NCBI RefSeq assembly: GCF_004135675.1 | Contig: NZ_QHLX01000001.1 | Coordinates: 310,001 to 374,000 of the forward strand | Length of the DNA stretch: 64,000 bases | Direction of reading: 5' to 3' | Source of the DNA: Marinitoga lauensis | GTDB taxonomy: Bacteria > Thermotogota > Thermotogae > Petrotogales > Petrotogaceae | Shown here: positions 1 through 64,000 of the stretch, one piece after another | Position numbering within the stretch: the first letter of the stretch is position 1 | Layout of the letters: every line of letters begins with the position of its first letter | Notes under the pieces: model-generated | The model's database searches: none | The model's input: only the letters and a program-made list of their open reading frames with translations | What the model was told of the DNA's origin: nothing | Position numbers and translations under genes: made by a program

Positions 1-90
1 AAAATTGACCGGTTCCATTCACATTTTTTTGGGAATTTTCAAGGATTCGCTCATATTATTTTTTCTTATTTTATTCTGTCAACAGTCTGT

Positions 91-114
91 CCCGGTTCAT
101 AGAACCGGGTTTTA
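91..114 (+). terminator. Hairpin upstream of the permease genes
   Basis: An 8-bp perfect stem (91-98 with 102-109, GC-rich, 3-nt loop) is followed by a short T-run. It lies between the unseen upstream gene and the first permease. In sugar ABC operons a weak terminator or processing hairpin often separates the highly expressed binding-protein gene from the permeases, so this may be a partial terminator. The first 90 bases show no gene. Confidence 0.6.
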
Positions 115-137
115 TAAGATTAGGGTGGTGAAAAAAT

Positions 138-1067
138 ATGAGTGTTCAAAAAAATAAGTCTAGAATGGGTTTTATTATTATTCTACCATCATTAATATTA
201 ATAGGTATATTTGTATATTATTTTATATTTTGGACAATACGAACTTCATTTTCCAATTGGAATAGTTTTAGTAGTTTATTAAGAGGTGTTTATAAATACG
301 TTGGATTCAGAAATTATGAAAGAATATTTATGGATCCAAGATTTCAAACTGATTTGTGGAATACTCTTTTCTTCACATTGTTTTTTATTTTAGGTTCTGT
401 TGGATTAGGATTATTTTTGGCAAATTTAATAGATAAAGGTATTAAAGGGTCAAGGTTCTTCCAAAATTTGTTTCTTTTTCCAATGGCAATATCATTCGTT
501 GTAACAGGTACAGTATGGAGTTGGATATTTGCACCTGGTAATTTCCCAAATGATCCTCAAGGATTAAACTTATTATTTAAAAAACTAGGTTTAGAAAAAT
601 TGCAGTGGATGTGGTATACAAGTTCTGAAAGCATAGGTCATTTTAACTTAGCTCTAATAGCGGTAATAATTGCTGCAGTATGGCAAATGTCAGGATATAT
701 TATGGCAATGTATTTAGCTGGATTAAAAGCAATACCCGAAGAGATATTAGAGGCTGCAAGAGTAGATGGCGCAAATGAAAGGTATATATTTTGGAAAATA
801 AAAATGCCATTATTAAAGCCCATAACTTTAAGTGCAATGATTGTCTTAGGTCATGTATCTTTAAAAATATTTGATTTAATATATGCAATGACTGGAAGTG
901 GGCCAAATAATGTTACTGATGTTCCAGCAATATATATGTTTGAATTAACATTTAGATCGAATAAATATGCGATGGGATCAGCAATATCTGTTATTATGTT
1001 ATTAATGGTTGCAGTAATAATTATCCCTTACTTATATTCGTCCCTTAGAAGGGGTGTGAGTTCATGA
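138..1067 (+). CDS. ABC sugar transporter permease, MalF type
   Basis: Inner-membrane subunit of a carbohydrate ABC importer (309 aa, the usual family size). About six hydrophobic segments are visible, the first at residues 11-35. The cytoplasmic EAA loop that docks the ATPase is at about residues 201-225 (EEILEAARVDGANERY then a KMPLL end). The start has a good ribosome site (GGGTGGTG, 7 bases upstream). The next permease starts inside its stop codon region, so the two are translationally coupled. Downstream alpha-galactosidase and Leloir genes suggest an alpha-galactoside such as melibiose or raffinose as substrate; that is inference. The binding protein presumably lies just upstream of the window. 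Confidence 0.9.
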   Translation: MSVQKNKSRMGFIIILPSLILIGIFVYYFIFWTIRTSFSNWNSFSSLLRGVYKYVGFRNYERIFMDPRFQTDLWNTLFFTLFFILGSVGLGLFLANLIDKGIKGSRFFQNLFLFPMAISFVVTGTVWSWIFAPGNFPNDPQGLNLLFKKLGLEKLQWMWYTSSESIGHFNLALIAVIIAAVWQMSGYIMAMYLAGLKAIPEEILEAARVDGANERYIFWKIKMPLLKPITLSAMIVLGHVSLKIFDLIYAMTGSGPNNVTDVPAIYMFELTFRSNKYAMGSAISVIMLLMVAVIIIPYLYSSLRRGVSS

Positions 1068-1882
1068 CAAAAACAAAATTGATTATTTCTTATATTATTT
1101 TGATAATAATTTCATTATTTTTTATAACTCCTTTTTATGTCACATTAATAACCAGCTTTAAGTCATTAAATGAAGTATCTATAGCTACTATGTGGAACTT
1201 TCCTAAACATTTTTCTTTAGAGGGTTTTATAGGAGCATATAAAAAATTAGCTCCAAATATGAAAAATAGTTTTTATTTAACTATACCAGCTACAATAATT
1301 TCTGCAGTTTTAGGTTCGATTAATGGTTTTGCATTATCTAAACTTAAATTTAAATATTCTAATCTGATTTTTGCTTTAATATTATTTGGTATGTTTATAC
1401 CTTATCAAAGTGTTTTATTTCCATTAATTCGATTCTTTCAGAAAATCGGATTATATGGAACAATACATGCATTGATCATTATTCATGTGATTTATGGTAT
1501 TCCTATAACTACTTTAATGTTTAAAAATTATTATGAAGAAATACCAGATGAATTAATCGAAGCTGCTTCAATTGATGGAGCAAATTTATATGATGTATAT
1601 ACAAAAGTATTATTACCAATATCTATTCCTGGATTTGTTGTTGTTGCAATCTGGCAATTTACGAATATATGGAATGAATTTTTATTTGCTGTAACAGTTA
1701 CAAATAATCCGGCAAAACAGCCTATAACTGTAGCATTAGTAAATCTTGCAGGTAGTCAGGTAGTAGAATGGAATATCCAAATGGCAGGAGCATTAATAGC
1801 TGCATTACCTACTTTAATAGTATATATAGCATTAGGTAAATATTTCATTAGAGGCCTTTTAGCTGGATCTGTAAAAGGTTAA
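1064..1882 (+). CDS. ABC sugar transporter permease, MalG type
   Basis: Second membrane subunit of the same importer (272 aa). It begins within the last codons of the preceding permease (4-bp ATGA overlap). Six hydrophobic segments are visible; the EAA loop is at about residues 160-185 (DELIEAASIDGANLYD, then LLPISIPG). The MalF/MalG pair would form a heterodimer. No ATPase gene follows; many Thermotogota sugar importers share an ATPase encoded elsewhere. Confidence 0.9.
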   Translation: MTKTKLIISYIILIIISLFFITPFYVTLITSFKSLNEVSIATMWNFPKHFSLEGFIGAYKKLAPNMKNSFYLTIPATIISAVLGSINGFALSKLKFKYSNLIFALILFGMFIPYQSVLFPLIRFFQKIGLYGTIHALIIIHVIYGIPITTLMFKNYYEEIPDELIEAASIDGANLYDVYTKVLLPISIPGFVVVAIWQFTNIWNEFLFAVTVTNNPAKQPITVALVNLAGSQVVEWNIQMAGALIAALPTLIVYIALGKYFIRGLLAGSVKG

Positions 1883-1898
1883 TTGGGAGGAATATAAA

Positions 1899-3566
1899 TT
1901 GCAAATTTTTTCCATGAAATATGATAAAAATTTCTTTGAGATAAAAGAAAACAATTATATGTTGAAATTCAATATTCAACGGATTCCTGAAGGGTTTATT
2001 TTAAGAGGGAAAATAAAAGGGAATCCCAAACGTGTAGAATTATTTAGAGATGATGTTGATAAAGTTATGTTTATTAATAATTGGCAAAGCTGGGGAGTTT
2101 CTAAAAGTATTGATATAGAAGATTATACTTTAAAAATATCAGAAGACAAAAAAAGTAGATTAAAATATAGTATTCATATAATGCCTGAATTATTTGAAAA
2201 AAATATAATATCAGACTATTTTATAGGTAAAAAGGATAAAATATATGGTTTTTTAACTTCGAAAATAGCTCATCCTTTTTTCGAAATTAAAGATAATGAA
2301 TTAATAGCTTATCTTGATTTTTTTGATAGAAAGTTTGAAGATTATGTTGATATAGAGCCTTTTATATATTTGGAAGGTAAGAATATTGAAAGCCTTTTAG
2401 AAATATATGCCGATTATGTAAAGTTTGAAAATAAGCCTAAATTTTCAAAATGGAATCCTATTGGTTGGTCATCATGGTATCAATATTATGAAAAACTTAC
2501 ATGGGAAGAAATTTTAAAAAATTTAGAATTATCTAAAGGATACAATTACGAGGTTTTTCAAATAGATGATTCATGGCAAAAGGATATTGGTGATTGGGTG
2601 CCAAAAGATGGATATCCTTCATTAAAAGAAATTGCAAACAAGATAAGAGAGTACAATTATATTCCAGGAATATGGTTAGCTCCATTTAGTGTATCGGAAA
2701 CTTCTGATGTTTATAAAAATCATAAAGATTGGTTAGTTAAAGATGATGCCGGAAATCTAAAGGTTGCCTATATAAATTGGAAAAAGAAAATATATGCTTT
2801 AGACACTACACATCCTGAAGTACAAAATTATCTAAGAAAGATTTTCTTATATATGAGAAAAAATGGAATTCATTATTTTAAAATTGATTTCTTATTTGCA
2901 GGTGCAATTCCAGGAAATAGATATGAAAAAATAACTCCAATAGAAGCATATAATTTGGGTATGCAAATAATTAGGAAAGCTACAAAAGGTGATTTTTTAT
3001 TGGGTTGTGGAGCTCCGTTATTGCCTTCAATTGGTTATGTTGATGGTATGAGAATAAGTGAAGATACTGCTCCTTATTATAATGCTGATGATATTAATAT
3101 TCCTTATCAAAATGCTTATTATGCATTAAGAAACGTAATAACAAGATATTTTATGAATGGAAAATGGTGGTGGAATGACCCAGATTGTTTATCATTAAGA
3201 ATTGAAGATACTAAACCAAATGAAAAGATTATTGAAATGTATGCATATGTATCTGGAATCTTAAATAATATAATATTTCAAAGTGATGATTTATCAAAAA
3301 GTATAAGAAAAGATGTCTTTTTTAATACTTTGGAATTAAGAGGCGGAAATTCTCATGTAAAAGGGTTAATGAATTTCAATAACTTTTTTGAAATCGAAGC
3401 CTTAAATACAAAAATAGGTAATATAAAAATGAAAGTTGATTTAGAAAAAGTAGAATATTCTATTGAAAAAGATATTGAATATCCTCAAATAAATAAAAGA
3501 ACTATTGTAAGAGAAGATGATAAAAGATTATTTCATTATTATGAAGAGAGTGATTTAAATGCTTGA
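1899..3566 (+). CDS. galA: Alpha-galactosidase, GH36
   Basis: Cytoplasmic retaining alpha-galactosidase that would split galactose from imported alpha-galactosides. The length (555 aa) matches the Thermotoga GH36 enzyme (about 552 aa). An N-terminal beta-sandwich (about 1-180) is followed by the barrel, which begins with GWSSWYQYYEKLTWEE and FQIDDSWQ. By family alignment the nucleophile is D330 in YFKIDFLF and the acid/base is D389 in GMRISEDTAP. The start is TTG with a GGGAGG site nine bases before it; no better ATG exists in frame. No signal peptide. It overlaps galT by 8 bp, so released galactose is fed directly into the Leloir enzymes. Confidence 0.92.
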   Translation: MQIFSMKYDKNFFEIKENNYMLKFNIQRIPEGFILRGKIKGNPKRVELFRDDVDKVMFINNWQSWGVSKSIDIEDYTLKISEDKKSRLKYSIHIMPELFEKNIISDYFIGKKDKIYGFLTSKIAHPFFEIKDNELIAYLDFFDRKFEDYVDIEPFIYLEGKNIESLLEIYADYVKFENKPKFSKWNPIGWSSWYQYYEKLTWEEILKNLELSKGYNYEVFQIDDSWQKDIGDWVPKDGYPSLKEIANKIREYNYIPGIWLAPFSVSETSDVYKNHKDWLVKDDAGNLKVAYINWKKKIYALDTTHPEVQNYLRKIFLYMRKNGIHYFKIDFLFAGAIPGNRYEKITPIEAYNLGMQIIRKATKGDFLLGCGAPLLPSIGYVDGMRISEDTAPYYNADDINIPYQNAYYALRNVITRYFMNGKWWWNDPDCLSLRIEDTKPNEKIIEMYAYVSGILNNIIFQSDDLSKSIRKDVFFNTLELRGGNSHVKGLMNFNNFFEIEALNTKIGNIKMKVDLEKVEYSIEKDIEYPQINKRTIVREDDKRLFHYYEESDLNA

Positions 3567-4515
3567 AAGAAGATATAATCCAATAACTGGAGAATGGGTA
3601 ATGATTTCATCATCAAGACAAAAAAGACCTAATTTGCCAAAAGATAGTTGCCCAATTTGCCCAGGTATTTTGGAATTGCCTGAAGAGTATGATTTGGTAA
3701 GTTTTGAGAATAGATTTCCTGCTTTAAGAAAGAACGCTCCAGAGGTTGAGAATGATAATGATGTGTTAATAAGAGAACGATCTCAGGGAATTTGTGAGGT
3801 GGTAGTATATACAAAAAATCATAATTCTGAATTATCTCAAATGTCAATAAAACAAATAGAAAAATTAATTAATATGTGGTCTGATAGAACTAAAGAATTA
3901 TCATCATATGACTTTATAAAATATATTTTTATTTTTGAAAATAAAGGTAAAGAGGTGGGTGCAACCTTACCTCACCCACATGGGCAATTGTATGCATTTC
4001 CTTTTTTACCTCCAAGGATTAAATTAAAAATGGAATCTTTAGAAAAATGGTATACTGAAAAAAATACATGTGCAATTTGTGATATTATAAAAGAAGAAAA
4101 TAAAAAGAATAAAAGGATAATATGTGAAACTGAAAATATGATAGCTCTTGTTCCTTTTTATGCTAGATATCCATATGAAGTACATATTTATCCTAAAAGA
4201 CATGTAGAAAGTATATATGAGTTATCCAATAAAGAAAAAAAAGAATTTGCTTATGTATTAAAGATTGTAACTAATAAATATAATGGATTGTTTAATATGC
4301 CATTTCCATATATGATGATGTTTTTTCAAAAACCATTTAATATCGATAAAAGTACACATTTTTTCCATTTTCATGTGGAGTTTATTTCTCCTATGAGAGG
4401 ACCAAATTTAATAAAATGGATTGCCAGTGTAGAAAGTGGTACATGGGCGTTTATAAATCCCATAGAGCCAGAACAAGCTGCTAAACAATTAAGGGAGGTT
4501 GAGGTGGATATTTGA
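3559..4515 (+). CDS. galT: Galactose-1-phosphate uridylyltransferase
   Basis: Exchanges galactose-1-phosphate with UDP-glucose to give UDP-galactose and glucose-1-phosphate. At 318 aa it is the usual bacterial HIT-superfamily size. Visible motifs: start RRYNPITGEWVMISSSR, zinc-ligand pair CPICPG (about residue 31), the active-site HPHGQ near residue 138, and a second Cys pair CAICD. The late HFHVEF segment fits the second HIT half. It overlaps galA at the start and galK at the stop, so the operon is tightly coupled. Confidence 0.93.
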   Translation: MLERRYNPITGEWVMISSSRQKRPNLPKDSCPICPGILELPEEYDLVSFENRFPALRKNAPEVENDNDVLIRERSQGICEVVVYTKNHNSELSQMSIKQIEKLINMWSDRTKELSSYDFIKYIFIFENKGKEVGATLPHPHGQLYAFPFLPPRIKLKMESLEKWYTEKNTCAICDIIKEENKKNKRIICETENMIALVPFYARYPYEVHIYPKRHVESIYELSNKEKKEFAYVLKIVTNKYNGLFNMPFPYMMMFFQKPFNIDKSTHFFHFHVEFISPMRGPNLIKWIASVESGTWAFINPIEPEQAAKQLREVEVDI

Positions 4516-5564
4516 TGTATAGGGCCCCTGGAAGAATTAATATAATTGGCGAACACACAGATTATAATGATGGTTTCGTTTTGCCTTTTGCAATTAATAA
4601 ATACATAGATTTAGAAATAGAAAAGTCAGATAAATATCTATTTCATTCAAAAAACTCCAATCAGGAAATATCCCTAAATACATTAAAAAAAACTGATACA
4701 TGGGCTGATTATATCATAGGTGTTATACTTGAAATTGAAAAAAAAGTTGGAAAAATCTCTCCTTTTAATTTTAGATTTAGTTCTGATTTACCAATAGGTG
4801 CTGGATTATCAAGTTCTGCAGCTTTGGAAGTGGTTACTGCATATGCTATTAATGATATCTTAAAACTTAATTTTTCTTTAGAAAAAATAGCATTAATCGG
4901 ATGGAATGCTGAAAATAATTTTGTTGGACTAAATTGTGGAATTATGGATCAATTTGCCAGTGCTCTTTCAAAAGAAAATCATGCATTGTTCATTGATGCA
5001 TATACAAAAAAGCATGAATTAATACCATTAAATTTAAAGGAATATAATTTTTATATAATAAATTCTGGTGTAAAACATGAGTTAGGTAATTCAGAATATA
5101 ATATCAGAAGGAATCAATGTGAAAAAGCTTTAAAAATAATAGGGAAAGAATCATTTAGAGAAGTTACAAATGACGATTTATCGAAATTAGATGGAATTTA
5201 TTATAAAAGAACAAAGCATATAATTGAAGAAAATGAGAGGGTATTAAAAACCATAGATGCTTTAAAAAATGATAATATTGAAGCGATAGGTAACTATTTA
5301 TTTGAATCACATTATAGTTTAAAAAATCTGTATGAAGTCTCGTGTGAAGAAATTGATTTTATAGTAAAAAAATTGGAAAATAAGGTTGCAGGTGCCCGGA
5401 TTGTTGGTGGTGGTTTTGGAGGTTCTGTATTGGTTTTATCTAAAGAAGATGAATTTAAAAATGTGATAAATAATTTAAAATATGAATATAATAAGAAATA
5501 TTCAATAGAATTAGAATATTTTGAAGTTAAAAGTTCTAATGGAGTAGAGAAATATGAAATATAA
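4515..5564 (+). CDS. galK: Galactokinase
   Basis: Phosphorylates galactose at C1 with ATP (GHMP kinase, about 349 aa). All three signatures are present: APGRINIIGEHTDYNDG at the N terminus, the glycine/serine phosphate loop PIGAGLSSSAALEV at about 97, and the C-terminal GGGFGGSVLVL. I prefer the ATG at 4515 (TGATG overlap with the galT stop) over the TTG one codon earlier. A strong AGGGAGG site lies in the end of galT. Confidence 0.94.
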   Translation: MYRAPGRINIIGEHTDYNDGFVLPFAINKYIDLEIEKSDKYLFHSKNSNQEISLNTLKKTDTWADYIIGVILEIEKKVGKISPFNFRFSSDLPIGAGLSSSAALEVVTAYAINDILKLNFSLEKIALIGWNAENNFVGLNCGIMDQFASALSKENHALFIDAYTKKHELIPLNLKEYNFYIINSGVKHELGNSEYNIRRNQCEKALKIIGKESFREVTNDDLSKLDGIYYKRTKHIIEENERVLKTIDALKNDNIEAIGNYLFESHYSLKNLYEVSCEEIDFIVKKLENKVAGARIVGGGFGGSVLVLSKEDEFKNVINNLKYEYNKKYSIELEYFEVKSSNGVEKYEI

Positions 5565-5579
5565 CAATAAGGTGAGTCG

Positions 5580-6494
5580 ATGAAGTATTTAAATATGGAA
5601 GGAATAACTATAGAAAATGATTATATTAAATTAGTGGTTTTACCGAATTTAGGGGCAAAAATTGCTTCGATATATTATAAGCCTCAGAATTTTGAAGTAT
5701 TGTTTCAGCCTACATTAAAAAAATATAACTTACCAAAATATGGAGATTCTTTTGCTCAATATGATACTTCTGGTTCTGATGAAATGTTTCCAAATATTGA
5801 TAAAGGAATATATCCTTTTGAAGAGTATTATGGAGAAATTTTACCAGATCATGGAGAACTTTGGAGTATACCGTGGAACTGTAAAATAATAGGTAATAAC
5901 ATAATTGAATCCATTGTAGATAGTCCTAAATTTAATTATACTTTCAAAAGAATTATTGAATTAAAAAATAATAAGATTATATTGACTTATTCAGTGAAAA
6001 ATAATGGAATAAAAAAATTTAAAGGTTTTTGGACATTTCATGGATTAGTTGCTATTGATAAAAATAGCAAAATAATTTTAAACGGAATAAATAGAGTATT
6101 AAACGTTAAAAAGAATAGCCATTATTTAGGTAATAGCGAAAATGAATGTTCTTATCCTGTATATAATAATTATCAATTAAATAAATTTTTACCTCCAGAA
6201 GTAAAAAATACTGAAAAATTTTATTTATTAGACAAAATAGACTATGCAGGAATTACCTTAAATAATAATAATTTACTATATTTAGTGAATTTTAAAGAAT
6301 TACCTTATTTAGGTATATGGAAAAATGAAGGTGGTTTTAAAAACGAATATAATGCAGCAATTGAACCTACAAATGGTTTTTATGATTCTTTAGAAATCAC
6401 AAAAAAACATAATAAATATCTTACTTTTGAATCAGGTGAAGAAAAATCATGGCTAATTTCTATTGAATTAAATGAAGAAAATTTTTTAGCTTAA
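5580..6494 (+). CDS. Aldose 1-epimerase-like protein
   Basis: Galactose mutarotase-like protein of 304 aa. The N terminus (IENDYIKLVVLPNLGAKIASIYY) and the DHGELW segment near residue 98 resemble the aldose-1-epimerase superfamily; the typical second His and the Glu in AIEPTNG are also present. It would interconvert anomers of galactose released by galA, fitting its place as last gene of the operon. Its last five codons run into the prophage attachment repeat, so the 3' end is conserved in attR as non-coding sequence. The gene is intact after integration. Confidence 0.8.
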   Translation: MKYLNMEGITIENDYIKLVVLPNLGAKIASIYYKPQNFEVLFQPTLKKYNLPKYGDSFAQYDTSGSDEMFPNIDKGIYPFEEYYGEILPDHGELWSIPWNCKIIGNNIIESIVDSPKFNYTFKRIIELKNNKIILTYSVKNNGIKKFKGFWTFHGLVAIDKNSKIILNGINRVLNVKKNSHYLGNSENECSYPVYNNYQLNKFLPPEVKNTEKFYLLDKIDYAGITLNNNNLLYLVNFKELPYLGIWKNEGGFKNEYNAAIEPTNGFYDSLEITKKHNKYLTFESGEEKSWLISIELNEENFLA

Positions 6495-6610
6495 CAATGG
6501 TCTAAAAGTATGAATATAAAACAAAATCCCCGTTAATTCGGGGATTTTCAAACCGGTCTATACCTTCGACATACAATCTCATGTTGCAGGGTATAAAATG
6601 GAGGCAACGG
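6478..6610. repeat. attL: left prophage attachment repeat
   Basis: 6478-6532 is identical to 58749-58803 (55 bp). The homology continues more weakly to 6610, where the last bases match the 3' tip of tRNA-Cys at 58869-58880; the offset between copies is constant within 1 bp. The right copy continues into the full tRNA, the left copy into prophage DNA. This is the duplication expected from site-specific integration next to tRNA-Cys. Confidence 0.9.
6523..6548 (+). terminator. Terminator of the galactose operon
   Basis: A 10-bp stem (6523-6532 with 6539-6548) with loop TTAATT and a T-run within the 3' arm. It is symmetric, so it can act on both strands. The left arm belongs to the 55-bp att identity; identity stops exactly at the loop. 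Confidence 0.85.
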
Positions 6611-6635
6611 ACAGACTCCAATATAACAATAAAAG

Positions 6636-7050
6636 AGTATTTTGCAGTTCGGCGTTTCATAAATCAAATATCACAAATCATGTAGTTTGCTAATGTAGTT
6701 ACTTATACCTTTAAGTTTAATTGCTATATAATTTCTTTTTGAGCGCTCCGACTGTTTAACCTCAATTCTATCAATAATTTGCGTTAAAAAATCTGCTATT
6801 TTTTCATGATCGTCGCTTTTTAAAATTTCAACTGATGCTTTTATCATATTTTCTACAACCTCTTCATTAATATTAATTACTTCTTCTTCGTGTTTCTTTA
6901 AACTATATTGCAAAAGTTTTATATCGTTACTTATATCTTTTATTCTATTCTTTATTTTTTCAGTATTCAAACCCTGAGTTTGACACTATTATTATCAACA
7001 AAATTCTAAAAAGTAGAATTATTCAAAAAAATAGCTATTGTTAACTTTTT
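6636..7050. repeat. ~415-bp target duplication of IS copy A, left copy
   Basis: Matches 8965-9378 throughout, differing by one A in an A-run (seven here, six there). It contains the 3' end of the serine recombinase (codons at 6671-6970, leftward) plus the first 77 bp of IS copy B. Its position flush against both ends of IS A shows it is a target-site duplication. The IS1634 family is known for unusually long, variable duplications. Confidence 0.88.
6671..6970 (-). pseudogene. Serine recombinase C-terminal fragment, outer copy
   Basis: Encodes the last ~98 residues of the recombinase (ends in ISNYISKLHDL and a stop). It is an identical duplicate of 9000-9299 created by IS A insertion. It has no own ribosome site and is separated from the recombinase body (11.2-12.57 kb) by both IS elements. 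Before the insertions the recombinase stop codon lay about 60 bp from attL, the usual position for a phage integrase. Confidence 0.88.
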
Positions 7051-7187
7051 CCTGAGTTTGACAGCGATTTCATGATTTTTGAAAAATCGAAACGGTAGAA
7101 TGCGGGTTTGCGACGATGAAAAGGGTGAAAATTGGGGTTGAAAAATTTTTGTAGTGACACAAATATTTTTAACAATAGCGTTATATT

Positions 7188-7241
7188 CTTGATTTCATAA
7201 TATTTTTGTGGTATAATAAGTAATGGTATTATGAAATCAAG
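7188..7241 (+). promoter_or_regulatory. IS A promoter inside a perfect 14-bp inverted repeat
   Basis: 7188-7201 is the exact complement of 7228-7241. The -10 TATAAT (7212-7217) lies between the arms, and the right arm abuts the ribosome site GAGGTGA. Own transcripts would start after the left arm and be free to translate; read-through transcripts from outside would fold the two arms and mask the ribosome site. This is the logic known for IS10 and IS50. Confidence 0.6.
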
Positions 7242-7252
7242 AGGTGATTTTT

Positions 7253-8858
7253 GTGTTTTTGAGAGTAGTTAAAAATAACAAAGGTGTTGAATATTTAAGA
7301 ATTGTTGAAAGTTATAGGGAAAATGGTAAGATAAAGCAAAGAACTGTTGCAAACTTAGGAAGGATTGACTCTTTTAGCGAAAATGAAGCGAAAAATATAG
7401 TAAATAAACTCATACAAATATTTGATTTAAAAAATTATATTGATACAGAAGATATAAAAAAGGCACCGGATAAAAAGAATTACGGAGCCAAAGTAATAGT
7501 AAATAAGATATTCGAAAGATATGAGATGAAAAGATATTTTGAAAGACTGGATAAAGAAATAAAATACAATGCAGAAGAGATGCTAAAAATAATGGTGATG
7601 AATAGAATAGTAGAACCGAAAAGTAAATTGGGAATATTTAATAATTTAGAGTATTTTGGATATAACAAAGTGGAAGTTAAAAAAGAAAAAGACCTGGAAG
7701 AAAAAGATGTAATGCTGCACTGGTTATACAGAACATTGGATATATTGGCAGATAATAAAGAGTCGATAGAAAAACATATGTATAATCAAAGGATAAGTTT
7801 GTTTAATACAACGGTAGATTTAGTATTTTACGATGTAACGACATTAGCGTTTGAAACACAACAAACAAATGAAATATTACAAATGGGATATTCAAAAGAT
7901 AAGAAATTTAATGAATCACAAATAGTATTAGGGATGTCAATAGATCAGGATAGAATGCCAGTTAGTTTTGATATATATGCAGGAAATACATTTGAAGGGC
8001 ATACATTTAAAGATTCAATAGAAAAAATGAAAAAAGAATATCAATTAGGAAAAGTAATAGTAGTAGCAGATAGAGGAATGATGAGTAAAAAAATATAGAA
8101 GTAGTAGAAAATTCTAATTATGAATTCATAGTAGGAAAATCAATAAAACAAATAAAAAAAGTAAATATATTTGAAGGAGAATTCATAGAACTAGCAAAAG
8201 GAATAAAATATAGAGAAGTAGAATATGAAAATAAAAGATTACTCATAATATATTCAGAAGAAAGAGCCAAAAAAGACAGAGCAGATAGACTACGATTAAT
8301 AGAAAAAGCGAAAAAATGTTAGAAGAAGGAAATATAGATTCAAAAAGTAAAAGAGGAGCGAAAAAATATTTAAAAGAACAGAATAAACAAAATTATATAC
8401 TGGACATAGAAAAAATAGAAAATGATGAAAAATACGATGGATACTATGGAATAATAACAAACACAAAACTATCTCCAAAAGAAATATTAGAACAATATCA
8501 TACATTATGGAAAGTAGAAGAAACATTTAGAACATTAAAAAATTATCTTGAAACAAGACCGGTATTTCATTGGACACCAAAAAGAATAAAAGGACATATT
8601 GTAATGAGTTTCATATCTTACATAATTCAAAGAACACTAGAATTAGAACTGGAAAAAAATAATGTTGAATACTCTCATGAAAAAATAAGAGAAGCTATTA
8701 AAAATATGGAATACATTGAATTTAAAACACAAAAGCAACATCTTGTAGCGAGAATGAATTTAAATAAATTAGGACAAAGAATATTAAATACATTAAATAT
8801 TCCTGTACCAAAAATAATTTCACCCTATACAGAATTCAAAGAAAAATATAAAATTTAG
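7253..8858 (+). pseudogene. IS1634-type transposase, copy A (two frameshifts)
   Basis: DDE transposase of the IS4 superfamily; the N terminus has the family pattern YLRIVESYRENGKIKQRT. Candidate catalytic residues: Asp in LVFYDVTTLAFET, Asp in VVADRGMMSKK, Glu in LWKVEETFRTLKN. GTG at 7253 is the likely start (GAGGTGA site). Frame is lost at the A7 run 8087-8093 and again at the A6 run 8311-8316. The second run has seven A in copy B, where the frame is open. About 535 aa if restored. Slippage on A-runs could give some active product, but two events make this unlikely. Confidence 0.85.
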
Positions 8859-8964
8859 GGGGTGTAATGACACTTTTGTATTTAATAAAAAATTAACAAT
8901 TGTTGTTTTTTAGAATAATTCTGCTTTTTAGAATTTTATTGAAAAAAATACTGTCAAACTCAGG

Positions 8965-9378
8965 AGTATTTTGCAGTTCGGCGTTTCATAAATCAAATAT
9001 CACAAATCATGTAGTTTGCTAATGTAGTTACTTATACCTTTAAGTTTAATTGCTATATAATTTCTTTTTGAGCGCTCCGACTGTTTAACCTCAATTCTAT
9101 CAATAATTTGCGTTAAAAAATCTGCTATTTTTTCATGATCGTCGCTTTTTAAAATTTCAACTGATGCTTTTATCATATTTTCTACAACCTCTTCATTAAT
9201 ATTAATTACTTCTTCTTCGTGTTTCTTTAAACTATATTGCAAAAGTTTTATATCGTTACTTATATCTTTTATTCTATTCTTTATTTTTTCAGTATTCAAA
9301 CCCTGAGTTTGACACTATTATTATCAACAAAATTCTAAAAAGTAGAATTATTCAAAAAATAGCTATTGTTAACTTTTT
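8965..9378. repeat. ~415-bp target duplication of IS copy A, right copy
   Basis: Partner of 6636-7050. It includes the recombinase C-terminal codons (9000-9301, leftward) and the left end of IS copy B from 9302. This copy is the original one in continuity with IS B. Confidence 0.88.
9199..9301. repeat. 103-bp target duplication of IS copy B, left copy
   Basis: Identical to 11231-11333, which flanks the other end of IS B. Both are recombinase coding sequence (the coiled-coil region). Joining the recombinase at this duplication restores one open frame of about 512 codons, confirming insertion into the gene. Confidence 0.88.
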
Positions 9379-9432
9379 ATAAAAAGAGAAATTAGCCACA
9401 CACATCCTCCTTTTTGGCTTTTCATGCGTGTT

Positions 9433-11036
9433 TTAGGAGATTATTTTTTTAAATTCATCTAATTCCATCATTTTTTTCGGTTTTTCTATTTTTAATGTTT
9501 TTAATATGGCTTTTTGAAAATCGTTTAAATTGGCTCTTAATGCAAATAATTTGTCTTTTAATCTTATTTCAGAGTATTCCATTTTTTTTATAGCTTCTCT
9601 TATTTTTTCATGAGAGTATTCAATATTATTTTTTTCCAGTTCTAATTCTAATGTTCTTTGAATTATGTAAGATATGAAACTCATTACAATATGTCCTTTT
9701 ATTCTTTTCGGTGTCCAATGAAATACCGGTCTTGTTTCAAGATAATTTTTTAATGTTCTGAATGTTTCTTCTACTTTCCATAATGTATGATATTGTTCTA
9801 ATATTTCTTTTGGAGATAGTTTTGTGTTTGTTATTATTCCATAGTATCCATCGTATTTTTCATCATTTTCTATTTTTTCTATGTCCAATATATAATTTTG
9901 TTTGTTCTGTTCTTTTAAATATTTTTTCGCTCCTCTTTTACTTTTTGAATCTATATTTCCTTCTTCTAACATTTTTTTCGCTTTTTCTATTAATCGTAGT
10001 CTATCTGCTCTGTCTTTTTTGGCTCTTTCTTCTGAATATATTATGAGTAATCTTTTATTTTCATATTCTACTTCTCTATATTTTATTCCTTTTGCTATTT
10101 CTATGAATTCTCCTTCAAATATATTTACTTTTTTTAACTGTTTTATTGATTTTCCTACTATGAATTCATAATTAGAATTTTCTACTACTTCTATATTTTT
10201 TTACTCATCATTCCTCTATCTGCTACTACTATTACTTTTCCTAATTGATATTCTTTTTTCATTTTTTCTATTGAATCTTTAAATGTATGCCCTTCAAATG
10301 TATTTCCTGCATATATATCAAAACTAACTGGCATTCTATCCTGATCTATTGACATCCCTAATACTACTTGCGACTCATTAAATTTCTTATCCTTTGAATA
10401 TCCCATTTGTAATATTTCATTTGTTTGTTGTGTTTCAAACGCTAATGTTGTTACATCGTAAAATACTAAATCTACCGTTGTATTAAACAAACTTATCCTT
10501 TGATTATACATATGTTTTTCTATCGACTCTTTATTATCTGCTAATATATCCAATGTTCTGTATAACCAGTGCAACATTACATCTTTTTCTTCCAGGTCTT
10601 TTTCTTTTTTAACTTCCACTTTGTTATATCCAAAATACTCTAAATTATTAAATATTCCCAATTTACTCTTCGGTTCTACTATTCTATTCATCACCATTAT
10701 TTTTAACATTTCTTCTGCATTGTATTTTATTTCTTTATCCAGTCTTTCAAAATATCTTTTCATCTCATATCTTTCAAATATCTTATTTACTATTACTTTG
10801 GCTCCGTAATTTCTTCTTGCTATTTCTTCCATTAAATCATCTTCTATTTTTTCATATTCATCTATTTCAAATATTTTAAAAAGACTATCTACAAGTTTTG
10901 TTATATCTTTTTTACTATACTTATCTATATTTCCAAAATTTATTACTGTATGCTGTTTCACTTTTCCATTTTCTCTTTTGCTTTCCATTATCCTTAAATA
11001 TCTTTTTCCTTTCACTTTTGATATTTTAGGATACAT
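9433..11036 (-). pseudogene. IS1634-type transposase, copy B (one frameshift)
   Basis: Same family and catalytic motifs as copy A. Start ATG at 11036 (MYPKISKVKGKRYLRIME) behind AAAGGAG. The first ~80 and last ~50 residues differ from copy A, but the middle is almost identical. One break only, at the A7 run (10196-10202 on this strand): the first frame ends MMSKKI and the second continues NIEVVENSNYEF. A -1 slip on seven A would make a full protein, so this copy could be active by transcriptional slippage. Confidence 0.83.
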
Positions 11037-11047
11037 TTTAAAACATC

Positions 11048-11088
11048 TCCTTTCAGTGGTTGTCATATATATTATACCACCAAAAGGA
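11048..11088 (-). promoter_or_regulatory. IS B promoter inside an inverted repeat
   Basis: 11048-11060 pairs with 11076-11088 (11 of 13 positions). The leftward -10 TATAAT (11071-11076) is between the arms and the promoter-distal arm contains the AAAGGA of the ribosome site. The sequence is unrelated to IS A's inverted repeat but the arrangement is the same, which supports a shared anti-read-through function. Confidence 0.55.
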
Positions 11089-11199
11089 CTAATATATTAC
11101 TAATTATAGTTAATTCTCTGTAACAAAAGTTAGCCACACAATTTTTCGACTTCCTGAAAAATACACGCCTCAAACCCGCATTCTACCGTTCCATTTCCC

Positions 11200-12570
11200 T
11201 TAAAATCGCCAAATTGCTGTCAAAGGCAGGATATTAATTACTTCTTCTTCGTGTTTCTTTAAACTATATTGCAAAAGTTTTATATCGTTACTTATATCTT
11301 TTATTCTATTCTTTATTTTTTCAGTATTCAAACCAGCTTCTATTGCATCCATAAAACTTTCTTCTAATCTTTCTTTTCTCTTTTTCAACTTCGAAATTTC
11401 GTTTTTTATTTCATTAATTTTGGTTTTATTATTTTTATACTTAATAGAATTTATAGAATTGATTTTTTTTATTAAATCAGAAATTTCAATTTTTTCAAAT
11501 ACATCATTTAATAAAAAATCAATTACGAAACTTTCCACTTTTTCACGAGAAATAGAAATAAAATGATCATGTTTTTCATGATTTGTTATTTTCTTCTTCC
11601 AACTTGAACATACATATCTTGGGTACCTTCCACCAAATGCTATCATCTTTTCTCCACAAACTCCACAATATAATAAATTTTTTAATAAATATTTATGTTT
11701 TTTCTTTTTAACCCTGTTCCTCTTTTTCATTTTTTCTTGTACTTTATCCCATAATTCTTTTGATACTATTGCAGGAATAGCATTTTCTACTATTACAGCA
11801 TCATCTCTTTTTATATGAGAAGTTCTATGATTACCCCTTGCCCAAACATATGTACCTTTATATTTTGGATTGTGTAAAATATCATAGATTGTGCTATAAG
11901 ACCATTTTCCACCTTTTCTAGTTACAAAACCATGATTATTTAAATATTCTTCTATTTTTAAAGTTGAATAATCTTTTTCCGCTAATTCAAACATTAGTTT
12001 AACTACTTCAGCTTCTTTTTCATTTATAACATATTGTTTTCTAGGTATTTTCTTTACTCTTTCACCAAAGGAAATTTCTTCATATGTTTCTTCCACATCA
12101 TAGCCATATGGTGGAATACCTCCAAGAAAATAAGCTTTCTCTGCAGTAATTCTCACTTTAGTATTTATTTCATTTTTAAGATTCTTCAAATACCAATCAG
12201 CCACACTGGCCATAATATTAAAAATAAGATCACCAGATGCACCTGTTAAATCTTCTGATACAGAAAGCAAATCTACACCATATTGATTCAATTCTGCTTT
12301 ATACCAAGCAGCATCTTTTATATTTCTTGCAAATCTATCAATCTTATGGATAATAACAGCATCAAATTTTTTAGATTTAGCATCTCTAATCATCCTTTGA
12401 AATTCCGGTCTATCATCCGATTTTGCTGATCTTGCTCTATCAATATATTTTTCTACAATTTCATATCCGTTTTTTTCAGCATATTCTATTATAGCCCTTA
12501 ATTGTGCTTCAATAGAATCATCCGTTTGATTTTCACTTGAAAACCTTGCATATGCAGCAGCCTTTTTCAT
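11200..12570 (-). pseudogene. Large serine recombinase (phage integrase), truncated by IS B
   Basis: Integrase of the prophage. The N-terminal resolvase domain (about 1-150) has the catalytic Ser11 in YARFSS and conserved IHKIDRFARN; the recombinase domain (about 160-270) and a zinc ribbon (CGVCG near 315) follow, then a coiled coil. The native protein would be about 512 aa. IS B cuts it after residue 447, adding nine foreign residues (LPLTAIWRF). The lost C-terminal part carries the end of the coiled-coil region, which in serine integrases governs synapsis. Excision is therefore probably impaired. Confidence 0.9.
11231..11333. repeat. 103-bp target duplication of IS copy B, right copy
   Basis: Partner of 9199-9301; still in frame with the recombinase body. 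Confidence 0.88.
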
Positions 12571-12737
12571 GTTTCTTCCTCCTCTTTTCCTATCTTTTGA
12601 ATTGCTAGCAAGAACTTATAAAATTCAAATAACTCTCCTTGAGAAAGTTTCCTTTCGTCCCAAAAAATAAATCCAAAGTCTTTTAAAAGATCCAAATCTT
12701 CTTCAGATACTAAAACCTTTATAATAATCATTTGCAT
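12567..12737 (-). CDS. Small protein upstream of the recombinase (56 aa)
   Basis: Starts MQMIIIKVLVSEEDLDLL behind GAGGTGAT and ends in an ATGA overlap with the recombinase start, so the two are co-translated. It is acidic, without membrane segment or zinc motif. I do not recognise it. Its position makes a role in controlling the recombinase possible, for example directionality, but nothing in the sequence shows this. Confidence 0.6.
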   Translation of the reverse strand: MQMIIIKVLVSEEDLDLLKDFGFIFWDERKLSQGELFEFYKFLLAIQKIGKEEEET

Positions 12738-12829
12738 CACCTCAAACTGATTTTAATATTTTTATATTGAAGTGATGCAAAACATCAATATCTTAATAAT
12801 TTAACATAAATTGTCTATTTGCTACATAT

Positions 12830-12858
12830 ATTATACTACATTTTTGTGATTATACAAA
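12830..12858 (-). promoter_or_regulatory. Probable recombinase promoter
   Basis: Leftward -10 TATAAT (12830-12835) with a weak -35 (TTTGTA, 12853-12858) at 17-bp spacing, 93 bp before the small gene. The palindromic stretch TTGATG...CATCAA-like bases around 12760-12785 may be a control site; that is weak. Confidence 0.45.
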
Positions 12859-12860
12859 AT

Positions 12861-12885
12861 AAAAAAATCCCGGAAATATCCGGGA
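12861..12885 (-). terminator. Terminator of the TAC operon
   Basis: 7-bp GC-rich stem (12868-12874 with 12879-12885) followed, on this strand, by seven T. It lies 8 bp after the SecB-like gene stop. Confidence 0.85.
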
Positions 12886-12892
12886 ATTGCCA

Positions 12893-13339
12893 TTATTTTA
12901 TGATGTTTTTTAAAGCTTTTTTTCTTTCTGCTTCTATTAAATCTGTTATATTTAACAAAGGTAAATAAATTGGTTGAACAAATCCAAATTGTGATGTAAT
13001 AGACACCATTTTTGCTCTTGCAATTTGAAAAAGATTAATTATTCCTGAACTAACAACTAAACTTCTAAAATCTTCTTCTTTCATTTTTGAATGACCAGTA
13101 AATTCACCCTCAATGAACATTTCAACCTTTAATAAATGTTTTCTTCCTTTTTTATAAATTAGCTTAATATTTAATCCCAAAATACAATTATAAGGATTAT
13201 CATCAATTTTTTCTTTAAAGTTTTGAAAGGCCTCAATTTTCAATTCTGGAGATAATGGTTCATTAATAACACTATCATCAAATTCAAATGAAAATTTCTT
13301 AATTCTTTCAGAGATTAATTGTATATATGATTTTTTCAT
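12893..13339 (-). CDS. SecB-like chaperone of a toxin-antitoxin-chaperone system
   Basis: 148 aa with SecB features: an opening IKKFSFE strand, the central hydrophobic strands (ILGLNIKLIYKKG), a VEMFIEGEFTG segment, and the family ending of LFQIARAK followed by FGFVQPIYLPLLNI. Third gene of a tight operon after a HigB-like toxin and an HTH antitoxin, the canonical TAC order. In known TAC systems the SecB-like chaperone binds a C-terminal tail of the antitoxin, protects it from proteolysis and so keeps the toxin silent. Not a general SecB candidate, because it is in a prophage. Confidence 0.75.
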   Translation of the reverse strand: MKKSYIQLISERIKKFSFEFDDSVINEPLSPELKIEAFQNFKEKIDDNPYNCILGLNIKLIYKKGRKHLLKVEMFIEGEFTGHSKMKEEDFRSLVVSSGIINLFQIARAKMVSITSQFGFVQPIYLPLLNITDLIEAERKKALKNIIK

Positions 13340-13350
13340 AATTTCACCTC

Positions 13351-13863
13351 TTAAGCTGCTGAACCTAGATTTTTTTGCAAATTAAATATTTTATATTCGT
13401 CTTCTTCTTTATTTTTTATTTTGATGTTATTTTTTTCAACTGAAAATTTCTTAATTTCTGTTGAAATTAACTCACTTATTTTTTCTTGAAATGTTTTATT
13501 TTCATTCTTGACGATTTTCTTTAGAGGATCTCTATATTCTTCAGGAATTATATAGGTATATTCACCATGTGGAGTAATTTTCATTTCTCCACCTAAAGCT
13601 TTAGTTACTTTTAATAAAAATTTTAGAGATGGATTTATACTTGCATTTTCTAATCTTGAAATTGCAGTTTGTTTGGTATTTATTTTTTTAGCTAATTCTT
13701 TTTGCGAAATTCTTTTTTTCATTCTCATTAAGGTTAATTCGCTTACTAAATCTATAAGTATATTTTCTAATTCTTCTTCTAACGATTCTGCTTTTAATTC
13801 AAATTTCTCAAACTTTCCTTCTTTAACCTTTTTTATTATTTCTTTATCAATATTTTTGCTCAT
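13351..13863 (-). CDS. HigA-like antitoxin with C-terminal extension
   Basis: XRE helix-turn-helix at about residues 45-95 (RISQKELAKKINTKQTAIS). An unusually long ~75-residue tail follows and ends KIFNLQKNLGSAA. In TAC antitoxins such a tail is the chaperone-addiction region. ATG 13863 follows AAGGAGTG; the GTG three codons earlier has no site. It starts 13 bp after the toxin stop and ends 12 bp before the chaperone. Likely represses its own operon through the palindrome at 14334-14357. Confidence 0.78.
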   Translation of the reverse strand: MSKNIDKEIIKKVKEGKFEKFELKAESLEEELENILIDLVSELTLMRMKKRISQKELAKKINTKQTAISRLENASINPSLKFLLKVTKALGGEMKITPHGEYTYIIPEEYRDPLKKIVKNENKTFQEKISELISTEIKKFSVEKNNIKIKNKEEDEYKIFNLQKNLGSAA

Positions 13864-13875
13864 AAATATCACTCC

Positions 13876-14310
13876 TTATTTTAAAGCATCAACTAAAATT
13901 TTCAAATTATTAAATGCTGAATCAATTTTTTTTGCTTCCTTGTCAGTTTTGAATTCTGCTTCTAAGATAATTACATTATTATTATTAGGATAATCTTTAA
14001 CAGGATAAAAAGTAAAATAAATTCTGAACACACCATTTTTGCTTTGCTGAGGGATCCTTAATTCATACAAAACAAAATCGTTATATTTGTCTATACGTGC
14101 GATTTTTTTATTATTATGTTTTTTTGAGTTTTCTTCATAAAGCGAAAATAAAATATATTCTCTTCCGCCTTTGTTTATATCTATTAGATTTTGCTTTAAT
14201 TTTTTATAAGTTTTACTTCCTTTCCTTTTAAAATCCTTTTCTATCAATTCTTTTATTCTGTTTTTATTTCCATTATCTTCAATAGGAAAATAATATAAAT
14301 ATTCAGCCAT
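13876..14310 (-). CDS. HigB/RelE-like toxin of the TAC operon
   Basis: 144 aa. The C-terminal half has the RelE/HigB pattern: a YELRIPQ strand, FRIYFTFYPV, VIILEAEFKT and the closing helix with KEAKKIDSA. Members are ribosome-dependent mRNA interferases. The N-terminal ~65 residues are longer than in most RelE toxins. First gene of the operon behind GGGGGT. An alternative is a different toxin fold with this strand order, but the neighbours make HigB-like by far the best reading. Confidence 0.72.
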   Translation of the reverse strand: MAEYLYYFPIEDNGNKNRIKELIEKDFKRKGSKTYKKLKQNLIDINKGGREYILFSLYEENSKKHNNKKIARIDKYNDFVLYELRIPQQSKNGVFRIYFTFYPVKDYPNNNNVIILEAEFKTDKEAKKIDSAFNNLKILVDALK

Positions 14311-14332
14311 AATAACCCCCTACTGCATTTTT

Positions 14333-14357
14333 ATTATATAACATATATGTTATATAA
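14333..14357 (-). promoter_or_regulatory. TAC promoter/operator
   Basis: 14334-14357 is a perfect 24-bp palindrome (centre ACATATATGT) overlapping the leftward -10 TATAAT at 14333-14338, 23 bp before the toxin start. This is where an autoregulating HTH antitoxin would bind. Confidence 0.65.
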
Positions 14358-14450
14358 CATAATTGATTTATAATAAATTATTTTTGATTAAAGCATAAAA
14401 TTTCTTTTTTTCTTCTTTATTCTCTCTTTTTCGCATCATGTAACAAGTTG

Positions 14451-14639
14451 CTATAAAAAACATGAAAAAATTATACTTTTTATATTTTTATTTCTCAACG
14501 AATTTCTCTTTAATGCCTTTTTTGATAAATATCTATTCAAAATAACAAATATGAACGAAGTAAAGGTGCTTATTAAGGCACCTAAAATAACACCTGATAA
14601 TGGTGAATAAAAAATAACTTTTATAATTTCTTCATTCAT
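14451..14639 (-). CDS. Small single-pass membrane protein (62 aa)
   Basis: Starts MNEEIIKVIFYSPLSGVILG behind GGGGTGAG. One long hydrophobic segment (about 8-36), then a basic tail. No family recognised. It follows the decayed secreted-protein gene in the same leftward direction and may be part of one lysogenic unit. Confidence 0.5.
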   Translation of the reverse strand: MNEEIIKVIFYSPLSGVILGALISTFTSFIFVILNRYLSKKALKRNSLRNKNIKSIIFSCFL

Positions 14640-14655
14640 TAACTCACCCCGCCGA

Positions 14656-15291
14656 TTAATTTGATTGTAATAGTTTTTCTAATCTCTTAATTTCCCTTTT
14701 TAGATATTCTATTTTAGCTTTTATATTTTCATTATTATTGGCAGGGCTTCGATTGCCACATTCTTCGGAAACTCGAAATTAATTCTTATCGTTGATTCAG
14801 CTAATTCTTTTGGAATTAAAAGAAAAATTGATAATTTAATTTTTCAGGAACATTAAGAAAATAATAAGCTCCATTTGATTTAGAAAGCTCTTTATATTTT
14901 TCATTAAAACCAAATAATTTGTTTCCTTGTAAACTAAATCCTTCACCAGAAATAGTTGATATTGCAAAAGTATCAGTATATTCACTTTCATATTTTTCCG
15001 CATATACAGAAATAATTATAGGAGTAAAACTATTTTCAAATATTTTTTTTAGTTCATCCCTTTTATATACTTTTGTTGTTGCTTTAAAACTTCTTGTTGT
15101 TTTATTATAAAATCATATGGTTCATCCCAAAAATCAGAATAACCTTCAAACTGATATTCTTTATTCAAATCTAAAACATCCCAACCTTTAAAAACAGCCA
15201 TTCTAAAATTGCCATCATCATAAATATTAGAATATGAATATATATTAACAATAAAACTTAACATAAAAAAGAAAAATATTATTTTTTTCAT
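14656..15291 (-). pseudogene. Decayed secreted protein (three frameshifts)
   Basis: A signal peptide opens the gene (MKKIIFFFFMLSFIVNIYSYS, site GGAGGG). Joining three frames gives about 213 aa: soluble domain, then a C-terminal coiled coil (IKAKIEYLKREIKRLEKLL). Breaks are at 15086-15089, 14818-14821 and about 14738, each repaired by one added base in a short run. Function unknown; a signal-peptide protein expressed with the lysogeny block suggests an envelope-acting lysogenic conversion product. Confidence 0.65.
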
Positions 15292-15301
15292 AATAACCCT
15301 C

Positions 15302-15553
15302 CTAATCATATTTTTTAGCTTTTGCTTCCAACTGCTTTGCTTTATCTTCTAATCCTTTTAATCGTAATTTTTCAGCTTTATATCTTAATTTACTAGCTTT
15401 TTTCTTTCTCGATATTACAGATAATTTAGAACCTAAAAATATTAATAAGGCTCCAGCAACCATACCTATAATAGGCATTCCTGCAAATATAAAAGGCGTA
15501 AATAATAGCATAATAAAGGAACCTATTAAAAGAATCCATCCTAATAGTCTCAC
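15302..15553 (-). CDS. Small membrane protein with coiled-coil tail (83 aa)
   Basis: GTG start behind AAGGAGGG. Two hydrophobic segments (about 3-23 and 26-45), then a Lys/Glu/Ala-rich helix (KLRYKAEKLRLKGLED) expected in the cytoplasm. Its stop overlaps the ribosome site of the secreted protein gene. Unrecognised family. Confidence 0.6.
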   Translation of the reverse strand: MRLLGWILLIGSFIMLLFTPFIFAGMPIIGMVAGALLIFLGSKLSVISRKKKASKLRYKAEKLRLKGLEDKAKQLEAKAKKYD

Positions 15554-15601
15554 AACATCCCTCCTTCACATAAAATTAATATATCAAGCGTTTGATTAAT
15601 T

Positions 15602-15628
15602 AAAAAAACGAGACCCGAAAGGTCTCGT
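15602..15628 (-). terminator. Terminator after the HicBA-like pair
   Basis: Stem CGAGACC/GGTCTCG with a 5-nt loop at 15609-15627, followed on this strand by seven T. Confidence 0.85.
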
Positions 15629-15682
15629 TCAATTTTCACTATTATTAAATTTAAAGGTGTTATTTTTATTAAACATAAATAA

Positions 15683-15988
15683 TCAACTCCGTATATCAGA
15701 AAATAAAAATAACCAAAATTTACGTTTCTTTTTACCTATTTTCTTTGCTCCGGTTTTTGTTCGTGAATAAAATTCATCTCTTGTAATTCCCAAATTCTTA
15801 ATTGTATTTTTTATAATAAGCAACGGCACCGGATCTATATGAGTTTGATATACTATACCAACTTCTTTTTCTTTGATTTTTATTGTTAATATATTGTGAC
15901 CACCACGTGTTCTCTTTTCAACAACTTCAAAAGTATTCAAAATTTCTTCAAATTCTCGAAGAGACAATTGAGGATACTTTTTAGGCAT
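15683..15988 (-). CDS. HicA-like mRNA interferase toxin
   Basis: 101 aa from ATG 15988 (MPKKYPQLSLREFEEIL). The HicA double-stranded-RNA-binding-like fold is suggested by the RTRGGHNI segment, where His is the expected catalytic residue, and by the ending TIKNLGITRDEF. A basic, aromatic tail follows, longer than typical HicA (about 60-80 aa). It overlaps the end of the HicB-like gene. HicA toxins cut mRNA. Confidence 0.7.
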   Translation of the reverse strand: MPKKYPQLSLREFEEILNTFEVVEKRTRGGHNILTIKIKEKEVGIVYQTHIDPVPLLIIKNTIKNLGITRDEFYSRTKTGAKKIGKKKRKFWLFLFSDIRS

Positions 15989-16315
15989 GTAAAACACCCA
16001 TATGATTTCCAATATTATTTATTTTATTACTACTTTGTTTTGAAATCTTATTAGCCATGTGAGAAACTAACAACCCGTAAATAAACTGAATTCTTTCCAA
16101 CAAAGTATCTTTTCTTATAAAAGAATTTATTTTATTTCCATCATCTAAATCAAAAATTTCAGTTAAAGTTTTATCTAATTCATCAACTGCTTCATCAAGA
16201 GTTTTTCCGTATACCATAATAGTAGTATTTGTAATTCTAATATAATATAGTCCATCTTTTTATATACAATTACACCATCTTTTGAATTTTTGAATTTTAG
16301 TGCAAAATATACCAT
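15981..16315 (-). pseudogene. HicB-like antitoxin, one frameshift
   Basis: From ATG 16315 (GGGGTGAT site) the frame runs MVYFALKFKNSKDGVIVYKK; the second frame continues DGLYYIRITNTTIMVYGKTL. Together they give the HicB beta-strand core with the G-x-TLDEAVDEL helix. The break is at the five-T run 16257-16261 (one base short). About 111 aa when restored. An intact toxin beside a broken antitoxin would be lethal, so either slippage restores it, the toxin is silent, or the base is a read error. Confidence 0.65.
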
Positions 16316-16463
16316 ATCATCACCCCTTCGGGTTGTTTGGTAGTAATTTAGACTGGCAATTATAACAAATTGTTTTATATTTTATGTTAAATTATTCCCA
16401 TCTTTCATATTTCCCTACAATAAAAAATTTTAGTTGCTAATAATAATAGCGCAAACCCATATA

Positions 16464-16535
16464 ATGGCTCATGAACTGGCTCAGTATCTGGTTCAACATC
16501 TGGTTCACTATCAGGCTCAATTTTTGAACCAGTTA
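16464..16535. repeat. Iteron-like array 1, 12-bp period
   Basis: Consecutive 12-mers from 16464: ATGGCTCATGAA, CTGGCTCAGTAT, CTGGTTCAACAT, CTGGTTCACTAT, CAGGCTCAATTT, then an inverted half-unit (GAACCAG). In one frame it reads as a 4-residue linker repeat (SGSV SGST SGSL SGSI). Confidence 0.8.
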
Positions 16536-16547
16536 TATTTTTTATCT

Positions 16548-16595
16548 AACCGGTATCGCGGTTGCTATCGCGGGTGGTGTTGCGGGTGGTGTCGC
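16548..16595. repeat. Iteron-like array 2, 12-bp period
   Basis: Four consecutive 12-mers: AACCGGTATCGC, GGTTGCTATCGC, GGGTGGTGTTGC, GGGTGGTGTCGC. It is far more GC-rich than its surroundings and unlike arrays 1 and 3. Confidence 0.75.
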
Positions 16596-16619
16596 AATAT
16601 CAGACAGCGGAATGTAATA

Positions 16620-16691
16620 TTTTGCTACTCTCCGTTTACTGTCCCACCTACTCTCCCGTTTACTGTTTCATTTAGTGTTTGTCTGTGAAAC
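16620..16691. repeat. Iteron-like array 3, 12-bp period
   Basis: Units from 16632: CCGTTTACTGTC, CCACCTACTCTC, CCGTTTACTGTT, TCATTTAGTGTT, with a degenerate unit on each side. Reads in one frame as PFTV PPTL PFTV SFSV. Confidence 0.75.
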
Positions 16692-16740
16692 GCTAGAACG
16701 GAATACGTAGCTAAATTGTTTTGATTTTCCCTTTGCCATG

Positions 16741-16788
16741 CTAATTGGTGTGTTAGGTGCTGTGCCAGTTGGTGTGTCAATTATTGAC
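16741..16788. repeat. Iteron-like array 4, 12-bp period
   Basis: Units CTAATTGGTGTG, TTAGGTGCTGTG, CCAGTTGGTGTG and a degenerate fourth. A purine-rich A/G stretch (16827-16865) and then AT-only DNA follow, the order seen after iterons in lambda-type origins. Confidence 0.72.
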
Positions 16789-16860
16789 ACGGCATTTAAG
16801 TTTTTGCCTCGTCTTTTTGATATGGTTAAGAAAGAAAAGAAAAGAACCAAAAGAAAAGAA

Positions 16861-16920
16861 AGAATATATATAATAATATAATATAATATATAAATATATA
16901 ATATATATTTTTTTCTTTTT
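16861..16920. other. AT-only stretch, candidate DNA-unwinding element
   Basis: About 48 bases of pure A/T alternation (16865-16912) run into a pyrimidine-rich T/C tract to 16950. It lies between the iteron-like arrays. Easily melted DNA beside iterons is the usual make-up of a replication origin. No gene here; open frames over it are low-complexity. Confidence 0.55.
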
Positions 16921-17045
16921 TCTTTTTGCTTCTTTTTCTTTTTTCTTTTTTAAGTATACTGTGTAAAGTTTTTTCGATATTTTGCACTTTGGAATTCTTA
17001 CGAAAAAAAACAAACGCTTCCAATAAAAAAACATTAAAAATCCGG

Positions 17046-17065
17046 CTAAAATCAGGCGATTTTAG
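17046..17065. other. Small hairpin in the origin-like region
   Basis: CTAAAATC (17046-17053) pairs with GATTTTAG (17058-17065) around a 4-nt loop. 16951-17160 otherwise shows no gene and no repeat I can support. Confidence 0.4.
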
Positions 17066-17163
17066 GGCAGCTAAATGTATTTTTTGTATGATTTTATATC
17101 AAGGAAATTTTCAACGGTCTATAGGCTCAAATTTTAAATTTGAAAGTTTTTAATTTTTTTAAA

Positions 17164-17262
17164 AAAGTGTCTCATATAGATACGGTTTCTGAGACGGTTA
17201 GCAAAGTGTCTCAATATGAGACGGTAACTGAGACACTATCCGAGACACTTTCTGAGACGGTT
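17164..17262. repeat. Iteron-like array 5: copy of the initiator-gene array
   Basis: 99 bp matching 26763-26861 at all but two positions. Direct 12-mers at 17217, 17229, 17241 and 17253 (TGAGACGGTAAC, TGAGACACTATC, CGAGACACTTTC, TGAGACGGTTAG), another at 17190, and inverted GTGTCTCA at 17167 and 17206. Here the copy is non-coding. Confidence 0.92.
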
Positions 17263-17279
17263 AGCTAAGTATCCAATTA

Positions 17280-17348
17280 CCTGTTCATAATCCTGTTCGT
17301 GTTCCTGCTCATTTACCTGCTCATAATCCTGTTCATACATGAACACGT
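17280..17348. repeat. Iteron-like array 6, 12-bp period
   Basis: Five consecutive 12-mers: CCTGTTCATAAT, CCTGTTCGTGTT, CCTGCTCATTTA, CCTGCTCATAAT, CCTGTTCATACA, then an inverted TGAACA. It reads in one frame as PVHN PVRV PAHL PAHN. It ends about 10 bp from the repressor gene stop. Confidence 0.85.
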
Positions 17349-17356
17349 TACCTAGT

Positions 17357-17968
17357 TTATTCCCATACAACTTTACCAATAACTTTCCCTACGATAATTA
17401 ATTCTTCCCATTTTTCTTTAGGAATTACAATTGGTTCATATTTTGGATTTAAACTTATCAAATTAATGCTATTTTCGAATTGATAGAATTTTTTTATAAT
17501 TCCATCATCTCCATTTATTATAAATACTCCAATATCTCCATTTTCCAAGACATTTTGTTTCCTTACCAGAGCATAATCTCCATTATTATATGCAGGTTCC
17601 ATTGAATCTCCAACCACAATTAAACCAAAATCAACGTCTTTGTTTTGAGGTACAGGTAAATAATTTATTATGTTTTCATCAGCAAATATGCCATTTCCAG
17701 CGCTTACACTACCAACAATTGGAATAAATTTTGCAGGTATTACATTAGGCGGTAAATTGTCTTTACTTTTTCCTTCTTTTATTCCTAAAAGGTAATCGGT
17801 AGTTACATTAAAAAATTCAGCTATTACTTTAAGCATCTCAGGAGAAGGAGTAGCTCTACCGGTTTCATATGCAGAAATACTTTTTCTAGTTATATTTAAT
17901 TTTTTTGCTAATTCTTCCTGTGTTAAACCTAATTCCTGCCTTAACCTTTTTAATCTATCTTTAAGCAT
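17357..17968 (-). CDS. CI/LexA-like phage repressor with S24 domain
   Basis: Principal lysogeny repressor candidate (203 aa). HTH at about 14-35 (LTQEELAKKLNITRKSISAY). The C-terminal S24 domain has the cleavage pair A90-G91 in VGSVSAGNG, nucleophile Ser122 in GDSMEP and general-base Lys159, so RecA-stimulated self-cleavage and SOS induction are expected. Divergent from a Cro-like gene across a shared operator region. Confidence 0.9.
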   Translation of the reverse strand: MLKDRLKRLRQELGLTQEELAKKLNITRKSISAYETGRATPSPEMLKVIAEFFNVTTDYLLGIKEGKSKDNLPPNVIPAKFIPIVGSVSAGNGIFADENIINYLPVPQNKDVDFGLIVVGDSMEPAYNNGDYALVRKQNVLENGDIGVFIINGDDGIIKKFYQFENSINLISLNPKYEPIVIPKEKWEELIIVGKVIGKVVWE

Positions 17969-17989
17969 AATAATACCTCCACTATTGTC

Positions 17990-18160
17990 TAATGCTATTA
18001 TAATTAGATTTTTATTTCAAGTCAACTCAAGCCAAAACTAATAGCTATTAATTATTTTTTAATCAAAACTTAATTAGTTTTTAAATAAAAGCTATTGACA
18101 TTGGCTAAAATATTTGCTATTATTATTAGCGTAAGAGAAAATAAAAGCTATTTTAAATAC
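17990..18160. promoter_or_regulatory. Switch 1 operator and rightward promoter
   Basis: The half-site GCTATT recurs at about 17999, 18044, 18091, 18116 and 18148; 18039-18050 is the perfect palindrome TAATAGCTATTA. A strong rightward promoter, TTGACA (18095-18100), 17 bp, TATTAT (18118-18123), overlaps two sites. This fits CI/Cro control of the Cro-like gene. Confidence 0.75.
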
Positions 18161-18178
18161 CTAAAAGGAGGTGGAAAA

Positions 18179-18394
18179 ATGTCTTTAAAGAAAATTCAAG
18201 AACTACGATTAAAAAAGGGATTAAAACAAGAACAACTTGCTAATTTAGTTGGTATTTCAAGAAAATCTTTAAGTCATTACGAAACTGGTAGAGTTATACC
18301 ACCATTACCTGTAGCAATCAAAATAGCAAAAGCATTAGGAACAACGGTTGAAGAACTCTTTGATGACTATCATACACCATTAGCAAGGAGGTGA
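18179..18394 (+). CDS. Cro-like HTH regulator, switch 1
   Basis: 71 aa, almost only an XRE HTH (LKQEQLANLVGISRKSLSHY). ATG 18179 follows AAAGGAGGTG. First gene rightward of the CI-like repressor. Ends YHTPLARR, where its last bases form the ribosome site for the antirepressor. Confidence 0.85.
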   Translation: MSLKKIQELRLKKGLKQEQLANLVGISRKSLSHYETGRVIPPLPVAIKIAKALGTTVEELFDDYHTPLARR

Positions 18395-18398
18395 TGCA

Positions 18399-19096
18399 AT
18401 GAAAGAGTTAATTTCGATTAGTGAAAGTTTTTTTAGTGGAGAAAGAATTCAAACAGTAAATGCGCGAGAGTTACATGAGAAATTGAAAGTTGGAAGAGAT
18501 TTTAGCACTTGGATTAAACAAAGAATAGAGAAGTACGGATTTGTTGAAGGAATTGATTATATTTCAACGCTCACCAAAACGGGGAACGTCAAAATGTATT
18601 AAAAAAAGAATACTACATTTCATTAGATATGGCAAAAGAATTATGCATGGTTGAAAATAACGAATTAGGTAGAATGTTTAGAAAATATTTTATTGAGGTT
18701 GAAAAAAGATATAGAAAAATACAAACTCCAAAATTACCAAGGAATTATCTTGAAGCTCTAAAAGAATTAGTAAGAGTAGAAGAAGAAAGGCAAGCACTTG
18801 AAGCAGAAAATAAAAAGATAAGGCCCAAAGCAGAAGCATTTGATGAATTAATATCAACAGAGGGAAATTACACAATGTCTGAAGTAGCAAAAATATTAAA
18901 AAAGGGTAGAAATAGAATATTTAAGTTTTTAAGAATACAGGGAATACTCAGAAAAAACAATGAACCATATCAGGAATACGTAGATAGAGGATATTTTAAA
19001 CTAAGAACATATACAATAAAACATTCAAATTATGAAGAAGTTAAAGTTCAAACATTGGTTACCCGAAAGGTCTTGAGTGGATCAGAAAAATACTGA
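18399..19096 (+). pseudogene. AntA/KilAC phage antirepressor, one frameshift
   Basis: The first frame has the AntA/AntB domain (VNARELHEKLKVGRDFSTWI); the second resumes with EYYISLDMAKELCMVEN, a coiled coil and a KilAC-type C terminus (YTMSEVAKILKKGRNRIFKFL). The join is at the A4 run 18576-18579, one A short, giving about 232 aa. Antirepressors of this kind bind or displace repressor to trigger induction. Confidence 0.75.
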
Positions 19097-19115
19097 AAAG
19101 AGAGATTGAGTTTAT

Positions 19116-19478
19116 ATGAGAATAAAAGCTCTTTGGAAAGTGAATAAAAAAAATCCTGCTTCGCAGGAAGGAAAAAAGAAGAAGTTTTTTGTTTCAATAA
19201 AGATTAAGAAAGATATTATTTGCTCATGTGGAAATTCAGAATTTATATATTACGGAAAAATTCTGGATCCTAAAGTTAAACTACCTGTTGAAAAAAATAT
19301 TATACCTTATTTAAATAAATTTGCGTTAAAAGCTTTAAAGCTCTTCATTAAAGAAAATTCTTTAAACGTTTTGGTTTGCACTAAGTGCGGTAGTGTTCTC
19401 ACTGTCGATAAGAATTTTTTTGGGTTCATATTGCCAAATACTTTTGCCAAGAGAATCAGATTTAAGTTTTATATGTGA
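19116..19478 (+). CDS. Zinc-ribbon protein (120 aa)
   Basis: Begins MRIKALWKVNKKN and carries CSCG near residue 36 and CTKCG near 88, a spaced pair of knuckles. The first ten codons recur at 20813, so it belongs to a family of cassette genes in this region. The last ~115 bases overlap the convergent membrane-protein gene. Function unknown. Confidence 0.5.
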   Translation: MRIKALWKVNKKNPASQEGKKKKFFVSIKIKKDIICSCGNSEFIYYGKILDPKVKLPVEKNIIPYLNKFALKALKLFIKENSLNVLVCTKCGSVLTVDKNFFGFILPNTFAKRIRFKFYM

Positions 19479-19796
19479 AAGTTTATTTTTGGAAAGTATA
19501 TGGATTACTATTTTATAAACAATTAAAGCAAGTGCCAAAACAAAATCCCAATTATTTTTAAACAAAGAAAAAGTTTTATTAATATTAAAAGTTAATAAAG
19601 AAAAAGCAAATCCTAGTGCTATATCAGAAGTCACAGCTAAAATATTAGGCTTTGAAACCTCTTCAATTAAATTGTGGAGATCATTATAATCATCAACAAT
19701 TCTTAATAAATCTTTATTTTTGGGTTTCAAATTAGTAGCATCATCCCTATCAATACTAAAAGTAAGATGATTTTTATTTTTTTTCTTTTTGCCCAT
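19362..19796 (-). CDS. Two-segment membrane protein, switch 2 cassette (145 aa)
   Basis: Polar N terminus rich in Lys/Asn, then two hydrophobic segments at about 56-75 and 84-105. Start ATG 19796 behind AGGTAGTG; it overlaps the end of the zinc-ribbon gene upstream. The order repressor, zinc ribbon, membrane protein recurs in switch 3. Function unknown; a membrane-sited immunity or exclusion role is possible. Confidence 0.6.
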   Translation of the reverse strand: MGKKKKNKNHLTFSIDRDDATNLKPKNKDLLRIVDDYNDLHNLIEEVSKPNILAVTSDIALGFAFSLLTFNINKTFSLFKNNWDFVLALALIVYKIVIHILSKNKLSHIKLKSDSLGKSIWQYEPKKILIDSENTTALSANQNV

Positions 19797-20085
19797 TTTT
19801 ATCACTACCTATAACATTTCCAGTTTTTGGATCAACTAATCCTAAAGTTATCGCATTAAAAGGAACCATTGCTCCACACTTTTGACATGTAGCAATAATA
19901 GCAGGTATTAAAGAAGCTCCTTTTCCAATAACCAGATTACCTGAATTATATTCTCTTATTTCAAATAAAGTGCTGTTCCAAATTAATGAATTATTATGAC
20001 ATATAGGACATTTAGTTAAATCAATATTATTTTTTTTAGAAATTTCATTAAGTTTATTTAATAAAATTTTCTCATCAATTTTCAT
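19774..20085 (-). CDS. Zinc-ribbon protein, switch 2 cassette (103 aa)
   Basis: Cys pairs CPICH (about 26) and CQKCG (about 67) separated by ~40 residues, and a closing segment LGLVDPKTGNVIG that recurs as LGLIDPVTGELKK in the switch 3 homologue. It starts 2 bp after the HTH gene and overlaps the next gene. Unrecognised family; DNA, RNA or protein binding are all possible. Confidence 0.65.
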   Translation of the reverse strand: MKIDEKILLNKLNEISKKNNIDLTKCPICHNNSLIWNSTLFEIREYNSGNLVIGKGASLIPAIIATCQKCGAMVPFNAITLGLVDPKTGNVIGSDKNGQKEKK

Positions 20086-20087
20086 AG

Positions 20088-20429
20088 TTACATCTCCTCA
20101 GCAATTTGTTTAAGTTTTTCGGAAATATCAAGTAATTGTTGTTTAAGGTTTTTACTTTCAAGTGTTTCTAATTTTGACAATCGTTCTTTGACAAAGTCTG
20201 GTATTTCATTATCAAATGATTTAGGTATATCAGTTAATCCAAGAAGATAGTCAGTTGAGACATTTAACGCTTTTGCTATTTTTACTAAAATATCTGTTCT
20301 AATACCAATTCTTTTGCCGGATTCTATTTCAGAAAAAGTTGATTGACCAATACCAGCAAGTTTAGCTAATTCCTTTTGTTCTAAACCTTTAGAAATACGT
20401 ATTTCCTTTATTCTTTGTCCTAACAACAT
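20088..20429 (-). CDS. CI-like HTH repressor, switch 2
   Basis: About 113 aa from ATG 20429 (AAAGGGG site). XRE HTH at about 14-35 (LEQKELAKLAGIGQSTFSEI), the STDYLLGLTDIP linker typical of small phage repressors, then a helical tail. No S24 domain, so not self-cleaving. Likely binds the ATCGTA palindromes in front of it. Confidence 0.8.
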   Translation of the reverse strand: MLLGQRIKEIRISKGLEQKELAKLAGIGQSTFSEIESGKRIGIRTDILVKIAKALNVSTDYLLGLTDIPKSFDNEIPDFVKERLSKLETLESKNLKQQLLDISEKLKQIAEEM

Positions 20430-20455
20430 ATTATTTCCCCTTTCACAATAAAAAA

Positions 20456-20565
20456 TTATATCGAATAACCGATAAAAAGTCAACATAAATCGTAATAAAG
20501 AATTAACTATTTTTTTAATTGATTTTATATCGTAAGTACGATATAATAATATCGTAAAAACGAAA
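20456..20565. promoter_or_regulatory. Switch 2 operator region
   Basis: Perfect 18-bp palindrome ATATCGTAAGTACGATAT at 20527-20544 overlaps a rightward -10 TATAAT (20542-20547). Further ATCGTA or CGATA half-sites at about 20459, 20469, 20490 and 20549. The motif differs from those of switches 1 and 3. Confidence 0.72.
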
Positions 20566-20587
20566 CAAGAAAGGAGGTATCTTATTT

Positions 20588-20794
20588 ATGAATAGAATAA
20601 AAGAACTTAGAATTGAAAAGAATTTAACTCAAAAAGAACTTTCAGATTTATTAGGAATTGGACAATCCACATTAAGTGAAATTGAAAATGGAAAATATTT
20701 ACCAAGAATTGATTTAGCAAAAAAAATAGCAAAAATTCTTAATCACGATTTAGAGAAAGTTTTCCCAGAGGAATATGAACACGAGAAAGTATAG
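20588..20794 (+). CDS. Cro-like HTH regulator, switch 2
   Basis: 68 aa, a bare XRE HTH (LTQKELSDLLGIGQSTLSEI) ending KVFPEEYEHEKV. The recognition helix resembles that of the divergent repressor, as expected if both read the same operator. Ribosome site GGAGG at 20573. Confidence 0.8.
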   Translation: MNRIKELRIEKNLTQKELSDLLGIGQSTLSEIENGKYLPRIDLAKKIAKILNHDLEKVFPEEYEHEKV

Positions 20795-20812
20795 CAGAAA
20801 GAAGGTAGTGTG

Positions 20813-20881
20813 ATGCAGGCTCTTTGGAAAGTGAATAAAAAAAGGCTGCACAAGGCAACCGTAGAAATACTATTTTTTTGA
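20813..20881 (+). pseudogene. Remnant of the zinc-ribbon family start
   Basis: 22 codons, MQALWKVNKKRLHKATVEILFF. The first part copies the start of the 19116 gene at both DNA and protein level. It sits directly after the Cro-like gene, as its homologue sits after the antirepressor. Probably a deletion remnant. Confidence 0.4.
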
Positions 20882-20955
20882 ATCGGTATTTAATAAAAAA
20901 TTTTTCCCTATTTCCTTTGCAATGATTTTTTTATAATTTTCAAGGTCTTTTGGAG

Positions 20956-21372
20956 TTATCCCCTATCGCTAGATAATTCTGCTTGAGCATTTTTAAGATA
21001 ATATTCCATATCTTTAGCCAATAAATCAATATATCCAAGCATACGTGAGTTTTCGTTTGTAATTTTGTTAACCAAGTTAGGATGTGAATTATAAATGCCT
21101 ATAAATAAATTAACTAAGAAAAGAGCGATATATACGATCCATATAGAAATCCATTTTGGTTCAGAAGACACATATTGAATTACAATTGTTGGTACTCCAC
21201 TTAATGCAGAAAATACAATTATTTTTACCCAAGGAACAACAGGTTTATTTAGTAACTTCTTTATTTCATTACTAGATTCTTTAAGTTTTTCAAATTTTGT
21301 ATTTAAATCATTTAATTTTTCTACAGGCACAGAAAATGCTTTTACTTCAATTTTATGAACATTTGGTTTCAT
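20956..21372 (-). CDS. Two-segment membrane protein, switch 3 cassette (138 aa)
   Basis: Start ATG 21372 (MKPNVHKIEVKAFSVPVEKL) behind GGAGGT. N-terminal coiled coil (about 20-45), hydrophobic segments at about 49-68 and 76-95, polar C-terminal helix. It has the same place after a zinc ribbon as the switch 2 membrane protein, although the sequences are not obviously alike. Confidence 0.65.
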   Translation of the reverse strand: MKPNVHKIEVKAFSVPVEKLNDLNTKFEKLKESSNEIKKLLNKPVVPWVKIIVFSALSGVPTIVIQYVSSEPKWISIWIVYIALFLVNLFIGIYNSHPNLVNKITNENSRMLGYIDLLAKDMEYYLKNAQAELSSDRG

Positions 21373-21395
21373 AATATACCTCCGGAGGTGATTAT

Positions 21396-21662
21396 ATGGA
21401 TGGAGATCCAATGGGTTTCATAATTTTTCTAGTGGTAATGTTAGCTATTTTACTTGCAAATTTTATAGATTTAATAATGAGACTCAAAAAAGTAGAATCA
21501 GATATTAAAGAAGCAGAATTAAAATCAGGAAAAAGTATTTATAGTAAATATAGTTTCCAAGAATTATATCAAAGTATATTTATAGCCATCGGAGTAATAT
21601 TTACATTTTTCGTAGTAGCTTTATTTGTTTTTCTTCAACTCACCGGTTACGGGGTCAATTAA
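21396..21662 (+). CDS. Two-segment membrane protein (88 aa)
   Basis: MDGDPMGFIIFLVVMLAILL opens the first hydrophobic segment; a second lies near 65-85. It diverges from the gene at 21372 with only 23 bp between, and both use the palindrome ACCTCCGGAGGT (21379-21390) as ribosome site. It ends inside the convergent zinc-ribbon gene. Unrecognised; size and topology would suit a holin-like or exclusion protein. Confidence 0.55.
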   Translation: MDGDPMGFIIFLVVMLAILLANFIDLIMRLKKVESDIKEAELKSGKSIYSKYSFQELYQSIFIAIGVIFTFFVVALFVFLQLTGYGVN

Positions 21663-21899
21663 TCCTAAAACTAAAGCGTCATAAAATTCTGTATAACCAC
21701 AATTTTGGCATGTTTTTATCAAAAAAACTCTTTGACTACTTAACAAATCTATTGTTTTTCCAGTGTATTCTTGTATTCTAAAAATTTTAGGATCAAATTT
21801 TATATCATCACTATTACAGTTTTTACATTTTGGATTAATTTTACCTTCTATAATCAGATTATTTAGAATAGGCAATAATTCATCTTTTGTAAATTCCAT
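21621..21899 (-). CDS. Zinc-ribbon protein, switch 3 cassette (92 aa)
   Basis: CKNCN and CQNCG knuckles and the closing LGLIDPVTGELKK make it a diverged homologue of the 19774 gene. ATG 21899 (MEFTKDELLPIL) follows AAAGGAG. Confidence 0.65.
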   Translation of the reverse strand: MEFTKDELLPILNNLIIEGKINPKCKNCNSDDIKFDPKIFRIQEYTGKTIDLLSSQRVFLIKTCQNCGYTEFYDALVLGLIDPVTGELKKNK

Positions 21900-21921
21900 A
21901 TTATTCGCTCCTTTGGATTTA

Positions 21922-22248
21922 TTAAAGCTCATCAGCTAAATCATTTAATTTTTTAGCAATTTCTTTTAATTGAGATTTTATGTCTTTACTTTCAAGTGTT
22001 TCTAATTTTGATAATCGTTCTTTGACAAAGTCTGGGAGTTCGTTATCTTTATCAGTTAAACCAATTAAATAATCTAATGAAACATTAAAGTATTTAGCCA
22101 GTTTTTCTAAAGCAGTTAAAGTTGGTTCTCTTTGTCCGGATTCATATAAAGAAACAGCGGCAGAAGAGAAATTAAGATCACGTGCTAACTGTCTTTGAGA
22201 AATCCCTTTTTCTTCTCTAAGCTGTTTCAAACGTTCAGGAAAATTCAT
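21922..22248 (-). CDS. HTH regulator, second repressor of switch 3
   Basis: 108 aa, XRE HTH at about 16-37 (ISQRQLARDLNFSSAAVSLY). Its C-terminal tail (LPDFVKERLSKLETLESK) is nearly the same as that of the switch 2 repressor although the DNA-reading half differs, so domain swapping has occurred. Five bp after the first switch 3 repressor. Confidence 0.8.
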   Translation of the reverse strand: MNFPERLKQLREEKGISQRQLARDLNFSSAAVSLYESGQREPTLTALEKLAKYFNVSLDYLIGLTDKDNELPDFVKERLSKLETLESKDIKSQLKEIAKKLNDLADEL

Positions 22249-22252
22249 ATTT

Positions 22253-22594
22253 TCACCTATCTAACAACTCAGCTAATTCTATAATTTTCTTAGCAATGTT
22301 TTTTAATTGTTTTGAAATATCTTCTTCTTTGATTATATTGAGTTTTTGTAATTCTTTTGAAAGGTATTCAGGAATTTCATTATTTAAAGTTGGTATGTCA
22401 GATAGTCCAAGCAAATAATCAGCAGAAACATCTAAAACAATAGCAATTTTCTTTATCATCTCTGCTGTTGGTTGCTTAAGATTTTTTTCATATTCAGAAA
22501 TTAAAGACTGTGAAGTTTCACATTTTGTAGCTAATTCTTTTTGTGTAATTTTTTTTAATTTTCTTAATTCTTTTAATCTTTCGCCAAAAGTCAT
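22253..22594 (-). CDS. CI-like HTH repressor, switch 3
   Basis: 113 aa from ATG 22594 (AAAGGGG site). HTH at about 16-37 (ITQKELATKCETSQSLISEY), VSADYLLGLSDIP linker and helical tail. No S24 domain. First gene leftward of the third operator region. Confidence 0.8.
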   Translation of the reverse strand: MTFGERLKELRKLKKITQKELATKCETSQSLISEYEKNLKQPTAEMIKKIAIVLDVSADYLLGLSDIPTLNNEIPEYLSKELQKLNIIKEEDISKQLKNIAKKIIELAELLDR

Positions 22595-22619
22595 ATTTAA
22601 CCCCTTTCTGATTATATTA

Positions 22620-22760
22620 TACACGTTATAGCGATAATTTTCAAGTTTATTTTAATAATATCGCAATAATTATTTTACTTTTTCTTAATTGTATAAATAT
22701 CGCTTATGCGTTATAATAATTATAGCGATATAAAAAAATAAAATATAAAAAAGCGATATA
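22620..22760. promoter_or_regulatory. Switch 3 operators and rightward promoter
   Basis: TATAGCGATA-type sites at 22627, 22721 and 22750 and the inverse ATATCGC at 22658 and 22698. Rightward promoter TTGTAT (22689-22694), 17 bp, TATAAT (22712-22717), overlapped by sites. The motif is specific to this switch. Confidence 0.72.
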
Positions 22761-22772
22761 GGAGGTGATGTA

Positions 22773-22982
22773 ATGAAAAATAGAATTAGAGAACTTAGAA
22801 AATCAAAAAGATTAACAACTGTTGAATTAGCAAATATAGCAGAAATTTCTCAATCATATTTAAGCGAACTTGAGCAAGGTTTGAAAACACCAACAATACC
22901 AATAGCAAGAAGAATAGCCAAAGCTTTAGGTTGTGAATTAAATGATGTTTTCCCAGAGGAATATGAACATTCGAAAGTATAG
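22773..22982 (+). CDS. Cro-like HTH regulator, switch 3
   Basis: 69 aa, XRE HTH (LTTVELANIAEISQSYLSEL) with the same ending as the switch 2 Cro-like protein (DVFPEEYEHSKV). GGAGGTGAT precedes it. Confidence 0.8.
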   Translation: MKNRIRELRKSKRLTTVELANIAEISQSYLSELEQGLKTPTIPIARRIAKALGCELNDVFPEEYEHSKV

Positions 22983-23025
22983 CAGAAAGGGGTGGTGGTG
23001 ATGCAGGATGGGAGGAGGTGTAAAT

Positions 23026-23220
23026 ATGAAAACACAAAAATGGACAATCCCTATAGAGAAATTGCCCGAATTTACGAAGGTTCTTAAAGCATACACAGAA
23101 TTAACAAATACAAAAGAATTAGAAATTGATATTGAATTTGAAAACGAAGAAGAGAAAATAAAAAATTTTGGTGATCTTATACATGCAATATCTACAAGAG
23201 GTATAAAAATAAAAGATTAA
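23026..23220 (+). CDS. Small acidic protein (64 aa)
   Basis: MKTQKWTIPIEKLPEFTKVL; ATG 23026 follows GGAGGAGGTG. No membrane segment or motif recognised. It follows the Cro-like gene and so is probably early and rightward. Confidence 0.55.
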   Translation: MKTQKWTIPIEKLPEFTKVLKAYTELTNTKELEIDIEFENEEEKIKNFGDLIHAISTRGIKIKD

Positions 23221-23600
23221 AGAATTTTCATATTATTTTTATCAGTAAAAATAACAACAAAATTTGTTCCTGGAAATTTTTCTTTTAAAAGTTCAATATA
23301 CAAATCTACTTTATCCTTATCATCAAGTTTTTTAATTAAATCAAAGATTAAGTTTTCATGTTTTGGATTTACCAATTTATTAATTAGAATGACATCAATC
23401 ATATTCAATAAAATAGAAAATACATTTTCATTTTTAGCTATAAATTCTATTACTGGAAACCTTACTTCTTCATATGAAGTAACTGGATCTGAAACTTTTG
23501 AAACAATTCCTTGATGTAATCCAAATTTTTTTAATTCATTTATTAACGCTTGATCAACATTTTTACTAGGAATTACTAAAATGTATTTTTCACTACTCAT
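23217..23600 (-). CDS. Unknown soluble protein (127 aa)
   Basis: Convergent with the small acidic gene (4-bp overlap). MSSEKYILVIPSKNVDQALI behind GGGGG. Mixed alpha/beta composition, no transmembrane segment, no motif I recognise. Lone leftward gene between two rightward blocks, so it may be lysogeny-expressed. Confidence 0.6.
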   Translation of the reverse strand: MSSEKYILVIPSKNVDQALINELKKFGLHQGIVSKVSDPVTSYEEVRFPVIEFIAKNENVFSILLNMIDVILINKLVNPKHENLIFDLIKKLDDKDKVDLYIELLKEKFPGTNFVVIFTDKNNMKIL

Positions 23601-23675
23601 AATATCATCCCCCTTATCAAAATATCATTAATATTTTAATACAAAATTTTAAAATTTCAAAACGGAGGTGATGCA

Positions 23676-23849
23676 ATGGAATTAAAAGTAAGCGAAAAAG
23701 AAGCAGCGGTAATTAACGGGATATTTTGGCTTATGGAACATCCAGAAATTATTGAGAAGTATAACTCAAAATCTAGAAAGAATGTGGAAAAAGATGAATC
23801 AAAAAGAAAAGATATTCAAACCAAAGAAAAAGTTTCTAGTTCTAGCTAA
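23676..23849 (+). CDS. Small charged protein (57 aa)
   Basis: MELKVSEKEAAVINGIFWLM, then a Lys/Ser-rich tail. ATG 23676 is preceded by GGAGGTGATGC. First gene of the rightward early block. Family unknown. Confidence 0.55.
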   Translation: MELKVSEKEAAVINGIFWLMEHPEIIEKYNSKSRKNVEKDESKRKDIQTKEKVSSSS

Positions 23850-23884
23850 TATTTGGTTCATTTTGGAAGAAGGGAGTGAAAAAA

Positions 23885-24085
23885 ATGGAAAAACTTCATC
23901 CGATAGGAGTAGCGTTATTTCAAAATCCAAAAACAAGAGAATATCTTATTAATCTTGTAAAGCAGAGGAGGGAAGGAAATGGGGGCAACAAGAACAGTGA
24001 TGATATCAGGAGTACCGATTCAGAAACTAATAGCGGAAAACTCAAACAGCATAGCGAACGCATTTTTCATAAAACAATTACTTGA
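23885..24085 (+). CDS. Small protein (66 aa), overlaps next gene
   Basis: MEKLHPIGVALFQNPKTREY from ATG 23885 behind AAGGGAG. The second half overlaps the next gene by 107 bp in another frame and looks non-natural (Ser/Asn/Asp-rich); a lost base near 23970 may have carried the frame past its true stop. Function unknown. Confidence 0.45.
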   Translation: MEKLHPIGVALFQNPKTREYLINLVKQRREGNGGNKNSDDIRSTDSETNSGKLKQHSERIFHKTIT

Positions 24086-24437
24086 AAGGTTTGAGATGTA
24101 TGAAGATATTGAAGATGAACTCAAAGAAAAGATTAAAAGTTGGATACATGATTCTCCTGAACCGTATCGCAGTAGATTCAAAGAAATATTACAAACTATC
24201 CAGAAAATTGATAAACCACAAGATGAAATAACAATGCTAATACTTTTTAGAGCAGTTCAGATAGAAACAGAAAATCGTAAAAGTAATGGAATACTAAAGT
24301 TCTTTGACATCAAAGGTCCATATCAAAAATGGAGGATTAGAGAAGGTAGAAAAAGATACAGAGAAGAGCAGCAAAGGCTAATTGGATTACCTTTTATTAA
24401 AAAGGAAACCCGCACCAAAAAGGTGCAGGTGGGGTAG
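23979..24437 (+). CDS. Unknown protein of the early block (152 aa)
   Basis: GAGGAGGGAAGGAA then MGATRTVMISGVPIQKLIAE. Helical, charged; basic C-terminal half (WRIREGRKRYREEQQRLIG). Position just before the nuclease and annealing-type protein suggests replication or recombination use, without further evidence. Confidence 0.55.
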   Translation: MGATRTVMISGVPIQKLIAENSNSIANAFFIKQLLERFEMYEDIEDELKEKIKSWIHDSPEPYRSRFKEILQTIQKIDKPQDEITMLILFRAVQIETENRKSNGILKFFDIKGPYQKWRIREGRKRYREEQQRLIGLPFIKKETRTKKVQVG

Positions 24438-24520
24438 ATGGGGTTTCTACCATTCCTTATTTTTGCAGTGTAATTATACCATAAAAATTTGAAATTTGAA
24501 AACAATAGGAGGGAGAAAAG

Positions 24521-25585
24521 ATGAATAAATTAGCACCTTATTCCATGAGTAGATTAACCGAATACGAAAGATGTCCAAAGAGGTTTCGATTTAAGTATAT
24601 AGATAAATTACCGGAATTAGTTGGAGATGAAGGATTTAAAGGAATAAAAATACATGAAGCTATAGCTAATGCGTTAAAAGGAAAAGATTATAAAAACATT
24701 TTAGCTGAAATTGCTTTTGATGATATTAGAGATGCAGAATATATGGTTAAAAGTGCAGTGAAACACAGTAAAAATCTTGGAAAAATATTAGGAATTGAAA
24801 CAAAATTTGGAATAACTCAAAAAGGTGAATTAACAGATTTCTTTTCTAAAGATGTTTGGCTAAGAGGGGTTGCAGATTTAATTACTACTCAAGATGGAAA
24901 AACTTTAGAAGTTTGGGATTGGAAAACTGGTCATAGTACTCCTACTAAATTTCAAGTTTTCTTGTATGCATGGGCAATAAGTATAGCTTTACAAAGACCA
25001 GTAACTAGAGTTGGATATATAATGCTTAATTCTAATGATATTTTAATTTTTGATGTAACTTCTGAAGATTTATAAATTACTGTTAATAAACTATATAAAT
25101 TAGTAAATTCCATAGAAACAGATACCAAATTCACTCCTAAACCTGGCAGACATTGTGCGTTTTGTTCATATGTAAGTATGTGTCCATTAGTAAATCAGAT
25201 TGAATCAAAAGATATTCCAACTATTTTAAATGATGAAGATGCTGTGAAAATTTATAAAGAAGTAATTGTATTAAAAGAGTTGGTAAAGAATAGAGAGAAA
25301 GCTTTAAAAGAGTATGTAAAATCAAAGCCTGAAGGTGCTGTGAAAATTGATGAAAATAAAGTATATAAACTTACTTATTCAGAAACTATAACTAAAAAAC
25401 GCGGAATAAATAAAGATGAATTAAAGAAATTTATATGGGAATTTGCAGAAAAAAATAATTTGGATCCTTTAATTTATTTTGATTTAGACAATAAAAAACT
25501 AGAACCATTAATAATTGAAGGTGTCTTGAAAGATTATTTCACTATATCAAAAAGAAAGAGTTTTGTATTAGAGGAGGTGGAGTAA
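24521..25585 (+). pseudogene. PD-(D/E)XK exonuclease with Fe-S cluster motif, split by an in-frame stop
   Basis: RecB/Cas4-type nuclease. N-terminal Cys in TEYERCPKRF, then the active-site stretch GVADLI...LEVWDWKTG (residues about 114-136), QVFLYAWAI helix, and the C-terminal cluster HCAFCSYVSMCPL. A TAA at 25073-25075 interrupts the frame; the same frame is open on both sides (355 codons in all), so this is a substitution rather than a slip. The stop separates the catalytic core from three of the four cluster Cys. In phages such nucleases pair with annealing proteins in recombination. Confidence 0.78.
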
Positions 25586-26401
25586 ATGCCAGCTATTGAA
25601 AAAAAGAACCTATGGGAAATTGAATCAATTGAAGAATTTAGTAAAAATACTGGTTATAACATAGATTTTAAAGCATTAGAAGAGGCAAAAAGAAAAATGA
25701 AGAAACAAACCGAATACGGTGAAGTTGAATTAAATGTTTATGAAGGATTGGTAATACAAAAGCTTTTCGAATATTTTAGATTTGGTATTTTTGAAAACAT
25801 TTCCAGAATGATGAAACAACAAGATGCACATACATCATTAAATGAAGTAAAAATGATTTTATTAGAGATGGCACGCTATGAGATAGAATATGGCCTTAAA
25901 CCACTCTTACATACACTTCCAATAGCTAAAAAGATTTATATAACTGCTGAAGGTTTTTTATACTATGCTCAAACCAAAGGAAATATAAAAACTATTGATT
26001 ATGAAACATCAGAAATAAAACCGGGATTATATAAAACTATATGTACTGTTACAACAAATGATGGAAAAACTCAAAAAGGATATGCAACTGTAAAAGCTAC
26101 AGGAAATAAAATGGATGATCCAGAAGAAAGAAGCCGCACTAAAGCATTAAGACGAGCATTAAGGAGACTTTATCCAATAGGTGCTATGTATGAAGAAGCA
26201 TATATTGAAAATCCAGAGTCCATTACGATACCTGAAATACCATCAATACCTGCAGTTCCTGAGGTTCAAAATGTACAAAATGATAAAGAAGAGCAGATTA
26301 AAGATTCCAAGAAAGAAGAAAAAGAGGAAAACAACAAAGAAGAACCAGCAGATACATTATTTGATCTCCAAAATAATTTGGTAAATAAAGTATTTGATTG
26401 A
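25586..26401 (+). CDS. Putative single-strand annealing recombination protein (271 aa)
   Basis: Follows the nuclease directly (GGAGGTGG inside its end). The region GYATVKATGNKMDDPEERSR and TKALRRALRR resembles the conserved end of phage annealing-type proteins; an acidic Pro/Glu-rich tail follows (about 215-265), as in SSB-interacting proteins. The family assignment rests mainly on neighbourhood (nuclease before, SSB after) and is tentative. Confidence 0.5.
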   Translation: MPAIEKKNLWEIESIEEFSKNTGYNIDFKALEEAKRKMKKQTEYGEVELNVYEGLVIQKLFEYFRFGIFENISRMMKQQDAHTSLNEVKMILLEMARYEIEYGLKPLLHTLPIAKKIYITAEGFLYYAQTKGNIKTIDYETSEIKPGLYKTICTVTTNDGKTQKGYATVKATGNKMDDPEERSRTKALRRALRRLYPIGAMYEEAYIENPESITIPEIPSIPAVPEVQNVQNDKEEQIKDSKKEEKEENNKEEPADTLFDLQNNLVNKVFD

Positions 26402-26405
26402 TTTT

Positions 26406-26431
26406 AGGGGTGCCCCCTGCCCCCTTTTTTA
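26406..26431 (+). terminator. C-rich hairpin before the initiator gene
   Basis: AGGGG (26406-26410) can pair with CCCCT (26421-26425), followed by six T. Striking in such AT-rich DNA. Weak as a terminator. Confidence 0.35.
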
Positions 26432-26462
26432 AAAATGTCGTAATTTTAAAGAGGTGAAATAC

Positions 26463-27299
26463 ATGCAAATTGCCACAGTTTTTAGCCGGTTTTGGCGAGA
26501 TCGTCTGGATTGGGAACTTAGCGATTCTGAGATTGCTTTATTCTTTGCTATTTTGGCCGAAATTAACAGGACAAGGGGAGAGAATAACAATCTCTTGGAA
26601 TCCAGGATCTCAATCGGGACTCCCAAGCTGGAATTGTTAGCTGGCATATCTAGAGCAGAAGTATATAGAGCAAGAAATAGACTAAAGCAGTATGGATTAA
26701 TTGATTTTATTAGTGGGAAAGGGAAAAAGAATTATGCAACTTATTCTTTGGGTAAAGTATTTAAAGTGTCTCATATAGATACAGTTTCTGAGACGGTTAG
26801 CAAAGTGTCCCAATATGAGACGGTAACTGAGACACTATCCGAGACACTTTCTGAGACGGTTTCTGCAACACTTCCTGAGACACGTTATAAGAATATAGAA
26901 TATAGAGAAGAGAATATAGAAAAAAATAAAAAGAGTATAGTCCCTCAACAAGTTGAAGGACCACCGCACACTCCGTATAAAAAAATTATTGAATTATATC
27001 ATACATATTGTCCTTCACTTCCTAGAGTAAAGGTTTTAAATGAAACTAGGAAAAAATATATTAAAGCACGATGGAAAGAATACCCAGATTTGAAATTTTG
27101 GGAACAGTATTTCCAAAGTGTTGAAGAATCAGACTTTTTAACAGGAAGAGCAGATTATGGTAATAGAAACCCTTTTATTGCTGATCTCGAATGGTTAATG
27201 AGACCAAATAATTTTGCAAAAGTTATTGAGGGGAAATATAACAACAGGGGAATTGTAGGAACTATTGATGAGGAAATAAAAAGCCTTCTGAGGAGATGA
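26463..27299 (+). CDS. DnaD-like replication initiator with internal repeat array
   Basis: About 278 aa from ATG 26463 (GAGGTGAAAT). N-terminal winged-helix domain (1-95: FWRDRLDWELSDSEIALFFA, ISRAEVYRARNRLKQYGLID). Residues ~100-145 are a 4-residue repeat (SETV, TETL, SETL) because the DNA is a 12-bp-period array. The C-terminal part (about 160-270) resembles the DnaD/DnaB-like segment of phage initiators with a FWEQYFQSVE core. As in lambda O, the origin probably lies inside the gene. Confidence 0.75.
   Translation: MQIATVFSRFWRDRLDWELSDSEIALFFAILAEINRTRGENNNLLESRISIGTPKLELLAGISRAEVYRARNRLKQYGLIDFISGKGKKNYATYSLGKVFKVSHIDTVSETVSKVSQYETVTETLSETLSETVSATLPETRYKNIEYREENIEKNKKSIVPQQVEGPPHTPYKKIIELYHTYCPSLPRVKVLNETRKKYIKARWKEYPDLKFWEQYFQSVEESDFLTGRADYGNRNPFIADLEWLMRPNNFAKVIEGKYNNRGIVGTIDEEIKSLLRR
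26763..26898. repeat. Iteron array inside the initiator gene
   Basis: 12-mers TGAGACGGTTAG, TGAGACGGTAAC, TGAGACACTATC, CGAGACACTTTC, TGAGACGGTTTC, TGCAACACTTCC, TGAGACACGTTA, with two inverted GTGTCTCA/GTGTCCCA units. 99 bp are copied at 17164-17262. A purine-rich A/T stretch follows (26885-26940), as downstream of iterons in lambda-type origins. Confidence 0.85.
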
Positions 27300-27303
27300 T
27301 TAT

Positions 27304-28272
27304 ATGGCTGTTACTTATGCGACTTTTATTGATGAAATAATAGCAAAAGTAAAAAAGCTTGAAGAATACATACAGCAATTTCCAAGGCATGAAGCGGAAA
27401 AATACTTACAACAAGAGGTTGAAGATAATAGAATTTTCGGATATGTAAATAATCTGGTTAATAAAAAACTAAAAAGACTAACCTACATGGATATGCTGCA
27501 AGTAAAGGATTATTTATTAAAAGAGAAAAAATGCAAAAGTTGTCATGTTATATCGTTAAATTGTAAAGATTACGCGAAATATTATCTAGACACTTATAAC
27601 GGACAATTAATAACAAGAAAGTTAATTTGCAATAAGTACATGCATAGATACTATACCGCAGAATTGGAATATATCTTAAAACACAGTAAAGATGAAAATA
27701 AATTAGTGAGAAGTCTAACTAAAAAGTTTAATCTGAAAGTTGATACATCTACAACTGAAAAATTTCTTGAGAGCTTTTTACATAATGTGAATTTATATGA
27801 AAAAGAGGAAGTTTTGGACTATTTGAAGGGTGAAATCATGGCTTATTCATATAATAGAGTGACTCTATTAGGACGTTTGACAAAAGATCCAGAAATAAGA
27901 TTAGCTGCAAATGGAAATGGATATGCGGTATCTACTATGGCTGTTGATAGTGGAAAAAAGAATGAAAATGGTGAATATGAAGCAGATTTTTTTAGAATAA
28001 AAGTTTTTGGCCAAAAAGCTAATATATTTGAAAAATATCTTAAAAAAGGTGATTTAGTTTTAATAGAAGGTAAGTTAAGTTCGAATTCATGGCAGGATGA
28101 AAAAAACGAATGGCATAACATAACTGAGGTAATTGTTTTAAATTTTGTGTTTATGCCTAACAAGAAGAATGAAACATCTAGCAATGGAGATGTATTAGAG
28201 GATCCGGAAAATTTAGATATTGCAAATGATGATTTTCCTCAATTTTTCCCTCTTGACGAAACAACAAAATAG
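27304..28272 (+). CDS. ssb: Zinc-containing helicase-loader-like domain fused to SSB
   Basis: 322 aa in one frame. Residues 1-175 are helical with a CKSC...C cluster near 79-90. Residues 179-322 are a single-stranded DNA-binding OB fold: MAYSYNRVTLLGRLTKDPEI, EADFFRIKVFG, GDLVLIEGKLSS, and an acidic tail. An internal ATG at 27838 has its own AAGGGTG site, so SSB alone (144 aa) can also be made. The N-terminal half may be a helicase-loading domain by position after the initiator; that is inference. The canonical DDxPF SSB tip is replaced by DDFPQFFPLD before the end. Confidence 0.8.
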   Translation: MAVTYATFIDEIIAKVKKLEEYIQQFPRHEAEKYLQQEVEDNRIFGYVNNLVNKKLKRLTYMDMLQVKDYLLKEKKCKSCHVISLNCKDYAKYYLDTYNGQLITRKLICNKYMHRYYTAELEYILKHSKDENKLVRSLTKKFNLKVDTSTTEKFLESFLHNVNLYEKEEVLDYLKGEIMAYSYNRVTLLGRLTKDPEIRLAANGNGYAVSTMAVDSGKKNENGEYEADFFRIKVFGQKANIFEKYLKKGDLVLIEGKLSSNSWQDEKNEWHNITEVIVLNFVFMPNKKNETSSNGDVLEDPENLDIANDDFPQFFPLDETTK

Positions 28273-28283
28273 GGAGGGATAGT

Positions 28284-28670
28284 ATGGATTCTGAATTAAA
28301 ATCAGATAGTGAAATAAAAAAATTTTCAAAGTTTTTAATGGCATTTATTACGTATAATCAAGATTTAAAAAATTCGAATTTTAATAAGCAATATGAATTG
28401 ATAATAAAAGCTTTGTTCGAGATATATGAAAGCGTCGAAATTTGTAAAACACAAAGAGGATTTAAAGTAATACTTAAGAAAGGTAAAAGGTCATATAGTC
28501 TTTCAGAAAAAAGTTTAGATGCTTTGTTCTTTAATTTACTTAGGTATATTCCGTACAAAATAGGTAAAAAATACTGGGGGTGTGATAATGTTATTAGCAT
28601 TTTTTTTGACTTTTTCTGTTGGAGTTTTTACTGGCTTTTTTATATTAGCTTTACTTACAATTTCTGCTAG
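28284..28670 (+). CDS. Unknown phage protein (128 aa; true end possibly 28583)
   Basis: MDSELKSDSEIKKFSKFLMA behind GGGAGGG. The last ~30 residues are Phe/Trp-rich and overlap the next gene in another frame; one extra A in the run at 28563-28569 would end the gene at 28583 with GKKILGV. The soluble N-terminal part has no family I recognise. Confidence 0.5.
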   Translation: MDSELKSDSEIKKFSKFLMAFITYNQDLKNSNFNKQYELIIKALFEIYESVEICKTQRGFKVILKKGKRSYSLSEKSLDALFFNLLRYIPYKIGKKYWGCDNVISIFFDFFCWSFYWLFYISFTYNFC

Positions 28671-28836
28671 AAATGAATTAGAAGATGATATCTTGAGACT
28701 AAATTATAAGTATGCTGAAGAGTTAGAAAGGAACGAAAAATTAAAGAAAAGATTAAAAGAATTAGAAACTAAGAACGCGAAACTCTTTACAGAAAATATG
28801 AGATTAAGAAGGGATAAATTTGAAATTAGAAATTGA
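28588..28836 (+). CDS. Membrane-anchored coiled-coil protein (82 aa)
   Basis: MLLAFFLTFSVGVFTGFFIL is one hydrophobic segment; residues 28-80 form a Glu/Lys/Leu coiled coil. ATG 28588 behind GGGGGTG. Overlaps rusA. Unknown role. Confidence 0.55.
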   Translation: MLLAFFLTFSVGVFTGFFILALLTISARNELEDDILRLNYKYAEELERNEKLKKRLKELETKNAKLFTENMRLRRDKFEIRN

Positions 28837-29185
28837 AATAGAAGGAATTCCGCCGAGTGTTAATCATGCATATAGAAAAAGAGGCAGGGGACACGGACTG
28901 TATAAAACGCCACAAGCAAAAGAGTTTCAAAAACGTGTTTATTATATAGCTAGAGAAGCTATGCGTAAAGCAAGATGGACTATGATACCAAAAGATAGAA
29001 ATTTTTATTTAATGGAAATGCATTTTCACTTTAAAAATTGGAGACATCCAGATCCTAATAATCTTCTTAAAATTCTCATAGACAGCTTTCAAGGAGTTGT
29101 ATTTGAAGATGATAAAAACATAGATACTAAAACAAAATCATTTGTTGATGGGAAAGATAAAACGATTGTTATTTTTTACAAATAG
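28820..29185 (+). CDS. rusA: Holliday junction resolvase, RusA family
   Basis: Resolves four-way junctions during phage recombination and packaging. 121 aa, family-typical. The PPSVNHAYRK start and the core HPDPNNLLKILIDSFQG followed by FEDDKNI supply the acidic metal ligands. TTG start with AGAAGGG; overlaps the previous gene by 17 bp. Confidence 0.88.
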   Translation: MKLEIEIEGIPPSVNHAYRKRGRGHGLYKTPQAKEFQKRVYYIAREAMRKARWTMIPKDRNFYLMEMHFHFKNWRHPDPNNLLKILIDSFQGVVFEDDKNIDTKTKSFVDGKDKTIVIFYK

Positions 29186-29197
29186 GGAGGGAATAAA

Positions 29198-29420
29198 GTG
29201 ATTAATGAAGATTTACATCTTGAATTATTACTTAATCAAGAAGCACTAGAAAATGTACAAAGAAAAAAGAAAAGTGCATAAATACAATAAGAAACTATGA
29301 AGATGCACTTAAAAATGTTAGGAATGAAAAAGCCAAAAAAATGTTCAAGAACAGTTGAAAATATTACATTCTGATTTATATCGATTGATTAAAATAGAAA
29401 ATCAAGCAAAACAAATTTAA
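29198..29420 (+). pseudogene. Small coiled-coil protein, two frameshifts
   Basis: GTG start behind GGGAGGG. Adding one A at 29270-29273 and at 29335-29341 gives 74 aa: MINEDLHLELLLNQEALENV, then helices to QAKQI. Function unknown. Confidence 0.5.
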
Positions 29421-29459
29421 CGAATATAAATTTTGAATTAAATAAGGAGATGAGAACTT

Positions 29460-29690
29460 ATGAAGAAATATAGTTTTTTTAATTCCAGACACTTAAAACA
29501 AGTATATGTTGAAAATTTATCTGATGCAATATCTTTATTAACTGTTTTAAATTCAAAAAATCCAGTTTTAACTGATGAGTTAGATAATGTAATTCAATTA
29601 TCCAATATTCACGATGTAATTATACACGTGGAATTCAAAGCTGATGCAAAAGTTTTGAAAGAGGGTAAAAAGAAACCTGCGATAATATAA
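29460..29690 (+). CDS. Small unknown protein (76 aa)
   Basis: MKKYSFFNSRHLKQVYVENL behind AAGGAGATGAG. No recognised motif. Sits between the RusA block and the late regulator. Confidence 0.55.
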   Translation: MKKYSFFNSRHLKQVYVENLSDAISLLTVLNSKNPVLTDELDNVIQLSNIHDVIIHVEFKADAKVLKEGKKKPAII

Positions 29691-29706
29691 AGGTGTGTGA
29701 TATTGA

Positions 29707-30181
29707 ATGAATATCGTTTCTATTTTTGAAGAAATTCAAATTACAGAAGAAGATATAATTTTGATACTTCAAAAGTATAAACTCGCATTGCAAAAAATTA
29801 TGGGAAACAGGTTAATCTTGATTTTTATGATGACGAAATACATGTTCAAGAAAAATTCAAAAGTGAAGAATTTGGAAAAATTAAAAGTTTTGGTGCTTTA
29901 AAAATAAAGGATTTTAACGCAATGATAAAGGATGGAATCCAAAAGAATATGTGGATGCATTGGTAATAATAAAAGTTGTAGAAGAATGGTTAGAGCTTTT
30001 AACTTCTCATGAGAAAGAAGTGATTTTTTGGAGATATATAAATCACGATTTTGAAAGAACATTAAATAAAAAAATGAAATACAAAACATTGTCTTATGCA
30101 GAAATAGCAAAAAAGATGAATTTAGATAGAAAATGTATTTGGAGAATTGAGAAAAAGGCTTTTAAAAAGATATTAGCATAA
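29707..30181 (+). pseudogene. ArpU/RinA-like late transcription regulator, two frameshifts
   Basis: Restored protein about 158 aa. The C-terminal half is a sigma-region-4-like HTH: LLTSHEKEVIFWRYIN, LSYAEIAKKMNLDRKCIWRI. Breaks at 29792-29797 and 29921-29922, each one base short. In Gram-positive-type phages ArpU/RinA proteins switch on the late operon; here the late promoter lies 2 kb downstream. Confidence 0.7.
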
Positions 30182-30231
30182 AAATTTAATAAAAAATATG
30201 GTAGAATATGTTTTGAATAGGAGGGATAAAT

Positions 30232-31406
30232 TTGAAAGATAAAGTTGAAAAAATGGGGCAAGTATTTACTCCTAATAACATTGTAAAAAAAATGGTTGAT
30301 TTAATTAAATATGGTAAAAATATTTTAGAGCCATCTGCTGGGAAGGTGCATTTTTAAAAGAACTTAAAAATAGATTTCAAAAAGATAATATTGTTTCGAT
30401 AGAATTAGATGAAAAATTGCATTAAAAAATAATTATAAAACAATAATTATGGATTTTTTTGATTATCCTATTTATAACAAGTTTGATACTATTATAGGTA
30501 ACCCACCATATGTAAAATATAAAAATATTTTGCCTAGCACCCAATTAAAACTGAAAAAATATAATTATTTATTTGATAACAGAACAAATCTATTTTTATA
30601 CTTTATTTATAAATCTTTTTTGCATTTAAAAGAAAAAGGCGAGATAATATTTATAGTACCTAGAGAACTATTTGATTTAACATCTGCTTTAAAGTTAAAT
30701 AGTTATCTTCATGAGAATGGTACTTTTACCCATATTTATACTTTTGGGATAAAAAAATATTCGGTAATGATTTTTCTCCAAATGTAATAGTATTTAGATA
30801 TGAAAAAAATAATATGTCTCATAAAACTTTATTTAATAATGAAGAAAGGTATCAATATTGTTCTAAAGGTTTCATTTATTTCGTTAAAGAAAAAAAATAT
30901 ACTATGCATTTAAGTGATATAGCTTATGTGAAAGTTGGAGGAGTAAGCGGGAATGACAAAATATTTGAACATGAAACTGGAAATATAGATGTTGTATGTT
31001 CTTATACCCAAAAAACCGGAAAAACAAAAAAAATGATATACAATATTATTAATGATCATTTGTTGAAACATAAAAATCAATTATTGAATAGAAGGATAAA
31101 AAAATTTGATGATAGTAATTGGTGGAAATGGGGAGAGATTTTTATGTTTCAAATGATCCTAGAATATATGTAAATGCAAAAACTAGAAATCATCAACCTT
31201 TTTTTATCCATAAATCGATATATTATGATGGTAGTATTTTGGGAATCTTCCCAAAAAATAAAAATATAGATATATATGAATTAAAAGATATGTTAAACAA
31301 ATTAGATTGGGAAGAGTTAGGGTTTGTATGTGATGGCAGATACATATTTACACAAAAAAAATTAGAAAATGTTATATTACCGGAATATTTTAAAAAATTT
31401 ATATAA
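30232..31406 (+). pseudogene. N6-adenine DNA methyltransferase of an R-M pair, four frameshifts
   Basis: Restored length 392 aa from TTG 30232 (AGGAGGG). The start MGQVFTPNNIVKKMVDL, SAM-binding motif EPSAGEGAFL, and catalytic NPPY in IIGNPPYVKY define an N6-adenine enzyme of the Eco57I/TaqI-like group. The C-terminal half would be the target-recognition domain. Breaks: 30340-30342, 30412-30416, 30751-30757, 31130-31133; all are one-base losses and the four together restore exact frame. A restriction enzyme candidate follows. Loss of the methylase alone would expose the host to its partner nuclease. Confidence 0.78.
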
Positions 31407-31487
31407 ATGAAATATATATTTAAATTATTTTGTTTATTTTTTTTAGAAATAATTGGTAGTTGAAGAATTATATATAAGGAGGGAAGT

Positions 31488-32147
31488 ATGGAAATTCTTG
31501 ATAATGTAGTTGAATTTTTAAAGGTTGAATTTTTAAAGAATGAAAAACTAAAGTCTTTAGTTAGTAGTGGACGTGACGGTAGGTTTCGCTCTGAGGAAGT
31601 TATTGAAGAAAGTGTAAAATTGTTAAAAAATAAATTGACACATTTTCCTAATTGTGAGAATTATTCTGTGGAATATCCCACAAAAAAAGATGATGGAAGT
31701 TTTAACCCTAGAGAATGGTATTCTGTTAAAATAAATGACTTATATATTAGTATTAAGACTTCATTTTTAAAATCAGCAGATAATGTAAATTCGAAAAAAG
31801 GATTTTATTATGCATTAACTGGTCAAATTCCCGAATCTGATAAATGGAATGAATTTCACAAATCATTATTTGAAAATCTTGGTAAAGATAAAGAAAAAGA
31901 TTTTTATTTTATTATTATCGATAAATCTGATGCAAATAATATTTTTTGGACATCGTTCAAAAGGTTAAGAAAAGTTCATCCAAATGGGAACAATCTACCC
32001 TTTCAAGTTAACTGGAGAGAAAATTTAAAATTAATAGAAAGAACACATGAAGAAGCAGTAGACTTTTTATTATATTATTACGAAAAATCATTGATAAAAT
32101 CAACAGTTCCATTTGCATCTTTTGTTACTTATAAAGAAAAAAGTTGA
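31488..32147 (+). CDS. Putative type II restriction endonuclease (219 aa)
   Basis: Intact. Begins MEILDNVVEFLKVEFLKNEK behind AGGAGGG. The stretch VKINDLYISIKTS is a plausible PD-(D/E)XK core (Asp, then IxIK) with Ser in place of the usual Glu. The SGRDGRFRSEEVIEES segment resembles the N-terminal part of several type II enzymes. Called mainly from its place 81 bp after a DNA methylase. Would protect the lysogen from other phages. Confidence 0.55.
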   Translation: MEILDNVVEFLKVEFLKNEKLKSLVSSGRDGRFRSEEVIEESVKLLKNKLTHFPNCENYSVEYPTKKDDGSFNPREWYSVKINDLYISIKTSFLKSADNVNSKKGFYYALTGQIPESDKWNEFHKSLFENLGKDKEKDFYFIIIDKSDANNIFWTSFKRLRKVHPNGNNLPFQVNWRENLKLIERTHEEAVDFLLYYYEKSLIKSTVPFASFVTYKEKS

Positions 32148-32172
32148 CAATTGCCACAAAATGTGGTATAAT
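32144..32172 (+). promoter_or_regulatory. Consensus promoter before the late region
   Basis: TTGACA (32144-32149), exactly 17 bp, TATAAT (32167-32172): a perfect sigma-70 promoter. It starts within the last codons of the restriction gene and is followed 35 bp later by a terminator. Confidence 0.85.
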
Positions 32173-32178
32173 TAAATA

Positions 32179-32222
32179 GAATGGAATACTATACTTAGTG
32201 GAGCCGAAAGGCTCTTTTTTTT
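32179..32222 (+). ncRNA. Short terminated leader RNA (about 43 nt)
   Basis: Predicted transcript from the consensus promoter to a terminator: stem GAGCC/GGCTC with GAAA loop (32201-32214) and eight T. Same logic as the lambda late promoter, whose RNA stops early unless an antiterminator acts. Confidence 0.55.
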
Positions 32223-32225
32223 ATT

Positions 32226-32260
32226 TCGACAAACATCGACAAGTTTCGACAATGTTCGAC
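32226..32260. repeat. Four 10-bp-period TCGACA repeats
   Basis: TCGAC at 32226, 32236, 32246 and 32256, spaced exactly 10 bp. The last unit touches the tRNA 5' end. Candidate protein-binding array. Confidence 0.75.
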
Positions 32261-32334
32261 AGGATATGGTGTTAATGGTAGCATACCACACTTGGGATGT
32301 GGTGGTACAGGTTCGAATCCTGCTATCCTGACCA
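32260..32334 (+). tRNA. tRNA-Pro (anticodon TGG)
   Basis: 7-bp acceptor CAGGATA/TATCCTG, anticodon stem CCACA/TGTGG with loop CTTGGGA (anticodon TGG, G at 37 as usual for Pro), T-arm CAGG-TTCGAAT-CCTG, discriminator A and encoded CCA. It is in the prophage, between the late promoter and the terminase genes. Confidence 0.88.
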
Positions 32335-32358
32335 GTTTCTTCCCTCCTTTGAAATAAA

Positions 32359-32418
32359 TGCCGGAAAAGTGCCGGAAACTGCCGGATTAATGCCGGATAG
32401 TGCCGGAAAGATGCCGGA
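32359..32418. repeat. Six helically phased TGCCGGA repeats (candidate packaging site)
   Basis: TGCCGGA starts at 32359, 32370, 32380, 32391, 32401 and 32412: spacing alternates 11 and 10, so all sites lie on one face of the helix. It is 270 bp before terS. A small-terminase ring binding such an array would be typical of a pac or cos region. Confidence 0.7.
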
Positions 32419-32421
32419 ATT

Positions 32422-32475
32422 ATCCTACCTCTTGCTGACTCGTACGAGCGGTGTTAATGAGGTAGGATTTTTTTA
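32422..32475 (+). terminator. Long-stem terminator upstream of terminase
   Basis: A perfect 10-bp stem ATCCTACCTC (32422-32431) with GAGGTAGGAT (32459-32468), 27-nt loop, then seven T. Confidence 0.75.
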
Positions 32476-32619
32476 TACTTATTATAATAATTTTGATTAG
32501 TATAATACTGGTTAGTATAAATTATGATAACGTACTACAGATAAGGATACAGTACGTGTGGAGGTTGTGAGGGTGGGTATAGATAAACTCCATATTAGAG
32601 AGGAGGTCGTCTATCTAAC

Positions 32620-32644
32620 GCAGGGGTTTGACGGGCGCCCCTGC
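32620..32644 (+). other. GC-rich hairpin just before terS
   Basis: GCAGGGG (32620-32626) pairs with CCCCTGC (32638-32644), followed by TTTTAT. It may be another terminator or part of the packaging site. 32476-32619 holds no clear gene. Confidence 0.5.
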
Positions 32645-32683
32645 TTTTATTTTAAAAAGAGGAGATGAGAGAGGTGAGGTAAG

Positions 32684-33100
32684 ATGAAGAAGAAACTGAG
32701 AAAAACTGAAAGAAAAGGACTTTCAAGAAAACAATTAAAAGCAATTGAAATGTTGATCGATATTGAAAATAATTATACTCACAAAGAAATATATACTCAG
32801 TTAGAAATTTCTCATGATACGTTTTATAAATGGCTAAAAAATCCGTTGTTTATTGAAGAATTGAATAAAAGATCAGAAGAATTTTTTAAACGAAGTTTAT
32901 ATAAGGTCAATGCAGCTTTATTGAAAAAAATTGAAAAAGGTGATGTATCAGCTATGAGGCTTTATTTTGAGAAACTAAATGAATTCAAAGAAAAAATAGA
33001 ACTATCTGGAAGTGTAGAAAATAAAATAGATTCAAAACTTGAAGAACTAACCGTTGAAGAATTGAGGGCGATAGCCTATGGTAATCCAATTAAAAAATAG
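32684..33100 (+). CDS. terS: Terminase small subunit
   Basis: 138 aa. N-terminal HTH (YTHKEIYTQLEISHDTFYKW) that would recognise the packaging site, then a helical oligomerisation segment and an acidic C terminus contacting the large subunit. Overlaps terL by 23 bp, the standard order. Confidence 0.82.
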   Translation: MKKKLRKTERKGLSRKQLKAIEMLIDIENNYTHKEIYTQLEISHDTFYKWLKNPLFIEELNKRSEEFFKRSLYKVNAALLKKIEKGDVSAMRLYFEKLNEFKEKIELSGSVENKIDSKLEELTVEELRAIAYGNPIKK

Positions 33101-34451
33101 AGCATTAAAAATCTTACTTAAAAAGAGTTATATCGATTACTGTGAATATACAAATCATGGTTATAAAAGATCCAGAGTTCATGAGTATTTAGCAAGTGTT
33201 CTGGAGAAAGTTGAAAGAGGGGAAATAAAAAGATTAATGGTGTTTATGCCACCGCAACATGGGAAATCAACTACGATATCGGACACTTTTCCTTCATGGT
33301 ATTTGGGAAAGCATCCAGAAGAATCTGTTATAGCTGTTGCATATGGAGATGATTTAGCATATCGTTTTGGAAAAAATAATAGACAAAAGATTAAAGAATT
33401 TGGAAAAGAAATATTCAATATAGAAGTTTCTAAAGAAAAAAGTTCAATGACAGATTGGTTGATATCAAAACATAATGGCGGAATGCGTTCTGTTGGTATT
33501 GGTGGATCTATTACAGGACATGGTGCAGATTTGCTTATTATAGATGACCCTTTTAAAAATAGAGAACAGGCAGATTCGGAGACTTATAGAGAGAAAGTCT
33601 GGAATGAATGGCAAAACACATTATTAACTCGTGTTCATCCTAATGGAAAAATAATAATTATTATGACGAGATGGCATGAAGATGATTTGGCTGGAAGATT
33701 ATTAAAAACAGAAAAAGAAAATTGGTATATTGTAAGTTTGCCAGTTGTTTGTGATTCTGAAGAAGATCCGTTAAACAGAAAATTAGGTGAAACATTATGG
33801 CCAGAAGGTGGATATGATAAAAAGTGGGCCGAAGAAAAGAAAAAGTCAGTTGGAAGTAGGACATGGGAAGCATTATATATGCAAAGACCGTCACCTTCAG
33901 AAGGTGGAATACTTAAACGTAATTGGTGGAAATGGTATAAACAATTACCTTCGGATATTGATGAGATGATTCAGTCGTGGGATATGGCTTTTAAAGATAA
34001 AAAAGAATCTGACTATGTTGTTGGTCAAGTTTGGGCAAGGAAAGGTGCAAATAAATATTTAGTGGATCAAGTAAGAGCAAGAATGAATTTCCCCGCTACG
34101 ATAAGAGCGGTAAAAACATTAAGTTTAAAATGGCCACAAGCAAGATTGAAATTAGTTGAAGATAAAGCTAATGGCCCTGCAGTAATTGCAACATTAAAAG
34201 ATGAAATTCCCGGTTTAGTACCGGTAGAACCCAGAGGCTCAAAAATCGCAAGAGCTGAAGCTGTTAGCCCTGACATTGAAGCTGGAAATGTGTATCTGCC
34301 AGAAAATGCACCATGGATTCATGATTTTATAGAAGAATGTGCAGCATTTCCAAATGGTGCTCATGATGACCAAGTTGATGCTATGACTCAAGCTTTGGAT
34401 AGATTAAAGCATAATACTCAAACCTATATAGAAGAAGAAATGGAGTGGTGA
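33078..34451 (+). CDS. terL: Terminase large subunit
   Basis: 457 aa ATP-driven packaging motor and nuclease. Walker A in MPPQHGKST (about 58-66), Walker B LLIIDDP (about 150), coupling motif IMTRWHEDD. RNase-H-type nuclease: Asp in SWDMAFKDKKESDY (about 302), Asp/Glu in LVEDKANGPAV, and the final AHDDQVDA. Intact. Confidence 0.93.
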   Translation: MVIQLKNRALKILLKKSYIDYCEYTNHGYKRSRVHEYLASVLEKVERGEIKRLMVFMPPQHGKSTTISDTFPSWYLGKHPEESVIAVAYGDDLAYRFGKNNRQKIKEFGKEIFNIEVSKEKSSMTDWLISKHNGGMRSVGIGGSITGHGADLLIIDDPFKNREQADSETYREKVWNEWQNTLLTRVHPNGKIIIIMTRWHEDDLAGRLLKTEKENWYIVSLPVVCDSEEDPLNRKLGETLWPEGGYDKKWAEEKKKSVGSRTWEALYMQRPSPSEGGILKRNWWKWYKQLPSDIDEMIQSWDMAFKDKKESDYVVGQVWARKGANKYLVDQVRARMNFPATIRAVKTLSLKWPQARLKLVEDKANGPAVIATLKDEIPGLVPVEPRGSKIARAEAVSPDIEAGNVYLPENAPWIHDFIEECAAFPNGAHDDQVDAMTQALDRLKHNTQTYIEEEMEW

Positions 34452-34453
34452 GA

Positions 34454-35666
34454 ATGAGATTTCACGACAAAATAGATTTTAAATTGTTAGATTTGATGTT
34501 TAAAGATGAATTTGAATATGAACAAGATGATGTTGATTTTTTATATAATTTCATTCCAAAATTTATTATTATATCAATTGCTCTTACAATGCAAAAAAAA
34601 CTTTCTCTTGTTGGTGATGGAAGTGAAAAAGATAAAGTAGATCAAATTTGGGACGTTTGGGAAAATAATAATATGCAAACTTTGAAATATGAAATTGCAA
34701 AACATTTTTCTTGTATAATCAGGTCAATTTAGAAGCTGTTCTTGAAGATACAACTGATAAGATTTCAGGGACAAAAATAATACTTCATCACCCAAGCGCA
34801 GTTTCAATTGAAAAAGTGGCAAATGAAATAGTAAAAGTTGAGATTCAAAGTGAGATTTTTATTGATGGTAAAAAAGTACAAACAAAAAAGATTCTTACCG
34901 AAGATGAAATAATAACCAAAATAGATGATAAAGAAGAGAGAAAACCGAATTTATATGACGGAATTCCTTTTATAAGAATTGATAATGAAAATTATAGGAT
35001 TATAGGATTAATCAGATTACAAGATAGATTGAATTTATACGAATCATATCTTGATGTTCTTTTTGATTTACATGCAGATCCAATTCTTTACGATGATTTA
35101 GGCGAATCTTTTATGGCAAAACAACAAGCAAATAAAGAAACTAAAATAATTATTAGCAAAGATAAAAGAAAAATAAGGAAGTTTTTGCATTATCCAAGAG
35201 ATTCTAAAGGATTAAACATTCTTGAATCAAATGGTGCAATGGCTGAAAGAATACAAGTACAACAAGATAAAATAAATAAGACAATCGAAAAACTTTTCCC
35301 TGAAATTGTTTTAATGGATATTTTAAAAGCAGGGGACAAATTACTGGGCCAGGTTTAGAAAAGAAATTAATAGAAATAAGCTCACATATTAATTTAGCTC
35401 GTGGTTCTTTAAAAAATGGATTGGAAGAATTAAACGAATTAATAAGTTGGTTAATATTTGATCAAAAAATAAAAACACAAGTAGGTTTTGAACCAATAAC
35501 TCCACGTGATTTTGATGATGTAATAAATGAAGTTACTAAAGCTTCTGGTATCTTAAGCAAAAAATGGCAATTGGAAAAATTAGAGAAAGAAGGAGTGATT
35601 GATAACGCTGAAGAAGAAATGAAAAATCTTGAGAAAGAAAATCAAGTTAATCCATTAGGTTGGTGA
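34454..35666 (+). pseudogene. Portal protein, two frameshifts
   Basis: Directly after terL, as portals are. Start MRFHDKIDFKLLDLMF behind GGAGTGGTGAG. Restored length about 404 aa, with the SPP1-type central region (YDGIPFIRIDNENYR, RLNLYESYLDVLFDLHADPI) and C-terminal ITPRDFDDVINEV. Breaks at the T5 run 34705-34709 and A3 run 35338-35340. An essential gene, so real breaks would make the phage defective. Confidence 0.75.
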
Positions 35667-35761
35667 AAAATAAAAGCCTGAAAAGGGCTTAATTTTTATT
35701 AGAAAGGAGAGATTAAATATAAAGTTTTGATATTTTTGCAAATTTAGTAGGAGGATTTAAA

Positions 35762-37366
35762 ATGACAAAACAAGACTTTGAATCTAAAATTTTGGAATTA
35801 AGAAAAAATTATTTAAATACAGCAATAAATGATCTTGAATATAAATACAGATCAGAATATGTAAAATTATTTAAAGAACTTTATTATGATTTAAACAATA
35901 GAATAAAAAAATATAAAGATGATATGGGAAATATTAGAGCAATTTATTTAAATCAAATAAAAGAAGATTTGAAGAAAGAAATAAATAAGTTCTATAAAAG
36001 ATACAAAACTACAACATTAAATCTTTTAGAAGAATCAAGTTTCAGAGCTTTTGAAAACATGAAAGAAATTTATTTTAAAGTAGGAATGGAAAATTTAGTT
36101 GAACATATAAAATGGAACAAAAATATTATGGATTATTTGATTTCTTACAAAGCACAAGACGGATTAACTATTTCTGAAAGATTATGGGGTCATTCAAAAC
36201 AAATAAGAGATAAGATATTTGATTCATTAAAAAAGAATATTCTTGCAGGCGAATCTGTTTGGGATACAATGATGGAATTACAAGAGATAAAATCGCCTAA
36301 AATAAAAATTCCAGAGTATTTAAAAAAAGAGTTTGAGAAAATGTCCTATAAAAAGATAGAAGAAGTAATTAATTTATACACAGTAAAAAAAACAAATTAT
36401 CTAACAAGACGACTTGTAGAAGCGGAAATTGAAAGAGCATATAGAACAACCACATTGAAACTTGCTGAAAATAAAGAATGGATTAAGGGAATGAAATGGA
36501 ATCTTTCACACAAACATAAATATGGAGTGTATGATTGTAACTGTGAAAAGAATGCGACACAAAATGCTTTTGGGCTTGGAAGAGGTGTATATCCAATAAA
36601 ATATTATCCACCAGCTCCAGATCATCCATGGTGCAATTGTTTTGAAACTGAAGTTTTTGATGAAAAAGTTCTGGAAGATTATGGTATAATTGATAAAAAA
36701 GATAAAAATGTGAAAAATAAAGAGTTTGAAAAAATACCTCCAAAAGAATATATCAGTAAAAAATATAACATAAAAACAAAATTTGGCAAAACAGATGAAG
36801 AGACAATAAAAACAATAAATAGTGCGTTTGATAAAATGCATAATGAATTTGGAGATTCGATGGATAATATTCTTGATGAAATTTCTTTTGGTAATTTTTC
36901 ATCAGCTTATGCAAAATACGAATTAAAATATCAAGATGATGAAGTCTATAGAACTTTGAAAATTTCAAAAATATTTAAAAACAAAGATTCTATTTTAAGA
37001 GCATTAGAAAGAGATATAAAAGCAAACTTTCATCCTGAAGGCGCAAATTCTGAATTTATAATTGCTCATGAAATTGGGCATGCCCTTGAAATGAAAATAA
37101 CAAGAAAAGAAAAAAACTTTTTTAATGTTTGGAAGTCTAATAAATTAGCAAACAAAATTAGGGATGAAGCATTAAAAAATTTAGGAATTGATCCAACGGA
37201 TTATAATAAAGTTTATAAATATATAAAAAATGAATTGGGGAAATATGCAACAGAGGATTCTCATGAACTTATAGCGCAAGCAATAGCAAATGGAGTAACA
37301 TCTAAGAATCCTTCTAAACTTTCCTTGGAAATTTTGAAGATTATTAAAAGGGAGTTGAAAAAATGA
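35762..37366 (+). CDS. MuF-type minor head protein with C-terminal zincin domain
   Basis: 534 aa. The N-terminal helical part and MuF core (EIERAYRTTTLKLAEN, then a Cys/His cluster with CNCEKN and DHPWCNCF, about 225-300) are head-assembly features; MuF proteins are packed in the capsid. Residues ~340-534 form an added domain with HEIGH (H436, E437, H440) and a later SHELIAQAIANG that can give the third ligand: a metallopeptidase-like fold. MuF proteins with variable C-terminal enzyme or toxin domains are known in temperate phages. A tiny gene with ATGA overlap follows. Confidence 0.85.
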   Translation: MTKQDFESKILELRKNYLNTAINDLEYKYRSEYVKLFKELYYDLNNRIKKYKDDMGNIRAIYLNQIKEDLKKEINKFYKRYKTTTLNLLEESSFRAFENMKEIYFKVGMENLVEHIKWNKNIMDYLISYKAQDGLTISERLWGHSKQIRDKIFDSLKKNILAGESVWDTMMELQEIKSPKIKIPEYLKKEFEKMSYKKIEEVINLYTVKKTNYLTRRLVEAEIERAYRTTTLKLAENKEWIKGMKWNLSHKHKYGVYDCNCEKNATQNAFGLGRGVYPIKYYPPAPDHPWCNCFETEVFDEKVLEDYGIIDKKDKNVKNKEFEKIPPKEYISKKYNIKTKFGKTDEETIKTINSAFDKMHNEFGDSMDNILDEISFGNFSSAYAKYELKYQDDEVYRTLKISKIFKNKDSILRALERDIKANFHPEGANSEFIIAHEIGHALEMKITRKEKNFFNVWKSNKLANKIRDEALKNLGIDPTDYNKVYKYIKNELGKYATEDSHELIAQAIANGVTSKNPSKLSLEILKIIKRELKK

Positions 37367-37530
37367 AAAAAATACCAGAATGGGTTACTGAAGAACAATA
37401 CAATGAATTTGAAAAATGGATAGATTACGATGAAAATGGTTGGGTTTTAAAACCAAATGCCCCTCAATGGGTGAAGAAACTTTTTAAAGAGTTGACTGAG
37501 CCGGATGTAATATTAGAAGATTCTGAATAA
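37363..37530 (+). CDS. Small acidic protein coupled to MuF-zincin (55 aa)
   Basis: MKKIPEWVTEEQYNEFEKWI; starts in the ATGA overlap with the MuF gene and is strongly acidic, with a terminator right after. Position and charge suit a cognate immunity protein or inhibitor for the zincin domain; that is inference. No family recognised. Confidence 0.65.
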   Translation: MKKIPEWVTEEQYNEFEKWIDYDENGWVLKPNAPQWVKKLFKELTEPDVILEDSE

Positions 37531-37542
37531 AATTTTGAATAT

Positions 37543-37567
37543 AGGAGCCTTTAAGGCTCCTTTTTTT
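37543..37567 (+). terminator. Terminator after MuF unit
   Basis: Stem AGGAGCC/GGCTCCT with a short loop (37543-37561) then seven T. Confidence 0.85.
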
Positions 37568-37595
37568 ATTACCAAAATTAAATGGAGGTGAAATA

Positions 37596-38195
37596 GTGAA
37601 AGGTAAAGATTTAGATTTTAACTTTGATTTACAGTTGTTTGCAGAAAGTGGTGAAGGAGGTGAAAATGGAACAGAATCACAAAATAATCCCACAAATGAG
37701 AATGCACCAAATAATGAACCTACAAAGGATCCAGAAAAAAACACAGAAATTGAAGCATTGAAAACACAGATTTCAGAGCTAACTAAGATTATTGAGGAAT
37801 TAAAATCAAACAAGAAAACTGAAACTGAACCCAACAAAAACAATGAAAGTGAAGAAACTGATCCTATGAGTGAAATTGAAAAGTTGAAAGCCGAATTGGC
37901 AAAAAAAGATTTAATCTATCAAACTGAAAAGCTATTAGTGAAGGAAGGATTTGCTGATTATGCAGACTCACTAATGCCAATAGTTATGAAAGATGATGTG
38001 AAAACCACAGAAAAGAATATAAAAACACTTAAAACTGTAATTGAAAAATTGACTCAAGCTAAAATTGAAGATTTAAAGAAAGGAACTTCTATAAAAGGGA
38101 CAGCTTCAGATGATTTAACTCATATTGATAAAGAGCTGGAAAGTATTTTAAACTCTGATAATCACGGAGTAAAAATTGAAGATTTTTGGAAATAA
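37596..38195 (+). CDS. Capsid scaffolding protein
   Basis: 199 aa, GTG start behind GGAGGTG. Extremely acidic and Asn/Glu-rich N terminus, coiled coil at about 50-70 and 92-115, helical C terminus. The opening FDLQLFAE is a frequent start of phage scaffold proteins. Lies between MuF and the decoration/capsid genes. Confidence 0.78.
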   Translation: MKGKDLDFNFDLQLFAESGEGGENGTESQNNPTNENAPNNEPTKDPEKNTEIEALKTQISELTKIIEELKSNKKTETEPNKNNESEETDPMSEIEKLKAELAKKDLIYQTEKLLVKEGFADYADSLMPIVMKDDVKTTEKNIKTLKTVIEKLTQAKIEDLKKGTSIKGTASDDLTHIDKELESILNSDNHGVKIEDFWK

Positions 38196-38213
38196 GAAAG
38201 GAGAGTGATTTAA

Positions 38214-38567
38214 ATGCTTAATCAAAAAGATTATGCTGGTAGTGTAGCATTTTTGGTAAGTGATCATTTTGTAATGTTAGGTTGTGTAATTGATTCTTCA
38301 ACAGTAACTGCAGATTCAGATGGAGATAAAATTTTAAAAGCTGGAACAGTTTTAGGAAAAATAACTGCAAGTGGAAAATTTGGGCCATATGATTCTGCTG
38401 CAGCTGATGGAAGACAAACAGCAGTTGGTATTTTAGTGCATGATGTAGATGTGACTAAAGAAGATGAAATGGCTAATTACGTAATTCACGGTGTTGTGCA
38501 AGAATCAAAACTTACCGGTATTGATGCCACAGCAAAAACACAATTATCACATATTATCTTTATATAA
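38214..38567 (+). CDS. Head decoration protein
   Basis: 117 aa, beta-rich. ILKAGTVLGKITASGKFGPY and QTAVGILVHDVDV are the lambda gpD-like pattern. Directly precedes the major capsid gene, as in lambda. It would trimerise on the expanded capsid. Confidence 0.8.
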   Translation: MLNQKDYAGSVAFLVSDHFVMLGCVIDSSTVTADSDGDKILKAGTVLGKITASGKFGPYDSAAADGRQTAVGILVHDVDVTKEDEMANYVIHGVVQESKLTGIDATAKTQLSHIIFI

Positions 38568-38582
38568 GGAGAGTGATATAAC

Positions 38583-39605
38583 ATGAAAACTATTTCTAAT
38601 CTTTTAGAATCAAAAACCTTTTTAAATTACATGTTAAATAGACCAGGAAGGAAATTTTTAGGTGATGCAATTTTTCCAAGAAAAACAATTGATACATTGT
38701 CTTTTGAATGGGTTAAAGGTGCAAATAATCTTCCGGTAATGGCTAGAGTTCAACCATTTGGTGCTGAAGCAGCAATTATGGGGAGAGATGGAGTATCAAC
38801 AGTATCTGGTAAAATACCTGTTATAAAAATTAAAAGAAGCTTAGATGAAGAAGAGTATATTAAATTAAAGAAATTCCAGAATAGAGGATATGATATTCCA
38901 GAAAGTGTAATAAGAAAGATTTTTGATGATGTAACTGCAGTATTTGATAGTGTTGAGAACAAAATAGAATATTTAAGAATGCAAGCATTATGTAAAGGGC
39001 AACTTGATTTTACAAATGATGGATTTGTATATTCAATTGATTATTTAATGCCATCTGAAAACAAACCAACTGTTGCGACTCTTTGGAGCGATACCACAAA
39101 TTCAGATCCAGAAAATGACATTTACACATGGGTATCAATGGTTATTGAAAAAGGTGGCCCTCAGCCAACAAAAGCTGTAACATCTTTAAAAGTTGTAAAT
39201 TACTTATTGAGAAATGTTAATCTTAGAAAAGCTATTTTTGGAGTTAATTCTGATAGATTACTTGATTTAGGAACTTTAAACAACTATTTTAAATCAAAAG
39301 GGTTACCTTCCATAACTCATTATGATTTGCAGGCAAGAGATTTAGCTGGAAATACAGTAAGATTCTTTGATGAAAACAAATTTGTATTACTTCCTGGAAA
39401 TGGAGTAGCAGGAGATACACTTGTTGGTCCAACCGCTGAAGCATTATTAGAAGATGCAGGTAAGAAAAAGAAAGAACTTAAAGGTATAACAGTTGTACAA
39501 TGGGAATCAACAGAACCTGTTTCATTATGGACGAAAGCTGCAGCTGCTCAAATTCCATCTATGCCATATGCTGATTATACAGTAAGTGCTACAGTTATAG
39601 CTTAA
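38583..39605 (+). CDS. Major capsid protein, lambda gpE type
   Basis: 340 aa HK97-fold shell protein. Long N-terminal arm with FPRKTIDTLSFEW, a spine-helix region around 95-135, and EALLEDAGKKKKEL and WESTEPVSLWTKA near the C terminus, as in the gpE family. Intact, followed by a terminator. Confidence 0.85.
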   Translation: MKTISNLLESKTFLNYMLNRPGRKFLGDAIFPRKTIDTLSFEWVKGANNLPVMARVQPFGAEAAIMGRDGVSTVSGKIPVIKIKRSLDEEEYIKLKKFQNRGYDIPESVIRKIFDDVTAVFDSVENKIEYLRMQALCKGQLDFTNDGFVYSIDYLMPSENKPTVATLWSDTTNSDPENDIYTWVSMVIEKGGPQPTKAVTSLKVVNYLLRNVNLRKAIFGVNSDRLLDLGTLNNYFKSKGLPSITHYDLQARDLAGNTVRFFDENKFVLLPGNGVAGDTLVGPTAEALLEDAGKKKKELKGITVVQWESTEPVSLWTKAAAAQIPSMPYADYTVSATVIA

Positions 39606-39608
39606 TAT

Positions 39609-39633
39609 AATCCGCTCTGATGGGCGGATTTTT
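39609..39633 (+). terminator. Terminator after major capsid gene
   Basis: Stem AATCCGC/GCGGATT (39609-39615 with 39624-39630), loop of 8, then T-run. Confidence 0.82.
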
Positions 39634-39664
39634 ATTTTTAAATAATGGATAGGAGGTTGGAAAA

Positions 39665-40138
39665 ATGAAATATAAGGTATTAATTCCATTGACGTTAGAT
39701 GGGAAAATTGCAAAAAAAGGAGAAATTATAGAGTTAGATAAAAAGTATCCAGTTAATGATTTGATTAAAAGAAAAGTTATTGAGGTAGTAAAAGTTTCAA
39801 AAAAGAAGATGATAATAATGACAAATCTGGAAAGAATGAGAATTGAGTTAAGAGATAACAACAGTAAAGTTTTTTCTGATTCTGAATTAGAAGCTTGGCT
39901 TGGTGATCATGGATTAAATAAAGATGATTTATACGTTGCAGAAAATAAAACCTATTTAATGCTTGCTGTTAGAGATGCTTTAAGACAACTGCTTAGAGAT
40001 TGGGATTCGGCAAAAACAACAACGAGAGGTGATTATCAAGAGAGTTATTCAAAAACTTCATTGATACGTGAAATTGAAAGAATAACAAGAGAATATGAAT
40101 GGGATATAGTTGCAGGAGAGATGAGTTATGAAGATTGA
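39665..40138 (+). CDS. Head-tail connector protein, apparently fused
   Basis: 157 aa. The first ~50 residues (MKYKVLIPLTLDGKIAKKGE...) resemble a small phage protein that is usually separate; from MTNLERMRIELRDN (about 52) the rest resembles connector subunits (LMLAVRDALRQLLRDW). Either a true fusion or two genes merged by a lost base. Overlaps the next gene. Confidence 0.65.
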   Translation: MKYKVLIPLTLDGKIAKKGEIIELDKKYPVNDLIKRKVIEVVKVSKKKMIIMTNLERMRIELRDNNSKVFSDSELEAWLGDHGLNKDDLYVAENKTYLMLAVRDALRQLLRDWDSAKTTTRGDYQESYSKTSLIREIERITREYEWDIVAGEMSYED

Positions 40139-40601
40139 AATTGTTGGTGATAAGAAATTAAATAAAAAATTAAAACAATTAGGGAAAAATCTAGGGCCTT
40201 CTGGAAGAAGGAAGGCCTTCGGTATTGCAACCTCTTTATTGGTTAATTATTTAAAGTTCTTGTATGATAAAGAGTTAAATTCATCAAAAATTAAAAATAA
40301 AGTTTTTACAGAAGTTTCTACAGAACATGGAAAGATTTATACTGACCAAATACATGCAATATTTTTAGAATATGGAACTAAAGCACACGATATTTTCCCA
40401 AAAAGGAAAAAAGCTTTAAGTTGGTATATTGGACCCAACCCTAAACCACAAGGATATATGGGAGATAAAAAATACTGGGCAGTAGCTAAACATGTAAGAC
40501 ATCCAGGAACAAGAGGAAAATATTTTTTTGCAAGAACATTGAAAGATAATAAAGAGAAGATTTTGACAATCTTTAAAAAAGGAATGATGGAAGATGTATA
40601 A
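40128..40601 (+). CDS. Tail component, HK97 gp10 type
   Basis: 157 aa. LKQLGKNLGPSGRRKAFGIA start, IFLEYGTKAHDIFPK, and a C-terminal PGTRGKYFFARTLKDN with the family's aromatic end. Acts at the head-tail joint or tail completion. Confidence 0.8.
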   Translation: MKIEIVGDKKLNKKLKQLGKNLGPSGRRKAFGIATSLLVNYLKFLYDKELNSSKIKNKVFTEVSTEHGKIYTDQIHAIFLEYGTKAHDIFPKRKKALSWYIGPNPKPQGYMGDKKYWAVAKHVRHPGTRGKYFFARTLKDNKEKILTIFKKGMMEDV

Positions 40602-40980
40602 TGATTTATTAAATTCAATAAAATCAGATTTAGAAGGAATGACGTATAATAACAAAAATATTTTTCAGAACGTAGGTATTGGAGCTTTGAAGGCCGATGA
40701 TTATTTATCTTCAGCTTCAATTTTTTTAGATTCATCTAATCATCAGCAAATGACTTCATTGAGATATGAAATTAATGTAAATATTGATATAGTGTGTGTG
40801 TTTTCAATGAGTAGAGGCGAAAATTCGGAATTGTTTTTTCAAGAAAAATATGATATTGTAGAAGTTCTGGAAAAATATTTTAAGCAGAATTATCAGTTGA
40901 TGAATACAGAATTTACTTCTGATGATGAACATCTTTTTGTTATGTTCAGAATAAAAACAAGCGAGGTGAATAATATATGA
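40594..40980 (+). CDS. Tail terminator-like protein
   Basis: 128 aa, alpha/beta. Lies in the usual place of the tail terminator between gp10-like and tube genes, overlapping both neighbours. Sequence similarity alone is not decisive. Confidence 0.6.
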   Translation: MYNDLLNSIKSDLEGMTYNNKNIFQNVGIGALKADDYLSSASIFLDSSNHQQMTSLRYEINVNIDIVCVFSMSRGENSELFFQEKYDIVEVLEKYFKQNYQLMNTEFTSDDEHLFVMFRIKTSEVNNI

Positions 40981-41942
40981 GTTATACAGGTGCAAAATCA
41001 AGCGTATTGTTAGGAATAGAGAGTTCGTTCGCGACTGAAGCAACGTTGAAATATAAGTTGCCTTTTAAGAGTGAAAGTTTAAACCATAAAATAGAAACAG
41101 CAAAATCAGAGGCATTATTAGGGGTTAGAGGAACAAAAGCATTAGCACCAACTAAAGAAGGTGCTGAAGGAAATCTTGAATTAGAAGCATATCCAACCTC
41201 AGCAGGTTTAGCTTTTTACCTTGCATTAGGAAACGCTTCATTACAAGATCCAGATTCAACACCAAGTTCAGGCGATGAATATACAAAAATTGTTCCGGTG
41301 GATTTAAGCTCAGACATACCCTCTGCAACAATTCAAGTGGATCATTCAGGACAAAAAATGAAATACCTTGGTATGAAAGTAAATTCATTGAAATTCAGTG
41401 GTGCAGTAGGTTCAATACCTTCTATTAGTCTTGATTTTGTTGGAAAAGAGGAAGTAGTAGGTGCTGCAACGGAAGGAACAATAGTTGATGTAGATGCACA
41501 ACCATTTTTCTTCAAAGAATTAACCTTATATACAGATGATTTTCAAACAACAACTGACCTTTATTCAAGTATTGAATTGAATATTGCAAATAACTTAGAT
41601 ACTGATGATTACAGACTTGACGGAACAGGAAAAAGAAAAACACTTGAAGCTGGAAACTTAGAAATAACAGGATCCTTAGATATTATTTTTGATGCTTCTG
41701 TTGTTAGTGGTGAATATAGTAAATTTAAAAACTTCCAGGACGGAGCTATAGGAATTAAGTTAGAAAAAGCAACAGGAGAAAAATTGACTATATACTTACC
41801 AAGAATTAATTTCTCTGAGATGACACACGATGTATCAGGACCTGAAAAAATAATGTTTAAGGCAAACTTTACAGCATTAATACCAGCAACAGGAGATATT
41901 ATTGAAGTTTCAGATTATCAAAATACCAACGGAACATACTAA
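40977..41942 (+). CDS. Major tail tube protein
   Basis: 321 aa, beta-rich. SSVLLGIESSFATEATLKYK start and the closing GPEKIMFKANFTALIPATGD are typical of siphovirus tube proteins. Its length suggests an extra surface domain (about 80-200). Confidence 0.82.
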   Translation: MSYTGAKSSVLLGIESSFATEATLKYKLPFKSESLNHKIETAKSEALLGVRGTKALAPTKEGAEGNLELEAYPTSAGLAFYLALGNASLQDPDSTPSSGDEYTKIVPVDLSSDIPSATIQVDHSGQKMKYLGMKVNSLKFSGAVGSIPSISLDFVGKEEVVGAATEGTIVDVDAQPFFFKELTLYTDDFQTTTDLYSSIELNIANNLDTDDYRLDGTGKRKTLEAGNLEITGSLDIIFDASVVSGEYSKFKNFQDGAIGIKLEKATGEKLTIYLPRINFSEMTHDVSGPEKIMFKANFTALIPATGDIIEVSDYQNTNGTY

Positions 41943-41965
41943 TAATTAATAGAAAGGGTGAAAGT

Positions 41966-42343
41966 ATGGGATTTTTTATTGATGAACAAAAGACTGTAAA
42001 AATATATTTTGATGACAAAATGAATATTGCAAAAAAAGAAACTGATAATTGGATAGAAGTGAAAGCTGAACCTAATTTCTATTTGTTAGAAGAAATAAAG
42101 AAAGCTATAAAACCAAAGACAGTTAAAATGAATGCAAAAACAAATGAAATAGAACTTGATACTGAAAAAATGGGTGAGGTTCCAGTAGATTTATTAGCAA
42201 AATTAATTTTGAATTGGAGTGAAAGTGAAAAACCAACACCACAGATTTTAAAAACGAAGGTAAATCCAAAAATCTTGCAGAATCTTTGGAACAAGTTATT
42301 GGAAATGTATGAAATTGGTGGTTCTGATGTTATTGGAATATGA
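41966..42343 (+). CDS. Tail assembly chaperone, first protein
   Basis: 125 aa, acidic and helical, in the lambda G position between tube and tape measure. Its end overlaps the next gene by about 35 bp. The overlap has no clear XXXYYYZ slippery site, so a G/GT fusion is not demonstrated. Confidence 0.65.
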   Translation: MGFFIDEQKTVKIYFDDKMNIAKKETDNWIEVKAEPNFYLLEEIKKAIKPKTVKMNAKTNEIELDTEKMGEVPVDLLAKLILNWSESEKPTPQILKTKVNPKILQNLWNKLLEMYEIGGSDVIGI

Positions 42344-42815
42344 TAATGAGTTGTTTATTTTTCGTGAAGATACAATTAGAACATTAGAATTGAGAAGGCA
42401 AGGCAGGGTAATAGAAGCCTTGCCTTATTTATTACAAAGTTGGACGTTAAAAGATGAATTGAATTTTAGAAATATAATACGTTTAAAACCCGAATTAATC
42501 GAAAATATTTTAAATAAAGCAATCGAAGGTTATTTGATTATAACAAATATAGACAGATTAAAATTAGAAATGTTTATTAAAAGCACTTTTATTAGCAGTG
42601 AAATAAACTTTTATGGTTTTGAGGAGAACGAAATAGAACACATAAAACAGTGTCTATTAATAAAAAACAATTTATTTGATCATAGAGGAAATATGATTAA
42701 CTTTCCAGAGGGTGGCAGCTTTTTAGATCAAAATGCAAAATATATGTATTTTTTGAATATATATAGAAAAATTTTGATAGAAAAAATTAACGAAGAAAAC
42801 AATAAAAGGCGGTGA
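42309..42815 (+). CDS. Tail assembly chaperone, second protein
   Basis: 168 aa from 42309; ATG 42327 is an alternative start. Equivalent of lambda T by position. Helical with no signal. Could be expressed as a frameshift product with the gene before it or by re-initiation. Confidence 0.6.
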   Translation: MKLVVLMLLEYDNELFIFREDTIRTLELRRQGRVIEALPYLLQSWTLKDELNFRNIIRLKPELIENILNKAIEGYLIITNIDRLKLEMFIKSTFISSEINFYGFEENEIEHIKQCLLIKNNLFDHRGNMINFPEGGSFLDQNAKYMYFLNIYRKILIEKINEENNKRR

Positions 42816-42820
42816 TATAG

Positions 42821-45800
42821 ATGGCTAATACCGCAACTTTGAGTATATTAATTCAAGCTAAAGATTATGCTTCTCAAGCTTTAAAAACAATTACAAAATC
42901 TGTAAATACATTAGAAACTGCGGTTGATAAAACAAACAAAAAATTTAATCAATTCAAACAAAATTTTGATGATATAGCAAGATATGTAAAATATGCATTA
43001 GGTGCAATAACAGCAACAGGAACAGCTATTGTAGCTTTTTCAAAAGATACAGAAAAAGCGATGGCAAATGCTTCAACGATGTTTGGAGTAACAGCAAAAG
43101 AATTTGAAAAACAACTTGGAAATAAAATTACTACAATAGCTCAAAAGTATGGATTTTCTTTAAAATCAATGTGGGAAGCAACATATGCATTAGGTAGTGC
43201 AGGAATAGAATTAAAAGATGTTCCTGCAGTTTTAGAACAGGTTGCAAAAGCAAGTGTAGCGGGGGCAACTGATGTAGAAACAGCATTCACAGGTGCAATA
43301 AAGCAAATTAAAGGTTTCGGTTTGAATATGCAAGATTTAACAAAGGTTTATGCAGTACAATTTCAGGCTGTAAAATATGGTTTGTTGAATTACGAGCAAT
43401 TAGCTCAATATATCCCTGAAATTTCCGCATCTGCAAGAAGTTTAGGAGAAAACTGGATTTCTGCAACAGCAACATTTGCAACCTTGACAAAATATATGCC
43501 TGATGCTTCTCAAGCAGCTAATGCACTTCAAAACGCATATGATGAATTAACTCAAAAATCAGAGCAATTAACAAAAGCAGGGATTAAATTATATGAAAAT
43601 GGTAAATTTATAGGATTTGTAAATGTATTAAAACAGTTAAGGAATCAGCTGAAAGGCAAAACAAATGAAGAGGTAGCTAACTTTATTAATCAATTACAAT
43701 TATCAGATACAGCAAGGCAAGCAATTGTAAATTTGATAAATAATTTTGATGATCTTGAAAATATAACGAACTTAGTTACAGATGATGTTTCAGCTTTAAA
43801 TGAAATGTTTATTAAACAAACTTCTACCTTAGAATTCCAAATTAGAAAATTGCTTGTGGTTTTGGATAATTTGAAACAAACAATATATAATGCATTTAAA
43901 GGTGTCTTAGGTGTATGGATCGAAAAAGCTATAAGGTGGTTTCAAGGATTAGCAAAATGGATAGATGAGAACAAAGATAAATTTGTAGCACTAATAACAG
44001 CAGTAACAAAATTATTAATAGCAATAGTAATCTTTAATATGATGCTTAATGTTTTAAGTAAGCTTGGTAGTGTAGTAAGTGCATTAGTAAATCCATTTAC
44101 ATGGCTATTTGGAATATTAGTTGCATGGTTTGCATCTTTGGATAAAGCAAAAAGAATAGAAGTTATTCAAGCGATTATAAATGGAATAGGTAATGCAATA
44201 AAATGGTTAGGTAAACAATTTAAATTAATTCAAGAGCAAGGATTTTTCAAATGGCTTATAGGATTATTAGGTGGAGCTTTAAAAGCAGTATTAAATTTTG
44301 CTATAAATGCAACTGTAACGAGTTTTGAATGGTTAGCTGGAAAAACAGTTGAAGGATTTATGGCTCTTATTGAATTTTTTGCGTGGTTAGCAAGAACAAC
44401 AATTTCAGGATTTGCTGCTATAATCGAATTTTTTAATCCTATATTCAAGAAAGTAATAGAAGGATTTACAGCTGTAATTCAATTCTTTAATTGGATAGCT
44501 AAAAAAATGATAAATGGATTTACTGCAACAATTGAATTCTTTGTTTGGATAGCTGATAAAGTGATTGATGGCTTTTTGGTAGTAGCTAATTTTGTAGAAT
44601 ATGCATTTGAGAAAAGTTTTGAAGCAGTAGTTTATTTTTTAGAAAATTTAGACAAAATATCAGCATGGATATTAAATGGAGCAATAACAGTAACAATTGA
44701 TTTTTTAGAAAATTTGAGCAAAATCTCAAGTTGGATCCTTAATAATCTAATTGAAATTGCAGCTAAAATTACATTTACATATATCGCATTATACGATTGG
44801 ATCGTATCAGGAGTTAGAGACTTAGTTGTAAATGTAGCTTTTAATATTGCAGAAGGAGCAAAGAAAATTTGGAATTTCTTCTCTGACTTGATAGTTAATG
44901 CATGGAAAAAGACAATACAATTCACAATTGATTTGATAAAAGGGAAAAATGAATTTGAAGAAACAAAACCAGTTAATCCTGAAGCACCAAAAGAAATTGG
45001 TAGTAATCCTTATATAATAACAGGAGAAACAACTACAAGCTTAACAGGAAGTGCTATTTCTACAACTACATTAGCAACAGACAAAGCTTTGAGTTTTGGA
45101 CAATATGCATTGAGAATGGGAGCTATATTTGGTGGTATAGGAGCTGGTGTTTTAACCAGTAGTGCATTATCAGCAACATTCATGGAACAAGCTTTAAAAT
45201 ATGCTTTATTAGGAGCAGGGTTTGCAGAAGGTGGATACACAGGAAACGGCGGAAAATATGATGTTGCAGGAATAGTGCATAAAGGGGAATATGTAATTCC
45301 TGCTTGGTTAGTAGAAAAATATCCGCAATTGATAAGTATTTTAGAACAAAAAAGAATAAAAGGTTACGCAGATGGTGGAAGTGTAGCAACAACAATATCA
45401 AGTTTTTTAGGTGGAGATGTATTGGGAGAAATTGGAACTAATGTAAAAACTGTTGCAGATATAATACCAGAAATAATTAATTATATTTCTAATTACATAC
45501 CAGAAGTTAAAGAAAATCAAGATTTAATAACAGAAACTTTAAATAAAATGCTTGGAATCCAAGAAGGAAATGATAAAACACAAAAATCAATGTTGCAACA
45601 ATTAACAGAAGATCTCAAATTAGCTCAAACATTATACCCAGAAACCAAAGCTTATTATGACTTCGAAAAAGGTCAAGCTGGATTTTTAACTCAGATATTT
45701 AAAGGCGGTTTCGATGTTCTAACCGGAAGCATTGGAAATGTTGGCGGTATAATAGGTGAAGGTATAGCAAAAACAAGTTTTGGACAAGCAGTAATTAATG

Positions 45801-46615
45801 GAGTTAAGAAAACTGAAAACTGGGTTGCGAATAAAGCATCAGGTTTTGCAAGTGGTGCAGGTAATGTTCTTGGTGAATTAGGTAATCAAATCAGTGGAGA
45901 TGCAATATTTGGACCAATATTAAATGGACTAAGCAATATGTTTAGTGGTTTATTTGGTATGTTAGGAAGTTTATTTGGACCTATAATTCAAGCAGTAATG
46001 AGTTTAAGTAATGTTGTAGCTTTATTAAATCCAATTAATACAATTGTAGAAAGTTTAATGGCTGTAATTGGGCCTCTAATTAATGGAGCATTACAACCTT
46101 TCGTAAATATATTAAAAGCACTTGGGCAAATGTTAGGAACATTATTAGTTCCTATTTTACAACCTTTATTTGCAGGATTACAAGCGTTTGGAGCAGTTTT
46201 AACTTGGATATATAATGCTGTATTAGTTCCAATCGGAAGAGGATTTTATATTGTTTTTGGAATGATCGCAAGTGCTTTTAATTGGTTGTATAATATAGTT
46301 TCAGATGTAATTAAGGGATTAACTTTTGGTGTTGTTGATATAGGAAAAAGAACAGTAAAAAGCATGGGGCAAATCATTAAAGAAGCAAATGAAAAAATTG
46401 CAAAAGTTGATTTGAATGTAGAGCAAAATGTAGAGAATTCCTATCAGAGTCAATATACTTCTACAGTGCAACGTTCTGCACCAGAAGTTGTGAATCAAAC
46501 AATTATTGTTAATGCAAATGACAGTTTTATCTTTGATAGCGAAAGCAGTTTTAAAGAGTGGTTAGCCAAAGCAGCCCAAGAATTATTCGACAATGGAACA
46601 TTGAAATTTGCATAA
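42821..46615 (+). CDS. Tail tape measure protein
   Basis: 1264 aa; its length sets tail length (roughly 190 nm if about 0.15 nm per residue, a rule of thumb). N-terminal TP901-type core with KFNQFKQNFDDIARYVK and MFGVTAKEFEKQL, hydrophobic segments at about 385-435 and 1050-1160, and GEYVIPAWL near 830 following a GGYTGNGGKYDVAG stretch that recurs in tape measures. Intact, which shows that long open frames survive in this prophage. Confidence 0.92.
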   Translation: MANTATLSILIQAKDYASQALKTITKSVNTLETAVDKTNKKFNQFKQNFDDIARYVKYALGAITATGTAIVAFSKDTEKAMANASTMFGVTAKEFEKQLGNKITTIAQKYGFSLKSMWEATYALGSAGIELKDVPAVLEQVAKASVAGATDVETAFTGAIKQIKGFGLNMQDLTKVYAVQFQAVKYGLLNYEQLAQYIPEISASARSLGENWISATATFATLTKYMPDASQAANALQNAYDELTQKSEQLTKAGIKLYENGKFIGFVNVLKQLRNQLKGKTNEEVANFINQLQLSDTARQAIVNLINNFDDLENITNLVTDDVSALNEMFIKQTSTLEFQIRKLLVVLDNLKQTIYNAFKGVLGVWIEKAIRWFQGLAKWIDENKDKFVALITAVTKLLIAIVIFNMMLNVLSKLGSVVSALVNPFTWLFGILVAWFASLDKAKRIEVIQAIINGIGNAIKWLGKQFKLIQEQGFFKWLIGLLGGALKAVLNFAINATVTSFEWLAGKTVEGFMALIEFFAWLARTTISGFAAIIEFFNPIFKKVIEGFTAVIQFFNWIAKKMINGFTATIEFFVWIADKVIDGFLVVANFVEYAFEKSFEAVVYFLENLDKISAWILNGAITVTIDFLENLSKISSWILNNLIEIAAKITFTYIALYDWIVSGVRDLVVNVAFNIAEGAKKIWNFFSDLIVNAWKKTIQFTIDLIKGKNEFEETKPVNPEAPKEIGSNPYIITGETTTSLTGSAISTTTLATDKALSFGQYALRMGAIFGGIGAGVLTSSALSATFMEQALKYALLGAGFAEGGYTGNGGKYDVAGIVHKGEYVIPAWLVEKYPQLISILEQKRIKGYADGGSVATTISSFLGGDVLGEIGTNVKTVADIIPEIINYISNYIPEVKENQDLITETLNKMLGIQEGNDKTQKSMLQQLTEDLKLAQTLYPETKAYYDFEKGQAGFLTQIFKGGFDVLTGSIGNVGGIIGEGIAKTSFGQAVINGVKKTENWVANKASGFASGAGNVLGELGNQISGDAIFGPILNGLSNMFSGLFGMLGSLFGPIIQAVMSLSNVVALLNPINTIVESLMAVIGPLINGALQPFVNILKALGQMLGTLLVPILQPLFAGLQAFGAVLTWIYNAVLVPIGRGFYIVFGMIASAFNWLYNIVSDVIKGLTFGVVDIGKRTVKSMGQIIKEANEKIAKVDLNVEQNVENSYQSQYTSTVQRSAPEVVNQTIIVNANDSFIFDSESSFKEWLAKAAQELFDNGTLKFA

Positions 46616-46618
46616 AAA

Positions 46619-46657
46619 AATCCCCTCTTTTGAGGTATAATTATCTCAAGGGGGATT
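46619..46657. promoter_or_regulatory. Hairpin hiding the ribosome site of the next gene
   Basis: AATCCCC (46619-46625) pairs with GGGGATT (46651-46657), with an inner stem TTGAG/CTCAA. The ribosome site of the 46661 gene is inside the 3' arm. Read leftward it is followed by seven T and would be a terminator on that strand. Confidence 0.55.
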
Positions 46658-46660
46658 AAA

Positions 46661-47511
46661 TTGAATTCTAAAGAAAGGATTATATTTTGGGTTGTAGTAT
46701 TTATTACTGTGGTTTTTAATTTATTAGGATTAATATATTTTCTTAGTTTTTATGGTGGAACAAATGGTTTCCTGCTGTTCATAATTGCAAAATTTAAAGA
46801 TAATTATGATTGGATACTCCCTTCTTTAACATTAATATCCTCTTTAATTATTTTATGTGGAGCGAATTTAAAGAGCATAAAAGAAACAAAAAAGCTTCAA
46901 AGCCTCAAATTTGGATTAAACTTTCACCTAAAAATGCAAATGTTAGTTTTTGGAAAGAAGTTGAAATTATAAACTTATCAGATAAAGCAGCTTTTAATGT
47001 AAAAGTTTCAATTGACAAAAAGAATGATTTTTGGGAAATGTGCGAAAATTCTGGCTACAAAGAATTAAATATAATAGAAGAATATCTTGTAGAAAGTACT
47101 ATAGATTATGAGAAATATGATTATAATTATTATTTTGATTTTATATCTAAAAATGACAAAAAAAGTTTTATTATTTCTCCACTTTTGACTTTTGTGCTTT
47201 TAAAAGCGTTTCTTTATGATTTGATAAAAGAAGAAGATTTATATTATAAAATTAATATAAAGTATAATAATGAAGAATATTATGAATACGAAGAAGACTT
47301 TAAAATATTTTTTAGATTGGAATCTATAACTATTTATAATGAAATGTATTATAAACTTTTTAATGAAGAACCTTTAATTCAAAATTACACAATTGAAGAA
47401 TATTTCAATCATGATGAAATCATTAAAAACAAAAAAGAGATATTAAATAAAATAGGAAATATAGATCCCAATTTAGTGAATTTTGAATTTAAGATTCTTG
47501 AAGTAAAATAA
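46661..47511 (+). pseudogene. Membrane-anchored moron protein, one frameshift
   Basis: Two hydrophobic segments (about 8-32 and 50-70), then a soluble acidic domain of ~210 residues. Restored length 283 aa; break in the A6 run 46888-46893. TTG start. It interrupts the tail operon between tape measure and distal tail genes and is bounded by hairpins, as a moron would be. Membrane plus cytosolic domain suggests exclusion or sensing; unproved. Confidence 0.6.
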
Positions 47512-47521
47512 TAATAAATTT

Positions 47522-47549
47522 AAAGAGCCTTAATTGGCTCTTTTTTATT
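47522..47549 (+). terminator. Terminator after the moron
   Basis: Stem AAAGAGCC/GGCTCTTT with loop TTAATT, then T-run. The same hairpin occurs at 57571-57597. Confidence 0.87.
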
Positions 47550-47567
47550 TTATACGGAGGTGAAATT

Positions 47568-47909
47568 ATGGTTAGAAGTTCAGTAAAACCTTCTGAAATT
47601 CAAATTATAAGTGTTACTGATGATATTAGAAAATCAAAAACAAGAGTAAAATATGCTTTCAATTACAATATTCAAGAAATTCAGGAAGAAGTTCCAATAA
47701 TTGATGAACAAGGAAATGAAGTAATGCAAACTCAAACAATGTACGAATACGAGCAATTTATTTTTGAATCTGAATTTGATTTGTTCATGAAAAATATTAT
47801 TCCAGAAGTTTTAAAAACGATGTATGCAGCAAAAAAAGATGAAATAATGCAAAACCTCGCCTTAGCTAATACTGAATTACCAAAAGAAATAAGTGTTGAG
47901 GAGGTATAA
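47568..47909 (+). CDS. Unknown tail-region protein (113 aa)
   Basis: MVRSSVKPSEIQIISVTDDI behind GGAGGTG. Beta-rich start and helical end. Tail operon position suggests a structural or assembly role. Confidence 0.55.
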   Translation: MVRSSVKPSEIQIISVTDDIRKSKTRVKYAFNYNIQEIQEEVPIIDEQGNEVMQTQTMYEYEQFIFESEFDLFMKNIIPEVLKTMYAAKKDEIMQNLALANTELPKEISVEEV

Positions 47910-47912
47910 ATC

Positions 47913-49054
47913 ATGGCTTTGATAAAAACACCATATAATCTTATCTATAATGATGATGGCAGTCTTTGTGTAACTTTGCGTGATGACGATATACCATTCG
48001 AAGGTGTCAAGAGTTTTGCAGTTGAAGAAGGGACGACGAATTATTTTATTTATCCTCTTACTCAAGAATATTATGGAGGTTCTTTACGTTCTGCTAGAAG
48101 TTATTATACTACTAATGGTTATAAAATAATAGCAACTGACCAACCACTTTCTGGACCTTTGCCCGGTTGTCAAGTTACTGCCACAAATACAGAAAAAATA
48201 AGTATTTCAGGCTGGACTGACCTTTCTCTTGTAAGAATATATATAGCAGGTTATGATTCTACTGGTTCAAATATATGGCCACAATTTCTTACAAATGTAG
48301 CACCTGATACAAAAGGGTATTTCTCTATAACAATTGATTTAAGCAGTGCTCCAAGTTCTTTGGCTTATATTAATGTAGGAATAGGTTCTACATCAACACC
48401 TTCTTATTGGATAGAAAAAATTCAAGTAGAGAAAAAATCATTTTCAACAAGTTTTGTTGATGGGACGAGAGCAGAAGGTAAAACTATTTTACCTTTTGGA
48501 ATAAATAAAAACTTTGTTATAAGTTTTTGGGGAAATTGGAGTATGCAATGATAAAAACAAATCATTGGCAACATTTAGTAGATACAGGAGAAGTTTCTAC
48601 TTCCACTTCAAAAACTACATTTGAAATTTTATTTGGCGGGCCAGAATCATCAAGTGGCACAGGTAATGCTGGCAAATTAGGTATTAGCATACGTCCAACA
48701 GCAGGGACGCCAATTACAAGATATTGGAGCAACCCTGCCGTTTTTTCTACGGATATTGAAAAAGAATGGCATTATTACGTATGCATAGTAACTGATAATA
48801 CAGTTAAACTATATTTTGATGCAAATGAAGTTTTAACTGGTGCATATGACCCTACAAATATGGTTATGAATGATTTAACTTTAAGTGGTTATGTAGGAAA
48901 TTATGATTCAGGTACAGAACATGAAAGAAATGTTTTAATATCTGACCTCTACATTGGCGAATATAATCCTAATGTTTGGACTCCCGAATTCATTCAGGAA
49001 CTTTACAACGCAAAGAAGCCATTTGCAGTTCCAGCTAAGATGCCCATTATTTAG
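47913..49054 (+). pseudogene. LamG/concanavalin-like distal tail protein, one frameshift
   Basis: Restored length 380 aa. The second half has LamG-type beta-sandwich features (HWQHLVDTGE, WHYYVCIVTDNTVKLYFDANE, DLYIGEYNPNVWTPEF). The first half contains ESxxx strands with WPQFLTN. Break at about 48547, one base short, joining FWGNWSMQ to MIKTNHWQ. Likely a carbohydrate-binding tail-tip protein. Confidence 0.7.
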
Positions 49055-49106
49055 AGAGGGATTCTAAATGTTAAAGCGGAATAATTAGAGTTTTATAGGA
49101 AATATC

Positions 49107-49136
49107 ATGGAGGGTTTTAAAACCCTCCATTTTTTA
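49107..49136 (+). terminator. Terminator in the tail operon
   Basis: 24-bp hairpin ATGGAGGGTTTT with AAAACCCTCCAT (49107-49130), then six T. Confidence 0.85.
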
Positions 49137-49151
49137 TACGGAGGTGAAACA

Positions 49152-49343
49152 ATGTATTCTACTCACGATAGTTTAATTTTTAACAACCGCTATCAAACAA
49201 CAACAGTATATATGGTATATGGGATGTATAATGATTTATTAGCTGTTTTTACAAACTTAAAAGACGCACAAGAATATAATAGAACGCATTTATATGGAAC
49301 TGGAGAAATAAGAATAGCCAAAAATATAGTAGTTAAACTGTAA
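49152..49343 (+). CDS. Small tail-region protein (63 aa)
   Basis: MYSTHDSLIFNNRYQTTTVY behind GGAGGTG. Upstream codons in the same frame run through the terminator and are not used. Unknown function. Confidence 0.55.
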   Translation: MYSTHDSLIFNNRYQTTTVYMVYGMYNDLLAVFTNLKDAQEYNRTHLYGTGEIRIAKNIVVKL

Positions 49344-49357
49344 GGCGGTGATAACAA

Positions 49358-52300
49358 ATGTTCGAGCCTTTGAGTATAGATCAAAGTTATTTGCAATATA
49401 TTAGAGATGCAACAAGATACAAAAAAATACTTTTTTATGCGAAGATAGACGGAACTAATTGGTATGATTTAAGCGATTACGTGCAACAAGTTAAAACAAC
49501 AAATCGTATTCAATTACTTTCAAAACCTGTATTCGATGAAGCTAAAATAATAGTCGCTAACCTCAATAATGAATTTACTCCCACGCAATATAATGATGTT
49601 TTTGATGTTTCCGTTGGAAAAATAAACGGAACAGTAAGCGATGATTATTTGAATAAGATATGGGAAGTAAAAATATTAGTTCAAGTTACTAATGGAGTTA
49701 CAACAACAGATATACCTATTTTTTACGGTTGGAAACCAGCACACGGTATCAAAGAAAAACACAAAAAAGCAGAAATACAGATAAAAGATTTGCTTTGGAT
49801 TACATCGCAAAAAACACTTGAAAATCCTCTTTTATATACTGCAATGACTCCAGATGCAATAATTGCTGATTTATTAAATAGAGCTGGAATTAGCAGTAGT
49901 TACCACGATTTACAAGCACTAACAACTGCGTTTGATGTATTTTTAGCGAAAGAAGATAGGACAATTTGGAGTGTAATACAAGAAATTGTAAATGCGACAC
50001 AAGGAAGAATTTCGGTAAGTCCTGAGGGAAAAATAAAATATAGAACAAGAATAGAAAACTTTGTAGAACCAGCAACAGCATTAAGCATTGACGAAAATAA
50101 TTTTGCTAATTATGAGATAACAAAAGAGAAAAAATATAATCGTTTTGTTGTAGAAAGTGAAGGTTATGAGATAGGAACCGCAAATACAGAATTATTAATT
50201 GATACTGAATTGCAAGGAGATAATGCGATAATTAAAGCAAGTGAACAAGGAACATTTGAATTAGAATACACAAGTGACTATGGAAAAGATTTTGATACAT
50301 ATGTAACCTTAACAGTGAAAAATGGTGATGTAATCGTTGATGACAAAGGAAGTTTTGCACAAGGGACAGCGACGGATATATTAGAGTAGATGAATTAACA
50401 GCATATCCTGATAAATTAGTTTTGAAAATTACCAACTTAGCTACAACAGTGGATTACACAATTGCATATGTTGGGTTTAAAGGAAGACCTATAAAGAAAG
50501 TAAGTTTAGACAATGTTGTACTTCCAAATACAACTAATGAACCTGATTCAGAATTAAAAATCAAATCTTATTATTCAAATCAAAGTATGCTTTCAAATGT
50601 CGCTGATGTTGCATATTCTAACTCAGAAAAGAAATACACTTTAATCTAAAAATGAATGAATTTTATCCAGATGTTTATGCAGGAAACTTAATTGATTTAT
50701 CTATTTCTAAAAAAGGTATTTCAAGTGGAACTTTCATTGTTAACTCTGTAAAGCAAAACCTTTCAGCAAATAAATTTGAAACTGTATTAGATATAACAGA
50801 ATGGAAAAATATAACCTTTGATATAAACAATAAAACAATTACGAAAACAATTACAGATAATGCAATAACTAAACCTCCGGAACAGACGCAAATAGAACAA
50901 ATACAAGGCGATGTGCAGACCTTGCAAGCTCAAGTTGATCAGGTTGATAATAGAACAAATTATATAGACGGAAATCCACCAGCAGATCCTACTGGATTAA
51001 GTTTAACAACAATAAACGAGAACGGATTAAGTTTTATAAAAGCATCATGGGATACAAATACAGAATCAGACCTTATCGGCTATGAATTAGCTTGGAGTTA
51101 CGATGGAACAGACTGGAATTATATAAAAACATCAGAAGCATTAGTGAAGTTCGAAGTTGCAGGAAATAAAACAATATACGTAAAATTAAGAGCTTTAGAT
51201 GCAGAAGGTAAGAAATCAAACTGGACAACAGTTTCTCAAATAACAAGTGCAAAAGACGAAACGCCTCCTGCGATTCCAACAGGATTAACAGCTACAGGAT
51301 TATTTCAAAAAATACAGGTTTCATGGAATGCAAACTCAGAAGAAGATTTCAAAGAATATGAATTACAAGTAGCAACTGATAGCGGATTTACACAAAACGT
51401 AATAACAATAAAAGTTTCAGCAACACAATTCACATATGCGGGAAATACAAATACAACATATTATTTCAGAATCAGGGCTATCGATGAAAGTGGCAATATA
51501 AGTAATTGGAGCACAAGTGTTTCAGCAACAACCGCAAAAGTTTATGATGCAGATTTAGAAAGTCAGCGTTTAAATGATGCAGAAACTGCTATTGCTCAAA
51601 ATCAGGCAGATATAAATACTCTAAATAATACAACAATTCCAAATTTGCAAACTGATATAAATAATAATAGAACAGATATTGATACTTTGAATAATACAAC
51701 TATTCCAGATTTAAATGATAAATTGAGTTATAAAGCATTAGCTTTACCAGCAGGAGTTATAGCTTATTGGACTAATTCATTATTGGATGATATTCAAGGT
51801 ATTAAACCTGTGGGATATGATTATGTTAATCTTGACAGCATAATACAGGTAGTAGAAGATAATATTCCAAATGGAACAATAACAGAAACCAAAATTGCAG
51901 ATGATTCTATATCCACACCCAAATTAAAAGCTAATTCTATATCTTCAGACAAAATAATTGCAGGAGCAATTACTACAGAAAAGATAGCAGCAGGTGCAGT
52001 AACTGCAAATGAGATAGCCGCTAATTCAATATCAGCTATACATATTCAAGCAGACGCAGTAGAAGCAGAAAAAATAAAAGCAGGATCTATAACTGCAGAT
52101 AAAATTGCAAGTAATGCAATAACAACTGATAAATTAGATGCAAATGCAGTTACAACTGATAAGATAGCAGCAAATGCCATTACTGCTAATGAAATAGCAA
52201 CGGGAGCAATAACAGCTGATAAAGTTGCAGCAGGAGCAATTACAACGGAAAAATTGAGTGCCTCTGCAGTTACCGCAGAAAAAATAGGAGCTGGTGAAAT

Positions 52301-53812
52301 AACGGCAACACATATTGGAACAAATGAAATAATAACTAATAGTGCAAATATTGCAACAGGTGTAATTAAAGAAGCGCATATAGCAGATGCGTCTATTGCA
52401 GAAGCTAAAATAAAAGACGCAGCAATAACAAATGCAAAAATAGCAGACCTTGCAGTCGATGACGCTAAAATTGCAAATATAGATGCAAGTAAAATTACAA
52501 CAGGGTATCTTGATGCGGATAGAATTGAAGCTGGTTCGATTACAGCAGATAAATTAATATTAGGAGTAGAAACATCACTTCCAAAAGGAGCAATTGCTTA
52601 TTGGGTTGATAGTTTAGTTGATGTAATCAATTATACAGTTCCAGTTGAATATACGGAAGTTGAAGAGAGAAGTTATGCAAGCGAATTACCTTCTGGAACA
52701 GCTATAATAAAAAGGCTACATACAAATGAAAAAATTACAGTTGGTGATGAAAATGAAGGATATGGTATTGATGGACAAGATGGGTTTTTAAAATATTATC
52801 AAGGACAGTCTTTACCCTTTGTAAACATATATGATGTTGGAACCCTTTCAATAAAGAATGGAGCAACAGAAGCAACAAGAACATTTCCTACTCCATGGAA
52901 AAGTGCGAATTATGAGGTTTTATTGTTCCCGTTACAACATAAAATTTATGATAATGACTGGGTAGGAACAGAAAGAGTTTTAAAATACGGAATTAAAGAT
53001 AAAACAACCAGTGGATTTACAGTTTATTGTTATGAAGAATTTAGTAATGATGTTTATGATACAGAAACAACTATTGGAGTTACAAGTGTATATAATGCCA
53101 CTCCATTAAGTGAAAGAAGTGGTGTACAGAATGTAACTCCATTAGAAAAAAGTGATGGGAGTTTATTATACTTCGATAAAACAACTGTTACTGCAGAGCG
53201 ACAAGATATTTGTTATTTCCCAATTGCAGAGCAGACATTTTCTCTAACATGGCCAAAAATAAATTAGTGGTAGATACAAGCTTAATTCAATTACATACTG
53301 AAGGATTATTTACAAAATTAAATGGAACACCTTCTCCACCAGCAGTTAATTTTGATAGTACTGCTATTAGTAGAGTAAAAAGTTTTACAGGTGATTATTT
53401 TATATTATCAAATAGAACTCTTACAATTACAGATATTCCTAATGGAAATTATAAAATTAGGAGAAAAGTAAAATTTAATGCAATAACAGGACCATTTAAT
53501 TCTTCTGCGGAAGATTTTGAATATGCATCACTTGAAATAATTAGTGAAATAATTGAATTGATAAATACTGACACAAACACTGTGGTTTATAGTCAAGAAT
53601 ATCCATTTTCTCAATCTTCATCAGACAGGATAATTAGTTGGAGCTTAAGTGGAGGATATATGGCAGGAGAAAGCTGGGCTGCATGGTTATTCTCAAGAGA
53701 AACTGGTACATGGGAAAATCCTTCAAGTACAAATAAAATAACGATATACAAACAACCAGTTCCAGCCTCTTTAGAGGCAGATATACAATATATTGTATTT
53801 GTAAATGATTAG
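49358..53812 (+). pseudogene. Tail fibre / receptor-binding protein, three frameshifts
   Basis: Restored length about 1485 aa. Residues 1-430: baseplate-hub-like domain. About 545-745: two fibronectin-III domains (IKASWDTNTESDLIGYELAW; IQVSWNANSEEDFKEYELQV). About 800-1060: ~10-residue repeats of the AGAITADKIA type, a predicted beta-helical shaft. The tip has WVGTERVLKYG and, after the third break, a beta-rich domain with EPF-like aromatic loops. Breaks: 50363-50365, 50643-50644 and 53255-53259. The last piece has no ribosome site of its own, so I read it as the same gene. Likely host receptor binding. Confidence 0.72.
51945..52560. repeat. 30-bp-period coding repeats in the fibre gene
   Basis: About 20 diverged 30-bp units, each coding a 10-residue motif such as AGAVTANEIA or ANAITTDKLD. 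Protein-level shaft repeats, not regulatory. Confidence 0.85.
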
Positions 53813-53823
53813 GAGGTGGAATT

Positions 53824-54201
53824 TTGAAAAGAATATTTATATTACTGATGTTTATTTTGTTAGTTATTAACTCTTTTTCTTGGAAAGTTGGATTAAGTTA
53901 TTTAATGTTTGAAAGTCCTAAAATCACTACTCCAGCATATTATCTCAGCAATGATTTTAATTTTGATATTTTTAATAGTGAAATTGAATTGATCTATTTT
54001 ATGCAGCCTAAAACAGATGATTTTGCTGAATATTTATTTTCACCTTTAGGATATTTCAATATCAAAATAGATAACTCTGTAAATATAGGTAATTTCAATC
54101 TGAAGTATATTTATAAAAAATCCTTTGGATTAGAATTTTCACAATATCCTTATTGGAATAATTTACAAATACATGAGTTTAGGATTGAATATGAATTTTA
54201 A
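53824..54201 (+). CDS. Small outer-membrane-barrel-like protein (125 aa)
   Basis: TTG start behind GGAGGTGG. Signal peptide (MKRIFILLMFILLVINSFSW), then alternating polar/aromatic strands, and a C terminus IHEFRIEYEF ending in Phe, the outer-membrane barrel signature. Thermotogota have an outer sheath with beta-barrel proteins. A phage-encoded one could alter the cell surface and block superinfection. Inference only. Confidence 0.55.
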   Translation: MKRIFILLMFILLVINSFSWKVGLSYLMFESPKITTPAYYLSNDFNFDIFNSEIELIYFMQPKTDDFAEYLFSPLGYFNIKIDNSVNIGNFNLKYIYKKSFGLEFSQYPYWNNLQIHEFRIEYEF

Positions 54202-54213
54202 TATATAGCTAAC

Positions 54214-54235
54214 AAGAACCCTTCGGGTTCTTTTT
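54214..54235 (+). terminator. Terminator after the barrel-like gene
   Basis: Stem AAGAACCC/GGGTTCTT with loop TTC, then T-run. Same type as 55367-55391. Confidence 0.85.
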
Positions 54236-54336
54236 CATTCCCTCGATTTGTAAGAAAAAATGCTTCACATTTTTATAAAAAAATAGTATAATAATAATAC
54301 AATTAATACCGATAAATGTATTGAGGGGTGAAAAAA

Positions 54337-54870
54337 ATGAATAAAAAAGAAAAACAGATAAATGCTATTATATATATCTTAGAAAAATATCCTAATATTG
54401 GGCGAACCAAATTAATGAAAGCAATATTTTTTATGGATTTAATATGGTATAACAAATATAAAGAAACTATTTTTGAGGATAATTATATCAGAATGCCTAA
54501 TGGTCCAGTTCCATTAACCGCTTATAAATTAACAGATATTAAAAAGGCTAATCCATATATAAAAATTAAATTACAAAAAACAACTTCTAAACATAAAAAA
54601 TATGATTTTTTCCCATTGATTAAAGCTAATATGGAAGATTTCTCTCAAGAAATGATTGATATTTTGGAAAAAATTATTTCTTTTTTGCAGAAATATGCTG
54701 CTACAAGCATATCTGAATTTACGCATAATTTTCGTTTATGGTCCTCTTTAGAAGATGGGGAAAAAATTCCTAAAGAACTTTTTAATCTTGACGAATATGA
54801 AATAAATCTTTTAAATGCTAAAAATGCATTAAAAAAGCAAAAAAATTTTCAATTCAAGCACATGAAATAA
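54337..54870 (+). CDS. Panacea-domain (PanA/SocA-like) antitoxin
   Basis: 177 aa from ATG 54337 (GAGGGGTG). The family pattern is clear: INAIIYILEKYPNIGRTKLM, a MDLIWYNKYKE segment, and YIRMPNGPVPLTAYKL. Panacea domains serve as antitoxins to many unrelated toxins and are common on phages. The next gene is MazF-like, giving a pair. Confidence 0.82.
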   Translation: MNKKEKQINAIIYILEKYPNIGRTKLMKAIFFMDLIWYNKYKETIFEDNYIRMPNGPVPLTAYKLTDIKKANPYIKIKLQKTTSKHKKYDFFPLIKANMEDFSQEMIDILEKIISFLQKYAATSISEFTHNFRLWSSLEDGEKIPKELFNLDEYEINLLNAKNALKKQKNFQFKHMK

Positions 54871-54948
54871 AAGGGAGTTACCAAACGAAAAAATTTCCAA
54901 TGAAATTGCGAATACGCAATCTTATTTGTTAAATAATTGAGGTTGATT

Positions 54949-55355
54949 ATGAAAAAGAGTAATGGATCATATGGATTTGGACAAGTATATTTTATGAATT
55001 TAACTCCCATACAAGTCCATCTAAAACTACTATGAAAAATGATCACAGAGTAATTATTGTTCAAGATGATAAAATATTCTCTGCCTCATACTCCAATATA
55101 ATAGTAATTCCAACGACATCTTTTGAGCCTAAGAAACATTGGGATTCTCAAAATAATAGATTAAAATATGTAACTCATCATTTATTGCATAAAAGTCAAT
55201 ATTCTGAATTAAAAAGAGATACAATAGTAAAATGTGAACAACTTTTTACTATTGAAAAAAGATTTTTAGATAGATACTTATTTACTTTAAATAACGATGA
55301 TATGGAAGAAATATTAAAGCGAATAGCTTTAGTGTTAGGTTTTAATAGAATATAA
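54949..55355 (+). pseudogene. MazF/PemK-like toxin, one frameshift
   Basis: Restored 135 aa: MKKSNGSYGFGQVYFYEFNS, HRVIIVQDD, IIVIPTTS, DTIVKCEQLFTIEKRFL. These are the MazF strand pattern (GQVY..., NR/HRP-VIIVQ, VP-T). The break is the T4 run 54990-54993, one T short. mRNA endonuclease expected, neutralised by the Panacea protein upstream. Confidence 0.7.
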
Positions 55356-55366
55356 CCTTAAAATTC

Positions 55367-55391
55367 AAAGAACCCTTCGGGTTCTTTTTTT
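55367..55391 (+). terminator. Terminator after the Panacea/MazF pair
   Basis: Stem AAAGAACCC/GGGTTCTTT, loop TTC, then T-run. Confidence 0.87.
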
Positions 55392-55411
55392 ATTGCTTGG
55401 AGGTGGAACTT

Positions 55412-55699
55412 TTGAATTACAAAGATTGCCCTTATTCTGATGAAATAAAAGAATTAGAAAGAAAAATGGAAGAGAGGATGATTGAAGATGTAGAACACAA
55501 TTTAACACTTTTACAATTAAAAGAAATGATTGAAAAATTGACAAAAAAATTTGATGAATTTGAGAAAGAAATGAAAAATGGATATATACCCAAAAGAGCT
55601 CAAGAATGGTTTTATAGTAGTGTTGGCAAATGGTTAATAGGTCTTTTAGCAGGTAATTTTTTACTTTTATTAACTTATTTAATAAAAATTTTGAGGTGA
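55412..55699 (+). CDS. XhlA-like membrane-anchored lysis protein (95 aa)
   Basis: TTG start behind GGAGGTGG. Acidic coiled coil (about 10-60) followed by one C-terminal hydrophobic segment (WLIGLLAGNFLLLLTYLI). This is the XhlA arrangement found beside phage holins and endolysins. Starts the lysis block. Confidence 0.68.
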   Translation: MNYKDCPYSDEIKELERKMEERMIEDVEHNLTLLQLKEMIEKLTKKFDEFEKEMKNGYIPKRAQEWFYSSVGKWLIGLLAGNFLLLLTYLIKILR

Positions 55700-55703
55700 G
55701 AAA

Positions 55704-56096
55704 ATGATATACGATAATGAATTTGATTATGAGGCTAAATTAATATTAGCTGTATTTGGGGAATGTGAAAACTGTTCATATTTTGAAAAAATTCTTGTTG
55801 CGTGTGTAGGTTGGAATAGGTTTCGAAAAAGAAAATTCTTTAATGGCATTGAAAAAGATTTTCTTGGATATAAAAGGAATATAAAAATAGATAATCCTTT
55901 GTCCAGAGAATCATTTATAGATACAGTCAAAGCAGTAAAAGATGCAAGAATATTAACTCATGAAATGAAACCTAAGTTTTCTGAAATTTATTTTTTTAAT
56001 CTACATGGACAATTACCTAAAACAAGACTTGAAGTTAAAGAAATTTTCTTTAAAAAAGAAACAAAACACCATTTTTTTACTATAACAAATTTCTAA
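55704..56096 (+). CDS. SleB-like cell-wall hydrolase (putative endolysin)
   Basis: 130 aa. LILAVFGECENCSYFEKILV and ACVGWNRFRKRKFF match the start of the SleB-type domain (Glu after the helix start, then NR), and KHHFF may be its end. Would cut peptidoglycan glycan strands. Short and lacking a signal, as expected for a holin-dependent endolysin. Confidence 0.6.
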   Translation: MIYDNEFDYEAKLILAVFGECENCSYFEKILVACVGWNRFRKRKFFNGIEKDFLGYKRNIKIDNPLSRESFIDTVKAVKDARILTHEMKPKFSEIYFFNLHGQLPKTRLEVKEIFFKKETKHHFFTITNF

Positions 56097-56124
56097 AACA
56101 AATGAAAAGAATTCTTAAAAAGAT

Positions 56125-56152
56125 ATAGCACCTATAAGTGTGTTATTTTTTT
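56125..56152 (+). terminator. Terminator after the hydrolase gene
   Basis: Stem ATAGCAC/GTGTTAT (one G-T pair), then seven T. 56153-56286 shows nothing further. Confidence 0.6.
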
Positions 56153-56286
56153 ATTTATATGTAATTAATCATAAAAAGCTGTAAAACACCTGCAATACTC
56201 TAATTTTAGTGAAGAAGTTAAATTTATGGAAGATATTATGAAAAAAAGGGATTATTCCCTTTGTTATTAAATAGCCTTATTAAAAA

Positions 56287-56508
56287 CTATCCAGTTTTTC
56301 TTTCATCATGAACAAATTCTAATATTTCATTAAAATCAGTTATTTCTAAAGCTTTCATTATTTTATCTAAAGTATCAAAATTTATAGAATGAGTATCGTT
56401 TTTTATTAGTTTATGTAAGTTTGGATAACTTAAACCAGTTTTTTGAGATAACCAATATAATGATTTATCCCGTTCTTTTAGAAGTTTCTTAACCTTGTGT
56501 TTTATCAT
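56287..56508 (-). CDS. Small HTH regulator (73 aa)
   Basis: XRE/Cro-type HTH (LYWLSQKTGLSYPNLHKLI) with the usual TLDKIMKALE helix. Leftward in a rightward region and divergent from the BRO gene, with a leftward -10 TATAAT (56542-56547). Probably represses the BRO promoter. Confidence 0.75.
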   Translation of the reverse strand: MIKHKVKKLLKERDKSLYWLSQKTGLSYPNLHKLIKNDTHSINFDTLDKIMKALEITDFNEILEFVHDERKTG

Positions 56509-56593
56509 ACAAAAACCTCCAATATACTATCCTAATTATATATTATACTAAAAATATATTTTTTATTCAATATAAATCAAAGGTTATATAGTC

Positions 56594-56622
56594 TTGACAA
56601 TATATAAAAAAGAGAGTATAAT
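56594..56622 (+). promoter_or_regulatory. Consensus promoter of the BRO antirepressor
   Basis: TTGACA (56594-56599), 17 bp, TATAAT (56617-56622). The transcript would begin at the structured leader. Confidence 0.85.
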
Positions 56623-56627
56623 AAAAA

Positions 56628-56688
56628 TGTCGGTTCACCGGTCACACTGGAAACCGGTGGCAGAGAGTGGACCTCTGCAAAACCGACA
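56628..56688 (+). ncRNA. Compact three-way-junction leader RNA
   Basis: Three perfect helices: 56628-56635 with 56681-56688 (8 bp), 56636-56642 with 56653-56659 (7 bp), 56660-56665 with 56673-56678 (6 bp), joined with only two unpaired A. The first base is about 5 nt after the predicted transcript start. The loop word CACACTGGA recurs at 56701-56709 in the ribosome-site region. I match it to no known riboswitch. Confidence 0.65.
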
Positions 56689-56718
56689 AATATATTATAT
56701 CACACTGGAGGGATATTT

Positions 56719-57582
56719 ATGGCAGATTTAGTTAAATTTAATTTTAAAAGTAATGAAGTGAGAGTATTATTAAAAAATGGTGAGCCGTGGTGGGTAGGAA
56801 AAGATGTGGCAGAAGTCTTGGAATATGAAAAGCCAAGTAAAATGTACGCAAGACTTGATGAAGATGAGAAAGAAACCACGAAGCTCCAATTTGGAGCCTC
56901 GTACCAAAAAGCAATTATAATCAATGAATCAGGACTTTATAATGCTATTTTAGGGAGCAGAAAACCACAAGCAAAAGAATTCAGGCGATGGATTACTCAT
57001 GAAGTATTACCTTCGATAAGAAAATATGGAAAATATGAAATCGGAAGTAAAAAGAATGAATTTGAAAAATTATCAAGAATGAAAGAAATAATTTCATTAA
57101 GAAAGCAAAGAGAAAATAGGTTAAGGGCATTACAACTTCAAAAGTTTTTAAAAGAAAATGAAAATCTTGACGAATTATCCAAAAAAACAATTGAATCTGA
57201 AATTTTAAAACTATTGACAAATAAAAGAATAATACCGCTTCCACCATATAATCATAGAAATGATAGTAATAAATTTTTAGTTGAAAATGATTTAATGGAA
57301 CCAACATATAAAAAAGGAGATATTGTCTATTATGAAAAGAAAGAATATGAACCTGGGAATGATGTTATTATATATTACAACAGAAAAAAGTATTTAAAAA
57401 GGTGTGCAAGAAATAGATATGATGGAAAAATCTTCTTTTATAATCTTCAGCCAACAATTAACGGAGTAGAAGTTGTCTGGGAAAATGAATGTACAGTTTT
57501 AGGTGTAGTCACAAGCGTTCAAAGGGAAATATTCACTGAATTTAAAAATTATAATGAATATATTTATACAAAAGAGCCTTAA
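56719..57582 (+). CDS. BRO-N antirepressor fused to a Ser-less S24 domain
   Basis: 287 aa. Residues 1-105 are a BRO-N domain (WWVGKDVAEVLEYEKPSKMY, INESGLYNAILGSRKPQAK, ITHEVLPSIRKYG). A basic helical linker follows. Residues ~180-280 look like the S24 dimerisation/peptidase domain of CI (LVENDLMEPTYKKGDIVYY), but the nucleophile is Leu192 where CI has Ser; Lys227 is kept. So it cannot self-cleave. It could imitate the CI dimer interface. Separate promoter and its own HTH regulator suggest independent induction control. Confidence 0.8.
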   Translation: MADLVKFNFKSNEVRVLLKNGEPWWVGKDVAEVLEYEKPSKMYARLDEDEKETTKLQFGASYQKAIIINESGLYNAILGSRKPQAKEFRRWITHEVLPSIRKYGKYEIGSKKNEFEKLSRMKEIISLRKQRENRLRALQLQKFLKENENLDELSKKTIESEILKLLTNKRIIPLPPYNHRNDSNKFLVENDLMEPTYKKGDIVYYEKKEYEPGNDVIIYYNRKKYLKRCARNRYDGKIFFYNLQPTINGVEVVWENECTVLGVVTSVQREIFTEFKNYNEYIYTKEP

Positions 57583-57597
57583 TTGGCTCTTTTTTTA
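57571..57597 (+). terminator. Terminator after the BRO gene
   Basis: Stem AAAGAGCC/GGCTCTTT, loop TTAATT, seven T; overlaps the stop codon. Same hairpin as 47522. Confidence 0.88.
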
Positions 57598-57625
57598 TAT
57601 AAAACATTGAAAGGAGAGTGAAAGT

Positions 57626-57925
57626 ATGGAAACTATTGTGTATGTATTGGTAGGTATTGCATTTGTTTTAGCAAATTTATTTCTTCATTCAAAGAAGATG
57701 GAAAGTAAAATCAAAATCGTAAGAAAAATTGTAACCCATGTTGTTGAATATGTAGAGCAAATTGGAAAACTGAAAAACTTACATGGTGAAGCTAAAAAAA
57801 ACATGGCAATGGTTATGGCCAAAAAAGCTTTAAGTCAAATGCATATTAAAATCTCAGATGAATTATTGGATACCATTATTGAAAGTATAGTATTTTATCT
57901 CAATCTTCAGAAAGGAGTGAAATAA
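57626..57925 (+). CDS. Phage holin, LL-H type
   Basis: 99 aa. One N-terminal hydrophobic segment (METIVYVLVGIAFVLANLFL), then an amphipathic helical domain with VVEYVEQIGKLKNLHGEAKK, the layout of the LL-H holin family. Would open the membrane for the endolysin. Confidence 0.72.
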   Translation: METIVYVLVGIAFVLANLFLHSKKMESKIKIVRKIVTHVVEYVEQIGKLKNLHGEAKKNMAMVMAKKALSQMHIKISDELLDTIIESIVFYLNLQKGVK

Positions 57926-58212
57926 TGGATATGAAAGACTGGAAACTTTGGATCATATTAGCTGCAACTTTAGCAGCAGTAATTCTTGGATTTGTATATC
58001 CGTATCAACCACAGAGACAGGAAGTTTTACAACAATATCAAAACATGCAAGATAATGAAATAATTGATGTTGTAGTTCAAATAGAAGATAAAAATCGAGC
58101 ACTTCAATATCTTGCAATGAAATATGATGGATATACAGTAATTGAAGAATATTATTTAGACAATAAGAAATCTTGGTTTTTTAGATTGGAAAAAGAAGGT
58201 GACAATAAATGA
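57925..58212 (+). CDS. Membrane-anchored small protein of the lysis block (95 aa)
   Basis: N-terminal segment LWIILAATLAAVILGFVYPY, then a soluble alpha/beta tail. Overlaps the holin stop and the next start. Possible antiholin or spanin-like role by position only. Confidence 0.55.
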   Translation: MDMKDWKLWIILAATLAAVILGFVYPYQPQRQEVLQQYQNMQDNEIIDVVVQIEDKNRALQYLAMKYDGYTVIEEYYLDNKKSWFFRLEKEGDNK

Positions 58213-58760
58213 ATAGTGTTGAATTAAAAGTTGGAGATGTTCTACTATTAAAAAAAGAAGATGCTCCTGGAATATACACCTTTCTTAAACAATTCCTTGG
58301 AAAAAATATAGCTGATATAATTGCAAAAATTGAAGGACATGAATATATACACTCTGAATTATATGTGGGTAATGGCTATGTTCTTGCTGCATGGTTTAAT
58401 GGCGTGCATCTGATAAAATACCCTCTTAGGATTTTAGGCAATTTTGATATATACAGACATGAAAAAATGGATAATGAAAAAAGAAGTGTAATAAAAAGAA
58501 ATGTAGCAAAATATTTCAATATGAGATACGATTTCGCTTCACTCATTCTGAATGGGCTTCCAGAAATTCTTAGTTTGGGGTTTGAACCTTTAGAAAGATA
58601 CTTAGAAAAACAACTCCCATATTCAGATCCTAATAAAATGATTTGTTCTGAACTCGTGGCGAGGATGTATAAAGATGCAGGAATAATAATAGAACCTGAT
58701 CCAGAATTCGTTACTCCTGATGATATTGCACAAGATGGAGAAATGAAAAAAATTTTTTAG
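58209..58760 (+). CDS. Permuted papain-like (NlpC/P60-type, YiiX-like) hydrolase
   Basis: 183 aa. Starts LKVGDVLLLKKEDAPGIYTF; the order His first (EYIHSELYVGNG) then Cys (MICSELVARMYKDAG) is that of circularly permuted NlpC/P60 proteins. Could hydrolyse peptide or lipid bonds in the envelope; endolysin or lysogenic-conversion enzyme. Its last codons lie in the 55-bp att repeat, read in a different frame from the epimerase at attL. Confidence 0.75.
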   Translation: MNSVELKVGDVLLLKKEDAPGIYTFLKQFLGKNIADIIAKIEGHEYIHSELYVGNGYVLAAWFNGVHLIKYPLRILGNFDIYRHEKMDNEKRSVIKRNVAKYFNMRYDFASLILNGLPEILSLGFEPLERYLEKQLPYSDPNKMICSELVARMYKDAGIIIEPDPEFVTPDDIAQDGEMKKIF

Positions 58761-58880
58761 CTTAACAATGGTCTAAAAGTATGAATATAAAACAAAATCC
58801 CCGAATTAACGGGGATTTGCAGACCGATATTCATTTCGAATATGGCAACACATTATAGTGCTCAGTAATGGAGGCAACGG
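58749..58880. repeat. attR: right prophage attachment repeat
   Basis: 58749-58803 equals 6478-6532. Beyond it the homology to attL is weaker until the tRNA-Cys 3' tip (58869-58880). Includes a symmetric terminator (58794-58818) whose loop, AATTAA, is the reverse complement of the attL loop TTAATT. Confidence 0.9.
58794..58818 (+). terminator. Terminator at the prophage right end
   Basis: AAATCCCCG pairs with CGGGGATTT, loop AATTAA. Ends the lysis operon; also works leftward for the tRNA. Confidence 0.8.
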
Positions 58881-58945
58881 TGGGATTTGAACCCACGAAT
58901 AGCGATTTTGCAGACCGCCGCCTTAGGCCCCTTGGCTACGTTGCC
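58869..58945 (-). tRNA. tRNA-Cys (anticodon GCA)
   Basis: Acceptor GGCAACG pairs with CGTTGCC, anticodon loop CTGCAAA (GCA), T-arm GTGGG-TTCAAAT-CCCAC, discriminator T and encoded CCA. Its 3' end faces the prophage and is intact after integration. Confidence 0.93.
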
Positions 58946-59013
58946 TTAACCGTGATTATTATACCATAATTATTATTAAGGTATATAGAAGAAAATATAA
59001 AATTTGTTTAAAT

Positions 59014-59460
59014 TTATTCCTTTTTTCTATAAAACATTTGTATTCCTATTTCATCCAAATTTCTGTTTTCTTCTCTTTGAAATTCTATTTTATATTCTTC
59101 AAATTTTCTTTCTTTTAATTTTTCTAATATGATTCTTTCCTTACGTGCTTCTAAATATTTTTTTCTTTTTTCCTCCTCAATAGCCATCTTTTCTCTATAA
59201 ATCTCACCTAATCTTATTTTTTCCTTTTCTAAAGATTCCAAATAAGATCTCCACTGTTGTATTTCTTGAATAGATACCAGATTATTAGAAATCTGATATA
59301 TAAAATTCTTATTTTCTGTTTTTATTTTATTATTAATATCAACAAGATTCTGCTCCGCTCTTATCCTTTCAGCAGTAGCTTCTAAAAATATTCTTTTTGC
59401 ATCTTCTTCCAGACGTTCCTTCAAATTTTTTAATCTTTCGAGATTAAAATGAAATCTCAT
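59014..59460 (-). CDS. fliJ: Flagellar export chaperone FliJ-like
   Basis: 148 aa, almost wholly a charged coiled coil, starting RFHFNLERLKNLKERLEED as FliJ proteins do. FliJ works with the FliI ATPase in flagellar export. Host gene, 12 bp after the fusion regulator. Confidence 0.75.
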   Translation of the reverse strand: MRFHFNLERLKNLKERLEEDAKRIFLEATAERIRAEQNLVDINNKIKTENKNFIYQISNNLVSIQEIQQWRSYLESLEKEKIRLGEIYREKMAIEEEKRKKYLEARKERIILEKLKERKFEEYKIEFQREENRNLDEIGIQMFYRKKE

Positions 59461-59472
59461 ATAATCACCATT

Positions 59473-62055
59473 TTATTTTAATCCTAATTTTTCAAGCTTA
59501 TAATATAAATTTCTTACTGTTAACCCCAATTTTCTTGCTGCTGCCGTTTTATTCCCCTGACATGTTTTTAATGTTTCTATTATAATATATTTTTCATATT
59601 CATCCAATAATTCTTTAAGCGTTCCATTTAATTCATTTTTTCCCTTATCCATAGCTTTTAAATCTGGTAAATGCATTGATGTAATAATAGTATCAGATTG
59701 ACTCATATTCATTAAAGCTCTATCTAATACATTTTCCAGTTCTCTTATATTTCCCGGCCAATCATAATCTTCCAATATTTTTATAGCATCTTCTGAAAAA
59801 TCATATACTACCTTTTCATGTTTTTGATTCAATATATGTAATACCTGTTTTGCCATCTTTGGTATATCTTCTTTTCTTTCACGCAAAGCTGGAACTTCTA
59901 TTGTTACAACCGACATTTTATAGTACAAATTTCTTGAAAATTTACCTATAGACATTAATTCTTTTAAATTTTCTGGCGTAGCAAAAATTATTTTTCCAGA
60001 TAATGTTATTTTTTTATTTTTATAATATACTTTTCCTTCATTTAAAAGCTCTAACATCAATTCCTGAATCTTTGGACTCATTAAATGAGCATTATCTATA
60101 AACAATGTTCCATTCTCTATCATAGATAATAAATTTTCCTTGTTTTCAAATAAATTCTCTAGTTGCTTCTTTTCATCTTGAAGCAATAAATTAGTTGAAA
60201 TAAATGGATAATTTCTTCTTTTACTATAATTATGAATAGCCTGAGCCAATATTTCTTTTCCAACACCAGGTTCTCCATATAATAAAATATTTACATTTGT
60301 ATTAGCTGCTTTTTTGGCTTGAAATATAACATTTTTCATTATTTCAGATTCAGCTACAATATCTTCAAATGTATATTTAGCTTCATCCTTTTTCAAAAGC
60401 CTTTTTGTTGCTTCAAGCTCCCTGAGCAATCTCTCAATTTCAGAAATATCGTGAATAACACCTACACTACCTTTAAATTCACCTTTAACAAATATTGGAT
60501 TTACATTAATTAATACCTCTTTTTTATTTGTAGATAATTTTGTTTTTACATTTAATATTGGTTTTTTCTCTCTTGCACATCTAATATGCATACTTTCATG
60601 ACCTTCTGCAATATCATATGTTGCTAATTTACCTATTACTTCCTTAGGTGTAAGACCTGTTACTTTGGTATACGCCTTGTTCACCATAACGATTCTTCCT
60701 TCTTCATCAGCCACAGATATTGCATCATATGTTGAATCAATTATCGCCCTTAAAAGAGAATCTAATTCTCTTAAATTAGTTACTTCTTCCGCTAACTTTT
60801 GTATACTTGTCACATCTCTAAAAATAGCTGCTGCTCCAATTATTTCATCATTTTCATCCCTTATAGGAAATCTTGAAGTAACAATTATTTTCTTCCCCAG
60901 ATTTTGAATTCTATCTAATTCTGGTATTCCGGTTTTTAAAACAATATGCAATCTAGTATCTGTTACTGTATCTGTAACTTTAGTATATAACGCTTTCTCT
61001 TTTGGAATATTTAGTATTTTAGATGCTGAATTATTTAAAAATATAATATCTTCATTTGAATCAATTAACATAACAGCTTCCTGAATATCATCAAGAATCC
61101 TCATAATCATTTCTTCATTACTCACTTTAATCCCCTCTAATAATTTATGTTCTTGGACCCAGCCATTTAAATCTAATTCTAACATAGTTTCAATAACTCT
61201 TTCATATTCACTTTTCTTTAAAATCCTATTTATTTCAGGATATTCTTTTGTTTTATACACTGGAACATATTGATCCATAAGACTTATAAGAATGTTTTTA
61301 TCAAGTTTTGAAATAAACTTCAAAGCATCTTTTGCCTCGTCAATATTATTAGGTAATACTAAAATTCTTATAATTAACCCTCTTTTCATTACATTATTCT
61401 CAAAAATATATTCCCCACCCATTTGCTTATACATCTCTTTAACTGCTTTTTGAGCATATTTCCAATAATCTGGAGTTTTAGAATATCTACTTGCCGCATA
61501 TTCTGTTGTATATCTTATATCAGCTAAATATATATCAACCACTCCATCTAATAGTTTTAATATTTCGATGTTTTCATATGAGGATGTATTCCATACAATA
61601 GGTATTTTTAATCCCTTTTCAACAGCTAAAATCAAAGCATCAAAAATAAATGGTAAATAAGGTGTTGCTGTTACTAAATCTATATTTTGCACTTTCTTTT
61701 CATTTTGCAACCACAAAAATTTATTTGCTAATTCTTCAACTGAAAATTCTTTGCCAAAACCCTTTTGAGAAAAATTAAAATTTTGACAATAAACACACTT
61801 CATTACACAATTGCTAAAAAATACCCCACCAGCTCCCGTATTTCCTACTAATGGCGGTTCTTCTCCTTTGTACAAAACAAATTCCGAAATTCTAATTTCA
61901 TCTCCAACTCTACAAACTCCTAATTTTTCATGTCTATTTACCTTACATTTTTTCGGACATAAATCACACGAATTTAGTTTTTCATATAACAAATCACGCC
62001 TTTTATGTAATTCACCAGTTTCGTATAGCTTTATATATGCTGGAATATATGACAT
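59473..62055 (-). CDS. Radical SAM / PAS / AAA+ / Fis-type fusion protein
   Basis: 860 aa. Residues 1-310: radical SAM enzyme of the PflA-activase-like type, with CDLCPKKCKVNR and the cluster CVMKCVYCQN (CxxxCxxC). About 320-440 and 445-555: two PAS domains. About 575-800: AAA+ domain with Walker A GEPGVGKE and a Walker B-like TLFIDNAH. C terminus: Fis HTH (NKTAAARKLGLTVRNLYYKL). The ELFGHEKGAFTGA loop that NtrC-type proteins use to touch sigma-54 is absent. So it is probably not a classical sigma-54 activator. Starts at the stop of fabG. Confidence 0.8.
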   Translation of the reverse strand: MSYIPAYIKLYETGELHKRRDLLYEKLNSCDLCPKKCKVNRHEKLGVCRVGDEIRISEFVLYKGEEPPLVGNTGAGGVFFSNCVMKCVYCQNFNFSQKGFGKEFSVEELANKFLWLQNEKKVQNIDLVTATPYLPFIFDALILAVEKGLKIPIVWNTSSYENIEILKLLDGVVDIYLADIRYTTEYAASRYSKTPDYWKYAQKAVKEMYKQMGGEYIFENNVMKRGLIIRILVLPNNIDEAKDALKFISKLDKNILISLMDQYVPVYKTKEYPEINRILKKSEYERVIETMLELDLNGWVQEHKLLEGIKVSNEEMIMRILDDIQEAVMLIDSNEDIIFLNNSASKILNIPKEKALYTKVTDTVTDTRLHIVLKTGIPELDRIQNLGKKIIVTSRFPIRDENDEIIGAAAIFRDVTSIQKLAEEVTNLRELDSLLRAIIDSTYDAISVADEEGRIVMVNKAYTKVTGLTPKEVIGKLATYDIAEGHESMHIRCAREKKPILNVKTKLSTNKKEVLINVNPIFVKGEFKGSVGVIHDISEIERLLRELEATKRLLKKDEAKYTFEDIVAESEIMKNVIFQAKKAANTNVNILLYGEPGVGKEILAQAIHNYSKRRNYPFISTNLLLQDEKKQLENLFENKENLLSMIENGTLFIDNAHLMSPKIQELMLELLNEGKVYYKNKKITLSGKIIFATPENLKELMSIGKFSRNLYYKMSVVTIEVPALRERKEDIPKMAKQVLHILNQKHEKVVYDFSEDAIKILEDYDWPGNIRELENVLDRALMNMSQSDTIITSMHLPDLKAMDKGKNELNGTLKELLDEYEKYIIIETLKTCQGNKTAAARKLGLTVRNLYYKLEKLGLK

Positions 62056-62804
62056 TACAACGAAAGACCTCCATCTATTCTTATTACCTGGCCTGTAACA
62101 TAAGATGAATCATCAGAAGCCAAAAATAATACTACTTTAGCAACTTCTTCTGCAGAACCTAAACGTTTTAAAAGTATTCTTTGTAATGCCGCTTCTTTAA
62201 ATTCTTCGCTTAAATTTTTTGTCATATCTGTTTCTATAAATCCTGGTGCTACAGCATTAACTCTTATTTGTTCACCTTTCATCGTTAATTCCTTAGCCCA
62301 TGTTTTTGTCATTCCTATAACTCCAGCTTTACTTGCTGAATAATTTGTCTGCCCAATATTTCCGTCCAGACCAACTACACTTGAAATATTAATAATCGAA
62401 CCCTGTTTCTGTTTCCTCATAATTTTCGCTACAGCTTTTGTAACCAAAAATACGCCTTTTAGGTTCACATTTATAACAAAATCAAACTCTTCTTCTTTCA
62501 TCAGCAATAACAGCGTATCTTTTGTAACTCCTGCATTATTAACAAGCACATCTATCCTTTTAAATTCCTTAAATATTTCCTTTACTGTATTGTTTATCTC
62601 TTCACTTCTTGAAACATCCACTTTATAACCTTTAAACTTACCTTTATTTAAAACATTTAATTCATTCTCGACTTCTTTTAATGCTTCAATATTTCTTGCA
62701 AAACCTAAAACTATTGCTCCTTCTTCAACAAATTTTTTACTAATTTCTTTCCCAATACCTCTATTTGCGCCAGTAACTATACATATTTTATCTTTTAATT
62801 TCAT
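62055..62804 (-). CDS. fabG: 3-oxoacyl-ACP reductase-like short-chain dehydrogenase
   Basis: 249 aa from ATG 62804 (GGGAGGG site; a longer in-frame start has none). SDR motifs: TGANRGIG cofactor loop, NNA at 89, Ser in ISSVVG, catalytic YSASK, and the end SSYVTGQVIRIDGGLSL, the FabG pattern. NADPH-dependent step of fatty-acid synthesis. Coupled with the fusion gene by start/stop overlap. Confidence 0.88.
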   Translation of the reverse strand: MKLKDKICIVTGANRGIGKEISKKFVEEGAIVLGFARNIEALKEVENELNVLNKGKFKGYKVDVSRSEEINNTVKEIFKEFKRIDVLVNNAGVTKDTLLLLMKEEEFDFVINVNLKGVFLVTKAVAKIMRKQKQGSIINISSVVGLDGNIGQTNYSASKAGVIGMTKTWAKELTMKGEQIRVNAVAPGFIETDMTKNLSEEFKEAALQRILLKRLGSAEEVAKVVLFLASDDSSYVTGQVIRIDGGLSL

Positions 62805-62914
62805 ACCTTTCCCTCCCAACAATTTTTGTATAATTATATCATTCAATTCTTATAATTGAGCTTATAATACAAGTATATTATATCATAAATTTTTATTAGT
62901 ATCATCTTTTGTGA

Positions 62915-62920
62915 TATAAT
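62915..62920 (+). promoter_or_regulatory. -10 box before relA/spoT
   Basis: TATAAT 23 bp before the start; the -35 is not clear. The fabG gene diverges from it. Confidence 0.5.
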
Positions 62921-62942
62921 TGAAATGAAGGGAAGTGACCAA

Positions 62943-64000
62943 ATGGAGTTAGAATTTATAGAATATGCTAATGAAATAGAAAATATTTTAGAAAGAAAAT
63001 TGGAAGACTCCGAAAAAGAATTATTAAAAAAGGCATACTTTCTAGCAAAAGAGGCACATAATGGTCAAATGCGTGCGTCTGGAGAACCTTTTTTTGAACA
63101 CCCAAAAGCTGTTTCAAAAATATTAGCCAAATTAAAAATGGATATTGAAAGTATTGTATCAGCTTTATTACATGATGTTGTTGAAGACTGCGATGTCCCC
63201 ATAGAAAAAATCACCAGGGAATTCGGACCTGAAATTTCACGTATAGTTGATGGCGTTACTAAAATTAGCAACTTAAAACTTAATGAAAAGCTAAACAAAG
63301 TTGATATGAAATCTTTAGAAAAAATAGAAACAATACGTAAAATGCTACTTGCAATGTCAAATGATATCAGAGTTATTATAGTTAAACTCTCTGATAGATT
63401 ACATAATATGCGAACATTGCAATATGTTCCCCATAAAAAGCAAATAATAAAGTCCCAGGAAACGCTTAAAATATATGCTCCAATTGCACATAGATTGGGT
63501 ATTCATAAAATGAAAGCAGAATTAGAAGACTTATCCTTTAAATACTTATACCCAGAAGCATATGAAGATTTAAAAAGGAAATTAGAGGAAAGAGTCTTAA
63601 ATGTTCACAATAGGATGGAAGAATACAAAAAAATAATTTCAGAACAATTAGAAAAACATAATATAAAAGCTACTCTTCAAGGCAGAACAAAACATTTATA
63701 TAGCATATGGGAAAAAATGCTAAGAAAAAATAAAAGTTTTGATGAAATTTACGATTTCATTGCGCTTAGAGTTATAACAGAATCTCCAACTGCCTGTTAT
63801 GCTGCAATGGGTGTTGTTCATTCTGTTTGGAGGCCTGTTCCGGGAAGAATCAAAGATTACATTGCTGTTCCTAAATCAAATGGTTATAGATCTATTCATA
63901 CTACTGTAATTACTAATAAAGGTGAAACATTAGAAATACAGATTAGAGATTGGGAAATGCATGAAGAAAGCGAATATGGTTTAGCTGCACATTGGGCTTA
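62943..64000 (+). CDS. relA: Bifunctional (p)ppGpp synthetase/hydrolase, 5' part
   Basis: Open from ATG 62943 to the window end (352 codons seen; family about 700). HD hydrolase domain with HPKAVSKIL, LLHDVVEDCD and VKLSDRLHNMRTL; then the synthetase domain with GRTKHLYSIWEKM, YDFIALRVI and the SNGYRSIHTTV loop. The stringent-response enzyme of most bacteria with a single Rel. Runs off the right edge. Confidence 0.93.
   Translation, partial: MELEFIEYANEIENILERKLEDSEKELLKKAYFLAKEAHNGQMRASGEPFFEHPKAVSKILAKLKMDIESIVSALLHDVVEDCDVPIEKITREFGPEISRIVDGVTKISNLKLNEKLNKVDMKSLEKIETIRKMLLAMSNDIRVIIVKLSDRLHNMRTLQYVPHKKQIIKSQETLKIYAPIAHRLGIHKMKAELEDLSFKYLYPEAYEDLKRKLEERVLNVHNRMEEYKKIISEQLEKHNIKATLQGRTKHLYSIWEKMLRKNKSFDEIYDFIALRVITESPTACYAAMGVVHSVWRPVPGRIKDYIAVPKSNGYRSIHTTVITNKGETLEIQIRDWEMHEESEYGLAAHWA

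Follow-up and report, generated by a model that had tools for sequence, protein, structure and literature searches.

A minus-strand operon in the window (the whole 64,000-nucleotide stretch of DNA analyzed here) is probably a toxin-antitoxin-chaperone (TAC) system of the HigBAC type, which a Marinitoga prophage carries in its lysogeny region as cargo and which would act by the four-step mechanism proposed below. Spanning positions 12868-14357, it shows the sequential arrangement of an operator-promoter region, a toxin, an XRE antitoxin, a SecB-like chaperone and a terminator. Fold, synteny, relatives and the conservation of the operator support its identification as a TAC, which an earlier note made from the DNA letters had proposed. 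The operon is unannotated here and adds to the known HigBAC-type TACs.

Operon architecture

The operon has the gene order required of a TAC, toxin, antitoxin and SecB-like chaperone, as the earlier note had recognized. The toxin (13876-14310, minus strand, 144 aa) is predicted to adopt a HigB/Gp49-like RelE fold; the antitoxin (13351-13863, minus strand, 170 aa) combines an XRE HTH with a second module and a candidate chaperone-addiction (ChAD) tail ending in -SAA; the chaperone (12893-13339, minus strand) has 148 aa. For the antitoxin we took the ATG behind GGAG as the start; the GTG start of the ORF list, at 13872, overlaps the ribosome-binding site. A purine-rich ribosome-binding site precedes each of the three genes, and the gaps between them measure 12 bp (toxin to antitoxin) and 11 bp (antitoxin to chaperone), so that the uniform 12-bp spacing claimed earlier holds for the first gap but not for the second.

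The promoter is overlaid, as had been claimed, by a perfect 24-bp palindrome, TTATATAACATATATGTTATATAA (14334-14357), the putative operator of the antitoxin HTH; a first-order Markov control yields 0.03 such palindromes per 64 kb. With up to three mismatches allowed, its 20-mer core has one site in the window against 0.06 expected. A -10-like TATAAT (14333-14338, minus strand), accompanied by a weak -35, overlaps the right arm of the palindrome and is conserved in the relatives G004, G069, G075 and UViG_2531839125. The terminator previously seen behind the operon is an intrinsic one at 12868-12885 (minus strand), one being found where 0.3 are expected.

Prophage setting

Since the structural region of the element is 83-88% identical in its aligned parts to MPV1, MCV2 and MCV1, we identify it as a Marinitoga prophage; this agrees with the location first suggested for the operon, which belongs to the lysogeny region. 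More precisely, the operon occupies a cargo slot of this MCV/MPV1-like prophage between a large serine integrase (5' part at 11200-12570, minus strand; PF00239, PF07508) and a CI-type repressor (17357-17968, minus strand). The same integrase-CI slot holds TACs in three other temperate phages, namely the G004 prophage, whose integrase is 97% identical to that of MCV2, as well as MCV1 and UViG_2531839125.

The integrase is interrupted by an IS element (9303-11230) that lies between two perfect direct repeats of 104 bp (9199-9302 and 11231-11334; 9199-11334 in all), presumably IS1634-like in view of the long target duplications of that family; its transposase is likewise split into two ORFs. As the IS interrupts the integrase, excision is doubtful and the prophage may no longer be mobile. 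The ends of the prophage yielded no convincing att core, the longest direct repeat there being 10 bp. Elsewhere in the window, a SocA/Panacea antitoxin (PF13274, 1.1e-17) and, behind it, a 107-aa protein judged MazF/PemK-like by eye may form a PanAT pair (54331-55355); DNA methyltransferase-like fragments (NPPYVKYKN) adjoin a 219-aa protein that matches no Pfam family, perhaps the remains of a restriction-modification system (30449-32147); and a small protein at 15683-16012 appears HicA-like by eye, with no Pfam match at E<=10.

The toxin

The assignments of both toxin and chaperone run through folds and relatives, with AlphaFold2 (AF2) models built from alignments of only 3-4 sequences. The toxin by itself has no Pfam match at the cut-off, while its relatives match PF05973 (Gp49; best 2.8e-5). 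Its AF2 model (alignment of 4 sequences, pLDDT 81) gave no significant Foldseek match; the HigB result rests on a second look with VIA-align, in which the leading matches are Streptococcus pneumoniae HigB (Z 11.8), the TAC toxin HigB1 of Mycobacterium tuberculosis in its ribosome-bound structure (Z 10.4), and RelE (Z 8.2), and the first twenty rows are all toxins of the HigB/RelE superfamily. The earlier description of the toxin as HigB-like is thus supported by the best fold matches of the model, and the protein is predicted to belong to the HigB/Gp49 RelE-fold family.

The residues E83-x-R85 and R96, which do not vary across the family alignment, follow the pattern of E66-x-R68 and R77 in the active site of the TAC toxin HigB1 (PMC9098466); the register of the catalytic lysine (K121 versus K95 of HigB1) cannot be fixed from sequence alone. 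All eight of the closest toxin relatives (E<1e-37) precede an antitoxin and a chaperone gene, broken in G055. A scan of genome contigs with the toxins returned only two loci.

The SecB-like chaperone

Taken singly, the 148-aa chaperone matches PADLOC PD-T4-9_C (E=6e-7) and NCBIfam SecB (6e-4), with no Pfam family reaching the cut-off; at the level of its family (A2), 8 of 15 members match Pfam SecB (PF02556; best 8e-8). A phmmer search against PDB sequences returned no match. Its AF2 model (alignment of 3 sequences, pLDDT 80.6) recovered 23 Foldseek hits at E<=0.001, comprising 19 chains of SecB or Rv1957 and four streptococcal chains of unknown function, with Haemophilus influenzae SecB as the top match (SecB E=4e-7; Rv1957 E=2e-6). 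VIA-align concurs (SecB Z 13.2; Rv1957 Z 10.1). The predicted model therefore has a SecB fold, as the name given in the earlier note implied; that note had held that a structure prediction lacking this fold would count against the TAC reading, and the prediction recovered the fold.

With the PF02556 profile no second SecB was detected in the host assembly. A solitary export SecB was considered for this gene and rejected, as it is the third gene of a toxin-antitoxin operon and the only SecB match in the assembly. Two scans of viral contigs with other chaperones gave no match.

The antitoxin and its tail

The antitoxin XRE HTH is recognized by HTH_3 (E=1.2e-11), in keeping with the HTH antitoxin first noted. 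A tail of about 75 extra residues had been claimed: 78 residues do follow the HTH anchor, but only ~15-30 of these appear to be extra, because five of six chaperone-free homologues (L070, L073, L074a, L074b and L075) already have 52-63. The sixth (L069) is an exception with 90; one chaperone-free homologue with a long antitoxin tail belongs to G047, a genome 79% complete. Thermosipho-type TAC antitoxins have 40-44 residues after the HTH. From these comparisons, the candidate ChAD would be short, about the last 15-30 residues of the antitoxin.

The -SAA C-terminus recalls the LAA end of CmdA, a ClpXP signal (PMC11618068). Of 19 TAC antitoxins, 5 end in -AA, compared with 2 of 341 background ORFs; this comparison is indicative, the 19 tails having been compiled by hand and including related systems. 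The pair EEDEYKIF/ENEEYKFF, considered as a ChAD motif common to the antitoxins of the window and MCV1, was rejected on a shuffle test (p=0.057, not significant). The window tail compared with the homologous Thermosipho-type tail of G069 gave p=0.005, which, as one of 14 comparisons, is a hint only.

Two further HigBA-like pairs with long antitoxin tails, in which the HMM detected no chaperone, are each overlapped by a downstream gene for a divergent protein of about 150 residues (147-152 aa; L077 2371-2814 and L076 2413-2871). One of these proteins has a weak Pfam SecB match (E=0.0075, below the cut-off) and the other none.

Operator conservation and selection

The 20-bp palindrome core occurs exactly in 4 of 103 Thermotogota genomes, at a single site in each and always upstream of a toxin of the window-type lineage, whereas the reversed pattern gave 0 in the same genomes. 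Likewise, a 23-mer of the palindrome was recovered from three of 2.9 million viral contigs, all of them TAC loci with this toxin lineage, and the operator of G066 retains 21 of the 24 bases. The toxins at these conserved operators are only ~43-69% identical to the window toxin and the core is nevertheless exact, so that selection on the site itself is likely. At the level of sequence, the XRE-HTH antitoxin is thus matched by a conserved palindromic putative operator at the promoter of the kind expected of a TAC, which points to autoregulation as the simplest reading. Judged from dN/dS against the G004 homologue (toxin 0.21, antitoxin 0.35, chaperone 0.14), purifying selection acts on each of the three genes.

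Comparison with known systems

The Escherichia coli HigBAC system (HigB, HigA and the SecB-like HigC; Mets et al. 2024, cited through PMC11980606) resembles the window operon in its RelE-fold HigB-type toxin, HTH antitoxin and SecB-like chaperone, whereas the window system is remote in sequence and resides in the prophage of a thermophile. M. tuberculosis HigBA1-SecB(TA) (Rv1955-1957) shares the operon order, toxin fold (Z 10.4, 20% identity) and chaperone fold (Z 10.1, 14% identity); in contrast, the window system has a different candidate ChAD sequence, is prophage-borne and displays a conserved AT-rich palindrome. With CmdTAC (PD-T4-9) it has in common the SecB-like chaperone (PD-T4-9_C, as above) and an antitoxin ending in AA. 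However, CmdT is an ADP-ribosyltransferase, and an identity with CmdTAC was rejected since the window toxin model matches HigB/RelE. A separate, CmdTAC-like locus is seen in another genome of the same genus (G003; L024 650-1866, CYHGTSKENAEKI), with a chaperone matching PD-T4-9_C (6e-10), a small AA-ending antitoxin, and a toxin in two frames that looks ADP-ribosyltransferase-like by eye, the toxin fragment having no Pfam match. A literature search, with subscription papers mostly outside its coverage, found no paper linking a TAC to Thermotogota or these phages.

Relatives and a possible partner exchange in MCV1

Occurrence is patchy (29/103 Thermotogota), and the chaperone family lies behind at least three kinds of toxin. 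Relatives of the operon occur in chromosomes with no phage genes nearby, for example in G069, G066 and G075, as do family members in G008, G009, G012 and G017; those of G069 and G075 adjoin AAA/OLD- and SMC-like genes, as read from the sequence.

In MCV1, an unannotated TAC locus (UF08_51-53; L057, KP836355.1, 35737-37213) occupies the same slot beside the integrase. Its chaperone (UF08_51) is 64% identical to that of the window, whereas its toxin is PF15781 ParE-like (1.4e-10) and its antitoxin a non-XRE HTH protein unrelated to the window antitoxin. The PF15781 toxin type is also paired with the window chaperone family in G008, G015, G030 and G067, and such toxins are still undescribed in the literature (PMC11980606). 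Unrelated toxin-antitoxin pairs over homologous chaperones are known in principle, as HigBA, HicAB and MqsRA (PMC5105189) as well as CmdTA (PMC9519451) have been reported with SecB-like chaperones. We tentatively raise the possibility, with rather less than even confidence, that the integrase-CI region of these thermophile phages works as a swap slot: toxin-antitoxin pairs (Gp49/XRE here, PF15781 ParE-like with another HTH in MCV1) would replace one another there, with a single SecB-like sensor lineage staying in place. On this view the sensor would respond to the structural proteins of competing phages but not to those of its carrier, and systems of the PF15781 type would form a TAC class without a description in the literature found.

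Mechanistic interpretation and alternative functions

The computed support covers operon anatomy, folds, operator conservation, selection and prophage location; of the proposed mechanism, the second to fourth steps are modeled on the E. coli and M. tuberculosis relatives. In the first step, the XRE antitoxin together with the toxin would repress the operon by binding to the palindrome that overlaps the -10 element. The short C-terminal tail of the antitoxin would then need the SecB-like chaperone for folding and for protection from ClpXP. Upon infection, a phage protein may occupy the chaperone, resulting in loss of the antitoxin, and the freed HigB-fold RNase would cut mRNA at the ribosome and stop phage production. 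Precedents for such triggers are the lambda major tail protein, which activates E. coli HigBAC (PMC11980606), and the T4 capsid protein in the case of CmdTAC (PMC11618068).

By this analogy, abortive-infection defense of the lysogen is the most likely function of the operon. Defense directed against other phages is plausible, as HigBAC, MqsRAC and CmdTAC of E. coli offer analogies and the operon sits in a prophage cargo slot. The main rival is prophage maintenance by addiction, wherein the TAC would kill or arrest cells that lose the prophage, antitoxin and chaperone decaying faster than the toxin. The position in the lysogeny region, which in several temperate phages adjoins integrase and CI, and the unstable type of the antitoxin C-terminus would fit such a role, but the chromosomal relatives without surrounding phage genes and the linkage of E. 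coli TACs to phage defense in the literature (PMC9519451, PMC11980606) speak against it, and we regard it as improbable.

Slightly less probable again is a growth regulator responding to stress, in which titration of the chaperone would signal general proteotoxic or export stress, as proposed for the M. tuberculosis TAC: the host is a thermophile with no other SecB detected at PF02556, and the SecB fold binds many clients, yet the patchy occurrence and the repeated phage neighborhoods fit mobile defense better. It is very improbable that the chaperone has its role in phage morphogenesis or export and stands by chance beside an ordinary, chaperone-independent HigBA pair; the shortness of the antitoxin tail could be taken that way, but the gene order among the closest toxin relatives and the recurrence of the chaperone family behind several toxin kinds argue otherwise.

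Biological significance

The operon adds prophage-borne HigBAC-type TACs for thermophiles, which lack annotation even in MCV1, a sequenced phage. Together with the MCV1 locus it forms a natural pair, with chaperones 64% identical and unrelated toxin-antitoxin modules, which could serve to separate sensing by the chaperone from the action of the toxin. The same pair raises the question of how an induced temperate phage keeps from setting off the TAC that it carries.

What the first reader, a model, noticed from the sequence alone, without database searches (positions are those of the whole stretch)
16464..17348. Six different 12-bp-period iteron arrays side by side: an origin library or decoy region
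In less than 900 non-coding bases there are six arrays of four to six units. All have exactly the same 12-bp period but unrelated unit sequences (for example CTGGTTCAACAT, GGGTGGTGTTGC, CCGTTTACTGTC, CCAGTTGGTGTG, TGAGACACTATC, CCTGTTCATAAT). One array is a 99-bp copy of the repeats inside the prophage's own initiator gene at 26763. Several arrays read as 4-residue linkers without stops, as that gene does, and array 4 is followed by a purine-rich then AT-only stretch as in a lambda-type origin. The simplest reading is that each array is the origin core of a different initiator allele, collected beside the immunity region. They could act as decoys that titrate initiators of superinfecting phages (replication immunity), as an origin used by several initiators, or as scars of recombination between origins.
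Basis: partly seen in the sequence, partly recalled or inferred. Interest (0 to 1): 0.93.

Follow-up and report, generated by a model that had tools for sequence, protein, structure and literature searches.

The report
A library of foreign phage-replication origins
Next to its immunity repressor gene, this Marinitoga prophage carries a short non-coding stretch that collects the replication-start repeats of its own and of several rival phages' initiator genes, perhaps to trap rivals' initiator proteins or to act as a second replication site.

Summary
Six 12-bp-period arrays lie in 16464-17348; 12 is the strongest period and beats every shuffle. They are not chance, genes or simple repeats. The host is Marinitoga. 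Four of six arrays match repeats inside replication-initiator genes of phages: array 5 = own gene (98%); array 1 = MCV2 and a MCV2/MPV1 chimera (84-86%); array 2 = MCV1 (78%); array 4 = MPV1 (79%). Array 3 is only a distant cousin of the own type; array 6 is unmatched. The same locus, with an overlapping set of arrays and the same purine/AT/pyrimidine tract, sits unannotated in MCV1 and MCV2; MPV1 and the G006 prophage lack it. Each library holds the phage's own type plus at least two types live in other phages. Only the repeat segment, with short 5' flanks, is copied, never the DNA-binding or C-terminal domains. Across seven initiators, repeat type follows the N-terminal winged-helix domain, not the C-terminal domain, so the repeats are very probably its binding sites. 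Function is inferred: a multi-specific initiator-binding site acting as decoy/false origin (lambda IP, Per) or as an SPP1 oriR-like second origin. Neutral recombination scars are not excluded.

The parts
16464..16545 (-). Array 1: iterons of the MCV2-type (type 1) initiator; reads GSKIEPDSEPDVEPDTEPVHEP on the minus strand
   Evidence: 86% over 79 bp to MCV2 initiator gene, 84% over 85 bp to L287 initiator gene, 82-94% to MCV1/MCV2 library copies
16547..16612 (-). Array 2: iterons of MCV1-type (type 2) initiator; reads SDIATPPATPPAIATAIP on the minus strand
   Evidence: 78% over 51 bp to the MCV1 initiator gene; same position as MCV1's own-iteron copy
16632..16690 (-). Array 3: no exact allele found; reads TLNETVNGRVGGTVNGE on the minus strand, distant cousin of the TGAGAC (type 5) class
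   Evidence: only a partial 73%/40-bp match to the L293 initiator repeats
16738..16795 (-). Array 4: iterons of MPV1-type (type 4) initiator; reads AVSIIDTPTGTAPNTPIS on the minus strand
   Evidence: 79% over 53 bp to the MPV1 initiator gene; MCV1/MCV2 library copies 92-94%
16828..16951 (.). Purine-rich / AT-only / pyrimidine-rich tract, conserved in kind and position in MCV1 and MCV2; candidate unwinding element
17161..17265 (+). Array 5: near-identical copy of this phage's own initiator iterons, opposite orientation to arrays 1-4
   Evidence: 98% over 99 bp to 26763-26861
17268..17345 (-). Array 6: iteron-like array of an unidentified initiator type; reads MYEQDYEQVNEQEHEQDYEQV on the minus strand
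   Evidence: no match elsewhere in 103 Thermotogota genomes; the other viral contigs pattern hits that were examined were unrelated repeats
17357..17968 (-). CI-like repressor (HTH + peptidase S24); array region lies immediately downstream
   Evidence: Pfam PF01381, PF00717; PHROG 4
26454..27299 (+). Replication initiator gene: predicted winged-helix N-domain, disordered iteron-encoded linker, helical C-domain
   Evidence: PHROG 19658, 345, 10469; AlphaFold model
26763..26883 (+). In-gene 12-bp iterons (TGAGAC class) of the window phage
26884..26940 (+). AT/purine-rich stretch 3' of the in-gene iterons, likely unwinding element of the in-gene origin
   Evidence: sequence; inference
24521..25075 (+). 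PD-(D/E)XK exonuclease (context: recombination-dependent replication)
   Evidence: PF12705, PHROG 69
27304..28272 (+). SSB domain protein
   Evidence: PF00436, PHROG 44
28820..29185 (+). RusA-like Holliday junction resolvase
   Evidence: PHROG 34

Best explanation
The region is a non-coding, multi-allelic initiator-binding locus: a set of origin iteron modules (an inverted half-site plus direct repeats, mostly 12 bp apart), each matching the winged-helix domain of a different phage initiator type, stored next to the immunity repressor gene. Shown: four of six arrays are copies of iterons found inside initiator genes of this and other Marinitoga phages, two other phages carry orthologous libraries, and iteron type co-segregates with the initiator N-domain. 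Inferred: initiators bind these arrays. Most likely effect, also inferred: when a phage with one of these initiators enters the lysogen, or is induced beside it, the arrays bind and pair (handcuff) its initiator away from its own in-gene origin and delay or block its replication, as plasmid-borne lambda iterons and Per elements do. The own-type array may in addition serve as a second (late) site in the phage's own replication.
For: Array-to-gene identities: a5 98%/99 bp own gene; a1 86%/79 bp MCV2 gene and 84%/85 bp L287 gene; a2 78%/51 bp MCV1 gene; a4 79%/53 bp MPV1 gene. MCV1's library copy of the MCV2 type is 94%/101 bp to the MCV2 gene, closer than MCV2's own library copy (87%), and MCV1/MCV2 copies of the MPV1 type are 92-94%. 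tblastn finds initiator residues from the linker and its short 5' flank in the libraries, and no convincing N- or C-domain copy. Modularity: window/G006 N-domains 90% identical with unrelated C-domains; MCV1/MCV2 C-domains 97.5% identical with 28% N-domains; iteron type always follows N; L287 joins MCV2-type N + type-1 iterons to the MPV1 C-domain; L293 joins type-5 N + TGAGAC iterons to a fourth C-domain. Arrays carry inverted half-sites matching their own direct repeats, e.g. GGTTCAAAAATTGAACC, GTGTCAATAATTGACAC, TGTTCATGTATGAACA. The library adjoins the CI gene in the window and in MCV1, and a LexA-like repressor gene in MCV1 and MCV2, and is absent from MPV1 and G006, which carry another CI type. 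Precedents: plasmid-borne lambda iterons silence rep-lambda phages, without needing the AT-rich part (PMC3349717); the phiSfi21 302-bp non-coding ori-like element gives phage resistance (PMC6356513).
Against: No binding, replication or exclusion data exist. A single-copy decoy with about as many sites as one incoming origin may be too weak unless handcuffing or local replication amplifies it. Own type is always included, which a pure anti-rival decoy does not require (though with 3-6 types per library this could be chance). A conserved AT tract beside the arrays is not needed for a decoy. Only three libraries are known, all from one bacterial genus.
Confidence: 0.45

Rival explanations
1. Second (late) origin or fork barrier of the phage itself, as oriR of SPP1: the phage initiator binds its own array there, stalls the fork and helps the switch from theta to concatemer replication; other arrays are relics of earlier initiator alleles or make the site work with whichever initiator the phage acquires.
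For: SPP1 has oriL inside initiator gene 38 and a second, intergenic oriR 12-13 kb away made of direct repeats plus AT-rich DUE, bound by the same initiator, with fork stalling proposed (PMC6316719, PMC3485210). Here the library lies about 8.5-9.7 kb from the in-gene iterons, has a conserved AT tract, always includes the own type, and the phage carries RusA, exonuclease and SSB genes; MCV1/MCV2 carry RecT.
Against: MPV1 and the G006 prophage have no second copy of their iterons in the stretches examined, so such a site is not needed by this initiator family. It does not explain why three to six different types are kept. The AT tract is on the opposite side of the arrays compared with the in-gene origin.
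Confidence: 0.25
2. Neutral scars: RecT-type annealing recombination between short similar iterons dropped fragments of initiator linkers into this gap, and they persist without function.
For: The phages encode RecT/YqaJ-type recombination; initiator genes are clearly mosaic; some copies include short non-iteron 5' flanks.
Against: Four types in three phages all fall at one site beside the repressor; no convincing N- or C-domain fragments were captured; 12-bp phasing and inverted half-sites are kept; orthologous type-1 copies differ mostly at spacer rather than core columns (2 of 40 core against 8 of 28 spacer, MCV1 vs MCV2 library), although that bias could be inherited from the genes.
Confidence: 0.2
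3. Shared origin: the locus fires with any of several initiators, so a prophage can be replicated by a co-infecting phage's initiator.
For: Arrays of several types sit beside a long AT-only tract.
Against: The AT tract lies 5' of the arrays, the reverse of the in-gene order; no helicase-loading signal could be tested.
Confidence: 0.07
4. Donor library for switching the iterons of the initiator gene by gene conversion.
For: Own array is 98% identical to the gene.
Against: Converting iterons without the matching N-domain would break the origin; N-domains are not stored.
Confidence: 0.03

Closest known systems
SPP1 oriR (second origin of Bacillus phage SPP1)
   Same: A second, intergenic set of initiator direct repeats with an AT-rich tract, about 10 kb from the in-gene origin, in a phage with its own recombination enzymes (PMC6316719, PMC3485210).
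   Different: oriR serves one initiator; here three to six different initiator types are gathered, beside the immunity repressor, and related phages lack the site.
Lambda replication inhibition phenotype (cloned ori-lambda iterons)
   Same: Extra iterons outside the origin interfere with an initiator of lambda O type; AT-rich part not needed (PMC3349717).
   Different: That is an artificial multicopy plasmid, needs OOP transcription and has one specificity; here single copy, natural, many specificities.
Per (phage-encoded resistance) and the phiSfi21 302-bp ori-like non-coding element
   Same: Non-coding phage DNA with origin character that can block incoming phage DNA (PMC6356513).
   Different: Per is copy-number dependent and single-specificity.
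inc/incA iteron clusters of plasmids (from own knowledge)
   Same: Iterons outside the origin that titrate or handcuff the initiator.
   Different: They control the element's own copy number; here mostly foreign specificities.

Membership tests
Iterons of phage replication initiators (lambda O / SPP1 gp38-like in-gene origins) | Tandem repeats inside the initiator gene, between DNA-binding and C-terminal domains | tested here: met
   window, MCV1, MCV2, MPV1, G006, L287, L293
Iterons of phage replication initiators (lambda O / SPP1 gp38-like in-gene origins) | Initiator DNA-binding domain is a winged helix | tested here: inconclusive
   AlphaFold N-domain H-H-E-H-H-E-E with high pLDDT in most blocks; PDB fold matches are winged-helix proteins including 4PT7 'Structure of initiator' and 4PQL, but none at E <= 0.001
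Iterons of phage replication initiators (lambda O / SPP1 gp38-like in-gene origins) | Initiator binds the repeats | not testable with these tools
   Only indirect: iteron type co-segregates with the N-domain in 7 of 7 initiators
SPP1 oriR-like second origin | Second copy of the own initiator's repeats in intergenic DNA with an AT-rich element | tested here: met
   window, MCV1, MCV2
SPP1 oriR-like second origin | Same order of repeats and AT-rich element as in the primary origin | tested here: not met
   AT tract lies 5' of the arrays in gene sense, but 3' of the iterons in the gene
SPP1 oriR-like second origin | Fork stalling or initiation at the site | not testable with these tools
   needs 2D gels or marker-frequency data
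Per / replication-interference decoy | Non-coding DNA with binding sites for the target phage's initiator | tested here: inconclusive
   Sequence part met: types 1, 2, 4, 5 match live initiator genes of other phages; binding itself not shown
Per / replication-interference decoy | Reduces replication of the matching phage | not testable with these tools
   needs infection or mini-replicon assays

The most novel reading that the evidence does not exclude
A natural, heritable library of rivals' replication-origin sites carried in the immunity region, kept up to date by copying iterons from circulating initiator genes, and giving a prophage initiator-specific replication immunity against several phage types at once.
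Probability: 0.33. Interest if true: 0.92.

Novelty: new variant of a known kind. Interest (0 to 1): 0.76.

Why it matters
Second initiator-binding sites (SPP1 oriR) and artificial origin decoys (Per, lambda IP) are known, but I found no described natural locus that collects the iterons of several different initiators. If it works as a decoy, prophages hold a DNA-only, sequence-specific replication immunity that current protein-based defence searches would miss. Either way the library records which initiator types a phage lineage has met, and the MCV1, MCV2, MPV1 and window set makes the question directly testable by binding and mini-replicon assays.

Tried and rejected
Antisense control of initiator mRNA by a leftward transcript: rejected, because the orientation of the own array differs between the window (+) and MCV1/MCV2 (reverse). 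Gene-conversion donor for the linker: unlikely, because N-domains are not stored. Protein-coding repeats: no credible gene, arrays read open only piecewise. Satellite plasmid pMP1 of M. piezophila as source: no 12-bp arrays in the 13,386-bp contig. Plasmid collection: hits to array 6 (82% over 50 bp, E 6e-3) lie in enterobacterial plasmids without an initiator link, treated as chance. Array-6 pattern in viral contigs: those examined are unrelated repeats. Array-4 pattern: 49 stretches, not followed beyond the list. GC skew changes sign near the repressor but follows gene direction, so uninformative. Other initiator-like genes with 12-bp repeats (Thermotogota and other phages) showed no strong second copy in the stretches held, so libraries are not general. 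'Own type always present' (3 of 3) is weak evidence because libraries hold 3-6 types.

Full report
OBSERVATION. The arrays are real. In 16464-16800 and 17161-17348 the strongest period is 12 bp, above anything in 1000 dinucleotide shuffles searched over periods 9-30. Outside this region only the initiator gene at 26.8 kb has an equally strong 12-bp array in the window. Array 5 is a 98% copy over 99 bp of the repeats inside that gene, and the genome holds no third copy.

WHERE IT IS. Matching records are Marinitoga camini viruses MCV1 (KP836355) and MCV2 (KP836356), so the host is Marinitoga; same-genus genome G009 carries a prophage matching MCV1 through this region, and G008, with a 13,386-bp second contig as expected for pMP1 of M. 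piezophila (identification from own knowledge), carries MPV1. The array region lies directly downstream of a CI-like repressor gene, about 9.7 kb from the initiator gene. The initiator belongs to PHROG families of phage replication initiation proteins; a predicted structure shows a winged-helix-like N-domain (about residues 1-105), a disordered linker (106-170, which holds the part encoded by the repeats) and a helical C-domain. Fold matches are winged-helix proteins, including initiator entries, but none reaches E 0.001.

THE ARRAYS ARE ITERONS OF DIFFERENT INITIATORS. In MCV1 the orthologous non-coding gap (43571-44436) holds an array-1-type array, then a reverse-complement copy of MCV1's own initiator iterons, then an array-4-type array, then the purine/AT/pyrimidine tract. 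In MCV2 the gap holds, in order, the array-1 type, a window-type array, the MCV1 type, the array-4 type and the tract. MCV2's own initiator linker is the array-1 type, and MPV1's initiator linker is the array-4 type. Thus array 1 = MCV2/L287, array 2 = MCV1, array 4 = MPV1, array 5 = own. Array 3 resembles the TGAGAC class only loosely. Array 6 was found nowhere else among 103 Thermotogota genomes, and the viral-contig pattern hits that I examined were unrelated repeats.

WHAT IS COPIED. tblastn of five initiators against the three libraries gives the linker and up to about 10-15 preceding residues as the convincing matches; hits outside that are weak. Arrays keep the same anatomy as in the genes: an inverted half-site followed by direct repeats at 12 bp, for example GGTTCAAAAATTGAACC (type 1), GTGTCAATAATTGACAC (window type 4), TGTTCATGTATGAACA (array 6). 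In the window's array 4 both arms of the inverted half-site differ from the MPV1 version yet still pair, which fits a changed specificity rather than decay. MPV1's in-gene repeats are partly spaced by 11 bp, so 12 bp is common but not universal.

WHY THEY ARE PROBABLY BINDING SITES. Initiator genes are mosaics. Type-5 N-domains with TGAGAC iterons occur with three different C-domains (window, G006, L293); type-1 N-domains with two (MCV2, L287); one C-domain occurs with three N-domains and three iteron types (window, MCV1, MCV2). Iteron type follows the N-domain in all seven. This is the pattern expected if the winged-helix domain reads the iterons. Binding itself was not tested.

WHO HAS THE LIBRARY. 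MCV1, MCV2 and the window phage have it; MPV1 and the G006 prophage, with a different CI type, have no second copy of their iterons in the stretches examined. Other phage genes with 12-bp repeats in Thermotogota and elsewhere showed no strong second copy in the loci held. The three libraries share types but differ in content and order, and some copies are nearly identical to live genes of other phages (MCV1's type-1 copy is 94% to the MCV2 gene over 101 bp, better than MCV2's own library copy at 87%). So copying has gone on recently, or an initiator swap left a former own copy behind.

HOW IT MAY WORK. Three readings fit. (a) Decoy or false origin: arrays take up initiators of entering or induced phages. 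Plasmid-borne lambda iterons do this to rep-lambda phages without needing the AT-rich part (PMC3349717), and a 302-bp non-coding ori-like element of phiSfi21 gives resistance (PMC6356513). Many foreign specificities and the place beside the repressor favour this; single copy number speaks against it. (b) oriR-like late origin or fork barrier: SPP1 has a second intergenic repeat-plus-AT site for its initiator, thought to trigger the switch to concatemer replication (PMC6316719, PMC3485210). The constant presence of the own type, the AT tract and the recombination genes favour this; phages without the site, and the reversed order of AT tract and arrays, speak against it. (c) Neutral scars of RecT-type recombination: mosaic genes favour this; confinement to one site, capture of iterons only, and preserved phasing speak against it. 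Library-to-library differences in type 1 fall mostly in spacer columns, but this may be inherited from the genes. I weigh (a) 0.45, (b) 0.25, (c) 0.2, others 0.1. Identity of arrays 1, 2, 4 and 5 as initiator iterons is about 0.95.

NOVELTY. I found no description of a locus that gathers iterons of several initiators in the open papers searched; the primary MCV1/MCV2 paper (Mercier et al. 2018) was not available to read. As a kind it is a variant of extra-origin initiator-binding sites; the collecting of foreign specificities is new.

Noticed in passing
window 6470-6555 and 58741-58826: 92% direct repeat of 88 bp flanking the prophage, possibly attachment-site halves; the prophage would then span about 6.5-58.8 kb.
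   Followed up: no
window 6635-11334: Two interrupted, inverted copies of a transposase-like gene pair (91.8% over 1.5 kb) and three copies of a 104-bp piece of the serine recombinase gene end (6870, 9199, 11231); insertion-sequence activity appears to have rearranged the left prophage end.
   Followed up: no
L244 12818-13473, L247 1-480: Viral contigs with very long 12-bp-period arrays (more than 600 bp, reading QVNEQVRDQV) inside an open frame; unknown protein, possibly an extreme iteron linker.
   Followed up: no
L037, L057, L066, L275, L276, L271: Initiator-size open frames of unrelated phages and prophages with 12-bp arrays coding 4-residue repeats: perhaps a wider, little described class of in-gene origins.
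   Followed up: partly
window 32359-32520: Non-12-bp tandem repeats (TGCCGGAAAC units and ATACTGATTAGTATA); nearby DNA is conserved in MCV1 and G006 prophages; could be a packaging or regulatory site.
   Followed up: no
L287 1111-1833: Chimeric initiator: MCV2-type N-domain and iterons with MPV1-type C-domain, direct evidence of module swapping.
   Followed up: yes

What the first reader, a model, noticed from the sequence alone, without database searches (positions are those of the whole stretch)
17164..26861. 99-bp initiator iteron block duplicated 9.6 kb away
17164-17262 and 26763-26861 differ at two positions only. In the gene the bases encode an ETV/ETL repeat; at 17 kb they are non-coding but still nearly unchanged, so DNA function rather than protein sequence seems to be kept. 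Flanking bases are unrelated. Both copies contain direct and inverted GAGAC units, which would allow looping or handcuffing by the initiator.
Basis: seen in the sequence. Interest (0 to 1): 0.75.

Follow-up and report, generated by a model that had tools for sequence, protein, structure and literature searches.

The report
Prophage bank of rival phage origins
Next to its repressor gene, this bacterial virus carries a non-coding stretch packed with copies of the replication start sites of at least six kinds of virus, its own and its competitors', which suggests a DNA-only way of capturing a rival's replication machinery.

Summary
The 99-bp duplication is real: 97/99 identical, direct, 9,599 bp apart, only these two copies in the host genome. 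The 17-kb copy is one of at least six 12-bp-period arrays in a ~1.1-kb non-coding locus (16220-17356) downstream of the CI-like repressor of a Marinitoga prophage. Four arrays match iteron arrays inside the initiator genes of different Marinitoga phages (own, MCV2, MCV1, MPV1); two more read as initiator fragments from unknown phages. Homologous banks in MCV1 and MCV2 also contain each other's, MPV1's and their own iterons. MCV1 and MCV2 are 97-99% identical around the initiator but have exchanged exactly its N-terminal domain plus iterons, and their bank arrays are hypervariable (13.6% versus 1.5% substitutions in flanks, plus large indels). Initiator N-terminus and iteron type co-vary; the C-terminus does not. 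Best reading: a natural multi-target initiator-capture locus (origin decoys, possibly an accessory origin), like 'phage-encoded resistance' origins but multi-specific. Anatomy is well supported; function is inferred (about 0.5). Main rivals: biased recombination debris, a pure accessory origin, self-control, antisense RNA. No such bank was found near the repressor in three relatives.

The parts
16220..17356 (.). Non-coding bank of initiator iteron arrays, between the gene ending at 16217 and the repressor gene
   Evidence: No credible ORF; six 12-bp-period arrays; matches to initiator genes of several Marinitoga phages; homologous banks in MCV1 and MCV2
16392..16418 (-). Relic of a repressor 3' end at the left edge of the bank module
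   Evidence: 27/27 bp identical to the 3' end of the repressor gene in genome G002 / MPV1 (G002:C2:308752-308778)
16465..16543 (-). MCV2-type array (EPxxEPxx reading; GARCCWG units every 12 bp)
   Evidence: 86% over 79 bp to the MCV2 initiator gene; 94% over 78 bp to the MCV2 bank
16546..16627 (-). MCV1-type array (CGNRACACYACC units)
   Evidence: 78% over 51 bp to the MCV1 initiator gene, 12-bp periodicity beyond it
16624..16721 (-). X-type array, donor phage unknown
   Evidence: 12-bp period; reads NLATYSVLAFHRQTLNETVNGRVGGTVNGE, like NYATYSLGKVF...ETV of the window initiator (inspection); no donor found
16742..16805 (-). MPV1-type array with a perfect inverted pair GTGTCAATAATTGACAC
   Evidence: 78% over 60 bp to the MPV1 initiator gene
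16820..16960 (.). AT-rich, strand-asymmetric inverted-repeat block (possible unwinding element, or a bidirectional terminator)
   Evidence: Inverted repeat, 58-nt arms 71% complementary; RNA fold z -6.5, DNA fold z -4.8; similar block in MCV1 and MCV2
17164..17262 (+). Own (GAGAC) type array: the non-coding copy of the finding
   Evidence: 97/99 identical to 26763-26861, both differences synonymous
17272..17350 (-). EQ-type array, donor phage unknown
   Evidence: 12-bp period; starts with TGTTCATGTATGAACA; reads LGNVFMYEQDYEQVNEQEHEQDYEQVIGYL; no donor found
17357..17968 (-). CI/LexA-like repressor gene (HTH_3 + Peptidase_S24)
   Evidence: Pfam and PHROG hits; its transcription would run leftward towards the bank
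26463..27299 (+). Initiator gene: chimaera of a G004-like N-terminal part plus GAGAC iterons and an MCV1/MCV2-like C-terminal part
   Evidence: phrog_19658, E 3e-46; 26448-26857 86% to G004, 26887 onward 79% to MCV1/MCV2
26763..26883 (+). In-gene iteron array (copy 2 of the finding is 26763-26861); AT-rich stretch follows

Best explanation
The 17-kb copy is one element of a non-coding bank of initiator-binding arrays in the immunity region of a Marinitoga prophage. Each array is a fragment of a phage initiator gene: the end of the winged-helix coding region, an inverted half-site pair, and several 12-bp direct iterons. Most foreign types are known from other phages of the genus. Proposed mechanism: when another phage's initiator appears in the cell, by superinfection or induction of a second prophage, its N-terminal domain binds its cognate array in the resident prophage. 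The initiator is thereby diverted from the rival's own origin. Because the arrays flank an AT-rich block like the AT arm of lambda-type origins, capture may also fire local replication, which would multiply the decoy. Phages would escape by exchanging the initiator N-terminus plus iterons as a cassette. Shown: anatomy, foreign identity of the arrays, fast turnover, co-variation of N-terminus and iterons, a clean cassette swap between sibling phages. Inferred: binding, diversion, firing and fitness effect.
For: (a) Bank arrays match iteron arrays inside initiator genes of several phages: MCV1 bank 94%/101 bp to MCV2, 90%/78 bp to itself, 94%/70 bp to MPV1; MCV2 bank 89%/71 bp to G004, 91%/66 bp to MCV1, 92%/64 bp to MPV1; window bank 98%/99 bp to itself, 86%/79 bp to MCV2, 78% to MCV1 and MPV1. 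(b) The array region is only about 0.3% of a phage genome, yet every identified fragment comes from it; no bank array has another hit below E 0.03 in the whole MPV1 genome. (c) Initiator N-terminus and iteron type co-vary while the C-terminus is exchanged. (d) MCV1 and MCV2, 97-99% identical on both sides, differ exactly in the N-terminus plus iteron cassette, the pattern that origin-directed antagonism selected in PLE satellites (PMC8263062). (e) Bank arrays turn over fast between siblings and gain whole arrays while flanks stay at 1.5%. (f) Location beside the repressor, in a module bounded by a repressor 3'-end relic. (g) Ectopic lambda origins stop lambda (PMC4488673); a non-coding phage origin protects S. 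thermophilus (PMC6356513 citing Foley 1998).
Against: No binding, transcription or phenotype data. A prophage is a single copy, whereas published origin decoys were on multicopy plasmids (20-40 copies in PMC4488673). All three banks also carry the phage's own type, which a pure weapon would not need. Only three banks are known and two belong to sibling phages. The window's MCV1-type and MPV1-type arrays have drifted to 78%, so they may not bind the known initiators. MPV1, the G004 prophage and L103 do without a bank at this place.
Confidence: 0.5

Rival explanations
1. Biased recombination debris: iteron arrays are repeat-rich and exposed at origins, so phage annealing recombinases paste them next to one another at short homologies; the locus has no function.
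For: Junctions share short homologies (ACACTA|AAAATG; CGCAAC/AACCG). MCV1 and MCV2 carry annotated RecT genes. Units expand and shrink between siblings.
Against: Fragments come only from iteron regions and keep the inverted pair plus direct iterons; foreign arrays share one orientation; the locus always lies next to the repressor; the immediate flanks are nearly invariant.
Confidence: 0.2
2. Accessory or piggyback origin without interference: the arrays plus the AT block are a multi-specific origin, so the prophage is replicated by whichever initiator is present, its own included.
For: AT-rich strand-asymmetric block next to the arrays, conserved in three banks; own-type arrays in all three banks; most arrays point the same way relative to the block. 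The plasmid of the MPV1 host is amplified on induction (PMC11921389) and has a weak MCV2-type match in a non-coding region.
Against: The AT block lies on the opposite side of the iterons from the AT-rich stretch in the genes; the hairpin could equally be a terminator; no replication data.
Confidence: 0.15
3. Self-control only: the own copy titrates or handcuffs the phage's own initiator.
For: Own-type arrays in all three banks; the window's own copy is the best preserved (97/99).
Against: Does not explain the foreign arrays, which outnumber the own one.
Confidence: 0.07
4. Antisense RNA: read-through from the repressor makes RNA complementary to initiator mRNA.
For: For the window's own array a leftward repressor transcript would be antisense to the initiator mRNA over 99 nt.
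Against: Foreign arrays in all three banks lie the other way round, so the same transcript would be sense; promoter-like sites are at chance (13 found, 12.4 expected); identities of 78-86% are poor for long pairing.
Confidence: 0.05
5. Silent cassettes: the bank is a reservoir from which initiator genes import new iterons.
For: Initiator cassettes are evidently exchanged between phages.
Against: The exchanged unit includes the whole N-terminal domain, which the bank lacks; importing iterons alone would break self-recognition.
Confidence: 0.03

Closest known systems
Phage-encoded resistance (PER) / non-coding origin element of S. thermophilus phage phiSfi21 (Foley 1998, as cited in PMC6356513)
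   Same: Non-coding phage DNA with origin-like repeats; proposed to bind an incoming phage's replication protein
   Different: PER is a single origin effective in raised copy number; here arrays of at least six specificities are collected in a prophage at single copy, and resistance is untested
Ectopic lambda-origin decoys (PMC4488673)
   Same: Iterons outside the initiator gene compete for the initiator
   Different: An artificial multicopy plasmid with one origin; here a natural multi-target locus
P1 incA and E. coli datA titration loci (own knowledge for incA; datA in PMC5010248)
   Same: Non-coding clusters of initiator sites away from the origin
   Different: They act on the element's own initiator; most arrays here belong to other phages' initiators
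PLE / ICP1 origin-directed nuclease (PMC8263062)
   Same: Conflict between mobile elements over origin iterons; the DNA-binding domain plus origin is swapped as a module
   Different: There a nuclease attacks iterons; here a DNA bank carries them and no nuclease is implied
CRISPR arrays (own knowledge; analogy only)
   Same: A locus that collects short pieces of several competitors' genomes and turns over quickly
   Different: No repeats separating the pieces; the pieces always come from the same functional site; no guide RNA is implied

Membership tests
Lambda-O / DnaD-like initiator with origin inside its gene (window 26463-27299) | Sequence family of phage replication initiators | tested here: met
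   phrog_19658 E 3e-46, phrog_345 (O-like) 3e-31, phrog_10469 (DnaD-like) 4e-29
Lambda-O / DnaD-like initiator with origin inside its gene (window 26463-27299) | N-terminal DNA-binding domain followed by iterons in the coding sequence and an AT-rich arm | tested here: met
   Winged-helix-like order of elements over residues about 11-94 at moderate confidence; iterons begin just after it; AT-rich stretch follows; fold matches not significant
Lambda-O / DnaD-like initiator with origin inside its gene (window 26463-27299) | Initiator binds the iterons and starts replication there | not testable with these tools
   Only co-variation of N-terminus and iteron type
PER-type origin element | Non-coding phage DNA carrying iterons recognised by another phage's initiator | tested here: inconclusive
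   Sequence identity to several foreign in-gene arrays; binding not tested
PER-type origin element | Lowers the yield of phages with the matching origin | not testable with these tools
   -
PER-type origin element | Raised copy number or replication driven by the infecting phage | not testable with these tools
   Single chromosomal copy here; the AT block makes firing possible only
Iteron handcuffing / incA self-control | Second cluster carries the element's own iterons | tested here: met
   97/99 own copy in the window; own types also in MCV1 and MCV2 banks
Iteron handcuffing / incA self-control | Cluster is dedicated to the own initiator | tested here: not met
   Five of six arrays in the window bank are of other types
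Diversity-generating retroelement (template and variable repeat) | Differences fall on template adenines | tested here: not met
   Differences are G/A and T/C with no adenine in the non-coding copy
CRISPR array | Identical repeats between unique spacers | tested here: not met
   Segments are contiguous without a common separating repeat

The most novel reading that the evidence does not exclude
A protein-free, updatable memory of competitors: temperate phages keep, beside the repressor, a growing bank of rivals' origin iterons that captures the rivals' initiators, and rivals escape by swapping the initiator's DNA-binding domain together with its iterons.
Probability: 0.4. Interest if true: 0.92.

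Novelty: new variant of a known kind. Interest (0 to 1): 0.8.

Why it matters
Origin decoys have been made in the laboratory, and single origin elements are known to confer resistance. A natural multi-target bank of foreign origins in the immunity region would be a new layer of phage-phage exclusion that needs no protein. It would also explain why sibling phages exchange exactly the initiator's DNA-binding domain plus iterons. It makes a directly testable prediction: bank content should predict which phages a lysogen excludes or is amplified by. Such loci are missed by gene-based defence searches because they are non-coding.

Tried and rejected
DGR template/variable repeat: rejected. Structured RNA family: only two tRNAs in the window. 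Antisense RNA as a general explanation: orientation contradicts it and promoters are at chance. Plasmid relatives: none in PLSDB. Donors of the EQ and X arrays: not found in 41 relative genomes; the EQ donor was also not found in phage records or IMG/VR. An IMG/VR hit to the MCV2-type pattern (L208) is a coincidental Gly/Ser repeat; GAGAC pattern hits L217 and L219 are unrelated GC-richer repeats. Further banks next to repressors of other Thermotogota prophages: none by period or by match. One genome contigs pattern scan gave nothing. GC skew at 17-18 kb follows gene direction and says nothing about an origin. Shuffle test on the plasmid of the MPV1 host: 0/200 and 4/200 shuffles reach the real score for the MCV1 and MCV2 banks, 91/200 for the window bank; kept only as a lead. 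An automatic palindrome score missed half-sites with unmatched centres, so inverted pairs are described by eye. The p-value is for an interval chosen after looking and on repeats that can be realigned, so it is descriptive.
Full report
OBSERVATION. The two 99-bp blocks are as described: 97/99 identical, same strand, 9,599 bp apart, and the only full copies in the 2.6-Mb assembly. The 26.8-kb copy is inside a phage initiator gene, the 17-kb copy in a non-coding stretch of about 1.1 kb downstream of a CI/LexA-like repressor. Both differences are synonymous in the gene.

HOST. The nearest phages are Marinitoga camini viruses 1 and 2 (MCV1, MCV2) and Marinitoga phage MPV1. The genomes carrying MCV1 (G005) and MPV1 (G002, 100% identical initiator) are in the same genus as the window's genome, so the host is a Marinitoga (Thermotogota). 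The window prophage carries a serine recombinase at 11200-12570.

THE 17-KB LOCUS IS A BANK. Tandem-repeat search shows five more 12-bp-period arrays around the reported copy, at 16465-16521, 16570-16592, 16626-16664, 16745-16776 and 17280-17337. Comparison with initiator genes of other Marinitoga phages identifies three of them: 16465-16543 is the MCV2 array (86% over 79 bp), about 16546-16627 the MCV1 array (78% over 51 bp), about 16742-16805 the MPV1 array (78% over 60 bp). The other two (X and EQ) have no known donor. They do read as initiator fragments in the same place of the protein, NLATYS... and LGNVF..., compared with NYATYSLGKVF... in the window initiator.

HOMOLOGOUS BANKS. The gap between the two repressors of MCV1 contains, back to back, arrays of the MCV2 initiator (94% over 101 bp), MCV1's own initiator (90% over 78 bp) and the MPV1 initiator (94% over 70 bp). 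MCV2's corresponding region contains its own type, a GAGAC-type array (89% over 71 bp to the G004 prophage initiator, 85% to the window initiator), MCV1-type and MPV1-type. Searched against 50,697 phage records, the MCV1 bank hits only Marinitoga phages, and in MPV1 only the initiator array, E 2e-21. Against the whole MPV1 genome no bank array has another hit below E 0.03. No bank lies next to the repressor of MPV1 or of the G004 prophage, none was seen in the L103 contig, and none by period or match next to other repressors examined.

ARCHITECTURE OF THE UNITS. In sense orientation nearly every array starts with two inverted half-sites about 7 bp apart (GGTTC-N7-GAACC, GTGTC-N7-GACAC, and so on) followed by direct half-sites every 12 bp. 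This arrangement is preserved in bank copies, in one case as a better palindrome than in the known gene (GTGTCAATAATTGACAC in the window's MPV1-type array). Foreign arrays left of the AT block have the same orientation in all three banks. The window's own array lies on the other side of an AT-rich hairpin block (16820-16960, RNA z -6.5) in the opposite orientation, so its 5' end also faces the block. The EQ array is the exception.

INITIATOR SPECIFICITY IS A SWAPPED CASSETTE. The part of the initiator before the array and the array type go together; the part after the array does not. Window and G004: 91% before, 32% after, same GAGAC iterons. Window and MCV1/MCV2: 33-38% before, 77-79% after, different iterons. 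MCV1 and MCV2: 30% before, 96% after, different iterons. At DNA level MCV1 and MCV2 are 99.3% identical for 5.2 kb up to the cassette and 97.4% for 2.3 kb after it. The window gene is itself a chimaera: 26448-26857 like G004 (86%), 26887 onward like MCV1/MCV2 (79%). A model of the initiator shows a winged-helix-like order of elements over residues about 11-94 and no confident structure for the array-encoded part; structural matches are wHTH proteins, some of them Rep proteins, but none is significant.

TURNOVER. Between the sibling phages MCV1 and MCV2 the flanks of the bank differ at 18/1207 sites, the arrays at 27/198 sites plus 159 gap columns, including one whole GAGAC array present only in MCV2. 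Part of this is unit rearrangement rather than point change, and the interval was chosen after looking, so the p-value (4e-13) is descriptive. The bank module is bounded on the left in the window by a 27-bp relic of a repressor 3' end; a similar repressor 3'-end sequence sits at the left edge of the MCV1/MCV2 banks. This suggests that bank plus repressor moves as an immunity module.

MECHANISM. The most economical functional reading is that these are binding sites for foreign and own initiators. Binding would divert initiators from their own origins; with the AT block, local firing is possible. Ectopic lambda origins arrest lambda (PMC4488673). The phiSfi21 non-coding origin element protects against many phages and acts as an origin activated by infection (PMC6356513, citing Foley 1998). 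Antagonism aimed at origins is reported to select for swapping of the DNA-binding domain plus origin in PLE satellites (PMC8263062), the same pattern as MCV1/MCV2. Steps shown: foreign identity of the arrays, architecture, turnover, cassette swap. Steps inferred: binding, diversion, firing, fitness effect. The strongest objections are the single copy of a prophage, the presence of own-type arrays, and the small sample (three banks, about two lineages). A recombination hot spot that collects repeat arrays without function cannot be excluded and gets 0.2.

VERDICT. Observation confirmed; handcuffing by the own initiator is not the main story. The finding is a multi-specific bank of phage origin iterons in a prophage immunity region. 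Its building principle (origin decoy or PER element) is known; a natural multi-target bank was not found in the literature searched. That library holds only open-licence papers, so this is weak evidence of absence.

Noticed in passing
L211 (G002:C1, 13,386-bp plasmid of the MPV1 host, taken to be pMP1), 11329-11457: A non-coding stretch resembles MCV2-type iterons (81% over 53 bp) and, about 40 bp on, a 39-bp element at the right end of the MCV1/MCV2 banks (87%). It could be a plasmid origin sharing elements with the banks; significance is borderline.
   Followed up: partly
MCV1 KP836355 53171..153 and MCV2 KP836356 7811-8215: Clean swap of initiator N-terminus plus iterons between two otherwise 97-99% identical phages.
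   Followed up: yes
L008 6660-6700 and L081 9830-9870 (left part of the MCV1/MCV2 banks): A further short 12-bp array (GAACATGAAACG units, 'Y type') with no known donor, absent from the window bank.
   Followed up: partly
window 15606-15630: GAGAC/GTCTC inverted repeat (aacgagacccgaaaggtctcgtt), a terminator-like hairpin; a similar one lies beside the MPV1 repressor. It accounts for part of the GAGAC count and is unrelated to the iterons.
   Followed up: no
window 17041-17066 (and the right end of the MCV1/MCV2 banks): Imperfect palindrome CTAAAATCAGGCGATTTTAG, similar to TTAAATCGCCTAATTTTAG in MCV1/MCV2 and GACGATTTAAGG in the plasmid; possibly another conserved element of the locus.
   Followed up: no
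window 20088-22982: Two copies of a divergent HTH-regulator pair (repeats D2-D4, 67-79% identical): a duplicated regulator module beside the main repressor.
   Followed up: no
window 32356-32419: Tandem TGCCGGAAA repeats just downstream of tRNA-Pro (32260-32334) inside the prophage; MPV1 carries a tRNA-Pro at the corresponding place.
   Followed up: no
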